A stretch of DNA of 64,000 bases from Ailanthus altissimus (taxonomy: Eukaryota; Streptophyta; Magnoliopsida; Sapindales; Simaroubaceae). Location: the NCBI GenBank assembly GCA_946807835.1, contig OX327702.1, positions 15,872,001 through 15,936,000 on the forward strand. The letters run 5' to 3'. Below, one piece after another: positions 1 to 64,000 of this stretch. A program made the translations under genes and the position numbers. Each line of letters opens with the position of its first letter. Position 1 is the first letter of the stretch. The notes beneath the pieces are model-generated. The model did not search any database, was not told where the DNA came from, and saw only the letters and a list, made by a program, of their open reading frames with translations.

Positions 1-2001
1 GCATATGCAATTGTGTTTATTGCCTAACGTAGCGAAAATATAAATTTTGCAATAAACACAATAAATAAATATATTAATCACATTAATATATTAATAAGGT
101 TAAAGAACTCATCAAACGTGTAACATTATACACGTGTATATCTTGGAGTCCGCATAGAGACCAACTCATATGCAGTTCTAGTCACCAACACGGTGGGCTT
201 GGTGAGCTAGAACAGCACCCTGATATTCAGCCTGGGATGAACTCTTAATCTCCAAAATGACCGAAATTATTTTTCATCCTTTTCTCTAAAGGATAAGAAA
301 TGGAGATTTGAAGCAATTCATAATTGCTCTAATTGAAAGCATAGAGGAAAATGAAACAATTTCATTTTTCCTCTCCTCCCCCTCTTTTTGTTTCTCTTTT
401 TTCTTTCTTTTCTTTCTTCTCCATTTCTCTCTTCTCCCTCTCGGCCGCTTGGTCTTTTCAAAATGGTTCTCTTCTCTTTCTTTTACTATATATATATAAT
501 ATAATATAATATAAAATATAAATAATAATATATATAATATAAAAAGAGAGATATTTTTATTATTTAACTATTAAATAATCAAACTGAGAAATGACCATTT
601 TGCCCCTCATAAATAGTTACCAAGTTCACTCTCTAGTGAGTCCCACCAAATTTCACACTTGGATAAACTCAACTGAGAGTCCACAATATGCTACGTGTTA
701 TAATACAATTAGTAAATAACAATTATTAACTAATTATTGTATTTAACACTTAAATACAGATACGCACGTATTCCCGTGGTAATGCTGAATATTACTGGAT
801 TAAACAATTTAATCCTGCACGCTGCCCCAGTACAAAACGAGTACACTCCATATTGCGGGACTCCCCAGGTCCTACGCCCGATTCGTCAAATGAAACTATT
901 CCATGAGTCCGTGAGCAATGCCCCACGCACATGTCACAAATATACAAATCAGCGCGTTGAACCATACAAGCTGAGGTTACAACGCATACGTATAGTCCTT
1001 CTGTCATGATATCTTAGATGTGCGGGGATATAGATTATCACCGTCAAATCCCCTTGTGCTCATCTATATCTTATCTCCAGACCTGTATCTCACTGAATAA
1101 TATGTGCAAACGCCTTTGCCATATTGTTCTACCCTGGCAGAACTCTTTCCCAGGATTGATACTTGTGGCCACAAGATTTTCTGAGATACAATCTCGAAGC
1201 ATATGGATATCAAACTCCCTATAAGAGTTGACGAATTTCGTATCTGTACGCACCGAACTCCATAAGCATCGGACCATACCCAACAACACCCAACGGTCAC
1301 ACCATGAAAGGTCAGTGATATGCGTGGAACCAAAGTATGATGGATCACTTACAAGCCCACCGTGGCACTCAGGTTAAAGGACCACGTATACTACTCAACT
1401 CGAGAGGACCCTTCGTTGACGGCTTATATAAGATGTCTATCGGAGGCCCTCGTGAGTCTGTCCTATATTCAGTCATAACTGGATACCCATATGTCAATAC
1501 GAGCTCCAAACTCACAGTCGATTAGAAACGACCATCTATACCTGATAGGTATGACATATGCTGATCTATATATATAAGGGTATCCACCGACAGACCCGCA
1601 CGGCAGAAATAGATCAGGGATATTTATTCGAGAACATACTTCCACAACTTGTATTTTCTAGCACCCGATTGCAACTCTTACAACTATGCAGTTACTTGTA
1701 TATTCCTAGGTCTATGTCCCATTATAGACAAGGCTCCAACCCTTGGATCTGCTGAGTATTATAACCAACTAACACTTAGCTGTGCTAGCATTTAGCAATT
1801 ATATCTCTCAGCGTGGCTAACTATGAGCCCTTATCTAAACTCTTTAGATCTAATCTGAACTCCTTCAGATCTACAATGTCTGTAATATTACATGTATAAT
1901 ACCATATAAATTGGTATTAGTGATTTAATGAAAATGTACACTTGTATAAATACACAAGTATATGTACATTCAGGGATGGCACGTAAGCACCGACCTTAAC
2001 A
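1..2001 (-). repeat. Cop1 LTR, reverse orientation, left end outside window
   Basis: Read on the minus strand this is a long Ty1/copia LTR. It ends on the plus strand at CTTAACA (2001), the reverse of the LTR start seen elsewhere as TGTTGG plus GTGCTTACGTGCC. It holds the same ordered blocks as the other Cop1 LTRs: the TGGTCTGACCGC block, the GGGACAAAG block and the stretch of short AGAG-loop inverted repeats. A pyrimidine-rich tract near 355-480 is followed by an AT-rich tract near 490-560. It interrupts a plus-strand LTR of the same family, which resumes at 2002. Short ORFs here are not genes. Confidence 0.85.
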
Positions 2002-2861
2002 TTTAGTTAGGACTGAGTACTGTACAAACGCATGAGGACCCCAATAGACATCCTATGTTAGCGTCAATGGAAGGTCCTGTCGAGTTGAGTAGTATATGTG
2101 GTCCTCTAACTTAAGCACTATGGTGGGCTTGTGAGTGATCCATCATACTTTAGTTTCACACATGTCAGAGACCTTTCATGGTCTGACCGCTGGGTGTCAC
2201 TAGGTATGGTCCGATGTGTTATGGAGTCCGGTGTGTGCAGATATAGGATCCATCAGCTCTTATAGGTAGTGATTTATCCAGATGCTTCAAGATAGTATCT
2301 CAAGAAATTCTTATGGCCATAAGCAGTAAACCCGGAAAAAGAGTTTCCGCAGGGTTAAACAATATGGTAAAGAGTTTGCTTATATCGTTTAGTGAGATAC
2401 CATTCTGGAAATAGGTTTATGGATGAGTACATGGGAATTTGACAGTATTGATCTATATCCCCGCACATCCAAGATATATATGATGGAAGGACTATACGTA
2501 TGTGTGTAATCTCAACTTGTATGGTTCAATGCGCTAATTTGTAATATCAGTGATGCGTGTATGGAGCATTGCTCACGGACCTATGGAATAGTTCTATTTA
2601 ACGAATTGGGTGTGCACCTAGAGAGTCCCGCGATATAGAGTGTACTCGTCGTGAACTGGGGCAGAGTACTAGATTAAATTGTTTAATCTAATAATATTCA
2701 GCACTACCATAAGAATGCGTGTGTGTCCGTATTTAAGTGTTAAATACAATAATTAGTCAATAATTGTTATTCATTAATTGTATAATGACGCATGGCACAT
2801 TGTGGACCCTCGGTTGAGCTTACCAAAGTGTGAAATTTGGTGGGACCCGCTAAAGGGTAAC
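2002..2861 (+). repeat. Cop1 LTR fragment (left part of a split solo LTR)
   Basis: Central part of a plus-strand Cop1 LTR, starting in the block that precedes GACTGAGTACTG and running to the GGGACCCGCTAAAGGGTAAC block. It is cut on the left by the reverse LTR at 1-2001 and on the right by the whole Cop1-A element. The same LTR resumes at 10424 with TAACTTGGTAAT and ends at 11089, so 2002-2861 and 10424-11089 are one LTR. Confidence 0.8.
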
Positions 2862-5049
2862 TGTTGGAGCTGGTGCTCACGTGCCATTCCAATATTGTAT
2901 GAATATTAATTGTTAATATTTATACAATAAACATTTCGAATAAAGATTGTTAATATCATATTAATATGGTATAATGCTTGTAACATTACAGACATTGTTT
3001 GATCTGAAAGAGTTCAGATCTGGTCTAAAGGAGTTTAGATCAGAACTAATAGTTAGCAAAGCTGAGAGTTATAAATGCTAAAAGTTAGCACTGTTAAGAG
3101 TTAGCAGGTTATAAGAGTCAGCGAGGTCTAAAGAGTTAGAACCTTGTCTATAATGGGACAAAGACCTGAGAGTATACTTGTAATGATATAGTTGCAAAGA
3201 GTTGCAATAGGTGTTAAGAAATATCATTATGTAAGTATGTCTCAAAGATAATGTTCCTGATCTATAATCACTAATGCGGGTCTATCGGTGATTCACTATA
3301 TATAGATTAGTGTATGTCTATATCTGACTGGTTCAGATGGTTGTTCTTAGCTGACCATGAGCTTAGAGCTTGTATAGGCATGCGGGTATCCAGTCAGGAC
3401 TGGATACTGAACAGACTTATGAGGACCCCAATAGATATCCTATGACACCGTCAAAGGAAGGTCCTCTCGAGTTGAGTAGTATTCGTGGTCCTTTGACCTG
3501 AGCGCCACGGTGGTCTTGTGAGTGATCCATCATGCTTTGGTTCCACATATGTCAGAGACCTTTCATGGTCTGACCGCTATGTGTCGCTAGGTATGGTCCG
3601 ATGCTCATGGAGTCCGGTGTGCGTAGATACGGGATCCGTCAGCTTACGTAGGTAAGTTGTATATCCGATGCTCCGAGATTGTATTTCATAAAGTCTTGTG
3701 GCCACAAGCATAAACCCGGGAAAAGAGTTTCCCACAGGGTTAAACAATATAGCAAAAGTGTTTGCGTATATTGTTTATCGAGATACGAATCTGGAGATAA
3801 GATTATGGATGAGCAAATAGGGATTTGACGGTGCTGATCTATATCCCTGCACATCCAGGATATAAATGATGGAAGGATTATACGTATACGTTATGACCTC
3901 AACTTGTATGGTCTGACACGCTGATTTGTAATATTCGTAACGTGTGCGTGGGGCATCGATTACGGATTAATGGAACAGTTCCATTTGACAAATCGGGTGT
4001 AGACCTAGAGAGTCCCAATATGAAATGTACTCTTTGAGCACTTGGGCAGTGTACCGTATTGAATTGTTCAATACAGTATAATTCAGCAATTACTAAGGTT
4101 ACGTTAACTAAAGTATGTGGTTAAATTGGTGGGACCCACTTTAGGTTAACTTGGTAACCGAGTAAGGATATAATAGTAATTTCACTTTATGATTATTTAA
4201 TTGTTAAATAATTAAAATAAATATTTATTTATTTAATTGTTAAATAAATTAATTTAACATAACTAAGGTTAAAAGTTAACCAAGTGGTTAAGTTAAGTTA
4301 ACCTTACTTAAAGGTTAAGTAAAGGTTAACCTAACCATGGTTAAGTTAGTTAACTATGGTTAAATTAATTAAATATTTATTAACTTAAAGGTTAAGTTAA
4401 AATAATCTAACTAAGGTTAAATGTTAACTAAGGTTAGGTTAAGCCAAATGAAATGCAAATGAAATTCAAATTAGTTTGGAATTAATTCATTTGTATATAA
4501 AGTGAAATGAAATTGAAATTCAAAATAGATTTAGTTTTTTAGGTTTTGCATTTTGGGAGCCAATTCAATTTGAGAAATTGAAATTGTTTGTTTTGTGTTT
4601 TAAGTGTTAGAACAACAAAACAAATTGAATTAATGGCTACTAAATGTAATAACTAAAAACAAGATTTGTTTTATTTATTCAAGAGTTGAATAAAAGGAAA
4701 AACAAATTTAATTAAGTTAAATTGTTTAACTTTGAAAAATGTTTAAGAGTTAAACATATATGCTGGATTAAGATGCTGCCATTCTAGACAATCAAACCCA
4801 CCCTTGTTGATTGCTAGAATTGATCAAAGATTCATTTCATGGTGGACTTCAAAGAAAATTAATCCAAAGGCTTCATTGGTGATATTCTCAATCTCGAATT
4901 TCAGTTTAATCAAATGTTATTTTCTGTGTTCATTATATGTAATCTTCCGCTGTGCACATGTATGTATGAGATATGTATATTGTTTGTATGATGAACATAA
5001 CCCACATGCAAGAACCCTAAGTAAATTCGCCCAACCATATAACCCAACA
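2862..5049 (+). repeat. Cop1-A 5' LTR
   Basis: A 2188-bp LTR with termini TGTTGG...CCAACA (last CA at 5048-5049), followed two bases later by a Met-tRNA PBS. It contains short AGAG-loop inverted repeats (3001-3207), a central block shared by all Cop1 LTRs, then a variable AT-rich part (about 4130-4800) with many diverged copies of GGTTAAGTTAA-like words. An uninterrupted 118-codon frame at 4804-5157 lies wholly in the LTR end and leader; I see no domain in it and treat it as chance. Confidence 0.9.
3001..3207 (+). other. Cluster of short hairpins with AGAG-type loops in the LTR
   Basis: Five short inverted repeats with a purine loop follow one another: GATCTGAA-AGAG-TTCAGATC (3001-3020), GGTCTAAA-GGAG-TTTAGATC (3022-3041, one G.T), TGCTAA-AAG-TTAGCA (3076-3090), TCTAA-AGAG-TTAGA (3127-3140) and TTGCAA-AGAG-TTGCAA (3192-3207). 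Counterparts occur in other Cop1 LTRs, for example near 24925, 35958 and 44070. Function unknown; they could be transcriptional elements or RNA structures. Confidence 0.6.
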
Positions 5050-5051
5050 AT

Positions 5052-5063
5052 TGGTATCAGAGC
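5052..5063 (+). promoter_or_regulatory. Primer binding site (initiator Met tRNA)
   Basis: TGGTATCAGAGC, the standard plant Ty1/copia PBS complementary to the 3' end of initiator-Met tRNA, two bases downstream of the LTR end. Here it is unmutated. It fixes the 5' LTR boundary and the orientation. Confidence 0.95.
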
Positions 5064-5169
5064 AATTTGTGTTGTTATGGGTGATTTTTTAGTGTTAGCT
5101 AAGTGTTGGCTAAATTGTAGGACAAGTTCCGGGGCTGTTGGGGTGCATTTTAAGTGTTAAAAATGCAAA

Positions 5170-5300
5170 CCAGTGAAAAACAGCACCTGGAACGCTGCAG
5201 CGCTAAGGTCCAGCGCGGCAGCGTTCATAAGAACGCGGGAGCGCTGAGCGTATGACGCCCCAGCGCTGAAGTACCGCAGCGTGGGGGTTTATGAGATGTA
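5170..5300 (+). repeat. GC-rich island in the Cop1-A leader
   Basis: A short GC-rich stretch with repeated GCAGCGC, GCGCGGCAGCG and CCCCAGCGCTG words in an otherwise AT-rich leader. Similar islands occur at the matching place in Cop1-C (about 29885-30085) and Cop1-D (about 46385-46545), and also in LTRs of unrelated families. No ORF or known motif. Confidence 0.6.
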
Positions 5301-5581
5301 ATGATAAGGGTTATTAGTTTACATGATAAACCAAGAAAATAATATTTTTATTATTTTATTTATTTTTGTAACCACAATGGGGGCCCCACTGGTGGGGGTT
5401 AGTTGTGCTTGTACAGAAATGAATAATTGATTGAGAATAACCTCTCATGTGATGAGCGCATATAATATGAAAGCCTGTAATTAAAATCTCTCTTAATTAG
5501 ATTGAAATTTATTATATTATGTGATAATATTTTAAATGGTCCGTCTTGTCAATACGGTGTGAGATGGGTCACTATGGTCTT

Positions 5582-5880
5582 TCCCAATATTGCTTTAGCG
5601 TGAGGGATTTGGTCGGTGTGACTTGGTCTAATGCCGGTAAAACATAAGATGAATCAAATATATGCGAACATATTATCCAATATTGCTTTAGCGTGAGGAT
5701 AGTGTCAGTAACATATATTTGAGCATTGATGAGTTAATCTGAAATACAGTTACCCAATATTGCTTTAGCGTGAGGGTAATGTGTATTTAGGATCAGTAGT
5801 AAGAGTTGTATGAGATACAATTGACAAGAGTTGTCTACCTGTTGGATTTATAAAGGCCAATATTGCTTTAGCGTGAGGCT
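5582..5880 (+). other. Array of four leader hairpins with constant 18-nt loop (Cop1-A)
   Basis: Four copies of the 18-mer AATATTGCTTTAGCGTGA (5586-5603, 5679-5696, 5756-5773, 5859-5876) are each flanked by different but complementary stems: TCCC/GGGA; ATTATCC/GGATAGT with one U.G; GTTACCC/GGGTAAT with one G.U; GGCC/GGCT with one G.U. The array lies between PBS and gag. The same four positions are hairpins in Cop1-C and Cop1-D. Probably an RNA structure of the genomic transcript; role (packaging, dimerisation, translation) unknown. Confidence 0.75.
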
Positions 5881-6081
5881 GGAGTAAAACCCCAATGGGA
5901 TCCACTTCCCTCTGTATAGTTTAAAATATTATACTATCTTATCCCGTTTGAGAGATTAAAGGGATTAAGTAAAGCAGTGGGAGGGCGTTTTTAGATTAAA
6001 AAATGTATAACAGTTATACCCATGATCTAAAACGTAATTTATTAACAATAAGAAATGTTCTGCTACGCATCTCCTATTTTG

Positions 6082-6160
6082 TCTTATAGAGATAAGATGA
6101 TTATCTTATAGAGATAAGATACTTGTCTTATAGAGATAAGATTGTCTTATAGAGATAAGA
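6082..6160 (+). repeat. Four tandem hairpins abutting the gag start
   Basis: TCTTAT-AGAG-ATAAGA is present four times (6082-6097, 6104-6119, 6126-6141, 6145-6160). The last A of the fourth copy is the A of the presumed gag ATG. Cop1-C has two diverged copies at the matching place (about 32458-32492), and Cop1-D only a short TCTT/AAGA remnant at about 47408. This looks like an expansion of a hairpin just upstream of the start codon. Confidence 0.7.
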
Positions 6161-9100
6161 TGAGTACGAGCAATCCGTTACTAATCTTGAACAAATACCA
6201 ATAACTATAGGGTACTGAATAAAATATGTAAGACTTGCATATGAATCTAAGAATAGTTTTAGATTCAATAATATTTGATATTACTAAACCACATATAGAG
6301 AAAAGTCATAATGGAAAGTGTTTCCACCGTGAAAAGGTTTGAAATAGTAAATGTTACTATTCATCGCACCTTCATTTAAGAAAGATTGACTCATTAGATA
6401 TCTGTTTGACCAAACATTAACATTTCATTAGCATTTGATGTTAACTCTGCAAGGGTATGAGATACCGCTTGTTATTATCATATCTGCAAGATGTTGCATG
6501 ATTTGAGTAATGCTTGATTACTAAGAAATGAGAAGTTCAGCTTCACGTAGGTAATAGAGATTTCCTGAACCTGGAAGCCGTTAAGACTTCACAGTCACTT
6601 CTTATTTCTAGTAACAGCATTAATGTTGTATAATTACTATTACGTGCCAAACATTATTAGGTAAATCATATCACTCCCTGTAGTTGACAGAGAGGGTTAT
6701 CATAAAAATATTGGAAATAGTTCCTTGTGATAATGATACTGATTTACTAATTGAATGTCAGTTAATGAATGGCCGTTATATCTTATATACAACAGGAAAT
6801 GTTATAAGTGTAGAGGTGAACAGAATATATAGTATTTCAGCAACTTAAATAATAATGAATAGTGGTATATATAAGATTAGGTCATGTAGTCGTGAGACGA
6901 CTATCCTAACTGGTTAAGGATGGTCAGATATTTGATCTGACTATAATACATTGACTAGTTTATGAATTATGAATTCAAAAGAATATGGCCGAATCTTTAT
7001 GTAGGTGTAAGACGCCAAGCCACTGGTTTATTGGATCAGGTACATATAGATGTATTTAGTCCAATAAATCTTACTGTTATAAATGATTTCGATACTTCAT
7101 TGTCTTTATAGTGAGTGTCGCTATATAGACATGTGTTTCTGGGAAACGCAGGTCAGAATAATTTCGAAGTGTTCAAAATGTTCTGACAATGAAAGTAAAG
7201 AAATAAACCCTTATGTATATTGAGTGCTTTTGATTAGATCGAAGTAATTTATACATAATCAGTAAATTCACAAATTATTTAAAGAGAATATGATTCTCTC
7301 TCAGTATAGTCCTCCAGATACTCCTCAACATAAAGATGTTTAGGAAATAAGGAATCGGACTATATTAGATACAGTCTGATTGATATTGAGAATCGCTGAT
7401 CTTCTAAAAATATCTATGAGGTTATATTTTAACATCTGCTACTCACTTATTAAATAATTCCATAATCGTTCCTACTACTTTATATGAGATATAGACTAAA
7501 TAGGAAACGAGTCTTAAGTATGTTAAGAATTAGTGTTATTCTGTTTTCATAAGAGTTATGCAACAGAATAAACTTGTATCCAACGGTACAAGTATTGGTT
7601 CATTTTGTATCCCAAGTGTATAATGGGATACCAATTCTATAATTCAGATGAACGAAATATATTCGTTTCTCATGATGTCACATTCCTAGAGAAAGTGTTT
7701 CTCATGGATTGTGGAGATTATAGAAAGATTGAACTTGATGAAGTCAATCTAAATATTGATGAACCAACGATGGAATTTTAATTTTAAATGAGTGAAATAC
7801 CTTTAACACACAATGGTCATAGGTCCAAAAGGATATCAAGGCCATCATTTAGGTATGTTTGATACTTGAATGTACCCTTGATATTTTCTTAGTTGAAGAA
7901 ATGGATCCTTTAACTTATGGAGAGACGATGTTTGACATCGATTCGGAAAAATAAAAGGATATCATAAAATTTGAAGTTGACTCAACGCATGACAATTAAG
8001 TCTAGGACTTAGTTGAGCTTCCTGTAGAAATTGTTTCTATCAGCAGTAAATCAGTTTACGCAGTGGAAGCAGTGAGGGCCCTATCTGAAGGAATGGTCCT
8101 TCATGGCCTGACTGATGTTGAAAGGTTACACTCAGAGATCTAGGATCAATAATGAGGAAACCTTTTTCATCAGTAAACATACCAAAGTCAATTTGGATTT
8201 TGTTGGTTATTGTTGTATATTATGATTATGGGACTGGCTAATGGATGTAAATAAGCTGTTCTGGGAAGTATATCTCCAACAAGAGATATGCAGAGAACAA
8301 CTTGATGTCTTTGCATCCAAGCCTAACTTCTAATATAATGTGCAAATTGAGGAAGTCCATTTATGGACTTAAGTAGATTTTTCCAAAGTTGGAATCTTTG
8401 TTTATATGATGAAATCAGAAAGTCTGGTCTTATCAGGAATAAAGAGGAAGCGTGTGTGTTCAGAAAGGGCAGTGGGAGTATAATTATCTTTTTAGTTCTC
8501 TAAAGTGGAAAATATATACTCAATATTGGAAACGATGAATGGAGTATAGCAAGTAAATCAGATAAGTGTTATCTGTGTAAAGAACTTCTTCATAAAAGAT
8601 TTGAGAGAGACTTCCTATATACTAGGTATAAAGCTTTATGGAGATATAGCTAGGAAGCTAATAAGACTCTCTCAAACTTCGTATATAGAATAAGTCCAAG
8701 AAAAGGTACAACTTCATTGACTGTGAGACAGTTAAAGTCCCTTTTAGAAGTGGCATTCATCTTTCTTAGAGGAAGTGTCCTCGGGAAGAAGATGAGAGAG
8801 TTAGAGTGTCTAACATCTCAGATGCATTAGCTAGAAATAAATTAATGCATACCGTCTAATGTACGAAATCTGGATTTAGATGGTTGTAAGTGTTACAAGC
8901 TGGTATCTGTTAAATCTAGATCATGACCATTAAATGGTTGTGAAACATATCAATATATACTTGAGAAGTATATAGGATAAGTTTATAAAATATGAAGAAA
9001 GTTTCTTACAAAAGAAGGGATACACATTCAGACTTACGTCTGAACTGAATGGTAGAAAGTCTACATCTAGTTATGTATTTCTCTTTATCAGTACCGGAGC

Positions 9101-9492
9101 TAGTTAAATGTGTGTTAGTAAAAGTCCACAGGTAATTCTGCCTTGGAGGTAGAATATGTTGCGGCTTGAGAAGTCAGCAAAGAAAGTACTATGGATATTC
9201 AAAATTAATTGCAGAGCTTTGAATAGTTCCAAGCTCAGTGGATCATATCCCACTATATTGCAAAATAACGGTAATTGCTTAAGCCGAGAAGCCATAAGGC
9301 ACACCAGTATTCTAATCATGTGAACTCTGAAAATCACATAATTAGAAAGTTCTTGGCAGCAAGAGTTGTAATAAAATCTAGGGAATAATCCTTAGATGTA
9401 GCGAACCCCCCTAAGGCTAAACTCCTATAGTGTTTGAGAAACACGTGGAGTGTATTGGTATGAGATACCAGTACGTATGGCACTGAAGCAAT
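6160..9492 (+). pseudogene. Cop1-A gag-pol remnants
   Basis: Gag starts at ATG 6160 with a short readable N-terminus (MSTSNPLL, close to the Cop1-D start MASSNSLV), then a stop. Most of gag is lost. Downstream pieces align by eye with Cop1-D: the protease-to-pre-integrase linker (about 6480-6660), GAG-pre-integrase and integrase (about 6880-7800), reverse transcriptase (about 8330-8640, with the KLRKSIYGLK stretch) and RNase H (about 9040-9400). Stops and indels occur every few dozen codons. No catalytic triad is readable. An old, dead polyprotein gene. Confidence 0.75.
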
Positions 9493-10423
9493 AACCTCTA
9501 AAGGCCTATAAGGCCTCCATGGAGATGGGGGCGGGGGTTCGATTCCTTGGGGGTGCAGGTAACCTGCGGAGGATATGTGGGTGTGCTAGTGGCTCTGAGG
9601 TGTCACCCAGCTAGTGGACCAAAGAGTTGGTGGACCCCACATACTCCTAACAAAAAGGCCGGCCTTTTTGTTAGGAGTATGTGGGGTCCACCAACTCTTT
9701 GGTCCACTAGCTGGGTGACACCTCAGAGCCACTAGCACACCCACATATCCTCCGCAGGTAACCTGCACCCCCAAGGAATCGAACCCCCGCCCCCATCTCC
9801 ATGGAGGCCTTATAGGCCTTTAGAGGTTCGTCCTTGTACCCATTGGGCTGGCCAGCTCAATGGGTACAAGGACGAACCTCTAAAGGCCTATAAGGCCTCC
9901 ATGGAGATGGGGGCGGGGGTTCGATTCCTTGGGGGCGCAGGTAACCTGCGGATTGTGTGCTGGGGCGCCAGTAGGTGCTGAGGTGTCAGCCACTGGTTGG
10001 GTACCAAAGCGTTGGTGGGCCCTACACACTCTAACAAAAAAGGCCGGCCTTTTTGTTAGAGTGTGTGGGGCCCACCAACGCTTTGGTACCCAACCAGTGG
10101 CTGACACCTCAGCACCAACTGGCGCCCCAGCACACAATCCGCAGGTAACCTGCACCCCCAAGGAATCGAACCCCCGCCTCCATCTCCATGGAGGCCTTAT
10201 AGGCCTTTAGAGGTTCGTCCTTGTACCCATTGAGCTGGCCAGCCCAATGGGTACAAGGACGAACCTCTAAAGGCCTATAAGGCCTCCATGGAGATGGAGG
10301 CGGGGGTTCGATTCCTTGGGGGTGCAGGTTACCTGCGGATTGTGTGCTGGGGCGCCAGTTGGTGCTGAGGTGTCAGCCACTGGTTGGGTACCAAAGCGTT
10401 GGTGGGCCCCACACACTCTAACA
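9493..10423. repeat. Palindromic array with pol III box motifs
   Basis: Three nested palindromes in a row. 9493-9828 is an exact inverted repeat with 168-bp arms centred on GGCC/GGCC at 9660/9661. A 46-bp near-palindromic linker (9829-9874, centre CTGGCCAG) joins it to a second inverted repeat (9875-10215, centre near 10045, few mismatches). A second linker (10216-10261) leads into a half arm (10262-10423). Each arm carries the exact B-box GGTTCGATTCC: 9536, 9918 and 10315 on plus, 9775 and 10162 on minus. Each linker carries an A-box-like CAGCYCAATGGG. It could be a SINE-derived inverted array or a fold-back MITE; not recognised as a named family. Confidence 0.75.
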
Positions 10424-11089
10424 GTAACTTGGTAATTATTCATGAAGAAAAAATGGTTATTTCACACAATGATTATTTAATTGTTAAATAATCAAAATAT
10501 CTCATTTAAATATATTATTTTATAATATTATATATATATATATTAATGCATGATAGTCATCATGCATTTATCTATATAATATTAATTTTATTATTATTAT
10601 TGCCTTAAGTGGCTAAATATTATTATTTTAATATATAATATTATTAGTTTAATATAATGAGATATATATGTGTGTTTAATGGGAAATGAGTAAGGAAAAG
10701 GGATTTCGCAATTGTTGCATCTCATCCTTTTTATTTCCATTTTGTTTCCTTTTAAAGAAAAGGAAAAATACACATAGCTAGCCATTTTTAGGTTTAATTG
10801 TTAAACCTAGTACTGGATTAGAGGATCCGTTGTTCTACCTCACCAAGCCCACCAAGTTGGTGACTAGAGCTACCTACGAGTAAGACTTTCCCCATATTCA
10901 CATGTAAAACGTTATAAGTTCTGGTGATTTCTTAACTTTATTTTTGATATATTAATTTGATTAATACATGTTTCTTGTGTTAATTGTATGTTTTAAATAT
11001 TTCGTTGCACCAAATATGTATAAGATACGTATTTTATACAATGAACACTATTGCACATGCATACACCTATGTATATTTGATCCCCAACA
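10424..11089 (+). repeat. Cop1 LTR fragment (right part of the split solo LTR)
   Basis: Starts with the target-site copy GTAAC (10424-10428) and continues the LTR interrupted at 2861. It includes an AT-rich stretch (10480-10660) and ends GATCCCCAACA at 11089. It is followed directly by reverse-transcriptase sequence (GTAATCAGAGG), so this LTR landed inside the RT region of Cop1-B. A candidate right-hand TSD is GTAAT, 11090-11094. Confidence 0.8.
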
Positions 11090-12175
11090 GTAATCAGAGG
11101 GTCTGCTTTTATCAAAAACTAAGAGGAAGCATATGTGTTTAGTAAAGGTAGTGGGAAAAAAATTATCTTTCTAATTCTTTATATGGTAGACATACTCAAT
11201 GTCAAAAATGACTTTGGGGTGTTGTAATTCAATTAGGTAAGAGTTATCTGAGTGAGAGCTTCTCATAAAAAATTTGGGAGAGACTTCCTGTATATTAGGT
11301 ATAAAGATTAATAGCAATAGAACTAGAAAGCTGATAGGACCCTCTTAATCTTCGTACATAGATCAAATCTTGAAAAAGTACACAGTGTATTAATTGTGAG
11401 ACAGTTAATGTACCTTTCAGATATGACATTCATTTTTTAAAATGAAGTATCCTCTAAAGAAGATGAAAAAGTTAGAATGTCTAACTTACCTAGTACATCA
11501 GCTAAAAATAGCTTGATGTACACCATGTTATGTACGAAACCTAATTTTAGATGGCTATAAGTGTTACGAGTCGACATTGATCTAATTTAGGTTACAACCA
11601 TTAAATGGTTATGAAATATATCTAAGATACCTTAGAGGTATAGAGGATAAGCGTTTGCAAATGAAAAAGATTCTCATAAGCAAAGGGATGCATATACTCA
11701 GACTTGTTATCGGATTTGGATCGTAGATAGTCTACATTTGGTTATATGCTTCTCTTTATCGGTACCGAAGCTAGTTGGAAATGTGTTATATAGATATTCA
11801 CAGCTAATTCTACCTTGGAAGTAAAATATGTTGCAACTTGAGAAGTCTGTAGCAGAAGCATTATGGATATTTAAGTTAGTTGCAAAGCTTAGAATAGTTC
11901 TAAGCTCGGTGAATCCTATCCCACTATAATGCAACATAATGGATTAATTGCTTAACCTAAGAAGCCATAAGGTGCACTAGTATTCTGATAATATGGACTC
12001 TGAATACTATATAATTAGAAAGTTCTCAGCCAATGGAAATGTAATAGTGTCCAGGATTCAATCCATAGATGATGTAGTAGACCCACTCAGGCTTAAACTC
12101 TTAGGTGTTTCAGAAACACATGGAGTGTATTAGTATGAGATACCAGTACGAATGACACTAGAGCAAGTGGGAGTT
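11090..12175 (+). pseudogene. Cop1-B RT and RNase H remnant
   Basis: Translates in pieces to the C-terminal RT of Ty1/copia. The YMDD box reads LYMVDIL at about 11178-11200, so an active-site Asp is replaced. RNase H fragments lie around 11760-12060. Frameshifts and stops are frequent. It ends in a purine-rich PPT (GCAAGTGGGAG, about 12163-12173) right before a 3' LTR. The upstream part of Cop1-B lies left of the window. Confidence 0.75.
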
Positions 12176-14032
12176 TGTTGGAGTTAGTGCTTACGTGCTA
12201 TTCCAATATTGTATGAAGATTAATTGTTAATAGTTATACAATATATATTTCATTTATAATTGTTAATATTATATAATAAATGGTATTATGTTTGTTACGC
12301 TACAGATATTGTATGATCTAAAAGAGTTCAGATCTGATCTAAAAGAGTTTAGACTAGGACTAAAAGTTAGTAATGTTAAGAGTTATAAATGCTAAGAATC
12401 AGCACTACTAAGAGTTAAGCCTCGTATATAATGGGACAAAGACCTATAAGCATACTAGTAATGACATAGTTGTAAAGAGTTGCAATAGATGCTAGAAAAT
12501 ATCATTATGCAAGTATGTTCTCAAATACTATATTTCTGATCTATTTCATTGGTGTGGGTCTATCGGTAAATCCTTTTTATATAGATCAATGTATACTATA
12601 TCTGTATAATACATAAAAATTATTTTTAGCTGATCATGAGCTTATCGAAAGCTCATATAAGCATGCTGGTATTAAGTAAGGACTGAGTACTGAACAGACT
12701 CACGAAGACTCCAGTAGACATTTTGTGAAGCTGTTAATGGTGAATTAAGTGCATTAATTGATTAACAATAATTGTTGACCAATAGAATGATGACACATGT
12801 CACATTGTAGGCCATTCATTGTTTGAATTTGCAATTACCAAAATGACGTTACTTGTGAGACAAACAATCATTTATTTATTTAAAAATGTTTTGAATAAAT
12901 TATTATATTAATAATTATTATTAATATTATTTTTTAAAGTGAAACAATTATTGTAATGAGATTACATCAATATGTATTAATTTTGTTAATATAAAATAAA
13001 ATTAAACATGTGAAAATGGCCTAAGCATATTTGAATATTGCAAATTGTTTACAATTAAATAATGTAAAAGAGTTTACATTATTTAAACTTAAAGACATTA
13101 TATGGTGGGGCATGATGTCTTTAATTAATGAAGAGAAAATAAACAAAAATGAAAACTATATCATTTTGCCAATAGATTGGTCGGCCAAATCAATTTCATA
13201 AAAGCAAAAGTGTTTTGCTTAGTCAACAAAAGGCTTTTTTATTCAATTTAGCATATGTTCCTCTATTGGTTTAATAATTGGAAGACAAAGAAGCATGGTT
13301 GTGCAATTTATGGTGGGCCAAATTTTTTGGCTATTATTTGAAGCAAAGTATGTTAATATTCATTAAAGAGGAGGGGGATTTGGCCAAATGAATGAAGGCG
13401 TGGAGAGAGAATTTTGTTTTGTTTTTCAAAAGGTTGAGAAACTATTTCTTCATCTTCTTCATGGTTACTTCAGCCATTAGTGGGGAAAGTGAGAGCAAAA
13501 TTATTTTGTTTCAATAGTTGAAACAAAAACACTATTCATCTATTCTCGTTAAGTTAGTTGGCCAATTTGGGAGCAATGGAAAGGTTATTTTGTTTATTGC
13601 AAGTGTTGAATATACATAAAATAATTTAGTTGCTTTGAAACAAATTAATAGTTAAAGTATTTAACTACAATGTAGTTTTAAGGAGATTAAACTTGATTAA
13701 AGGTCTTTAATCAAAATTTGGTGTTTGAGAGTTAAATATCATTGCTGAGAATTAGAGCTATTATTTTAGCAATCCAAGCCCACCCTAGTGGGATCCTAGA
13801 ATCTTTAATGAGTGCGCTTCGTGGTGGACTCTAGTTTAGATAATTTTCAAAGGCTTGACATGTGATTCTCAATCCTTTAATTTCATTAACGTAAAAAACT
13901 TAAATGTTAATGTGTTTGTTGTATTAGGGAATAGAGATTTTCATTTCCGCTGTGCTTAATTTGTGTATATGATGCATAAATTAAATTACAATGAACACAT
14001 ACCACATGCACACGTCTTATTAAATTAGCACA
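12176..14032 (+). repeat. Cop1-B 3' LTR, internally shortened
   Basis: Starts TGTTGGAGTTAGTGCTTACG at 12176, right after the PPT, and ends near TTAGCACA at 14032. A central block present in the other Cop1 LTRs (from the TCGAGTTGAGTAG segment to the TGATCTATATC segment) is missing near 12745, so this copy carries an internal deletion. Beyond it is LINE-like sequence on the minus strand. Confidence 0.75.
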
Positions 14033-14220
14033 GTTTCAAAACATCTATCGAGTCTTTTCCTAGATTATTGCATTTCTGGTCCTTGAAGAATTCCATGTAA
14101 CTGAGGAAAAACTCATATCGATAATGAGCTCACAATAATGAACCATATCTTGAATTTGCATTGAAAAACTTCTCGTTGGAATTTAAGAATCTATTTCAAA
14201 TAAACAAGTGTAAAAATAAG
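14033..14220 (-). pseudogene. LINE endonuclease-domain fragment (left half)
   Basis: The minus strand reads, with two in-frame stops, a stretch containing YCELIIDMSF and VTWNSSRTRNAII. This resembles the part of plant L1-type LINE endonuclease around the L-D-L-G-F...F-T-W motif. The other half of the same domain is at 42534-43027, in the same orientation. I infer one LINE split by the Cop2 insertion. No clear TSD is visible at the two junctions. Confidence 0.5.
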
Positions 14221-14838
14221 TGTTAACATAGAGAGAAATATCATAGAAGAGAAGGAGGAACGAAGAGGAAGTGCCCAAGCTATATAAGGCTTAGGTGCCG
14301 CGATGCTTTAACTACAGGGCTGGGCGCTACGGTGCTCTAGTCACTGGAATGGAGTGCCACGACACTCAGTCAAGCAAGTGCCTAATGTTATCGTTAGGCA
14401 CCATGGCGCTGAGGGTAAGCGCCAACGCCCATAGTTGAGTTTGGTGACTCTCCAAAGAGTTACCTACCCCTTCCATATAATGTGGCCTTTCAAGAAGTGT
14501 TGTATCTCCCCAAAGAGACATATACAACTCTATAAATACTGCAGGTACATTTGAAACTTAGGATGAACTTCTCGTCTCAATGTTTGATTCAAATTTATCT
14601 CTTATAAACCATTTTTAAGTTTAAACACTTGTAGTCCAAGTATTTTGGTGTTCATCTAATACTTTATCATAAGTCATTGAATCATGGAGCTATCCTACTA
14701 ACAAACTCATTTGTATCCATGATTATAATCAAAGTAGGGGTAAAATTAGTTTAAGGACAGTGCATTGCATGCCTTGACTTTAAACTTTGTTTACTTGTAT
14801 CCTTGTGTATTTTCTATAATAGAACTATTTGCTCAACA
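14221..14838 (+). repeat. Cop2 5' LTR
   Basis: A 618-bp LTR, TGTTAACA...CTCAACA, of a second Ty1/copia family. It matches 41961-42533 over its length: AGGAACRAAGAG near the start, a GC-rich TAAGGCTT(A/G)GG..GCGCTACGG block, TATAAATAYT as a likely TATA-type region, and CACTTGTAGYCCAAG. It carries GCGCTGAGGGTAAGCGCC-like GC-rich words. No Met-tRNA PBS is visible directly downstream, so the start of the internal region is altered. Confidence 0.8.
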
Positions 14839-16191
14839 ATCTTAAATTATTTCTTTCATATACACATAGATGCTACAAGCAAACATTTTCTAATAACTAT
14901 AGCAAAGTCTATCTTAAAGGCTATGAAGATCCCATTGTTTGATGAGAAACATTTTAAGAGATGGCAAAATTGCGAGTATAATACTCTTGATGTAATAGGT
15001 CTAGCCAAATCTCTCACCATTTCTCCTCTTGATGCCATTATAGAAAACTACAAGTAGGAGTTCCCCAAATAGAGTAGGGAAAACAAGATATATTGTAACA
15101 TAATTCTTCATATATTATCAAATAAATTGTATGATGTTTACTCCACATATAAGAATGCAAATGAGTTGTGGGAACAACTTAAAAAAAAGTATGTTATAGA
15201 CGATTTTGGTGCCTAAAAGTATATTGTAACGAATTTTCTAGACTTTAAAATGTCTAAGGAAAAAGGGGTCATTACACAAATACATGATTTTCATCTTTTA
15301 CTAAATGATTTGAAAAATGAAAACATTGTTCTCCTTGAACCCTTTATTAATTAGTTGCCTAATAGAAAAGTTACCTGAATCCTGAAAGGATTATAAGAAA
15401 AGTAACAAATATAAAAGGAAAAATTTAACTTTGGAAGATTCAATTGTGCACATTAGAATTTAAGAAAAGAATTACCAAAGGGAGAACATAAAAAAGGCCA
15501 AAGAATTAGTTTCTAAGGCTAATTTAGTATAATGTAATAATCATGATAAGAAACATCAAGATTCCACAAACAGTACTCACTTTAAGAAGAATAAAGCCTC
15601 ATTTAGGAAAAAGGGTAAGTATTATACTTGTAGAAATTGTGGTCATTTTGCTTATCAATATAAACATAGGAACAAGAAAGGAAACAACAAAACTCCTAAG
15701 GCCAATTTGGTTGAGGGGGAAGATGTTATTGCTGTAGTTGTTGTTTTACAGGTGAACATGGTGGCAAATGGCAATAAAGAGTGAGTGATTGACTCTGGAG
15801 CCATTAAACACATATATGGAGATAAGAGTTTTTCTAGGAGTATGTTTTCATTAGAGAAGGGGATGAATAAGTGTATCTTGGTGATTCCCATTCTGCATCG
15901 GTGGAGGAGAAAGGAAAAGTTCTCCTTAAACTTACTTTTAGGAAGTCTCTAGTATTAAACAATGTACCTCATGTTCCCAATGTTGATATAATCTTGTTTT
16001 CATGTGCATGTTGGGAAGGGCTAGTGTAAAGGTCTCATTTGAAGGGTATAAAGTCGTAATGACCAAAGGTGAGACATTCATTGGAAATGAATATTCTTCC
16101 AATGAATTGTCCAAACTAAATGTACTTGATATTTCAATGAATAAAGATATTTCTTCTGCTTATATTGTTTAGTCTTTCAATTTACGAAATG
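14839..16191 (+). pseudogene. Cop2 gag and protease remnant
   Basis: Readable gag pieces start about 14920 (IPLFDEKHFKRWQ) and continue through NELWEQLKKKYVIDDFGA to about 15400. A zinc-knuckle remnant CRNCGHFAYQY lies near 15630 with the last Cys replaced by Tyr. A protease-like VIDSGAIKHIYGDKSF follows at about 15788, preceded by a stop. The frame ends in the GAG-pre-integrase motif N-D, where the Tat-like element is inserted. Confidence 0.75.
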
Positions 16192-17453
16192 ATAGATGTT
16201 GTGTATTTTGTATAACACAAATTAACATAAGTATACGTTATCGCAATAAGTAATATATAATGAGGAGAGTATCATTCCCACGAGGAATTGTTATTACTAC
16301 TTGCTAAGTACTAAAAATGTATCCTCTTATTCTTATTCAGATTATTGGTATTTCAAAGTGTTGATATGTAAATTAACTACATAAAAAGATTAATTATAGA
16401 ATTGAGCAAAGAGAACAAACGTGATAGCACCAATACTCAAATGCCTAGGATTATAATAATCCCTCAATACTTTACTTGAATCCAATTACTCCCCTTAAAA
16501 CTATCAATATAAATTGTTAACCAAGAACTTTAATATCCTCACAAGCCTCTTTTAATGATCAAGTGAGTATATCTCATTTAATAAATTATCAATATTCTTA
16601 TGATAATCAAATTAAAATAAGATTCATTAAGAGTAAGTTCTCTAAATGGTCATATATGCCATATAAGTATAATCCTATCTCATATGGAACTCATGCTTTT
16701 ATACCATAATCATACATAAATCTATTCATGGCCAACACAAAATTTCCATTTCCAAGTTAATTAAGGTTTTCAAATCAATCTAATACATTGTCATATAATT
16801 AGACGCATTAAGCATAGAACAAATTGAACAATTCAATACCAACAAGATAAATAAGGGAAAATAATTAATTCAAGCTACATATTGAGTTCACTTTATAATC
16901 CTGACAATAAAACTTAGTTCATAATTGTAAATATAAGTTCAGAGCATCTAACAACATCATTATACATATTAGAATCAACAAGAAGTATGAAATTGTTAGA
17001 TGCTCTGAACTTATATTTACAATTATTAAAATCAACTTGAAGTACAAAATTATTAGATGCTTTGAACTTTTATTAGAATCAACAAGAAGTACGAAATTGA
17101 AGAGAAGAGAAAATTTCCCCTGATACAACAGTGATGTTCATCCTCCAATATGCAGAATGCCTTCTTCTTCTTGTTGATACTTACTTCTAATACCTAAATG
17201 ATGTGTTAGTTTTGTGTCTTCTGCTGCCAACACGTTTTTGACTCAATAGTAAGTGTTTATATAGGCTTAGGATTGTAAACAATTAGACAACATTGCCCTT
17301 AAAAAGTGCCCAGCATTCAGTGTCGTGACATTGGAATTATTTGCTACGGCCAATACCTCGGCGCTGCACTGTAGAGAATAAATAGTAACTCTTAAGTATT
17401 GTTCATGTCGCTTTTAGCAATATCACTATTCATTTGAGTTGTTTATGGGCACT

Positions 17454-18816
17454 TGTTGTGTGTTTTCTATAACATAAATTAGCGCAAGTGCACGTTGTCG
17501 CAACAAGTAATATATGATGAGAAAAGTGTCGATCCCACAGAGAATGATTTGTCTTTTTTAGTTTAAGTACTGAAATGGTGTCTTTCTACTATTATCTAGA
17601 AAATGATTTAATGTATGATATTAAACTACTCAAGTAAAAGAACAACTTAATTATGCTAAGTGATAAACTAAATTACCAACAAGTTAAATTCAATATGAGA
17701 AATCCTAGGATTACAAACTATCCCCCATTATGCAAATAAATTCAGCAGAATCTCTTTGATGTTTATTGGTTCTCAACTTGATATATTGATCAAAACACTC
17801 AACACATCACAAGCCTCTTTTACAGGTCAAGCAAATATATTCTATCCAATCAAATATCTATATGTCTATGATAAATAAATTGAACAAAATTCATTAAGCA
17901 CAAGTTTTATGAGCCATACATGCCTTATGAGTATATGTCTATCTCATATGAAACTCAAGTTTACTACACTATGATCATGCATCAATATGCTTAAGACTGA
18001 ATACCTAAATGCCTTTGTCAAGTTTATTTAAGCATTTCTAGATCAATTTAACTACTGGCCAAGTAATCAAATAGCATTAAGCACAAGCACAATAAATATA
18101 TCAAAAGCTGAATTAATACCATAAAAGAGAGAGCTAAAATCAATCACATAATGAGTTCAAGGATGTAATCCTAGATTAATGAAATTAGCTGATCATTAAA
18201 CTACACAATCTTGAAGCTAATTCCATCAATACATGTAAAGTAAACATCTCACAACAAGTAAAGAATCAAAGCAAAGAAGACATCCCTGTCAAATGTCTTT
18301 GAAGTTGAAGCCTGCTTTTCCTCCTCTTTGATTTCTCCAAACTTAGAAGTTAGGTGTTTCTTTTGTGTTTCCAGCTGCTGTCCCAGCTGGAGTCTCTATT
18401 CAAAATGTAAGTTTTGTGCAAATATATAGGTAAGAGCACGGAATTAGGGCGCACTTAGGGTTGCTTTTGGATTTCCTGATTTTCAGCATCTTGTCAACTT
18501 TTACTGTCCAGGTCCCGGCGCTGCGGCATTGAGATTCAATGCCGCGGCACTCACTTTCTACAATTGGCGCCGCAGCGCTGAAATCCAATGCTGCGGCGGC
18601 TGCACTGTAGCAACAGTGTCACTGTAGCAACAGTGCCTCCATTTGTATTTTTATCTCTAATGCTCCCATTTGCGTCCGTTTTCTGGTATTTTTGCTCCGA
18701 TAATGCTTAAACCTATAAAACAACATTAATATGCATAAATAACTAAATTATTGAGATAAATTTGAACAAATATCAAGTTAGGAAGATAAAATAGTTTATA
18801 CAATTACGCCTTATCA
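17454..18816 (-). repeat. Nested solo LTR, same family, TSD GCACT
   Basis: A 1363-bp LTR with termini TGTTGTGTG...CCTTATCA, inserted in the 3' LTR of the Tat-like element. GCACT at 17449-17453 and again at 18817-18821 is an exact 5-bp TSD. The flanks join to the uninterrupted form seen at about 23690 in the other LTR. Reads GTCGATCCCACAG near its left end, the reverse of the GGGATCGAC block typical of Athila/Tat LTR ends. Confidence 0.9.
18500..18640. repeat. GC-rich island and tandem CACTGT-AGCA-ACAGTG hairpins
   Basis: Alternating GCGCTGCGGCATTG, AATGCCGCGGCACT and GGCGCCGCAGCGCTG words end in two adjacent perfect 6-bp hairpins, CACTGT-AGCA-ACAGTG (18603-18618 and 18620-18635). The same vocabulary occurs in the related LTR at about 23530-23620 and in other families. 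No function known to me. Confidence 0.6.
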
Positions 18817-19023
18817 GCACTATTCATATTTTGAGCATTTTAGTCCCGTCTCAGATTCTTATTTCAAATAACTCTGTTTGCATTCAATTTTTTGTATGCT
18901 TTTGCACCTATAGTCCTTAAACCTATAAAATAGCATTAATATGCATAATTGTCAAATTATTGAGATAATTTAAACAACATTAAGTTTTGGAGAATAAAAT
19001 ATTTTATATATTTATGCCTATCA

Positions 19024-21270
19024 AATACCTCCAAACTTAAGAGTTTGCTCATCTTCGAGCAAAGATAGACAAAAATAAATAAAATAAAGAAAAAAAATTA
19101 AATTTATGGGCTAACAGATGATTAATAGTTATTCTAAAAGATTTCATTGTCTATAACTCTTAAAAATCTTTAAATACAGTGAGTATTCAATTTGCCTAAT
19201 CATCATGCTTATTTCACTCTACAAGTAATTGCTCTGTGTGTGTGCATAGTCGCTATTGTTAGATAAATACACTACAAGAAAAGATATGTATAGAATTTAT
19301 TTTTAGAACTTACACTTCATAGACTTGCTTTTCATATCACTCTCCACTAATGTAGGAACAAACATGATTAAAGATCAAATAAGACTTTAATAAGCTTATA
19401 ATGTATGACTAAGGTAAAGGTGAGATAATATGGATTCAATTTCAGTTCAAGTCACACCATAAACATATATTCATACTTTTGATCATCAAACCCTTCATCT
19501 CATTTACAAAGAACACCCCTAATCTTAATTTGAAACTTTCTTTGTTGCTCTTTATTATCATTTGTTTTTATAAGAGCTTATACATTTTTCTTTTTCTCTT
19601 TATTTTTTTTCTTGTTTTTCTTTTTTTTTTTTTGGAACAAAATGATATTTCAAATCACTATACCCCCAAACATAGAACTTTTTCAACCTTTTTTGAATGA
19701 TAATGGTGTGAGGGGTGATAATAATGGAACAATATGTAAAGTTTTTTTTTGTTTTGCATTATTATAGTTAACAAAGAAAGATAGTCATCAGTCTCAAAAT
19801 GGGTGACTAGGAATAAATATATATTGGTCGACTCAAAAGGCTCAAATGATCCAAGCATGACTTAAAATTACTTCCTTAATCATGTATGTTCTAGGATTTC
19901 ATCTCAAGTAATAATCAAATGAGTTCTAGAGTGTGTTTGAGACCTTTCATATTCTTGTTGTGCATAAACTTTCTCTAGGTCAACAATTAACTTAACAATC
20001 CAACTATGTACTTATTGTGTTTCAAGTAATCACAAATAAGATAGAATTTGCAATCAAGATCAAACATATGAACATCATGGCATCTATTGATTCCAAAAGG
20101 TTATAGTTTCTGTAATTAGTTTTATTATGAACTAATAATTACCTTAAACCCAAAACAGAACACAAAATACATAAAACACACCAAAATAATAATAATAATA
20201 ATAATAACATGCAAATTAAAAACAATTGCAAATACATATCAATAAGTAAATCTAAAAAACAATGCAGATAAATAAGGCCATTTAAAAATGTAGAAGTGTT
20301 TCCCTCCCTAAAACTTAATTCATGACATGTCATCATGGCATCAAAAAAATTAAAAAATTGAAACATGTCCTTGAATGATGTGCTAAAGCCTAATTCACGT
20401 CTTCCATAACATTTGCATCATCCCCAAATCATTGTCATTAATTTATGTCAAAACTTGATGAAGTAGCAAGAGTTGTTCATCATCTCATTGCATTTATGCT
20501 TCAATGTAATAGTAGCCCTTCAACTAAATTCAAATCTTCAAAATTTTCTAAATCTCACCATGACAATAATGTTAATCTCCCTCAAACAACCACAATGTAT
20601 TGTAATTCACGTGTACATAAATTCAACCACTTCCTAATTAATGTATAAATACAATCATCAACCAATAAATCACTCTACAACACAATCCACTATTACCACT
20701 CCACAATATAGTTTAAACACTACCATGATAAGTATTTCATCAATAATTAGTGTAAGGACACTTAATGAATCCATTAATCTCAAATTCAGAGTGCCCTTTG
20801 AATTTTTTATGAAATTCTTAATTTTTGGTGAAAATTATTGTTAATAGTGTATGTAAATGTGTTTTTGATGTGTTTTAGTGTTTATACTATGGTGAATTTG
20901 AATTGAATAGGTTGAATTTAGGTGAATTGAAGTGTTAGGGTTGAGAAGGGTTAGGGTTTTTAATTGGGTTGGGGAAAGAAAAAACAATTAAGGATAAAAT
21001 TCCTATTTTATGAATGCCATGGTATTGGGTGCCAACACCAGAGTGCCAAGGGTGCCCATCCCTTACATATATATATATTTCATTTTTTTTGTTTTTTTCT
21101 TTTGTTTGCTTCTTTTTTTGTTGTTTTTTCTTTTATTTTTTTCTCTTTCTTTTCCATTTTTTTTTTTGCTTTCTTTCTTTTTTTTTAATCTTTTTTCTTA
21201 TTCAAATTATTTTTAATACAAATATAAACATCAAATTTAATGAAAAAAATATAAAATAAAATAAATTACC
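19024..21270 (-). other. Noncoding 3' region of the Tat-like element
   Basis: About 2.2 kb with no readable domain on either strand. It contains pyrimidine-rich tracts (about 19540-19640 and 21075-21190) that give long low-complexity Phe/Leu frames, and an AAT microsatellite near 20187-20208. A long noncoding stretch between the end of pol and the 3' LTR is usual for Tat and Athila elements. No antisense ORF convincing enough to call. Confidence 0.6.
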
Positions 21271-22650
21271 TTGGGTTGCCTTCCAAGTAGCACCCGATTT
21301 AACGTCATCAGCGTGACATCTTTATTTTTGGATCATGATGGATCAAATTACATATCCGAGGCATCTCACCTATGGAACTTCAGTTGACGCCTATAAGTAA
21401 TGATATTCCGTTTCTTCGACTTCCACAGTTCAATGAGAAATTTTTTAAAGAACAACTCCAAACACCTTGCATTGAGCTTTACCAAAAAGCTTTTAATCTA
21501 AGACTAGACGATTGAACCTCGTTGTCCAGTATTTATTTGTTACTCCTTGACGAGCTTGTTTCACCATTGTTTTTTGTATTTAATTTATACAGCATTATCT
21601 CTTTATGCACATGATTCATGATGGCTTTCATTACTTGCAGTTTTGGAAGTAGTTGTATTTTATTCTGAATCACAATATCAATCTTGAAGCAATGGGGAAA
21701 ATTCTTTGGAAAAATACTGATCATGGTTATTCTTTTCAATCTCTATGGACATCGGAAGTTGTGGAGTACAATGGCTCAAAAACTTTTGCTACTGTAATTC
21801 TTCTTTTTGTACTTATTCTCCTACTTTGATTTGTACCTCATCCATACAATGAACCTCATTTGATTTGTTTAATTCATTGGCTACAAGTTGTGTTATCCCA
21901 CATTCCATAATAATTTCCTTGTAGTGTTCAACATTTTTCATTGGGCAAATTTCAATGTTGCTTAACAATGCATCATTAGGATAATTATAGCTAACATTTA
22001 CAATTTGTTCCACCTACTTTTTTAACATCTACAGAGATGAAGATTGGCTATATAACAATTCATATGTCATTCTATGTGCTATAACATATTATCTAAAGAG
22101 GATTCCTTCTCTTGTTATTATTGTTGCTAAATTTTTGGTAGTGCTATAAGAGGATATAATTGCAGTGGTGTTTCCTCTTGGTTGTTATTCCAAAATGCTT
22201 AATTCCCCTATTCTAGATAATAGGCGTCAATACTTGTGTTGTGCTGCTATTGGTAACAAATTTCAAAATCAAGTACAGGTTTTGGGCATTGTCCATTTGG
22301 ATGGTTTCCACCACAAAAATCACAAATGATTTCTGCAACTCTCTCAATAATCTTGTATGGAGCAACACGATCAGCTGTCCATTGAGAGCTGTTGAAGCCC
22401 ATCTCTTCTAGTAATTCATACACATCATCAATAAATATATTTACAATGCACCTTCTGCTGCGGCATCAATTATCATCCTTAAATGTCCAACTACACCATT
22501 ATAAAAATATTTACACAAGTAATCATTTTGGAATGCCATGGTTTGGACATTTCCTATGCATTTCTTTAAATCTTTTCCATCCTTCATGTAAGGATTCATC
22601 ATCATTCTGCATAAATGAAGTTATGGTGCTTCTCATTATTATGGTCTTGG
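21271..22650 (-). pseudogene. Gag and gag-pol linker remnant of the Tat-like element
   Basis: On the minus strand from about 22645: MQNDDESLHEGWKRFKEM and KCPNHGIPK (gag), then NIFIDDVYELLEEMGFNSS near 22430-22390, and an intact zinc knuckle CDFCGGNHPNGQC (CX2CX4HX4C) at about 22325-22285. Fragments such as HYKEIIMECGITQLV (about 21935-21890) resemble the gag-protease linker. At about 21330-21270 lies the end-of-pol signature reading LNRVLLGRQP. RT, RNase H and integrase are missing between them. Stops and frameshifts throughout. Confidence 0.7.
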
Positions 22651-22658
22651 CCGGTGGA

Positions 22659-23900
22659 AAGAATTATTATTACTACTTGCTAAGTACTAAAATTATTTTC
22701 CTTCTACTCTTATTCAAACTATTGTTATTTCAAAGTGTTAATATCTAAATTAACTTAATAAAAAGATTAATTACAGGAATGGAGCAAAGAGAACAAATGT
22801 GACACCGTCAATACTCAAATGCCTAAGATTACAGTAATCCCTCAATACTTCACTCGAATCCAATTACTCCCCTTAAAACTATCAATATAAATTGTTAACC
22901 AAGAACTCTAATATCCTCACAAGCCTCTTTCGATGGTTTAATGAGTATATCTCATTGAATAAGTTATCAATAGTCCTATGATAATAATTGAAATAAGATT
23001 CATTAAGAGCAAGTTCTCTAAATAGTCATAAATGCCATATCAGTATATTCCTATCTCATATAGAACTCATGCTTTTACACAATAATTATACATCAATCTA
23101 ATACATTATCATGTAACTATAAGCATTAAGAATAGAGTAAATTGAATAATTCAATGCCAATAAGATAAATAATGGAAAATAATCAATTCATGCTACATAT
23201 TAAGTTCACATTGTAATCCTAACAATAAAACTTAGTTCATAATTGTAAACATAAGTTCAGAGCATCTAACAACATCATTATACATTTTAGAATCAATAAC
23301 AAGTACGAAATTGAACAGAGGATAAAATTTTCCCTGATGCAACAGTGATGTTCATCCTCTAATATGCAGAATTTCTTTTTCTTCTCATTGACACTTACTT
23401 CTAAGACCTAAATAATGTGTTAGTTTTGTGTCTTCTACTGCCTAACACATTTTTAGCTCAATAGTGAGTGTTTATATAGGCTTAGAGTTATAGAAAATAG
23501 GACAACATTACCTTTAAAGAGTGCCCAACATCTAGTGCCACGGCATTGGAATTCAATGCCGCAGTGCTAGAGCTAATAATTTCAATGCCGCGGTCAATGC
23601 CTCAACTCTACACTGTAGAGGATGAATCGTAACTCTTAAGTACTGTTTATTTTCATTGTAGCAATATCACTGTTCATCCAAATTGTTCATAGGCACTGTT
23701 CATATTTTGGGCATTTCAGTCACCTCTTAGATTCTCATCTCAAATAGCTCCATTTGCATTCAGTTTCTGGTATGTTTGCATCGATAGTCTTTAAAGTTAT
23801 AAAACAACATTAATATGCATAAATAACCAAATTATTGAGATAATTTAAACAAACATTAAGTTTATAAGGATAAAATATTTTATATATTTATGCTCTATCA
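22659..23900 (-). repeat. 5' LTR of the Tat-like element, truncated
   Basis: Matches the LTR at 16285-19023 (without the nested copy), ending CTATCA at 23900 before the TSD. The side that should carry the LTR 3' end and the Asp-tRNA PBS is missing, and gag sequence starts directly at about 22650. So a deletion has removed about 90 bp of LTR plus the PBS and leader. Confidence 0.75.
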
Positions 23901-24787
23901 ATAGACTAGGTCACTTGAATTATATTTATTTAAGAAAGATGAAAGAGTTGGTTTACTATCTAATATGAGTTTAGATGAAACATATCAATGTGTTATATGT
24001 GTGGAAGAAAAGTCCATAAAGAAAAGTTGTAAACCTATAACTTTTAGGGAAATTGAATTACTTTGTTTGATTTATATTGACTTAGGTAATCTTAAAGAGA
24101 TCATGACTAGAGAGAGGAAAAAGATTTTATATAACCTTTATTGATTATTTCTGAAAATATACTAAGGTGTATTTATTATGAAATAAAGATTTGTCATATG
24201 ATAAGTTCTTAATCAATAAACAAGAAGTTGAAAATAAACTTAATAGGAAAATTAAAAGATTAAGAATTGATAAAAGAGGAAAGTATGTGTCTAACTTGTT
24301 TAGTTCCTATTGTGAGGACAATGGAATTAAATATAAAGTTACACTGCCGTGCTAATTGGAATCTAATGGAGTGGCTAAAAGAAAAAATAGAACTTTAAAG
24401 GAAATGATGAATTATTTATTGATTAATTTTAGGGCATCTATGAATTTGTGAATGGAAACAATATTGACTACTTGCCATATACAAAATAGAATTTCCTACA
24501 AGAAAATGAGAATTACTTCCTATGAGCTATGGAAGGGTTATACTCCTAACCTATTATACCTCAAAGTATGGGGTGTCTTGCAAAGGTTCTTATTCCATAT
24601 CCTAAAGAAAAATGATGGAACTTAAGACAATTGATTGTATCTTCATAAGTTTTGCCCATAGTAGTGTTGTATGTAGATTCTTGGTATTAGAGGATACCAT
24701 GGGGTTGTTGGATGCAAACAACATAATAGAATCTAAAAATGAAGAATTCTATGATTCATTATTTCCTAAGAAAATCAATATAGATAA
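23901..24787 (+). pseudogene. Cop2 integrase remnant
   Basis: Continues Cop2 from the second ATAGA copy. It reads RLGHLNYIYLRKM (GAG-pre-integrase), then integrase pieces: YCEDNGIKYKVT and NGVAKRKNRTLKEMMN, which carries the position of the catalytic Glu region (here A-K rather than A-E). ITSYELWKGYTPN follows, then NNIIESKNEEFYDSLFP past the integrase core. It stops where a Cop1 LTR starts at 24788. RT and RNase H of this copy are not found in the window. Confidence 0.75.
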
Positions 24788-25521
24788 TGTTAGAATTTGT
24801 GCTTACGTGTCATCCCATTATGTATAAATAATTAATTATAGTATTTATACAATTATTATTTCTAATTAAATTATTAATATTATTAATTATTAAATGGTAA
24901 GATGTTTGTTATGTTTCAGACATTGTATGATCTGAAGAGGCTCAGATCCAGTCTAAAAGAGTTTACATTAGTGCTAAGAGTTAACAACGCTAATAGTTTA
25001 AGTACTAAGAGTTAGTTGTGCTAAGAGTTAGCTGGTTGTAAGAGTTAGAGAAATCTAAGGAGTTAGAGCCTTGTTTGAAATGGGACAAAGACTTGAGAAT
25101 ATATTAGTAATGACGTAGCTGCAAAGAGTTATTGATGGTGTTAGAAAATGTTATTATGCAAGTATGTTCTCAAATATTATGTTCCTGATCTAATTTCATC
25201 AATGCGGGTCTATCAGTGAAACCCTTTAATATAGATTAGTGTATGTCTATATCTAGATAGTCAAAGTGGTTAGTCTTAGCAAACCATGAGCTTAGTGGAA
25301 GCTCATATGGAGATACAGGTATTCAATAAGGATTAGATACTGAACAGACTTATGAGGACCTCCAATAGATATCTCATAAAGTCGTCTATGAAAGCTCTTC
25401 AGAGTTGAGTAGTAGTTGTGGTCATTTAACATGAGCACTACGATGGAATTGTGAGTGATCTATCATATTTTGGTTCCACATATGTCAAAAACATTTTATG
25501 GTCTGACCGCTGGGTATCGTT

Positions 25522-26312
25522 AGGTATGGTCTGATGCTTATGGAATCCAGTGTGCGTAGATATAGGATTCGTTATCTCATATGAGTAAGTTGTACATCCT
25601 GATCCTCCAAGATTGTATTCTAGGAAGTCTTGGGAACACAAGCATAAACCTCAAAAAATATATTTCGAAGGGATAAACAATATTACAAAAGTGTTTATGG
25701 ATATTGTTTACGAAAATATAAATCTCGATATAAGTTTATGGTTGAGCAAATAGAGACTTGATGTTGATGATCTATATCTATGCTATTCTAGGATATAAAT
25801 GATGGAGGTATTATACAAATATACTAAAACCTCAACTTGTATGGTCTAACATGCTGCTTTGTAATATCCGTAACGTGTATGTGGGGCATTATTCATTGAC
25901 GTATGGAGGAGTGCCATATGTCAAATTGGGTGTGGACATAAAAAGTCTCACAATATCCTAGGTGTGGTCCGATGTTCATAGAGTTTGGTGTACATAGATA
26001 TGGGATCCGTTAGCTCATATGAGTAAGTTGTATATCTTGATGCTCCAAGATTGTATTTCAGAAAGTCTTGTGGCTATAAGCATAAACCTCTGAAAATATA
26101 TTTCGAAGGGATAAACAATATCACAAAAGTATTTGTGGATATTGTTTATGATAATATAAATCTGGATATACGTTTATGGTTGAGCAAATAGAGATTTGAC
26201 GTTAATGATCTATATCTATGCTCTTTTAAGATATAATTGACGGAGGTATTATACGAATATGCTATAACCTCAACTTGTATGATCTAACATGCTATTTTAT
26301 AATATCTGTAAG
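25522..26312 (+). repeat. Tandem duplication of about 439 bp inside the LTR
   Basis: The block beginning GGTATGGTCTGATG at about 25522 and ending at AGAGTCTCACAATAT is repeated from about 25961 (GGTGTGGTCCGATG). The second copy is broken at 26312 by the nested LTR and resumes at 28008, where it ends AGAGTCTCATAATAT. The copies differ at many positions, so the duplication is not recent. Confidence 0.7.
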
Positions 26313-28002
26313 TGTTGGGATTTGTGCTTACGTGTTATTCCATTATGTATAAATATTTAATGATAATATTTATACAATTATCATTTCTAATAAAATCATT
26401 AATATTATTTGTAATAAATGGTAAGATGGTTGTAACATTTTAGACATTATATGATCTAAAGAAGTTCAGATAAGGTCTAAAAGAGTTTAGATTATTACTA
26501 AGAGTTAGCAATGCTAATAGTTAAAAGTAGTAAGAGTTAGTGGTGCTAAGAGTTAGCAGATTAATAGAGTTAGCAAAATCTAAACAGTTAAAGCCTTGTC
26601 TGAAATAGGACAATGGCCTAAGAATGTATTAATAATAACACAGTTGCAAAGAGTTGCAGATGGTGCTAAAAAATATCATTATGCAAGTATGTTCTCAAAC
26701 ATGATGTTCCTGATCTAATTTCATCGATGCGGGTTTATAAGTGGAACCCATTAATATAGATTAGTGTATGTCTATATCTGGATGGTCCAGATGGTTAGTC
26801 TTAGCAAACTATAAGCTTTGTGGAAGCTCGTATAGGTATACAGGTATTCAGTGAGGACTGGATATTAAACAGACTCATAAAGACCTATAATAGATATCTC
26901 ATATAGTCGTCAATGAAAAGTCTTTCAAGTTGAGTAGTATTTGTGCTCTTTTGACCTGAACACCACGGTAGGCTTGTGAGTGATCCACCATACTTTGGTT
27001 CCACACATGTTAGAGACCTTTCATGGTCTGACTGCTGTGTGTCGCTGGGTATAGTCCGATGCTCATAGAGTATGGTATGCGTAAATATGGGATCCATTAG
27101 TTTATATGAGTAGGTTGTATATCCTAATGCTCCAAGATTATATTTCAGAAAGTCTTGTGGCCACAAGCATAAACCACGAAAAATATATTCCGAAGGGATA
27201 AACAATATCACAAAAGTATTTGTAGATATTGTTTAAGAAAATATAAATCTGGAGACAAGTTGATGGTTAAGCAAATAGAGATTTGACGGTGATGATCTAT
27301 ATCTCTGCTCTTCTAGGATATAAATGATGGAGTAGTTATATAAATATGTAAGAACCTCAACTTACATGGTTTAACGCGTTGATTTGTAATATCCGTAATG
27401 AGTGTGTGGGGCATTGTTCACAGACGTATGGAGGAGCACCATATGACAAATTAGGTGTGGACCTATAGAGTCCACAATATGAAGTGTACTCGTTGAGCAT
27501 TGGGGTAGAGGACTAGATTGAATAATTCGATCTAATAAATTCCAGCAAAATAGAATAATTATTTCGGGATCCTTCAGGATGTGCATTTATCAAGACTTAA
27601 TTGTTAAGTACATCATTGAATTAATTAAAAAGAGTTGTTAATTAATCAGATGTTGACAAGTGGCAAAATTTGTTCCATGTTTTAATTTTACTTTAGTTTT
27701 ACTATTTAACCTTGGTAGTAAAAACTAGTAAGGTCAAAAGTAATTATTCAGAATTGTTTTGAATAATTAAATTAGATATTATTATTATATTATTAGATAA
27801 TATGATAATATATTAATCATAGCCATTGTATTTTCATCACATATAAGTTGTTGTATAATAGTTATACTTGAGCATATATGATATATGTGATATATATGGT
27901 TAAATATGTTAAATTGGGTGTATATATTAACATGTTTCCACTGCGTATAGTAATTTTTGAAATTACTTATACACCTGTATGTCACACACTCGATTTTCAA
28001 CA
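26313..28002 (+). repeat. Cop1 solo LTR nested in the Cop1-C 5' LTR
   Basis: TGTTGGGATTTGTGCTTACG at 26313 to TTTTCAACA at 28002, 1690 bp. Flanks are GTAAG (26308-26312) and GTAAT (28003-28007), a 5-bp TSD with one mismatch. The flanking LTR sequence AATATCTGTAA...GTGTATGTGGGG reads through if it is removed. Shorter than other Cop1 LTRs, so internally deleted. Confidence 0.75.
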
Positions 28003-28007
28003 GTAAT

Positions 28008-28790
28008 GTGTATGTGGGGCATCATTAATTGACGTATGGAGGAGCGCCATATGATAAACCGGGCATGAAAATAGAGAGTCTCATAATATGAAGTGTGCTC
28101 GTTGCGCACTAGGATAGTAGACTGGATTGAATAATTTGATCCAATAAAATCTAACAAAATTGAATAATTGTTTTGAGATCCCTTGAGATATGTATTTGTC
28201 AAGACTTAATTGTTAAGTACATCGCTTAATTAGTTAAAAAGAGTTGTTAATCAATAGGATGTTAACAAGTGGCACAATTTGGTCCATTAATTATTTTACC
28301 TTAAATTTACCATTTAACTTTGGTAGTAAAAATAAGTTCCAATACTATATATAATTTAATTAGTTAAAAGAGTTGTTAATCAATAGAATGTTGACAAGTG
28401 TATGTGGGGCATCATTCATTGACGTATGGAGGAGCGCCATATGACAAATCGGACGTGAAAATAGAGAGTCTCATAATATAAAGTGTACTCGTTGCGCACT
28501 AAGGTAGTGGAGACTGGATTGAATAATTTGATCCAATAAAATCTAACAAAATTGAATAATTGTTTTGAGATCCCTTGAGATATGTATTTGTCAAGACTTA
28601 ATTGTTAAGTACATCGCTTAATTAGTTAAAAAGAGTTGTTAATCAATCGGATGTTGACAAGTGGCACAATTTGGTCCATTAATTATTTTACCTTAAATTT
28701 ACCATTTAACTTTAGTAGTAAAAATAAGTAAGGTAAAAGTAATTATTCAAATTGTTTTTAAATAATTAAATTATATATAGTATTGGATAA
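28008..28790 (+). repeat. Second tandem duplication, period about 390 bp
   Basis: GTGTATGTGGGGCATCAT begins at 28008 and again at about 28398, each followed by the same block through GATCCCTTGAGATATG and GTTGTTAATCAAT. The junction is inside a shared GACAAGTG. The two copies are very similar, more so than the 439-bp pair upstream, which suggests a later event. Confidence 0.7.
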
Positions 28791-29621
28791 TATTATAATA
28801 TATTATTTATGACAATGAACCATATGTTGGCCATTCAAAATATTTAAATAATTTAAATGTTAGGTATTTATTGGCCATTATATTAAATAATTTATTTATT
28901 AATTAAAAAGATATACCAACCATTAATTATAATTGAGCACTTTGTTAATAAGCCATCAATTGTTTCCATTATACACGATAATGGTAGGTGAATTATAATG
29001 ATAATGTTTGGAAAGAAAAATGTATTTAATTCATTCATTTTCTGCTATGACATATTCGGTCAAGGAATTGGATGTGATAGAGAGAATTATTTTTCTCTCA
29101 AGTGTTGAAAGAATCAACATATCTTCATCTTTCGTTTTTTCTCATGAATGGCAAAAATAAATAGGTAAAGAAAAATTAAATTTAAACATGAGTTGTTCAA
29201 AATTATTTTTTGAAATTGTGTCCAAGTTTTATGTAAGAGTTGCATGAACATATTATTTTTCTTGGGAACAAATATTTGTATTCAAAGAGTTTGAATATAT
29301 GTTGCTGAAAATTCTAAATCAAAGCTACCATTCTAGCTCTGTAATCCTACTAAACTGTTATGGACTAGAATTGTTCAAGAATACACTTCAAGGTGAGCTC
29401 TTCACTTGGATTATTAGAGGACTTGAAGGATTTGTAAAGTTAACTTCATTAGATAAGTGTTATTTACATGTTATTTTAGCACAGTTGTTCATCATATTAA
29501 ATTTTGTATAATAGTTATACATTAGCATATATGTGATATATGTATTTAATTTGTTAAATTGGGTGTGGTAAAATTTTGAAATTACATGCATACTCGTATT
29601 TCACACACTTAACTCAACAAA

Positions 29622-29633
29622 TGGTATGAGAGC
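29622..29633 (+). promoter_or_regulatory. Primer binding site of Cop1-C, mutated
   Basis: TGGTATGAGAGC, one base different from the Met-tRNA PBS (C to G at position 7), two bases after the LTR end. It confirms that 24788-29619 is a 5' LTR. Confidence 0.85.
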
Positions 29634-30506
29634 ATACTGCATTGAGCATGTGATAACTTTTGTTGTTAAATATGTCGAACATGGTGATGTTGTATATTTG
29701 AACAACTTGATGATGTTTAAAATTTTACAATGGTGATGTTTGATGTTTAAATATGATGATGACCAGATTGTGGTATTCTTGAACATGATAGTATTTAGAA
29801 ATAAAGCATGATGGTGTTTGGATATGATACCCAAGAGAAAATAGTAAACATTGGGGGCAAAAAAGTAATTCAAAAGGTCGGAACACTGTTCTAGGAGTCA
29901 GCTCTGCATCGCCCAAAGTTAGGTGCTGCGGTGCCAACATACTGACTTGAGTGATGCGGCGCGCAGGTTCCAGCACCGCGGTGCTAGGTAATTTTTAGGT
30001 TGGACATTGCAGTGCCAGTTTCTGGGTGCCTAGTCATTTGGGATGAATACTGTGACAATCATTTTTTGATGCCGCAGTGTCCAGGTATTGAAGACCAAGA
30101 AAAGGGTACAAATTGTTTTTAGAGCATTATATAGTATAAACTAGAAACTTCAATTTTTAATGTTGATCATTCCAAACATAATACTCCTATTTGCAATGTT
30201 TGCAAGTGAAGTAATTTAACATAATTATAATAGTTATATTATTGTATTAAAATTATTAATCATTCATTTATATTGTTAACCACAATGGGAGCCCCATTGG
30301 TAGAGATTAGTTGTGTTGCGTAAATAAATATTTTAATTATAAATTAGATTCGTATGTGATACAAAAATTTCTAATTATTATTAATAATAAAAATAATAAT
30401 TAAATTTAAATATCTCTTAATCAGATTGAATGGTATTGTATCTTGAGATAATATTAGACAATGATCCATCTTGTTAATACGGTGTTAGACTGGTCATTTC
30501 GGTCAC
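29634..30506 (+). other. Cop1-C leader with GC-rich island
   Basis: Noncoding leader. At about 29885-30085 it carries a GC-rich island with GGTGCTGCGGTGCC, GATGCGGCGCGC and CAGCACCGCGGTGC words, placed as in Cop1-A and Cop1-D. The CACAATGGGAGCCCC block near 30281 is shared with the other two leaders. No ORF of note. Confidence 0.6.
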
Positions 30507-32261
30507 TCCCAAGATCGCTACAATGTGAGAAATTGGTCGGGCTGATTCGAGCTATGTTGATTAAACATGAGATGAGGTAAATATATGCAAAAATACTATC
30601 CTAGATCGCTATAGTTTACGAGTAGTATCGATAACATATATTTGATGATTGACAAATGATAAGGGCAAATTTGTCATATATTTTCTCATGTTTTTATTAT
30701 TGATATTTTATGGTTTTATGAGAATAGATGACTATTTATGTGCATTATTGTTATTTATAGGGACTTGAACAAAATTTAAAGAATGCAAAGTTTTCAAATT
30801 ATGAGTCCAGCGCCCCCGCGCCATAAGTATTTTCGCCCCAGCTCTTAGTAATCGAAATAAGAAAAACAACCTGCTTAAGTTGCGTCTAGCGCCCCCGCGC
30901 CTAAGACTCACCGTGCCAGCGACGGTACATAGCCCCAGCGCTATCAACATACCGCGCCAGCGGTGAAGCTGTTTTCATGCAGCGCCCCAGCGCCAAGCTC
31001 CCACCGCTCCTGCGATAATAGCTTTTTCACGCGTCGCCCCAGCGACAACTGCATAGCGCGCCAGCGGTAGTGCGAGTCCTAGTCCGACGAGAATTGAGAT
31101 TTTCAAGCTCATATCAAACCCTATAAAAAGCCACTCGTTCCCAACCTTCAAGAATGAATCCAAGACGACCCAAGATCACCAAGAATACAGAGCACGAGTT
31201 TCGAAGAGCAATAAAAGTTTAATTGAGGCAACTTTAGAGAGAGATTTAAGACGTTCTTCGGCATCAAGAGATCTTAGGCAGCGCAATTAAGAGCAATTCA
31301 ACATCTATATCGGTTTGCTATTGATTGTATCATGTTTTATTTTTATTTTTATTGCTGTGATTCTCTTGTAACCATGAGCTAAACTTATTTTCTAGGGTTA
31401 ATATTTGAACTCAATATGTGCGCTTTAATTGCTATATCTTTTAGTATTTAATAAACTTAGTCCTTTATTATTTAAATTACTTGTGTTTAATGCTTCAATA
31501 TATCTGGCCAATATATGGTGAATGAATTGGTAATATTTTGATAAACTCGGAAGAGGAATCAATATATTTAGACCTAGGTAATTTGATGCATGATTGTAGA
31601 GTAACATTCAATATTGCATATGCAAGTTTCAATTTAGGATAAGAATATACCTAGTTGGCATGTATGATCAATAAGACCTAATCTTAATGAATCTTAATTT
31701 ATTACCAGTACCATAGGAATATAGGTATTTGGTAAACTAAGATATACTTGCATGACCTTGGAAGAGGCTTGTGAATACATTAGTGTCTTGATCAATAATA
31801 AAGACTAAGTGAGTTAAATATTAGAGGATTAATCATTAGAAACATATTGAGGGATAATATTAATCCTAGGTTTTCTTTACATTGCTATCTTCCTATTCTC
31901 TTTGCATTGTGTTTTTACTTTTATATTTTCTACATTCATTCTTAGATTTTTATTTTTCTGAATAATTATTAGGAAGACATAATTTTAGTAATTGGTTATT
32001 AAGAAGAAATTATCCCTGTGGGTTCGACATCTAACTAATTAGTCTCTTTATTACTTGCATATGATAATGTATACTTGCACTTAATTTATGATATAGAAAT
32101 ATCGCATCAACAAGTTAATCTGAAATACACTTATCCTAGATCGCTACAGTATGCGAATAAGGTGTATTTAGGATCAGTAGTAAGAGTTGTATGAGATATA
32201 ATTGACAAGAGTTGTCTACCTTTTGGGTTTACAAATGCCAAGATCACTAAAATGTGCAAAT
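30507..32261 (+). other. Four leader hairpins of Cop1-C, split by a solo LTR
   Basis: Loops of exactly 18 nt lie at 30511-30528, 30602-30619, 32137-32154 and 32240-32257. Stem 2 is ATACTATCC against GAGTAGTAT (nine positions, one C.A mismatch, one U.G). Stem 3 is CTTATCC against GAATAAG (seven positions, one C.A). Stems 1 and 4 have largely decayed. An Athila-like solo LTR (30657-32109) separates hairpins 2 and 3. Confidence 0.65.
30657..32109 (+). repeat. Athila-like solo LTR
   Basis: 1453 bp, TGATAAGGGC...CGCATCA. Flanks ACAAA (30652-30656) and ACAAG (32110-32114) form a 5-bp TSD with one mismatch. The Cop1 leader reads through without it, compared with Cop1-A. The end block CCCTGTGGGTTCGACATC resembles the TTGTGGGATCGACACC of the LTR at 57646-59199, hence Athila/Tat group. 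A GC-rich part (30810-31075) holds repeated GCGCCCCCGCGCC and GCGCCCCAGCGCC words. Short ORFs there follow from the GC content. Confidence 0.8.
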
Positions 32262-35200
32262 AGAGTAAAATACCAATAGGGTCCACTTCCCACTGTACAG
32301 TTTATAAGATTAAACTATCATTTTTCCTATTGAGAGATTTAAGAGATTATGTAAAGTAGTGGGAGGGCATCTGTAGATTAAAAAATGTATAAAACTTATA
32401 TCCATAAGTGTTATTTATTAATAATTAGAAATGATCCACTAAACATCTCTAATTTTATCTTATAGTGATAAGGTTAGTATCTTATAGAGATGAGATAACT
32501 GTGAGTAACCCATTAGTATACTTGATCAAGGCACATAAACTATAGGGTACCAATAAAAACTTAGACTTGCTGATATATCTAAGAATTGTTCTAGATTAAT
32601 AACATAAATACTTAGATATATAATCGATCACTAGATAATATAAGAGGTGCTTCTGATAATGTCTCTTGCGAAGAGATATAAGTTTATCAGAAAAGGATAA
32701 AAAGATAATTTGAAAGTCAAATCATATATCCTAACCTATCTAATGATCTTCATAGGAGCATATGCATATAAGATGTACAAGTAGTATTATGCTCAATCTA
32801 AAATTTATTTATTATATCTAAAAGCAAATATAGAGAATATTCACAATGAAAATATTTTCATTATAGTGAAGTTTTAAATAGTAAGAGTTACTATTCAAAG
32901 AACCTTTACTTAGAAAAGATAAACCTTTTAGATATCTATTTACTGATAATTGACATTTCATATGCAAGTGATGTGAAGAAGTGTAAGGATATAAGATATT
33001 GCCTGTCCTTCTCACATTTGTAAAATGTTACATAATTTAAGCAATAGTAGAAAAACTATGAAATAAGAAGTATAGCTGCATGTAGGAAATAAAGATTACA
33101 TAGACATGGTAGTTGTTAGGACTTTTAAGTCACTTCTCCATTCTAGTAAAAGTATTATATTGTATAGTTGTTATTTTATGCCATGAGTAATTAAGTGAAA
33201 TATGTCACTCTCTATGTTAGACAGAGAAGTTATCATACATACATCAGGAATAGTTCCTCATGTTTATATGATAATGATAATGTTTTACTAACTGAGTGTC
33301 AATTAATTAATAGGCATTATATCTTACATATAATAAGAAATGCATAAAAATGTCAAGGTGATTGTAACTAATAGTAGTTTGGGAACTATGAATAATAATG
33401 AATTATGGCATAACTGATTAGGTCATTAAGCCGTGAGATGACAATCTCGTTTGGTTGAGGATGGTCAAATACTTGATTTGACCATAGAACCTTGTCCAGT
33501 TTATGAATTATGTATTTAAGTGGAGTTGACGAAATCCTTTTGTAGGTGTTGAACACTGGGCCACTAATTCATTAGAACTTATACATGTTAATGTATATGA
33601 TCAAATAAATCATACTGCCATCGGTAGATTTCAATACTTTATCGTTTTTATTGTGATTTGTCACGATACAGATATATGTTTCTAGAAAACATAGGTCAAC
33701 AACTTTTAAAATGTTCAAAGAATTTCGACTAGAAGTAAAGAAATAAACCACTATGCATGTTGAACATCTTTGATTAGATTAAGGATGTTTATATATAAAC
33801 GGTAAATTTAAATATTATTTAAAGGAGAATAAGATTCTACCTCAATATAGTTCTTCAGGTACTCCTCAACATAAATGTGTTATTACAATGGAGAAGTTGA
33901 ACTTTATTAGATATAATGCAAACAATGTTGAGCTTAATTGATCCTCTAAAATATCTATAAGGTTATGCTTTTGAAACTACTACTCACTTATTAAATCAAG
34001 TTCCATCGTAAGTCGTTCCTTCTAAAATATATGAGTTATGGACTGAAAGAAAACAGAATCTTAAATATGTTAAGATTTAGGGTTATTCTACTTGCATAAG
34101 AGTTGTGCAATAGGATATACTTGGACCCAAGGGGTACAAGTATCGGTTTATAGAATATCTCAAATATTTTATGGGATATTAGTTCTATAATCCAAAAGAA
34201 GGAAACTTGTTCATTGATAATAATCCCACTTTCTTAGAGAAATTGTTTCTTATGGGTTATGAAAATTTTAGAAAGATTGAATTTTATAAACTCAATCAGG
34301 TTGAAAATGAATCGACAATGGAACCTAAAAATTAATTGAGTAAAATAACTTAAACACATTTTCCCGGTAAGTTAGAAAAGGATATCAAGGCTATCTGTTA
34401 GGTATATTTCACACCTGAAAGGTGCTTTTGGTGTTTTCTTAGTTGAAGAAAATGATCCCATGACTTTAGAGAAATATGATGTTAGACATCATTTAGAGAA
34501 ATTGACAAGATGCCAGAAAATTCAAAATTAACTTCAAGCATGACAATTAAGTCTAGCACTTGGTTATGCATACTGTAAAAATTATTATTATTGGTTGTAA
34601 AAGAGTTTATACATCAGAATTATGGGCCCAATAGAGGTAAAAACTTTCAAAATCCTTATTGGTACTCAGCGGTATAGGATCGATTATGAGGAAACCTTTT
34701 CACCAATACATATGCTAAAGTTAATTTGAATTTTGTTGGATATTGTAGTATGCTTAAGTCTTCATTTTGTTGAGGTAATCATAGAATTTGATTTCATTAA
34801 GAACGAAAAGAAAGCATGTGTATTCAGAAAAGGTAATGGGAGCATAAATTATATTTCTAATTCTCTATATGAATAACATACTCATCGTTAAAAATGATAA
34901 TGGTATGTTGTAAATCAGTCAGTTAAGAGTTATCTGAGTAATAACTTCTTTATAAAATATTTGGCAGAGGTTTCCTATATACTAGATAGAAAAGCTTTAT
35001 AAAGATAGAGTTAAAAAGTGGATATGACTCTCTAAATCTTTGTACATAGACTAAGTCTTGAAAATGTGCAATTTTTATAACTATGAGAAGTTAATGTATC
35101 TTTCAGATATGGCATTCATCTTTCTAGAAGGAAGTGTCCTCAAATATAAAATGAAAGAGTTAAAGTGTCTAACATAAAATATACATCAACTAGAGGTAGC

Positions 35201-35873
35201 TTGATGTATAACATGTTATGTACGAGACTTGGATCTTGATGGCTATAAGTGTTATGAGACGGCATCAATATGATCTAAGTAACGACCATTGAATGGTCAT
35301 AAAATATATCTAGTTATACCTGAAAGGTACTAAGGATAAGTTTATAACTTATGGAGAAAGCTACTTATAAATGAAAGAATACAAAGACTCGGACTTCTAG
35401 TCTGATTCGGATGATCGATAAATTACATATAATTATGTATTTTTTATCAACAGTACTACAACTTGTATAATGAGTACAATTCAAATATCCACATCAGGTT
35501 TAACCTTAGAGGTAGAATATGTTGCAGCTTGAAAAGCCTACTGTAAAGAAATCTCTGTAGATGCTCAAGTTTGTTGTAGAGGTTAGAATAATTTCAAGCT
35601 CTATAAATCCTATCCCATTAAAATGCAACAATAACAAAATAATTACTCAAGCCGAGAAACTGTTAAATACACCAAATATCTAATTATGTGGATTCTTAAT
35701 ACTATATAATTAGAAGTATCTTAGCTATTGGACATGTAAACATATATAGGAAACATCCTTATAGATTATAACGAACCTGCTATCTAAAGTCTTAACTCTT
35801 AAAGTGCTTGAGAAACACGTAGAGTCAATGGATAATAAATACCATTATGAATGACACTAGAGCAAGTGAGAGT
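32262..35873 (+). pseudogene. Cop1-C gag-pol remnant
   Basis: Aligns in order with Cop1-A: leader end with two TCTTATAG-type hairpins (about 32458-32492), degraded gag, pre-integrase and integrase (about 33400-34200), RT (about 34780-35060, where the YMDD region reads LYE-stop), RNase H (about 35440-35720) and a PPT (AGCAAGTGAGAG, about 35862-35873). Stops in every frame; no catalytic motif survives. Confidence 0.7.
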
Positions 35874-38069
35874 TGTTGGGATTTGTGCTTACGTGCCATT
35901 CCATTATGTACAAATATTTAATTATTAAATGTTAAGATTCTTGCTATGTTTCAGACATTATATAATCTGAAAGAGTTCAGATATGGTCTAAAAGAGTTTA
36001 GATCAGTGCTAAGCATTAGCAGTGCTAATAGTTATAAGTACTAAGAGTTAGTTGTGCTAAGATTTAGCTGGTTGTAAGAGTTAGCGAAATCTAAGGAGTT
36101 ATAGCCTTGTCTAAAATAGGACAAAGACTTGAGAATATATTAGTAATGATGTACCTGTAAAGAGTTGCATATGGTGCTAGAAAATGTCATTATACAAATA
36201 TGGTCTCAAACATTATGTTCCTGATCTAATTTCACTGATGCGGGTCTATCGGTAAAACTCATTAATATAGATTAGTGTATGTCTATATCTGGATAGTCCA
36301 AATGGTTAGTCTTAGCAAACCATGAGCTTAGTAGAAGCTTGTATAGAGATATAGGTATTAAGTGAGGACTAGATACTGAACAGACTCATAAAGACCTCCA
36401 ATAAACATCTCATAAAGTTGTCAATGGAAGGTCTTTCGAGTTGAGTAGTATTTGTGGTCCTTTTACTTGAGTGTCACAATGGGCTTGTGAGTGATCCACC
36501 ATATTTTGTTTCCATACATGTTAAAAAAAATTCATAGTCTAACCGTTAGGTGTTGCTAGGTATGGTTCGATACTCATGGAGTTTGGTATGTGTAGATATG
36601 GGATCCGTCAGCTCATATGAGTGAGTTGTATATCTGATGCCTCGAGATTATATTTCAAAACCTCTTATGGCCACAAGCATAAACCTTAAAAAATATATTT
36701 TGAAGGGATAAATAATATCATAAAATTATTTGTGGATATTTTTTATGAAAATATAAATCTATAGATATGTTCATGGTTGAGCAAATAGAGATTTGACGGT
36801 GATAATTTGTATCTCTGCTTTTCCAGGATATTAATGACGGAGAGATTATATAAATATGTTATAACCTCAACTTGCATAGTCTAGCATGCTACTTTCTAAT
36901 ATTCGTAACGTGTGGGGGGAGGATTGTTCACAGATGTATAAACGAGCTCTATATGACAAACTAGGCATAAATTTAGAGAGTCTCACAATATGAAGTGTAC
37001 TCGTTGTGGACTAGGGTAGCAGACTAGATTGAATAATTCGATCCAATAAATTCTAGTAAAATTGAATAATTATTTCGGGATCCCTCGGGATGTACATTTT
37101 TCAAGACTTAATTATTAAGTACATCGCTTAATTAGTTAACAAGAATTATTAATCAATAGAATGTCGACAAATGGCACAATTTGGTTCATTAATTGTTTTA
37201 CCTTAAATTTACCATTTAACTTTGGAAGTAAAAACAAGCAAGGTAAAAGTAATTATTCAAAATTGTTTTGAATAATTAAATTATATATTATTGAATAATA
37301 TTATAATATATTATTTATGGCAATGGACCATATGTGCACCATTCAAAATATTTAAATACTTTAAATATTAGGTATTTATTGGCCATTATATTAAATAAAT
37401 TATTTATTAATTAAAAATATGTACCAACCATTAATTGTAATGGAGCACTTTATTAATGGGCCATCAATTTCTTCCGTTATACATAATAGTGGTAAGTGTA
37501 TTATGATGATAATGCTGGAAAAGAAAAATGAATGATTTAATTCATTCATTTTTTGCTATGACACATTCGGTCAAAGAATTGGATGTGATAGAGGGAATTA
37601 TTTTTCTCTCAAGTGTTGAAAGAATGAACACATCTTCATCTTCCATTTTCTCTTATGAATGGCAAAAACTTGCATTAAAGAAAAATGGGTAAAGAAAAAT
37701 TGAATTTGAACATGAGTTAGTCAAAATCATTTTTCAATGGAAATTGTTTCCACGTTTTATGTAAGAGTTGCATAAACATTTTATTTTTCTTGAAAGTAAA
37801 TATTTGTATTCAAAGAGTTTGAATATATGTTGCTAGAAATTCTAAATCAAAACTACCATTCTAGCTTCAGAATTTCACCAAACTATTATAGACTAGAATT
37901 ATTCAAGAATACACTTCAAGGTGAGCTCGTCACTTGAATTGTTGGAGGACTTGAAGATTTTGTAAAGCTACATTCATTAGTTAAGTGTTCTTTACATGTT
38001 ATTTTAGCACAATTCTTTATAATATATAAATTTTGTATAATAGTTATACATAAGCATATATGTGATATA
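35874..38069 (+). repeat. Cop1-C 3' LTR, right end lost
   Basis: Starts TGTTGGGATTTGTGCTTACG at 35874 directly after the PPT. It matches the Cop1-C 5' LTR in order to about GCATATATGTGATATA, where a reverse-oriented LTR begins. The last roughly 100 bp of LTR are not found on the other side, so the junction involved a deletion or a different LTR copy. Confidence 0.8.
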
Positions 38070-40228
38070 TGTCGAGGATCTAATATACATGAGTGTATGC
38101 ATGTGCAATTATATTTATTGCATAAAATACATATTACATACATATTTAACGCTGCGGAATAACTAAACCATACAATAAACATAATAAATAATATATTAAT
38201 CATATTAATATATTTAAGGGTTGAGAAATCACTATAACATATAACGTTATACACGTGTATCCTCCGAGTCTGCTTAGAGACCAACTCGTTGGCAGTTCTA
38301 GTCACCAACTAGATGGGCTTGGTAAGCTAGAACAGCAGCTCTGTATCTAGCACGGGATTAACCCTTAACTCTTTAAAATGACCGGTTGTGTGTATTTTCT
38401 CTTTTCTCTAAGAGAAAAAGAAATAAAATTGAAACAATTCATAATTACTTTTTTAGGCACCAAAATAAAAAAATGAAACAATTTCACATTTCTATTTCTT
38501 TATACTCTCTCGGCACAACAAGAAAAAATTGAAACAATTTTAATTTTATTCTTATTTCTTCCATTTCTTCGCACGACACTCTTAAGAAGAAAAATGAACT
38601 AATTTTATTTTTTCCTCTCTTCATCGAACACACACATCTCAAAATATATATATGTAATGATAATATTATATAATATAATATTTTACACATGGCCACCTTT
38701 TATAGAAAAGTAATATTAATATAATAAATAATAATATAATATAAAAATATTGTTGACAACTATTTAACAATATATGATATAATAATATTATATAATAAAA
38801 TAACATATTATAATGAGATATTTTAATTATTTAATAATTAAATAATTATTGTGTAAATGACTATTTTGCCCTTTATGAATAGTTACTAAGTTTACTCCTA
38901 GTGGGTTCCACCAAATCTCGCACTTGGGTAAACTTAACCGAGGGTCCACACTACACTATGTGTCATTATACAATTAGTAAATAATAATTATTGACTAATT
39001 ATTGTATTTAACACTTAAATACAGACACACACACATCCCCGTGGTTGTGCTGAATTTTACTAGACTAAACAATTTAATCTAGTACGCTGCCCTTAATGCA
39101 CAATGAGTACACTCCATATCGCAGGACTCCCTAGGTCCACGCCCAATTCATCAAATTGAACCATGAGTCCATGACAATGCCCCACGCATACATCATGAAT
39201 ATTACAAATTAACGCGTTGAACCATCCAAGGTGATGTTACAACGTATATGTATAGTCCTTCAGTCATGATATCTTAGATATAGATTATCATCATCAAATC
39301 TCCATGAGCTCATCCATATCATATCCTTGACTTGTATTTCACTAAAGAATATGTACAAACACTTTTGCCATATTGTTCCACTCTGTGGGAAACTCTTCCC
39401 GGGATTAATACTTGTGGCCACAAGACTTTCTAAGATATAGTCTCGAAGTATCTGGATATCTAACTCCTTATGTGAGTTGACATATCCCATATTTGTACAC
39501 ACCAAAATCCATAAACATCGGACCTCACCCAACGACAACCAGCGGTCACACCATGAAAAGTCTGTAACATGCGTGGAACCAAAATATAGTGGATCACTTG
39601 TAAGCCCACAATGACACTCTAATCAAAGGACCACGTGTACTATTCAACTCGAGAGGATCCTCCATTGACGGCTTACATAAGGTGTCTATCAGAGGCCCTC
39701 GTGAGTCTATCCCATATCCAGTCCTAACTGGATACCCATATGTCAATACGAGCTCCAAGCTCATAGTTGGCTAGGAATGACCATCTATACTATATAGGTA
39801 TGACATATACTGATCTATCTATATCAGAAGAAATAGATCAGGGATAATTATTCAAGGATATACTTGCACAACTAGTATTTCTTGGCACCTGATTGTAACT
39901 CTTGCAACTATACAGTTATTGGTATATTTCTAGGTCTATATCCCATTACAGACAAGGCTCAAACTCTTGGATCTGCTGAGTATTATAATTAGCTAACACT
40001 TAGCTATGCTAATATTTAGCATTTATATCTCTCAGCATGGCTAACTATGAGCCCTTATCTAAACTCATTCAGATCTGATCTGAACTTTTTCAGATCGTAC
40101 AATGTCTGTAACGTTACATTGCATAGTACCATATTAATTGGTATTAGTGATTTAATGGGAATATATACTTGTACAAATACAAAAGTATATGTACATTCAG
40201 GGATGGCACATAAGTACCAACCTCAACA
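38070..40228 (-). repeat. Cop1 LTR, reverse orientation, complete
   Basis: TGTCGAGGATCTAATATAC at 38070 to ACCTCAACA at 40228, 2159 bp. On the minus strand this is an LTR with the standard Cop1 blocks. The left flank is the 3' LTR of Cop1-C; the right flank is the middle of another plus-strand LTR. The two flanks share no 5-bp repeat, so the original target site cannot be reconstructed. Confidence 0.8.
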
Positions 40229-41574
40229 AGACGAACACACAAAGATTTAACATTAGTGATCTATATCCCCGCTCTTTCAGGATATGATTGGTGAAAGGAT
40301 TATACGTCTGCGCTATGACCTCAACTTGTATGGTCTACTGTATTGATTTGTAATATCCATGACATATACGTGGGGCATCGATCTCAGACTCACAGAATAG
40401 TTCTGTTTGACAAATCGGGAGTGAACCTAAAGAGTCCCGCAATATGAAGTGTACTTATTGTGCACTGGGGCAACATACCAAATTGAATAATTCAATCCAA
40501 AAAAATTCTAACAAACGGGACATTTACTTCGATCTCCCTTCGGTCGTGCACGTGTAAAGACTTAAGAGTTAAGCACATCATTTAGTTAACAATTAGTTGT
40601 TGACCAATGATATGTTGACACATGGCACATTGTGAGCCAATTATTGTTTGACTTAGAAATTATCAAAATGACCTTATTTGTTGGACAAATAATATCATTA
40701 TTTTATTCATTAAAATGTTTATTGAATAAACTAATAATGCTAATAATAATATATGATATTATTATTTAAATTGAAATTAAACAATTTAGTTTTTATTTAA
40801 ATTGGCATGTATTTCCACCATGATTTAATGTGATTAAATTATTTGTTTAATATTAATTAAATGATATAATAATAATAAATGAGTAGCACTTGTAAATGGT
40901 AGGCATTAACATGTTTCTTGTTAATGAGAAAGTGTTTCTCATTTAGCATAAATTTAGGCCAAGTTCATCTAAATGAGTTTCCATTTTGTTTTATTTTCAT
41001 TTGGTTTACTATAAACAATAATAAACAAACACTAATGACAAACATTGACCATGATAATGAAGGCCATTATGCAATTAAAATAGACAAGTGTTGTCCATTA
41101 AGTGAAAAACAAATAAATGAGCAATATGTTGCCCATTTTGAAAGGGATACGGTTAAGGCATTTGGAGAGTGAAGTGTGAGATTTTGGCTAAGTGTTGAGA
41201 GCATAAAATACACTTCTTCCATTTTCCTTCCATTTTTGGCCACCTATATACTACAAGGTAGAAACAAGGATTCAATGGTTGAATTCTTTACTGGAAAAGC
41301 TGCTATTCTAGCTTCTTCAAGCCCACCGTGTTGAGGAACTAGAATTGTGAACGAGTTGCATGATTGCGGGTACTCCGGTGCGACCAAAATCCAAAGGCTT
41401 GTCAAGGTAATAAATTCTCAATCTTTATGTTGTTTTCATTTATGAGATAACATATAAAACTTATTTGTATTTATCATTAGAAAATTAGTATTCCACTCAT
41501 CTGCTGCCCATATATGTATGTGATACATATGCATATTTGAATGATAGACACAAACCCATACGCATGCACCTTAG
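40229..41574 (+). repeat. Cop1 LTR fragment
   Basis: From about 40250 (GTGATCTATATCCCCGCTC) to CGCATGCACC near 41568 this follows the second half of a plus-strand Cop1 LTR, lacking the final 30 or so bases. It joins Cop2 3' sequence on the right. It lies between two broken pieces, so it is probably a deletion remnant. Confidence 0.7.
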
Positions 41575-41960
41575 GTTTAAAATCACTCACAAACTCTGTA
41601 GGACACACTTGATGAAGTGTCACCTATATGGGTGTGGAATTAGGTTGGTTTCTATGAGAGCTAGGTAGGCTATTCTAAAGCACTTATAAAAGCCAAAAAG
41701 GCACATGATCATTAATAGTGCCAAATCGCGGACATAGATAAGTTATTGAGAATTTAACTTTATAATTTAACCCTTTATTTTACATCCAAAAGAATGAAAG
41801 GTTTATAGAAACTTGGTTTCACCTAGTTATTGTAAAATATTGTTACTTAATTAGTAGATTGGATTATAGCTTTGAAGAGCACCAATTCATATAAGTTAAA
41901 TTTTACTTAGATATATGGTTGATTTGATTCACATTTTTTCATTTGAAATACGTGGGAGAT
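41575..41960 (+). other. Cop2 3' noncoding end and PPT
   Basis: No ORF. It ends in the purine tract CGTGGGAGAT (41951-41960) directly before an LTR start TGTTGAAAAG, so it is the 3' end of a copia internal region. Because the following LTR matches the Cop2 5' LTR at 14221, I infer it is the other end of the same element; its RT and RNase H part is missing. Confidence 0.65.
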
Positions 41961-42533
41961 TGTTGAAAAGAAAAAGAGTAGAGAAGAAAAGAGGAACAAA
42001 GAGAAAGCGTCAAAGCCGTAAGAGGCTTGGGCGCTACGGCGCTCTAGCTACAAGGTTAAGAGTTGTGGTACCCAGCTGAGCAAGCTCCCAATGTTACCAT
42101 TAGGCACCGCAGTGCCTAAAGCTGAGTTTTGTTGACTCTCCAATGAGTCACCTACCTCTTATATATGATATGGCCTTTCAAAGAGGTGTTGTTCTTCCCA
42201 GAGAGACATATACAACTCTATAAATATTATAGGTACATTTAAAACTTAGGATGGACTTCTCTTCTTAATTTTTTTATTCAAATTTCTCTCTTATCAACTA
42301 TTTTTAATTTTAAACACTTGTAGCCCAAGAACATTATTTTGGTATGCATCTAATACTTTTTCATAAGTTATTGAATCCTGAAACTATTTTACTAACAAAC
42401 CTATTTACATCCTTGATTATAATCAAAGTGGGGGTAGAAATAGTTTAAGGATAGTGCATTGCACACCTTGACTTTAAACTTTGTTTACTTTTATCCTTGT
42501 GTATTTTTCATATACAGAACCATTTTCTTAACA
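41961..42533 (+). repeat. Cop2 3' LTR
   Basis: 573 bp, TGTTGAAAAG...CTTAACA, clearly homologous to 14221-14838 from end to end but with many substitutions and small indels, so the element is old. It includes the GGGCGCTACGGCGCTC GC-rich block (about 42027) and TATAAATATTATAGG. Confidence 0.8.
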
Positions 42534-43027
42534 CTTCTAATCCAAAGGGAACCTCCCCTTCATTTATACTGAGATAAAATCGCATTAAAATTCTTGCAAA
42601 CCAACAAAGCAATAAAGTTTTACTTTCAAAGACATTGAAGAAGCTCCCAACTAAATTTACGTGGCTGTTGTAGGATTACCATAAGAACCAATGAGATGCC
42701 ATAAAGATAGATGAAGAAGATGACTGGCCCAAACCTGAAATTTTTGAAGAAATAGTAACATCTATATACCATTGGGAATTAACCATTAACCGTAACCTGC
42801 CAATCAAAATTCCTAAGTAGAAGGAGACAACCATTTTGATCGATAATTTCAACATGAAAATATGAGGAGAGCTGAAATCAATGAACACAATTATCAATAT
42901 AAGAACTAGAAATCTTGGTTTCTATAATGAAAAGAAAGGATGAGGAATATTCGTGCATCATTTTTCACAAATTATTTAACCTGCTAGGATTCCCTAATCC
43001 TTGAATGTTCCAATTGAACAAACTCAT
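42534..43027 (-). pseudogene. LINE ORF2 endonuclease N-terminus (right half)
   Basis: From ATG at 43027 on the minus strand: MSLFNWNIQGLGNPSRLNNL, the typical start of plant L1-type ORF2 endonuclease with N-W-N and Q-G-L-G-N-P. It continues with IIETKIS (Glu of the E-T-K motif) and, after frameshifts, NFNAILS and a GG near 42555, matching the G-D-F-N...E-K-x-G-G region. Frame breaks and stops make it a pseudogene. It continues at 14220-14033. Confidence 0.7.
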
Positions 43028-43512
43028 AGTGATTGGCAGGGTTAATCCTCAACCACTGCCATTGGTAAAATAGAAGATAGTAAGAGGAGAAAAACTCTAA
43101 AATGAAAGAATAAGAGGTTAAAAAGGAATGGAAAGTATTTGAAAGTGATGAAGCAGCTGGAAGAGGAGAAGAAATAGGATAAGTTAGTAACACATATGTT
43201 AAAGACTCCAACTGAGAAAAGGGTTTAGAAAATTTTAAATTTTCAAGGCTATACGGAGTCCCAGTAAAACAAATATTCGAATATTATGGGGCCGCAGAAA
43301 CCAAGGGTTAACGAAGTAATAACCTGCTGACGCCGACCCAAAAAGTGCTTAATGGGCCTTTTCATTTTAAGATTTGAGACCCAGTTGTAGGTTGTAACCT
43401 ATTTAGAAATCTGTATATAATAGGAAGTTGTATTATATTAGAACTCTTTTCCTTATAAAAATAAGTTTTTTTATAGGGTTTTACAGCCTATAAATAGGCT
43501 GGTTTTTTTGTT
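43028..43512 (-). other. Region upstream of LINE ORF2, unclassified
   Basis: Lies 5' of the LINE ORF2 start on the minus strand, so part of it may be the ORF1-ORF2 linker. A 75-codon minus-strand frame here shows no domain. Near 43385-43505 there is GTTGTAACC and ATAAATAGGCTG followed by a T-run, like a short promoter or LTR end on the plus strand. I cannot assign it. Confidence 0.3.
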
Positions 43513-43955
43513 TGTCAGCGATGATGCTTACATGCCATTTCGATATGCAGTAAACATTTCAATAATAATCGTTAATAAATAATTATATAGAAAGAAGCTT
43601 ATAACTTTTTTAGATATTGTAGATCTAAAGGAGTTTAGATCTGGTCTAAAAGAGTTTAGGTTAGTGCTAAAGTTAGCAATTCTAGAGAGTTAGAACCTTG
43701 TTTGAAATAGGGACAAAGACTCGAGAATAATATAGCAATGACATAGTTACAAAGAGTTGTAAATGGTGCTAAAAAATGTCATTGGCAATATGTTCTCAAA
43801 AACATTATTCCTAATCCATGGTTACTGAAATAGGTTAATCAGTATTCCCTTTGAATTAGTGTATGACTATATCTAAGTTGTTTAGATGGTTAGTCTTAAT
43901 AGACTATGGACTTAGCGAAAGTCCATATAGGCATGCAACTATTCAGTAAGGGTTG
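43513..43955 (+). repeat. Cop1 LTR fragment, first part
   Basis: TGTCAGCGATGATGCTTACATGCC at 43513 starts like a Cop1 LTR and continues through the short AGAG-loop repeats and the GGGACAAAG block to TTCAGTAAGGGTTG. It is cut at 43956 by the 5' LTR of Cop1-D. The rest would lie past the right edge of the window. Confidence 0.75.
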
Positions 43956-46132
43956 TGTTAGGATTCGTGATTATGTGCCATCCATTATGTATGAATATTT
44001 TTTTATTATCATTTTATTAAATCACAAATTATATTTTATATATGGTAAGATGCTTATAACGTTTCAAATACTGGTCTAAAAGAGTTTAGATTAATGCTAA
44101 GTATTAGCAACGCTAAGAGTTATAAATGCTAAGAGTTAGCACTGATAAGAGTTATCAAGTTATAAGAGTTAGCAAAATTTAAAGAGTTAGAGCTTTGTCT
44201 GAAATGGGACAAATACCTGAGAATATATTAGTAATGACATAGTTGCAAAGAGTTGTAAATGGTGCTAGAAAATATCGTTATGCAAGTATTTACTCAAAAC
44301 TATATTCCTGATCTATCTTCGCTGATGTAGGTCTATTAGTAAAGACTTTATTAAATATAAATCAGTGTATGTCTATATCTGAATGATTCAGATGGTTAGT
44401 CTTAGCAGACCATGAGCTTGGTGGAAACTCATATAGAGATACAGGTATTCAACTAGGACTGAATACTGAACAAACGAGGACCTCCAATAGACATCCTATA
44501 TAGCTGTCAATAGAGGGTCTTCACGAGTTGAGTAGTATTCATGGTCCTTTGACCTGAGCACTATGGTGGGCTTTGTGAGTAATCCACCATACATTGATTC
44601 CACACATATCAGAAACATTTCAAGGTCTGACAACTGGGTGTCACTACATATGGTCCGAAGTTCATGGAGCCCAGTGTTCATAGATATGGGATATGTTAGC
44701 TCAATTGGGTGAGTAATATATCCTGATGCTCCAAGATTGTATTTTAGATAGTCTTAAGGCCATAACCACTTATAGCCGGGAAAAAAAGTTTTATCCTAGA
44801 GATAAATAATATCGCAAAAGTATTTGTGGATATTATTTATTGAAATACAAATTTAGAGTTAAGTTTACAGTCGAGCTCATGGAGATTTGACAATATTGAT
44901 CTATATCTCAGCTCTTCTAGGATATCAATGATGGAGGGATTATACGAATATGTTATAACCTCAACTTGTATAGTCTAACGCACCATTTTGTAATATCTGT
45001 AACATGTGTGTGGGACATTATTTACGGACATATGGACAAGTTCCATATGAAAAATCAAACATAGACTTAGAGAGTCTCACAATATCAAGTATACTCATTG
45101 TATACCACGACAGCATATTTGATCAAACAGTTCGGTCTAAGAAAATCCTGCAAACCGAAAATATGTTTTAGGGGTTCCTCAGGATGTATATTTTTCAAGA
45201 CTTAAATGTGAAGTAAAACACATAATTGATTGACAAGAGTTGTTAACCAATAATATGTTGACAAATGGAACAATATTGTGCATAAATTATTTTTACCTTG
45301 AAATTACTGATTTACCTTGCTAGCAAAAATTCGTGAGGTAAAAGTAATTATTCAAAAATAGTTTTTGAATAATTAATGTAAAATTCATTTATTATTATTA
45401 TTACAATGAATAAATATCAATTATGACAATGGTATTATTTATCTAATGAGGGGCCTTAATGTTGGCCATTAATTACTTAAAATAATTAAAGATATTCCAA
45501 TATTAGGTAAAGAAATATTTGGTGGCCATTAATAAAATGTATTTGATAAGATTATGCAATGAAATGGCCAACAATATTTATTGGTAGGCCATGAAATGCA
45601 TTGTTTAATGGAACCAAAATTGAATGAATTGAACTCATTCAAATGATGCATTCGGTCGCTTTGAGAAATAATAGAAAAGAAAGAAGTTTTGGCTAAGTCC
45701 TTGAGATTCTTGCAAAGTGTTGTGAGGGAAAAAGGACTAAAACATTCAACTCTTTCTCATCACTCGCAAGAAACATACACCATACAGATCAAAGTGTTTT
45801 AAGAGTTAAAACATTTTGTTGTTAGAAATTTGTGGCTGCTATTCTAGCTTCACAATCTCACTGGTTTGTAGTTGTGAACGAGAAATGTGCAATAGCATAC
45901 TTCAAGGTGAGCTCAAAACTTGGAGACTAGAGTTCTTGAAAAATTAAAAAGCTACCTTTAATCCGGGTAGGTTTATTTACTTGCAGTTTATTTAAATAAA
46001 ACATATGAACATATATGAGATATATGTGTTTGATTATGCTATATTGTGTGTATATTGTATGAAATAGTTCTACTACGTTAATAAAATTTTTAAATTATGC
46101 GTACACTTTACACATCACACACCCACTTATCA
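43956..46132 (+). repeat. Cop1-D 5' LTR
   Basis: TGTTAGGATTCGTGATTATG at 43956 to CTTATCA at 46132, 2177 bp, followed by a mutated Met-tRNA PBS. All Cop1 blocks are present in order. It sits inside another Cop1 LTR (43513-43955). Confidence 0.85.
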
Positions 46133-46134
46133 AA

Positions 46135-46146
46135 TGGTATCAAAGA
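46135..46146 (+). promoter_or_regulatory. Primer binding site of Cop1-D, mutated
   Basis: TGGTATCAAAGA, two changes from TGGTATCAGAGC, two bases downstream of the LTR end. Confidence 0.8.
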
Positions 46147-46384
46147 ATGTTAATTTAGTGTGTGATGTTTGATGTTGTCGAATATTTAACATAATGATGT
46201 TGTATTATTAACAACATAATGATGTTTGATTTAGAACATGGTGATGTTTAAAATTAAACATGGTTTCATTTTGTGATTTCTTGAACATGTTGATGGTTGG
46301 AATTGATTATATTATGTTTGGACATGATAAACATGAGAAACATTGGGTGCCGGAACAAGAAAGAGTTATTTTCAGGTCACTGAG

Positions 46385-46545
46385 GGCAGTGACAGTATTC
46401 GACGCCATAACGCTAGCCCCTGGGTGCTGCAGCAGCCACACACTAATCTGAGAGGCACGATGCTCAAGAGTGAGCTTTGTGGTGCCAGGCCATATTTTGG
46501 CCGAGAGCCACGAGTCCAAGTGCTGAGCACCACAACGCCCAGTTA
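46385..46545 (+). repeat. GC-rich island in the Cop1-D leader
   Basis: Repeated words such as GGGTGCTGCAGCAGCC, GGTGCCAGGCC and GAGCACCACAACGCCCAG, less CpG-rich than in Cop1-A, in keeping with decay of CG sites. Same relative place as in Cop1-A and Cop1-C. Overlapping ORFs of 60-70 codons on both strands are not supported as genes. Confidence 0.55.
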
Positions 46546-46911
46546 ATTATCCATAAATGCCGTTGCATCAGTTTTTTAATGCCGCATCATTCAGCATTAT
46601 TGTTGAAAAAAATTCTATTTTTTTGTTTTATCATGTTTTTGATTTATCTTGTTGTTGTATTATGCTTCCATAATTGTCATAACATGATTTGATCATTCAT
46701 TAACATAGATAATCACAATGGGAACCCTATTGGTATGCGCTAGTTATGTTTACGTAAAATTTAAATAATTAATCTAAATTAATCATTTTCATGAGATTAG
46801 AATGTGTTTAATAAATCTTTTAAATAAGATTGAATAATATTTTATTACGAGATAATGTTATAATATGACTCGTCTTGTCAATACGTTGTCAGATGGGTCA
46901 CTTCAATATTT

Positions 46912-47206
46912 TTTCAAGATCGCTAAAGTGTGAGGGATTGATCAATGTGACTTGGGCTATACTGTAAACATGAGATGAGGAAAATATATGCCAAAGTATT
47001 ACCCTAGATCACTAAAGTATGCGGGTAATACTGGTAACATATATTTGATGATTGATAAGTAAATCTAGAATATATTTATCATAGATCGCTAAAGTGTGCA
47101 GATAAAGTGTATTTAGGATCAATAGTGAGAGTTGCATGAGATGCAATTGATAAGAGTTATCTACCTTTTGGGCATACAAAGGCCTAGATCGCTAAAGTGT
47201 GCGGCT
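46912..47206 (+). other. Array of four leader hairpins with 18-nt loop (Cop1-D)
   Basis: Loops TAGATCGCTAAAGTGTGC or close variants, 18 nt each, at 46916-46933, 47005-47022, 47082-47099 and 47185-47202. Stem 2 is perfect over 10 bp: AGTATTACCC/GGGTAATACT (46995-47004 with 47023-47032). Stem 3 is TTTATC/GATAAA next to one A.A. Stem 4 is GGCC/GGCT. Stem 1 is weaker: TTTC/GGGA with two U.G. It matches the arrays of Cop1-A and Cop1-C by position. Confidence 0.75.
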
Positions 47207-47423
47207 GAAGTAAAATGTCAATAAGGTTTACTTCTCACTGTATAGTTTAAATAGTTTTGAACTATCAATTTTTCGTTTAAGAGATTAAAGGGATTATGTA
47301 AAATAGTAGGAGGGTGTTTCTAGATTAAAAATGTATAACTGTTATACCTATGATCTAAAACGGTATTTATTAGTGATTGAAATATTCTATTGACATCTTT
47401 TTCTTTTGTCTTGTGAAGATCAA

Positions 47424-48387
47424 ATGGCTTCAAGCAATTCATTAGTTCGTATCCTTGATGCGTACCAACTCAAAGATGTAGAACATTATGCTGACTGTCT
47501 TATGAATCTCAGAATAGTTTGAGATTCTGAGAATCTTGGATATGTAATTATCAGCACCAGTCCCGAGCCATTTCTGATGATGATTCTCTAGAAGAAAAGG
47601 ATATATATAAAAAATAGTTGGATGATAATTTAAAAGTCAAATTGTACATCATCGGCTCAATGTCTGTGTAGCTCTAAAGGGAGCATGCTACATGGATAAT
47701 GCTGAGAGTATAATGCTTCACCTAAAAGAGTTATTTGGTGACCAGCCTCAAGTTAAAATATACAGGGTTACCAAATCTCTCTTTCAACCTAGACTACCCG
47801 AGGGCAGTTTGGTAAGTTTTCATGTCCTCAAAATCATATCTCATATTGAGAGGTTGAAAATCATGCATATCTCATTGAGCAATACATTGGGAATAGTTTG
47901 ATTCTCCAATCACTACCAAGTTTATTTGCACAGTTCATTATGAACTTCAATATACAAGGATTGACTTATACTTATGCTGATCTGCATAACATACTAAAAA
48001 CAACTCAAGAAGACATAAACAAAGCAGGCACGACCCTCTATGTTTAAGGTGCTTCATCTTCTACTCCGAAGACTTCTAAGAAGTTCAAAGGGAAGAATAA
48101 AAAGAAAGTAAAGAAAACACCCAATATAGGTCCTTAAAAGAAACATCTGTCCAAGTTCCAACATAAGAACAAAGCAAAAGAAAAATATTTTCATTACAGC
48201 GAGAATAGGCATTGGAAGGGGAATAGCCCAAAATACCTTGCCACGATTAAGAAGACCCCCTCAGGTATGCACTTGCCTATCCTTGACATTTCTTTAGCAT
48301 TTGATGCTAGTACTGGTTGGGTATTATTAGATATTATTTGTCCTTCTCACATCTGCAATGTATTGCATGGTTTGAAGGAAGTTAGAC
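47424..48387 (+). pseudogene. Cop1-D gag and protease remnant
   Basis: Gag starts MASSNSLVRILDAYQLKDVEHY at 47424 and is soon interrupted. A UBN2-type gag core is readable at 47692-47898 (AESIMLHLKELFGDQPQVKIYRVTKSL in part). The zinc knuckle (about 48187-48240) has lost its Cys residues: FHYSENRHWKGN. The protease region reads WVLLDIICPSHICNVL at about 48318-48365, with the D-T/S-G active site changed to D-I-I. The chromovirus-like solo LTR interrupts just after GLKEVRL. Confidence 0.8.
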
Positions 48388-51166
48388 TGACAGGACCCGA
48401 CCCGAGACCCTTTACTATAGATCCCAGCGGCCCTGCCGGGCACCCCGATGGAAGTTCCTCCGAACCTAACTGGGTATGTTAAGAAATTCCGCAAGGTGAA
48501 CCCCTTTTTAATTCTTGTTACTACTAAGAAGATCTAGTAATATACATGAAAACGACATCTTAGTTTTAAAAACAAACAGATAGAGTTTCCCCTGTTTTTC
48601 GAAAAATCCATATAAACCTGCAAAGAAATTTCACTTCTAATTCCAACACATCTCAATTCTACCAATTCGGACCTCTGGTCCTTTTCAAATCAAATCCAAC
48701 ACAACTCAATTATTTCGTTAAATCACAAAATAAGCATAATCATAAAAAGTAAAAACGATCATCATAAACTGGAAATCTCTTCTTCTTGATTCAACACATA
48801 CTTACAAATATACATGCCTACAACTATTATGCATAAAGTAAAGAGTGCTATTAGCACATTTACATGTACAAAAATTATCTTTGGATTTGGCCCACTACTC
48901 GGCGATAGGAGAATCAGCAGCTTGCGTTCTGAGACCTGCACCTGGGAAAGGGGTTTAAAAAACACAAAACATAAAATGGGTGAGCTAAAGGAGCTCAGTG
49001 AGTGTAAATGAGATTTCAATTACAAGAACATTATACAAAGATAGCAATTTCTAACGTTCATGCAGAATTTATGCTTTTAAAATGGAAGTAAAACTGTAAA
49101 ATGGTTTCTAATATCATATGCTAATGAAATATTGCCGAACGGTTTTATCTACATCTTTGGAAAACTATATTCAGAATCTGCATAACATAATAACTGTTGT
49201 GTACATATAAATGCATAAATGCTATCGGTAAATCGAAAACTAGTAAAATCCTCGCTCGACTATTTTCTTTCTAAACTGTACCAATGGTAAATCTAAAGCT
49301 CTATACCCACGCAGCGACTCAACTAGCACTGCATACGTGAGTAGGTCACGGGGCACCTCAACTAGCAGCACCCACAGTGACATCTCAAGACATCTCACTG
49401 GCTACGCAGCGGAATCCTACATCGCATACATATAGCGAGACAATATCCCGTACACATAGAGCGACTCACATGACTCGACATCCCGACTTCCCAGAGTTAG
49501 TGACACACCCTTAAGACCTGCCCATGTGCACGGGATATATCGACCGGGTCTAATACAATCATCACCACTATAATCTGAGGGTACCAATGGCCTTAAAACA
49601 AATGCAGAAATTTTAAAACTGTTTCACAAATCGATCATGTAAAAGCATGTCTATGAATATATCAAGATCATAAATCATGTTTATGCATCGAAAGCTCATA
49701 AAACATACATAGTCATTGTGCAAAAACATAATAACCGAAAAGTAAACGAAATGGCAGATTTCCACTCACAACCGCTCCACGCTCAATTTCGCTCCCAATT
49801 CTTGCTCCCATTAACGCTCTCGGTTATCTTCACCTACGCGCCATAAATGACATTTAGAACCAAATCAAACACTAGAATATCATTTATCTACTAAATGCCC
49901 TAATCGGCATACAAAGCCCGGATGTAAACTACTTCCCGATTTTAGTTACGAAGCCATAATCGAAACTAACTCACCATCCGGCGCCCTGAAAATTATTGAA
50001 CACCTTATAATTTGATTGGACATACTTGCCCTTCACCTTTCCAACATGGACAATTATGTCCCATTTTCTTCATTTTTGGGTTTTTCCATCAGCCATATAC
50101 ATTCAATTCACAATATGTATCATTTACACACAACAATTCAATCAAAACACCACTCAATTCCTAACTTCCCTAAAGTGGCAGAATTTCACCCTAAGTTCCA
50201 ACACATTCCTTTTCTCAATTTCTTGTTCCAATTATAACAAAATCATGCCAATTTCATTCTAAAGCCCTAATTACAATCAATTGAAATCTCTACAACAAAA
50301 TCACCAATAACCCTAATTCTCACCTAGCCAATTTCTTCAAATTGATGACTCCTTCAGGCTCCAAACTAGAATTCAACTTAATCTAAGCCAAGAATACACA
50401 TAAGGACATCAATTAAAACATTCTTGAAATCTCACTTATCAAACTCATAAAAGATGCTTTTCTTACCTCTTTTTCTTGAATTTTCACTAATAGAGACTTC
50501 AATTGAACTTAGGGATGAGTTTGTAACCTTAATTTGGCTTGATTACACATGAAAAATCATGAAAACAAAACTTGAGTAGTCACTGTAGCACCCCCCCCCC
50601 CCCTTTGAAGCTCGAATTTCTCTCTTTTTTTTGGCTAAGTGTTGGTTTTGATCTCTCTTCAAATTTCTACACACTTCTAACATATATATAGTGCTCCCTT
50701 AATTTACTATTTTGCCCTTCAACTTACTTAAAACTTCTAATTTGCCATTAGTTAAAAACTAATTATGTAATTAGTTCATTTGTAACTATCTAGTTAGAAT
50801 AGTTCAAAGAACTAACTAGAACTTCCAACTTGGCAATCCATGAGATTTCTTCTAATTGGTCCATTCTCTAATATATGGATTATGTTTCTCAACAAAGGCT
50901 TGTTCCATTCATAACCCTTAAATAGAAATTCATGTAGTAAATTAGAATTTTCTTTTCCAAGCCAATAGAAAAAAATTCTAAAAATATTCTAGGGTCATCC
51001 GGCGCACCGATCGAGTGTGAAATTACCAAATTAGGTCTAATATCTCTCACGTGCACTATAACGGGAATATTTCTAATAGGGTTAAAATCGAGTAACCCTA
51101 CGGTGTCTTATTTGTTCTATACCGAAATCTAGGCGCCAATACTACTAATAGGGATTGGATATTACA
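48388..51166 (-). repeat. Chromovirus-like (Del/Tekay type) solo LTR, TSD TAGAC
   Basis: 2779 bp. On the minus strand it runs TGTAATATCC...GGGTCCTGTCA. TAGAC at 48383-48387 recurs at 51167-51171, an exact 5-bp TSD. Removing it joins Cop1-D GLKEVRL to LQPREVLLRVENRDFL, as expected for copia. The start TGTAAT with GATTTCGGTATAG downstream and the end GGTCGGGTCC are typical of Del/Tekay LTRs (by recollection, not by search). It has a run of 13 C at 50591-50603 and tandem-like ACTAGCA/GCATAC words at 49320-49450. ORFs inside are noncoding. Confidence 0.8.
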
Positions 51167-52852
51167 TAGACTATTACAACCCAGAGAAGTACTGCTTCGT
51201 GTTGAAAATAGAGATTTCCTGCAGGTTAAGGCTATTGGACGTTTTAATTTACTTCTTTTATATAATAAAGAATTTTTATTGAATAATTGTTATTATATGC
51301 CAAACATTATTCGGCAAATTATTTTCATTCCTATATTAGACAGTGAGGGATATCATATGTATGTTCAGAATCGTTTCTTATATTTGTATGATTTGGATAA
51401 TATTTTATTAGTTGAATGTTAGTTGATTAATGACCATTATATATTAGATACAATAGGAAATGTCCTGAATGTATAGGTAAACGTTAATAAAAACTAGAGA
51501 ACTTTAAATGATACATGATTGTAGTATATGAGATTAGGTCATATAGGTGTGAGATGCCTAACCCATCTAGTCGAGAATGGTCAAATACCTGATCTGACCA
51601 TAGAATCTTATCCAGTTTATGAATTTTGTATTCAAGGGAAAATGACCAAAGCTTAATTTATTGGTGTTAGACACCACGCCGCTAATTTATTGGAACTTGT
51701 ACATAGTGATGTATGTGGTCCAATGAATCATACTACAATAGGAGGATTTCGATATTTTGTTATTTTTATCGATGTTCTATCAAGATTTGGATATGCGTTT
51801 TTAATAAAATATAAGTCAGAAACTTTTGAAAAGCTCAAACAGTTTCGACTCGAAGTAGAGAAACAAACCGGAAAGTATATCAAGTGCTTGTGATCAAATT
51901 AAGGTGGTGAATACATGAGCAGTGAATTTTTGGATTATTTAAAAGAGAATAAGATTCTCACTCAATATAGTCCTCTAGGTACTCCACAACACAATGGTAT
52001 TTTGGAGATGAGGAATCAGACTTTATTATATATAGTTCGATTAATGATGAGTTTCACCGATCTCTTTAAATATCTATAGGGTTATGTTCTAGAAACTACT
52101 GCTCATATATTAAATAGAGTTCCATCAAAAGTCGTTCCATCCAATCCACATGAGATATGGATTGAAAGAAAATCGAGTTTTAAGTATATTAAGATTTGAG
52201 GCTGTCCTACTTATATAAAGTTACGCAACAGGATAAACTTGTACCTAGAGCATACAAGTACAGGTTCATTGGGTATCCTAAAAATTTAATGGGATACTAA
52301 TTCTATGATCTAGAGGAATGAAATGTGTTTGTTTCTCGTTATTCCACTATGAAATTTGGAAAATGGATGTACAAACGGTGTTCTTAAATAGATATCTTGA
52401 AAAAGAAATCTATATGGAACAACCTAAAGGTTTTACATCCAACCAAATTTTTAGTCTAGTATGCAAATTGAAGAAGTCTATTTATGGACTTAAGCAGGCC
52501 TCCCAAAGTTGGAATCTTCATTTTGATGAGGTAATCAGAGGATCTGATTTCATCAAGAACGAAGAGGAATCATGTGTGTATAAAAATAGCAGTGGGAGCA
52601 TAGTAGTGTTCTTGGTTCTCTATATGGATGACATACTCATTATTGAAAATGATATTGGTATGTTATAGTCAGTCAAAAGCTACCTTAGTAAGAATTTCTC
52701 CATGAAAGATATGGGAGAGGCTTTCTATATATTGGGTATAAAGCTTTATAGAGATAGGGCTAAGAGGCTTATAGGACTCTCTTAATCATTGTACATGGAT
52801 AATGTCTTAGAAATGTATAATTTAGTAATTGTAAGATAATTAATATACCTTT
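51167..52852 (+). pseudogene. Cop1-D integrase and RT remnant
   Basis: The best preserved copia coding part here. LRVENRDFLQ and CYYMPNIIRQII lead into GAG-pre-integrase (LGHIGVRCLTHLV). Integrase: ELVHSDVCGPMN (first Asp), then GGEYMSSEFLDYL with the second Asp broken by stops, then GILEMRNQTLL (Glu kept). A deletion near 52355 joins the region after integrase to RT. RT at 52357-52665: WKMDVQTVFLN, YMEQPKGF, KLKKSIYGLKQASQSWN and an intact YMDDILI near 52621. Decay resumes after 52668. Cut at 52853 by an LTR. Confidence 0.85.
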
Positions 52853-53902
52853 TGTTGGATCTAATATACGTATAGGTGTATGCATGTGTAATTATGTCTA
52901 TTGCCTAAATACATATTATATACGAATTTAAACCTAACGGAAGCGTGAAACATGCAATAAACATAATAAATAAATATATTAATCACATTAATATATTAGA
53001 AAGATTAGAGAACTCATCACAACGTGTAACATAATACACGTATTTTTCTAGAGTCCGCATGGAGACCAACTCATGTACAGTTCTAGTCACCAACTCGATG
53101 TGCTTGGTGAGCTAGAACAGCAGCCTGATATTCAGTTCGGCATTAACTCTTAATCCCTAAAATGGCCGGTGTGTGTTTTTATCATTTTCTCCAAAAGGAT
53201 AAGAAATGGAGAGTTTGAAGCAATCTAGCATTGCTTAAATTGGAAGCATAAAAAAAAATAAAACAATTTTATTTTTCCCTTTTTTTTCTTTTTCTCTTCT
53301 TCCTTCATTTCCTCTCTTTTCTCTCTCGGGCAAAATGCCCCTAAAACCACACACCACACTTTCTCTCTTTCTCTTTATATATATATATATATAATAAAAT
53401 ATTAATATAATATATTATATGATATAATATATATAATAATAATAATATAAAATTAGTAATAGGTGCCAACTATTTGGCACCCAAAATTAATATTAATATA
53501 TATACAATATCTTATAATAAAATAATATATAATATAATATAATAATATATAATATAATATAAAATATATTATATAATATAACAAGAGAGATATTTTGATT
53601 ATTTAATTAGTGTGAAATGACCATTTTACCCCTTATAAATAGTTACCAAGTCTACCCCCTAGTGGGTCCCACTAAATCCCACACTCGGGTAAACTCAACC
53701 GAGGGTCCACAATGCGCCATGTGTTATTATACAATTAGTAAATAATAATTATGGACTAATTATTTTATTTAACACTTAAATACAGACACGCACGCATTCT
53801 TGTGGTAGTGTTGAATATTGCTGGATTAAACAATTTAATCCGGCATGCTGCCCCAATGCACAACGAGTATATTTCATATTGCGGGACTCCTTAGGTCCTA
53901 CG
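52853..53902 (-). repeat. Cop1 LTR, reverse orientation, first half
   Basis: TGTTGGATCTAATATACG at 52853 is the reverse-strand LTR end. It runs through a pyrimidine-rich tract (53275-53370), an AT-rich tract (53375-53590) and the GGGTCCCACTAAATCCCACAC block to TTAGGTCCTACG, where another reverse LTR starts. The rest is presumably beyond the window. Confidence 0.8.
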
Positions 53903-56005
53903 TGTTGACGTATTTTAGGGTGTATGTATGTGATTGTGTACATATTGAAAAAATAAACACATGTATCATATACACGAATTTGGTAGCGGAATTTATCATG
54001 TAATCAACATATACACATGTACTTCAATTCTTAACAACTTAATAATACAGAAAACGTACATTTGAAGACCTTCGATGAAGATTTTAAATCTGGATTTCTT
54101 TGCTCTAACTTTGAGCTCACCTTGAAGTGCACTTTTGTTCAATTCTAGTTCACAATAATCCAGTGGGATTGTGAAGCTAGAATAGCAGCAGTATAATCTC
54201 CAACAACAAGGTTTGTATTACTTGAAAGAAAAATAAGAATGATTTATTTTTTTTCTCCATTGGTTTTTCTCACAAGTTTTTGTTCAATGAAAAACTCTCT
54301 CAAAACCAACTCTTCTTTTTCCTCTCAATCCATACACGAAAATTAATTCACACGCTTGTTAACACACATGAAAACTCAACCAATTTTAGTGCTCTCAACA
54401 CTTCACAAGTGCTCCACCAAAATTAGATTAAGTAGCCAACTACCAAAATAATTTTTAGTGGCCATTTTTAATGGTCTAATAAAATTAACCATTAATCACA
54501 AAATGATGCTCCACTTAATTAAATTTATGTTTCTCAAATTAGACATGTCTTCCATTTAGGAATGAAATAACAAATAAATAAAATTATATTTTATTTATTT
54601 AAATAATCTTTATTTAATTATTCAAAAACTATTTGAATAATTAATATTTACCTTATTTGATTTTACTAACATAGTTAATGGTGAATTCATGGTAAAACAA
54701 TTCATAGAATAAAATTATGCCACTTGTTAACATCTAATTAGTTAATAACTCTTATCAACTAATTAAATGATATACTTAACATTTAAGTCTAAACAAGTGC
54801 ACAACCCGAGGAACCCCGAAACATATTTTCAGTTTACTGGAATTTTTAGGATGGAACTGTTCAATCCATTATGCTGCCCTAGTGCACAATGAGTACACTT
54901 CATATTGTGAGACTCTCTAGGTCCACGCCAAAATTGTCCTATGGAACTCCTCCATACATCTGTGAACGATGCCCCACACATATGTTACGGATATTACAAA
55001 GCGGCGCATTAGACCATACAAGTTGAGGTTATAACATATTCATATAATCCCTCCATCATTTATATCCGGGTAAAGCAGAGATATAGATCAACACCGTCAA
55101 ATCTCTATATGCCCAACCGAAAGCTTATCTATAGAATTGTATTTCAATAAATAATATTCCCAAATACTTTGGTAATATTATTTATTCCTAGGGTTAAACT
55201 CTTTTCCCGAGAATTACTGCTTATGGCCATAAAACTTTCTGAGATACAATCTTTTGAGCATTAGGATATAATACTCACCTAAATGAGCTGATGGATCCCA
55301 TATCTATGCATACCGGACTCCATGAGCATCAGACCATACCCAGCGACACCCAGCGGTTAGACCATAAAAGGTTTCTGACATGTGTGGAACCAAAGTACGG
55401 TGGATCACTCACAAGCCCATCATGGCACTCAGATCAAAGGACCATGAATACTACTCAACTCGAAAGACCCTCCATTGACGGCTTTATGGGAAGTCTATTA
55501 GAGATCTTTGTGAGTCTGTTCAATATTCAGTCCTTACTGAATGCCTGTATCTCTTTATGAGCTTCCACTAAACTCATGGTTTGCTAAGACTAACCATCTG
55601 GACCATCCAGATATAGACATACACCAATCTATATATTTATTAAGGTATTCACTGACAGACCAGCATCAGTGAAGATAGATCAGGAACATAATATTTGAGA
55701 ACATATTTACGTAATGACATTTCCTAGCACTATTTGTAACTCTTTGCAACTACGTCATTACTAATATATTCTTAGGTCTTTGTCCCATTTCAGACACGGC
55801 TTTAACTCTTTAGATATCACTGACTCTTATAACCTAATAACTCTTATTAGTGCCAATTCATAGCATTTATAACTTTCAGCGTTGCTAATTCTTAGCACTG
55901 ATCTAAACTCATTTAGACCAGATCTAAACTCTTTCAGATCGTACAATGTCTGAAATGTTACAAGCATCTTACCATATATAAATACAATTAGCGATTTAAT
56001 GTATA
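53903..56005 (-). repeat. Cop1 LTR, reverse orientation, nested in the previous one
   Basis: TGTTGACGTATTTTAGGG at 53903. Order of blocks as in other minus-strand Cop1 LTRs; the block at 55291-55560 gives an 89-codon frame that also appears, translated, from homologous LTR copies, so it is a repeat and not a gene. The last tens of bases of the LTR are absent because chromovirus-like sequence begins at about 56006. Confidence 0.75.
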
Positions 56006-57645
56006 TTACAAGATCCGACCCGAGATCCTCTACTATAGATCCCAGCGGCCCTGCTGGGCACCCCGACGGAAGTTCCTCCGACCTAACTGGGTAATTTGAG
56101 AAATTCCGCGAGGCGAACCCCTTTTTAATTCTTGCTACTACTGAGAAGGTCTTGTAATATACATGAAAATGACATCTTAATTTTTTTTAAAAATGGACAG
56201 AGTTTCCCCTGTTTTTCTGAAAATCCATATAAAACCTGCAAAGAAATTTCACTTCTATTTCCAATACATCTCAATACTACCAATTTGGACCTTCGGTCCT
56301 TTCCAAATCAAATCCAACACAACTCAATTATTCATTTAAACCACAAAATGAGCATACTCATGAAAAGCAAAAATGATCATCATAATCTCGAATTCGTTTC
56401 TTGTTGGTTCATAACATACATACAAATATACATGCCTACAACTACTATGCATAAAGTAAAGAGTGCTATTTAGCATATTTACATGTACAAAAATGATCTT
56501 CGAATTCAGCCCACTACTCGTTAATAAGAGAATCAGCAGCTTGCGTACCTAGACCTGCACCTGGGAAAGGGGTTTAGAAAATATAAAACACAAAATGGGT
56601 GAGCTAAAGGAGCTCAGTGAGTGCAAATAAAATTTCAATAAAATAATATTATGTATAGATAGTAAATTCTAAAGTTCATTTATAAATCATTGCTTCTAAA
56701 ACTGATGTAATATTGTAAAACAGTTTCTAACATCATATGCTATTGAAATCTTGCCGAGCAGGTTTTATCTACATCTTTGAAAAACCGCATCCAGAATCTG
56801 TATAACATAATAACTACTGTGTGCATATAAATGCATAAATGCTATCGGTAAATCGAAAACTAGTAAAATCCTCACTCGACCATTTTCTTTCTAAACTGTA
56901 CCAATGGTAACCCTAAAGCTCTATACTTATGCAGTGACTCAACTAGCACCGCACACATGAGTAGGTCACGGGGTACCTCAACTAGCAGCACCCACAATGA
57001 CATCTCAAGACATCTCACTGGCTATGCAGCAAAATCCTACATCGCATACATATAGCGAAACAATACCCCGTACACATAAGGCGACTCACATGACTTGACA
57101 TCCCGACTTCTCGGAGTTAGTGACACACCCCCAAGACCTGCCCATGTGCACGAGATATACCGGCCGGGTCTAATACAATCATCACCGCTACAATCTAAGG
57201 GTACTAATGGCCTTTAAAACAAATGCAGAAATTCTAAAGCTGTTTCTCAAATCGAACATGTAAAAGCATGTCTATGAATATATATATATATATATATATA
57301 TCAAGATCATAAATAATATTTATGCATCGAAAGATCATAAAACATACATATTCATTATGCGAAAACATAATAAACGAAAAGTAAAAGAAATGGTAGATTT
57401 CCACTCACAACCGTTCCATGCTCAATTTTGCTCCCGATTTCTGCTCCCGTTATCGTTCTCGGTTATCTTCACATACGAGTCATAAATGACATTTAGAACA
57501 AAATTGAATGCTAGAATCTCATTTAACTACTAAATGCCCTAATCGGCATACAAAGCCCGAATGTGTACTACTTTTTGATTTTTATTTACAGAGTCATTTA
57601 ATTTAATCTAACTCACCATCCGGCGCCCCGAATATTATTGCACGC
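56006..57645 (-). repeat. Chromovirus-like LTR, second copy, interrupted
   Basis: Matches 48388-50010 closely, from the GATCCGACCCGAG block to CCATCCGGCGCCCCGAATATTATTG. An (AT)12 run at 57278-57301 replaces a shorter AT run of the first copy (about 49654). The rest of the LTR (about 1.1 kb) is not in the window because the Athila-like element starts at 57646. Confidence 0.8.
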
Positions 57646-59199
57646 TGATGAACACATGAAAATACATGTTGTTAAGAGATTCAATCACCATTTAATGTCA
57701 CTAAATTTTAGTATTTTCTGTATTTTTAGATTGAAATAAAGTGTTCTCCTTAAATTGTGATTAATGAATGTTATTTGGACAGGTTTAGGTAAACTGGACA
57801 TAACTCTCAATGTAGAAATTGAAATGAAGAAATTCTTGAACCTGGTGTAACATGACTCAATCGTACACAAATTTGAAGAATAGTGGAAAAGCCAAATCTA
57901 ACATGTTATGGGCCAACAATTGAGATACAACAAAATCGGACTACAACTCTTACCCAGCTTGACCCAACTCACGTATTTGGACCGTATCTCACACAATAAG
58001 TACTCAATTGGTATAATTCTTGAAGCTGTGAATTGCTGACTTAACTATAAACAACTCATACGTTTATGGTAAAGTCCAAATCAGCCGTTATCATGGACCA
58101 AATCGCATTGCAAGTAGGTAAAATGGTTGTTGGCTGAATTCTGATGTATCTTTGGAATTTTGCTTATATCTCATTGGATACTCATCCAATTTGCATGAAA
58201 TCAGTGCCTATGGAAAGAAGAGTCAACATTCTACAACTTTTATGTCGGCTGCAGAAGCTGAATTGATCATTTACATTATCAAAAATGTGCTGCAAGTGGA
58301 TACACGAGTTATTGGCTTAGAATTATTGAAGATTGATGTCATCCATGACATATGTCCATTCATTGCCTATATAAGGAGACCCTTAGGACATTTTTAATAG
58401 AAAATTCTCTCTTCTTTTATTCTCATTAACATGTATTGTAATTTAGGCTAGAGTTCCTAGCAAGGCTAAGAGATGAACTTTTATGTGTAGTAAATCTACT
58501 TCCATGCTTTGATTCGGTGTCAAGAGCTATAAATGTTGTAATTTGGTTTTGATTAAACTCTTATCTATTTTATTTTCTATAATCCAGAGGTTATAATTCT
58601 TATGTCTCATATATGTTCAGTCATGCTTTTCTTATGTGATTCATGTTGATTTATAATTGTTACTGGTTACATTGTTTTATATGTTAATCTTTTACTGCAG
58701 TATTGTCAATTTGATATATTGTCGATCTTGGATAACATGTAAGGGCAATAAATGTTTGATATTCAAGTTAATCTTTTACTGCAATATTGTCAAAATGATA
58801 TATTGTCGATCTTAGATAACTTGTATAAATAATATAATGTGTGTTAATGCTTGCAAAGAGTTTAACTAAATCAAATACATGTGTTATCAAATGTGCTATA
58901 TATTACATACCTTCCGATTGATTGTTTGGGATGTGAAACTTTCAGTTGAGTTATAAATATCGAATCAAAGTATAGAGTATATTTATAAAGCATAATTGTG
59001 ATTCTCAAAGCCTTGCTTAAATCATCATAAGACATTTTCCTCAATTCATAGACAATTCTATCTCATCCGTTTAAATCAATTAACCCTTTGCTACTGCTTT
59101 AATATTTTACTTCACTGACCTATTTTGCCAAGAGGTTCCTTGTGGGATCGACACCTCAATCTATACTGCGATAGTCGCGTTATATTTTGAGCGTAAACA
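57646..59199 (+). repeat. Athila-like 5' LTR
   Basis: Likely TGATGAACACATG at 57646 to GCGTAAACA at 59199, 1554 bp. It ends with the TTGTGGGATCGACACC block and an ATAGTCGCGTTA stretch typical of this group, six bases before the PBS. The left boundary is set where homology to the chromovirus-like LTR ends. An internal pair of about 75-bp related segments (TTAATCTTTTACTGCA...TTGTCGATCTTGGATAAC) lies at about 58686 and 58770. An 81-codon frame at 58152-58394 is not a known domain. Confidence 0.75.
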
Positions 59200-59205
59200 A
59201 AAATT

Positions 59206-59225
59206 TGGCGTCGTTGCCGGGGAAG
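59206..59225 (+). promoter_or_regulatory. Primer binding site (Asp tRNA type)
   Basis: TGGCGTCGTTGCCGGGGAAG, matching the reverse complement of the plant Asp-tRNA 3' end TGGCGCCGTTGCCGGGGA except for one C-to-T change. This is the PBS of Athila and Tat elements. Confidence 0.9.
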
Positions 59226-59341
59226 CACACTAAGCGAAAGTCGGTTGCGATTATAAATACTAAAGTGGTAACTTTGTATATTTTCTTTTCTTTGTAAAAT
59301 CTTAGTTTTATTTCCTTTGTTGTAATTTATTTATTATTCAT

Positions 59342-59885
59342 GATTGGTTCTACCACCTAATTTATTTTGTTTTCTTTAGTTAATTTGTTATATTTTATAT
59401 TATCTTAATGGCTGGTTTTACCGCCTAATTAGTTTATTTTCTTTTATCTATTTATCGCACTTTATTTTCTTTAGTTTATTTATTGCACTTTTTTTTAATG
59501 GCTGGTTTTACCGCCTAACTTCGTTCACTTTCTTTTATTTATTTATTGTACTTTATTTCTTTAGTTAATTTGTTGTATTTTCTTTTTATTTTGTGGCTGG
59601 TTCTACCGCCTAACTTAGTTTATTTATTTTTTATTGTACTTTATTTATTTATTGCACTTTTTTTTATTGTACTTTATTTTCATTTTCTTTTACGTATTTA
59701 TTGCAATTTATTTTCTTTAGTTAATATGTTGTATTTTCTTTTTATGGCCGGTTCTACCGCCTAACCTTTTATTTATTTACTTATTGTATTTTCTTTTTAT
59801 TATTTATTTATTGTACTTTTTTTTTTGTACTTTATAGTATTTTATTTAGTTATTGTATTTATATTTCATGGTTGGTCTTACCACC
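59342..59885 (+). other. Six repeated stem-loops in the Athila-like leader
   Basis: Six copies of a 16-nt motif GGCTGG-TTYTA-CCGCC at 59342, 59410, 59500, 59595, 59746 and 59870 (each 16 nt), followed by TAAYYT. Folding gives G-C pairs with one bulged base and a 5-nt loop. Copies 2-5 have C at position 3 with G at position 14; copies 1 and 6 have T with A at the same places, so pairing is kept. The spacers are T-rich. Likely an RNA structure of the leader. Confidence 0.7.
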
Positions 59886-59978
59886 TAACTTATTTCTATT
59901 TCTTGTTGTGTTTATTCCACTTCTTAATTTTCCTTAAGCATTTCTTTCCCAAATAAAAAAAATATAAATTTAGGATGT

Positions 59979-61455
59979 ATGTATCGACCTAGAGACAAAC
60001 GAGAAAGATTTGTAAGAGAATTAGAACTAGAACCACCCCCACAATTTGTAAGTGAAGAGAATTCACCTTCTAGTTCATCTTGTAATTCTAACACAATGAG
60101 CCAACACGAAGAAAACCCCGTTAGAACTCTAAAAGATTACTTGCATCCTACTCGCACAGCCACACCATCATGCATTATATTTCCACCTAACACACCACAT
60201 TCGGATTTTAAACCTGGAATGATACAACTTCTTCCCACTTTTCATGGTTTAGATAGTGAAAATCCTTATGTACATGTTAGGGAATTTGAAGAGGTAATTG
60301 CCACCTTCCATAGCCAACCTGAAGCCATATACATTGTTAGACTTAAATTTTTCCCTTTTTCTTTGAAAGACAAAGCAAAGAGTTGGCTATACTCTTTGAG
60401 GCCGAGGTCTATAGGAACTTGGGCAGAAATGACCCAAGCATTTTTAAATAAATACTTCCTACAACACAAAACTAATGGCCTGAAAAGACAAATTTCTTCC
60501 TTCTCCCAAAAAGACAGTGAAACCTTATATCAAGCATGGGAAAGGTTTAAAGAATTGTTAAATCTGTGCCCTCACCATGGGTATGAAAATTGGCGCTTGG
60601 TTAGTTATTTTTATGAGGGACTCACAATTAGAGAGCGCCAATTTGTTGAGATGATGTGTAATGGGGAGTTCCTTCACAAAGATCCTGAGGAAGCCATAGA
60701 ATTCCTTAATGACTTAGCCAAAAAAGCCCATACATGGACTGGACCTAGCATTACTGAAAGCACAAATAGGTCACGACTCAATGGAGTTTTCCATCTTAGG
60801 GAAGAGGATAACCTCAAAGCCCAATTAGAGGTCTTAACTAGGGAGTTAGAGGCCTTGAAAACCAAAGATAGAAGGGTCTCACCCACACGGTTGCTAGAGT
60901 TGAGTCACACGATGTCTGTTTTATCTGTGGAGGAGCGGAACACTTAGCTTAGGTTGTCCCATGTATAGTGAGATGAGAGGGATATATGAGGAACAATGTA
61001 ATGCCCTAGGGATGTACAAGAAGCCTTATTCACCCTACTCTGAAACATATAATCCTAACTGGAGAAACCACCCAAATTTCAGTTGGAAATCTGACCAACA
61101 AGCCAACAACCAATGGAAACAAGAACAACAAGCACCCAAGTCTTATGTTGCACCTCAATATAATGCACGACCAACTAGGAGTTCTTTAGAGGATACATTA
61201 CAAGCATTTATGGAGGCACAAAGTAAGACTAATCAAAAATTTGAAACAATTCTTGCACAGGTGGTGGACGAAAACAAAGAAATCAAGAGTCAAATCACAA
61301 AGTTGACCAGTGCCTTAACTGTACAAGAGCGAGGTAAGTTTCCATCTCAACCTCAATCCAATCCGAAAGGACAATTCATGGCACAAGCTTCTACTTCTGA
61401 TGTTCAAAACTCAAAGAAGTCAATGCCATTACTACTCGAAGTGGTAAGATTGTAA
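59979..61455 (+). pseudogene. Gag of the Athila-like element (two frameshifts)
   Basis: Frame one, 59979-60944, about 322 residues: a leader rich in Glu/Pro/Ser, then the retrotransposon gag domain from about residue 75 (FHGLDSENPYVHVREFEEV, LKDKAKSWLYSL, LYQAWERFKELLNLCPHHG, SYFYEGL). A coiled-coil-prone stretch (EEDNLKAQLEVLTRELEALK) follows. The zinc knuckle CFICGGAEH lies in another frame at about 60917 with a TAG inside, and the C-terminal part (YSEMRGIYEEQCNALGMYKKPY, then a Gln/Asn-rich tail) is in a third frame, 60961-61452. So one frame change before and a one-base loss after the knuckle. Gag packages the RNA. Confidence 0.85.
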
Positions 61456-62916
61456 GTGAGCCTACTCCTGAAATTAACACATCTACGAGTAGTAAAGACG
61501 CCCCCCCTTGAAAAAGAGGCCACAGTGGAAAAAGAGCCCGAAAGTAAGTTTTCAATCCCAGTGCCTTTTCCTCAAGCTCTTCGACCGGTTGGGAAAAACT
61601 CAAAAATTCAAGGTGAGATTTTAGAACATTTGAAACAAGTTAAAATTAATCTTCCCTTATTACATTTGATTAAGTAGGTTCCAACTTATGCCAAAGTCAT
61701 CAAGGATTTATGTACTATCAAAAGAAAACACCATGTGAAGAAAACTGCATTTTTAGCAGAACAAGTAAGTGCAGTGATTGAACAAAAGACACCACCCAAG
61801 TATAAAGACCCAGGATGTCCCACAATCTCCTGCCAAATTGGGACACATGAGTTTGGTCAAGCTTTATTGGACTTAGGAGCAAGTATAAATTTAATGCCTT
61901 ATTCTATTTACTTGTAGTTAGGACTTGGTGAGATTAAACCAACCTTTGTAGTCCTACAATTAGCTGACCGATCAATCAAGAAACCACGGGGAATAGTAGA
62001 AGATGTTTTGTTACAAATTGATAAATTTTACTACCCTGTTGATTTTCTTGTTTTAGATACTCATTCTGTTGTTAACATGGAGTCAAAAATCCCTCTTATT
62101 TTGAGGAGACCTTTTCTAGCCACTGCTAACGCTCTTATTAATTGCAGAAATGGTCTAATGAAATTATCTTTTGGGAATATGACTCTTGAGGTGAACATAT
62201 TTCATATTGATAAGCAATCACGAGAAGAAGACGAATGCTATCATTCATATATGATAGACATACTTAGAGCGGAGGAAGCTTATAAAAATCATGGCTCTAA
62301 TTCTTTAGAAAATCTCTTTGATTTTGATATTGAAGAATTATATTATCCTGATGAAATAACTGATATGTTTAGTATTTTTGACTCACAGGATAAAGGGATT
62401 CGATTTTGGAAACCAGGCATTGAAAAGTTGCCACGAGAGAAGGAGAAACCAAAGTCATCAAAACTCGAGACACCACGTGTCATCATTAGTGACCAAGGAA
62501 CACATTTCTCTAACTGTTCTTTTACAACTTTGAGTGCTGCAGGTCTCCAGAGAAAGTTACAATTGTCAGAAATAGAAGAGCTACGAAATGACGCATATGA
62601 CAACTCCAGAATCTACAAAGCTAAAATGAAAGTAGCTCATAATAAACAGATCTCAAGGAAACACTTTGAGCCCAATCAACAGGTCTATCTTTATGATTCT
62701 CGATTGCATTTACACCCTGAAAAGTTGAGATCTCGATGGACTGGTCTATTTATGGTAAGACATGTTTTTCCTAATGGGGCTGTTGAAATAAAGGACCCCA
62801 CTAATGGACGAACTTTTAAAGTGAATGGACAGCAGCTAAAAAGCTATGTGGAAAAGGTAGACGACTCTATGTACCTAGGCAAGATCCCTCTTGTGGATCC
62901 TGTCTATCATGATTGA
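61456..62916 (+). pseudogene. Protease fused in frame to integrase C-terminus
   Basis: One reading frame with only two stops, both TAG (61675 and 61915). Parts: gag-pro linker; aspartic protease with LLDLGASINLMP at about 61864-61899, then QLADRSIKKPRGIVEDVL and VPLIL-like IPLILRRPFLA; acidic linker; then RVIISDQGTHFSNCSF (second Asp region of integrase, about 62478) joined soon after to LQRKLQLSEIEELRNDAYDN and the integrase C-terminal part SRWTGLFMVRHVFPNGAVEI, ending 62916. RT, RNase H and most of the integrase core are gone, yet both joins keep the frame. Not autonomous. Confidence 0.85.
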
Positions 62917-63165
62917 TCAGGTTCAATCTATCTGTACCATATTTTATATTTTGTCTATATTTTATCTCTTGACTTTTTATTTTTGTTTTTATTTTCTTGC
63001 ACATTTTATTTTACTTTATTTTCTTCTTTTTATTTTTTCTTTAAGCGTGATTTTATTTCCCGGTCAAGTGGCGGATACGGTACTCCGTGACTATTAAAGT
63101 CGGTTTCTCAGTTCCCTAAAAACTGTCCCTCAAATTGTGCATTCATCTCTTTTCTTTCTTTCAAA
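62917..63165 (+). other. Spacer between pol remnant and downstream ORF
   Basis: About 250 bp, T-rich, no conserved domain. A 68-codon frame overlapping the pol end (62891-63094) is rich in Phe/Leu because of the T-rich stretch and I do not call it. CGGTCAAGTGGCGGATACGG near 63061 is the only GC-rich part. Confidence 0.5.
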
Positions 63166-63714
63166 ATGGATCGCATTCTTGCCAACCTTAAAAAATGTTT
63201 TCCTTCATTTCCTCAAAATGCTATACTTAAGATTTACAAAGCACAGTGTGAAAGACTAAGGCTATTGATGTTGGGTAATATCCCTGTGGACCTTCGTTGG
63301 TTAATTGAAGCCAAGGTTCGGTTGTCTGGTGAGTTTGAAAATAATTTTGTTTCTCATATGCCTGGTGTTGGAAGAAGCTCTTATGCCAAAATGCAACGAG
63401 CAAAAAGGTTACAAGTCTGTCATAAATGTGCTCGATGAAATTGTAATCGGAGTTGTCGTTCTTTAGGATTCGTATCTAGAAATCGAGAAGACAAAATTCA
63501 GTTCATTAAGGATGGACTAAGTAAGGAATCTTTGGATCATATCCTATTGACTCTTGAGACGCATCCCTGTGGGCTCGTGCAACGTGAACTTCTCGATTTA
63601 TGGAACAAATTCAAAAATGAACATCAACGGTATAGTCTCGGGAATCTGACTCTAAAAGACCCTGTTTGCCAATTTATAAGAAAATTGGATGGGAAGCCTA
63701 TCCCCGACCCATAG
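63166..63714 (+). pseudogene. Unrecognised accessory ORF downstream of pol
   Basis: A single frame of 182 codons from ATG (after TTTCAAA) to TAG at 63712, broken only by TGA at 63436, which may be a CGA-to-TGA change. Starts MDRILANLKKCFPSFP, contains GNIPVDLRWLIEAKVRLSGEF, a Cys-rich C-x2-C-x4-C-x3-C stretch around the stop (residues 84-96) that could bind zinc, then NREDKIQFIKDGLSKESLDHILL. No signal peptide or membrane segment, unlike the env-like ORFs reported at this place in some Athila elements. I do not recognise the family. Confidence 0.6.
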
Positions 63715-64000
63715 AGGGCGTTTAAGCCGTTACTGGACGTAAAACCAGAGGAAGATGTGAGCCACAATCACAACTACTTGTAAATACATGTGTTTTAATT
63801 TCAAACTTTATTTTATGAATAGTAGGGCTACTTATATAGATGTCTTAAATTCAAATCTTTTGGTTAAATAATGTATTATTTTTCTTTCTTTTATTTATTT
63901 ATTTACATCATCATTTTAGTTTATGTTTGCTTAAGTTTCTCTCAGGTTTGTTTCTTTTAAATAACTGGCGTTTCAGGTAATATCTCCTATACTTTATCTC
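63715..64000 (+). other. 3' noncoding region of the Athila-like element
   Basis: From the ORF stop to the window end. AT-rich, no ORF and no LTR start or PPT seen. GGGCGTTTAAGCCGTTACTGGACGT near the start is compatible with the end-of-pol signature zone of Athila/Tat elements. The 3' LTR must lie beyond the window. Confidence 0.5.

What the first reader, a model, noticed from the sequence alone, without database searches (positions are those of the whole stretch)
5582..5880. Cop1 leader hairpins: constant 18-nt loop, variable stems kept by covariation
Seen: in Cop1-A, Cop1-C and Cop1-D the leader holds four copies of an 18-nt motif, always 18 nt long, each flanked by a different complementary pair of arms. 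Between elements the arms change on both sides together. Hairpin 2: third pair U-A in A, U.G in C, C-G in D; sixth pair U.G in A, C-G in C, U-A in D. Hairpin 3: third pair C-G in A, U-A in C and D; seventh pair G.U in A, C-G in C, U-A in D. Stem 2 of D is perfect over 10 bp. Compensatory change in otherwise dead elements suggests that the structure was selected while the family was active. A repeated constant loop on unlike stems suggests a loop-binding protein or loop-loop contact, for example in RNA packaging or dimerisation. I know of no described counterpart.
Basis: partly seen in the sequence, partly recalled or inferred. Interest (0 to 1): 0.88.

Follow-up and report, generated by a model that had tools for sequence, protein, structure and literature searches.

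The report
Four-hairpin retrotransposon leader, shared loop
The RNA leader of a plant jumping element appears to fold into four hairpins that show the same short motif on four different stems, and a recently spread family that can no longer make its own coat protein has kept it, which suggests a packaging tag read by another element's coat protein.

Summary
Elements A, C and D each carry four copies of a 21-nt motif on unlike arms, and the quoted compensatory pairs are in the sequence. Stems written from A alone predict pairing in D-type copies: 8 of 79 pairs are broken in D, 21.6 expected. Over 30 copies 91.3% of cells pair, and 28 cells are changed on both sides, 14.6 in shuffles. HP2 and HP3 are best supported, HP4 is weak, and single-sequence folds do not always agree.

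Corrections: (1) A is not dead. Its LTR pairs are 99.3-99.9% identical in three copies, yet no open frame exceeds 110 aa in five, so it is a young non-autonomous family. A D-type relative, L038, has the same leader before an unbroken gag. (2) The 18-nt loop holds its own 3-bp stem, and five positions switch in all four hairpins between A and D types. (3) I saw no conserved loop-loop complementarity.

Most likely it is a multivalent cis signal bound by Gag, used in trans by the gag-defective family. Gag binding is inferred, not shown.

The parts
2862..5049 (+). 5' LTR of element A (about 2.19 kb)
   Evidence: Aligns to the LTRs of L039, L040 and L042
5052..5063 (+). Primer binding site TGGTATCAGAGC
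   Evidence: Exact match (loose matches to this 12-mer are common by chance); that it is the initiator-Met tRNA type of plant Copia elements is recalled
5562..5629 (+). Hairpin 1, motif 5585-5605
   Evidence: MFE fold of A; outer stem recovered by RNAalifold; in D 4 of 22 pairs broken; helix 1 only 78.6% of cells paired, helix 2 95.0%
5654..5722 (+). Hairpin 2, motif 5678-5698
   Evidence: MFE; 7-bp helix with 3 double-sided pairs among A, C, D; helices 4-6 (88.7, 93.0, 93.3%)
5737..5793 (+). Hairpin 3, motif 5755-5775
   Evidence: MFE of A; helix 7: 5 of 18 pairs changed on both sides, 94.4% of cells paired; L038's own MFE folds it otherwise
5804..5822 (+).
   Evidence: TTGTAT-GAG-ATACAA in A, TTGCAT-GAG-ATGCAA in D; 96.7% of cells paired
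5823..5835 (+). Small hairpin with GAG triloop (2)
   Evidence: GACAA-GAG-TTGTC in A, GATAA-GAG-TTATC in D; 98.0% of cells paired; not in the RNAalifold consensus
5847..5888 (+). Hairpin 4, motif 5858-5878 (weakest of the four)
   Evidence: In the folds of D and L038; A's MFE and RNAalifold fold this stretch otherwise; D's HP4 fold on A: 5 of 20 pairs broken, 1 double change; helices 11-13 paired in 88-98% of cells
5341..6120 (+). Conserved leader block as a whole
   Evidence: Among 23 A copies, pairwise divergence 1.11% (5341-5559) and 1.39% (5901-6120), both outside the search query, against 3.27% in the relic 6501-9200
6083..6159 (+). Second array: four copies of CTTATAGAGATAAG, each able to form a hairpin with AGAG loop
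   Evidence: 4 copies in the window and in 21 of 23 fetched A copies (3 in the other two); 0 in the 6 D-type loci checked
6410..9491 (+). Pol relic of A without long open frame; the middle of gag is missing upstream of it
   Evidence: tblastn pieces; no stop-free stretch over 110 aa in 5 copies; alignment to L043 skips its 3747-4299
30510..32259 (+). Element C motifs 30510-30530, 30601-30621, 32136-32156, 32239-32259 (leader split by an insertion)
46915..47204 (+). Element D motifs 46915-46935, 47004-47024, 47081-47101, 47184-47204
47394..48482 (+). Gag remains of D directly downstream of the leader
   Evidence: Stop-to-stop pieces that resemble the open gag of L038 by eye; Pfam found no family in the two pieces tested, 47629-47901 and 48138-48482

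Best explanation
The region is the structured 5' leader of a Ty1/Copia-type plant LTR retrotransposon. Four hairpins with unlike stems each present one recognition element: an asymmetric internal loop (motif positions 2-6 and 17-19), a 3-bp stem (7-9 with 14-16) and a UNNA tetraloop (10-13). Supported by comparison: the fold is kept by selection, most likely on the sense RNA; it occurs before gag in a gag-bearing relative and in a young family whose gag is broken. Inferred: the repeated element is a multivalent docking site for the Gag/nucleocapsid protein and works as packaging (psi-type) signal; the A family spreads because its RNA still carries the signal and is packaged by Gag made by a relative. 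Inferred further: the four sites change together because they must all fit the same reader.
For: Structure: stems from A leave 8 of 79 pairs broken in D against 21.6 expected when the same substitutions are placed at random (0 of 500), with 8 double changes against 2.7; fewer broken pairs than the random mean in all 31 rows compared; 91.3% of 2712 cells paired, 28-42% when slid; 28 double-changed cells against 14.6 (0 of 500 shuffles). G.U 411 against A.C 91, ratio 4.5; the slid controls give 0.6-1.6. RNAalifold finds HP1 (outer stem), HP2 and HP3 unaided. Fold z-score -5.4 for L038. Biology: A has LTR pairs of 99.86, 99.91 and 99.28% (3 of 4 copies; no direct pair in L041), no open frame over 110 aa in 5 of 5 copies, and a leader that varies less than the dead pol even outside the query. 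L038, 1 of the 30 D-type loci, has an unbroken gag after the same leader; its Gag has Retrotran_gag_2 and a zinc knuckle. Concert: positions 4, 7, 11, 12, 15 differ from A in every hairpin in 24-29 of 29 copies. Precedent: BARE2 cannot make Gag, is packaged in BARE1 particles, and has conserved dimerisation and packaging signals (PMC3735527, passages).
Against: No binding, packaging or expression data. No gag-bearing partner with the A-type motif was identified; that search did not complete. Only two well-sampled subfamilies plus one decayed C, and the rows share ancestry. Double changes reach p 0.05 in only 17 of 31 rows (D counted twice, as L009), not in L038 (0.088). A's leader is only modestly stable (z -2.1, 2 of 100 shuffles as good). 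L038's own minimum-energy fold keeps HP1, HP4 and both GAG hairpins but folds HP3 otherwise and only part of HP2's inner stem. HP4 and GAG hairpin 2 are not in the RNAalifold consensus, whose covariation term is small (-3.9 of -54.4). The percentage paired exceeds column shuffles only slightly (91.3 against 90.7), and the slide control favours any structure taken from one of the sequences. The G.U excess is partly inherited from A's fold, which allows G.U and not A.C. The blind scan shows no excess for HP3-4. A copies were picked by the leader itself, so the 0.12% there is biased.
Confidence: 0.5

Rival explanations
1. RNA export or stability element: the repeated hairpin binds a host protein (as the RTE and MTE of mouse elements do, and, recalled, the retroviral CTE) and takes unspliced element RNA out of the nucleus.
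For: Repeated internal-loop motifs suit a host-protein site; RTE/MTE elements and the structured leader of plant pararetroviruses recruit export factors (PMC12786077, passages). A gag-defective family would need export as much as packaging.
Against: A host reader should change slowly, so five switched positions in all four sites between A and D types fit a fast-evolving, element-coded reader better (inference).
Confidence: 0.2
2. Translation control: the hairpins regulate ribosome access or shunting ahead of gag.
For: Position upstream of gag in L038 (gag starts about 0.2 kb after HP4).
Against: The leader varies less than the pol relic in a family with no long open frame.
Confidence: 0.08
3. 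Repeated small-RNA target: the 21-nt motif is a four-fold siRNA or miRNA site.
For: Identical 21-nt blocks, four per A element.
Against: Arms are unlike yet complementary and change in compensation; the motif changes keep the apical stem (7-16 U.G to C-G, 8-15 G-C to G.U). A target site needs no stem.
Confidence: 0.07
4. Dimer linkage: the hairpins join two genomic RNAs by loop-loop contact.
For: Retroviral leaders use hairpins so (PMC5874298, passages).
Against: I see no self-complementary loop kept between A and D types (AATATT against GATC, different register; UUUA against UAAA).
Confidence: 0.1
5. Neutral relic: chance duplications of a short motif, with stems as chance and shared ancestry.
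For: Few subfamilies; the blind scan for HP3-4 shows no excess; single-sequence folds disagree in places.
Against: young copies keep the block, also outside the query.
Confidence: 0.05

Closest known systems
GACG hairpin pair (SL-C, SL-D) in the leader of murine leukaemia virus; two GACG loops also in RD-114
   Same: Same loop on more than one hairpin in the dimerisation leader (PMC5874298, passages seen)
   Different: There two hairpins with a 4-nt loop that contact each other; here four hairpins with a 21-nt motif, a 3-bp apical stem and no kept self-complementarity; Copia, not retrovirus
BARE1/BARE2 of barley (Copia; BARE2 lacks Gag)
   Same: Gag-less partner packaged in trans, with packaging and dimerisation signals conserved (PMC3735527, passages seen)
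   Different: No repeated-loop hairpin array in the passages read ('hairpin' occurs 0 times in that paper); different elements
LARDs (large non-autonomous LTR elements; Sukkula, Dasheng/RIRE2)
   Same: Non-coding interior and recent amplification; LARD class over 4 kb (PMC4558846, passages). That Sukkula has long LTRs and conserved RNA structure inside is recalled
   Different: A keeps a Copia pol relic and shares its leader with gag-bearing relatives in the same genome; the repeated motif is new to me
PSI of TRIM elements
   Same: Said to be conserved only as structure and to give packaging specificity (PMC4558846, passages)
   Different: There proposed and not located; here specific hairpins are delimited

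Membership tests
Ty1/Copia LTR retrotransposon | Copia-type Gag and RVT_2 reverse transcriptase | tested here: met
   PF07727 in D 52309-52668, E 6.5e-25; PF14223 and zf-CCHC in L038 Gag. Two gag pieces of D itself gave no Pfam match
Ty1/Copia LTR retrotransposon | Paired LTRs and primer binding site | tested here: met
   LTR pairs in L039, L040, L042 and L043; PBS at 5052. In the window itself A's 3' LTR was not found (for part of the LTR)
Non-autonomous LTR element (LARD-like) | Recently inserted copies without coding capacity | tested here: met
   LTR identity 99.28-99.91% in 3 of 4 copies; no open frame over 110 aa in 5 of 5 copies
Non-autonomous LTR element (LARD-like) | Mobilised in trans by an identified partner | not tested
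   The genome search with P0001 did not complete; no partner with the A-type motif identified
Retroelement packaging signal (psi) | Structured leader element between PBS and gag, kept in gag-bearing and gag-defective relatives | tested here: met
   structure by prediction and comparison only
Retroelement packaging signal (psi) | Binds Gag and is needed for packaging | not testable with these tools
   needs bench work
GACG-type kissing hairpin pair | GACG tetraloops that contact each other | tested here: not met
   tetraloop positions read UUUA in A and mostly UAAA in D-type copies (sequence reading)
Any Rfam family | Match to a curated covariance model | tested here: not met
   on 5000-6600 only one hit, 20.4 bits against a cut-off of 60, other strand

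The most novel reading that the evidence does not exclude
A four-site lock for an element-coded reader: all four hairpin motifs of a lineage evolve in concert with that lineage's Gag, so the A-type and D-type motifs are two specificity classes that keep the packaging of rival retrotransposon lineages in one genome apart, and the gag-defective A family is a parasite of one class.
Probability: 0.25. Interest if true: 0.78.

Novelty: new variant of a known kind. Interest (0 to 1): 0.6.

Why it matters
Packaging signals of plant LTR retrotransposons are, as far as I know, mostly assumed rather than mapped, although these elements make up much of plant genomes. A delimited, repeated, covarying RNA motif with thousands of first-look candidates in one genome (not all scored), gag-bearing and gag-defective carriers and two natural motif versions would make two open questions testable: what Gag reads on plant retrotransposon RNA, and how non-autonomous families choose their helper.

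Tried and rejected
Rejected or weakened: dead-relic view of A; loop-loop contact as the main role (sequence reading); known RNA family (Rfam); the motif in viral contigs (one degenerate exact pattern, 0 matches; records of the own genome may be left out there). Dropped rows: L009 (same place as D) and L021 (near copy of L020) were left out of alignment A3; L047 was dropped from the divergence figures because its relic part misaligns (37.5%). The left part 5041-5340 is an alignment artefact of indels and is not used. The blind scan was inconclusive.

Wanted and not obtained: a genome-wide search with L038 Gag for an A-type partner, an A sample picked by pol relic instead of leader, and more subfamilies with the C leader (genome search not answered).

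Full report
What is there. The finding lies in the leader of a Ty1/Copia-type LTR retrotransposon: 5' LTR 2862-5049, primer site 5052-5063, leader to about 6120, pol relic 6410-9491. Reverse transcriptase (PF07727) is recognisable in the related element D. The own genome has 939 Mb in 37 contigs; its name is not given.

Is the fold more than chance? Hairpins 1-3 (66 pairs, from A's own minimum-energy folds) and two small GAG-triloop hairpins (13 pairs, read from A) were tested on D-type copies. In D, 53 of 79 pairs are unchanged, 10 changed on one side, 8 on both sides and 8 broken; placing the same substitutions at random gives 2.7 double and 21.6 broken. All 31 rows (D is counted twice, as D and L009) have fewer broken pairs than the random mean (0 of 500 in 30 rows, 0.004 in L026); the double-change count is at or under 0.05 in 17 of 31 and is 0.088 in L038. 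The rows share ancestry, so these are not independent tests. For HP4, D's fold put on A leaves 5 of 20 pairs broken with one double change, which is weak. With 30 sequences and 91 pairs (HP4 written by hand), 91.3% of cells pair; sliding gives 28-42%; double-changed cells are 28 against 14.6 in shuffles (0 of 500), and pairs with such a change 16 against 10.3 (7 of 500); column shuffles alone give 90.7% paired, since most columns vary little. RNAalifold on the same alignment finds HP1's outer stem, HP2, HP3 and the core of GAG hairpin 1 unaided, with 20 of 105 pairs changed on both sides, but folds HP4 and GAG hairpin 2 otherwise. At the A-defined pairs the 29 other copies hold 411 G.U and 91 A.C; slid controls give ratios of 0.6-1.6 instead of 4.5. 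That asymmetry is expected if the + strand RNA must fold, but part of it is inherited from A's fold, which allows G.U only. Against the model: a blind scan of A, C and D alone is inconclusive; A's own leader is only moderately stable (z -2.1; L038 z -5.4); the stem beside the motif is in the local minimum-energy fold for 6 of 12 window hairpins (A HP1-3, D HP2-4); and L038's own fold replaces HP3 by another pairing and forms only part of HP2's inner stem.

The loop is not a plain loop. Positions 7-9 and 14-16 can form a 3-bp stem under a UNNA tetraloop: A has U.G then G-C, D-type has mostly C-G then G.U. Positions 2 and 19 are A/A in all four A motifs and in HP1 of 30 of 30 D-type rows, and U/C or U/U in 88 of 90 HP2-4 motifs. 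Positions 4, 7, 11, 12 and 15 differ from A in each of the four hairpins, in 24-29 of 29 copies. Because the arms are unlike, copying of 21-nt blocks is not the obvious reason; a shared reader that moved is (inference).

Dead or alive? A is one of a large young family. LTR pairs are 99.86, 99.91 and 99.28% identical in 3 copies; no direct pair was found in the fourth, L041. No stop-free stretch over 110 aa exists in the interior of 5 copies. D's gag pieces up to 48044 find nothing in A; A aligns weakly with the start of L043's gag (6203-6353) and then again only from L043 4299 on, so the middle of gag is missing. Among 23 of 24 aligned copies the relic (6501-9200) differs by 3.27% per pair, 6121-6500 by 2.35%, the leader flanks outside the query by 1.11% and 1.39%, and the query itself by 0.12%. 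The last figure is biased by how copies were picked; the flanks are not directly so. By a rough Poisson estimate from these figures, about one copy with at most one mismatch in 341 nt would be expected among 4649, against at least 40 seen (inference; rate differences among copies are ignored).

The gag-bearing relatives. Of 30 D-type loci, L038 has an unbroken gag-to-BBD frame after the same leader, and L037 has it in stretches of 205 and 245 aa parted by one stop; the others are more broken or interrupted in the part fetched. L038 Gag (441 aa as read) has PF14223 and a CCHC zinc knuckle. The element around L038 (L043) has an LTR pair at 98.84% over 2071 columns and stop-free stretches of 684 and 608 aa; A's pol relic is 71% identical to it, the leader 75%, parts of the LTR 64-78%. 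So the same leader type sits in a gag-bearing and in a non-coding family, both with recent insertions. The 120 listed Gag relatives (of 236) are at most 45% identical; those with a name are plants.

Mechanism. The economical reading is a multivalent Gag-docking, psi-type signal: needed in cis by both families, kept where no protein is coded, repeated to raise avidity, and changing in concert. BARE2/BARE1 is the precedent for a gag-less Copia element packaged in trans with conserved packaging signals (PMC3735527, passages). Gag binding, packaging and the identity of the helper are inferred. Export by a host factor is the best rival.

Known or new. A conserved loop repeated on leader hairpins is known from murine leukaemia virus (GACG pair; PMC5874298, passages). 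A packaging element kept only as structure has been postulated for TRIMs (PMC4558846, passages). No paper with this motif or such a four-hairpin array in a plant element turned up in the open-licence library (searches; I saw listings, and passages of the papers named); subscription papers are not covered. Rfam has no match above cut-off. I rate it a new variant of a known kind. On rechecking I mended several statements (L037's gag, D's gag pieces, L038's fold of HP3, the G.U control) and left the odds as they were.

Noticed in passing
window 6083-6159: Second array just after the leader: four copies of the self-complementary CTTATAGAGATAAG (hairpin with AGAG loop), present in all 23 fetched A copies (4 in 21, 3 in two) and in none of 6 D-type loci checked.
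   Followed up: partly
window 5378-5388: Upstream in the conserved block, TGGGGGCCCCA (A), TGGGAACCCTA (D) and TGGGAGCCCTA (L038) could form one more small hairpin; seen in alignment A4, not tested.
   Followed up: no
window 9486-10423: Inverted repeats (95-99% complementary arms) abut the end of element A at 9491, where its 3' LTR should begin; related stretches lie in or next to other A insertions (L041, L042).
   Followed up: partly
window 30656-32105: About 1.45 kb of other DNA splits the leader of element C between hairpins 2 and 3.
   Followed up: no
window 48390-50001 and 56008-57643: A 1.6-kb repeat at 87% identity; one copy seems to interrupt element D between its gag and pol remains.
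   Followed up: no
window 59928-62916: Long open frames (339, 183, 332 aa) that look to me like a different LTR element; family not tested.
   Followed up: no
L039 5395-5899 and matching places in L040 and L041: A 250-nt direct duplication (92-93%) in the interior of three A copies, not found in L042: the A family has structural subtypes.
   Followed up: no
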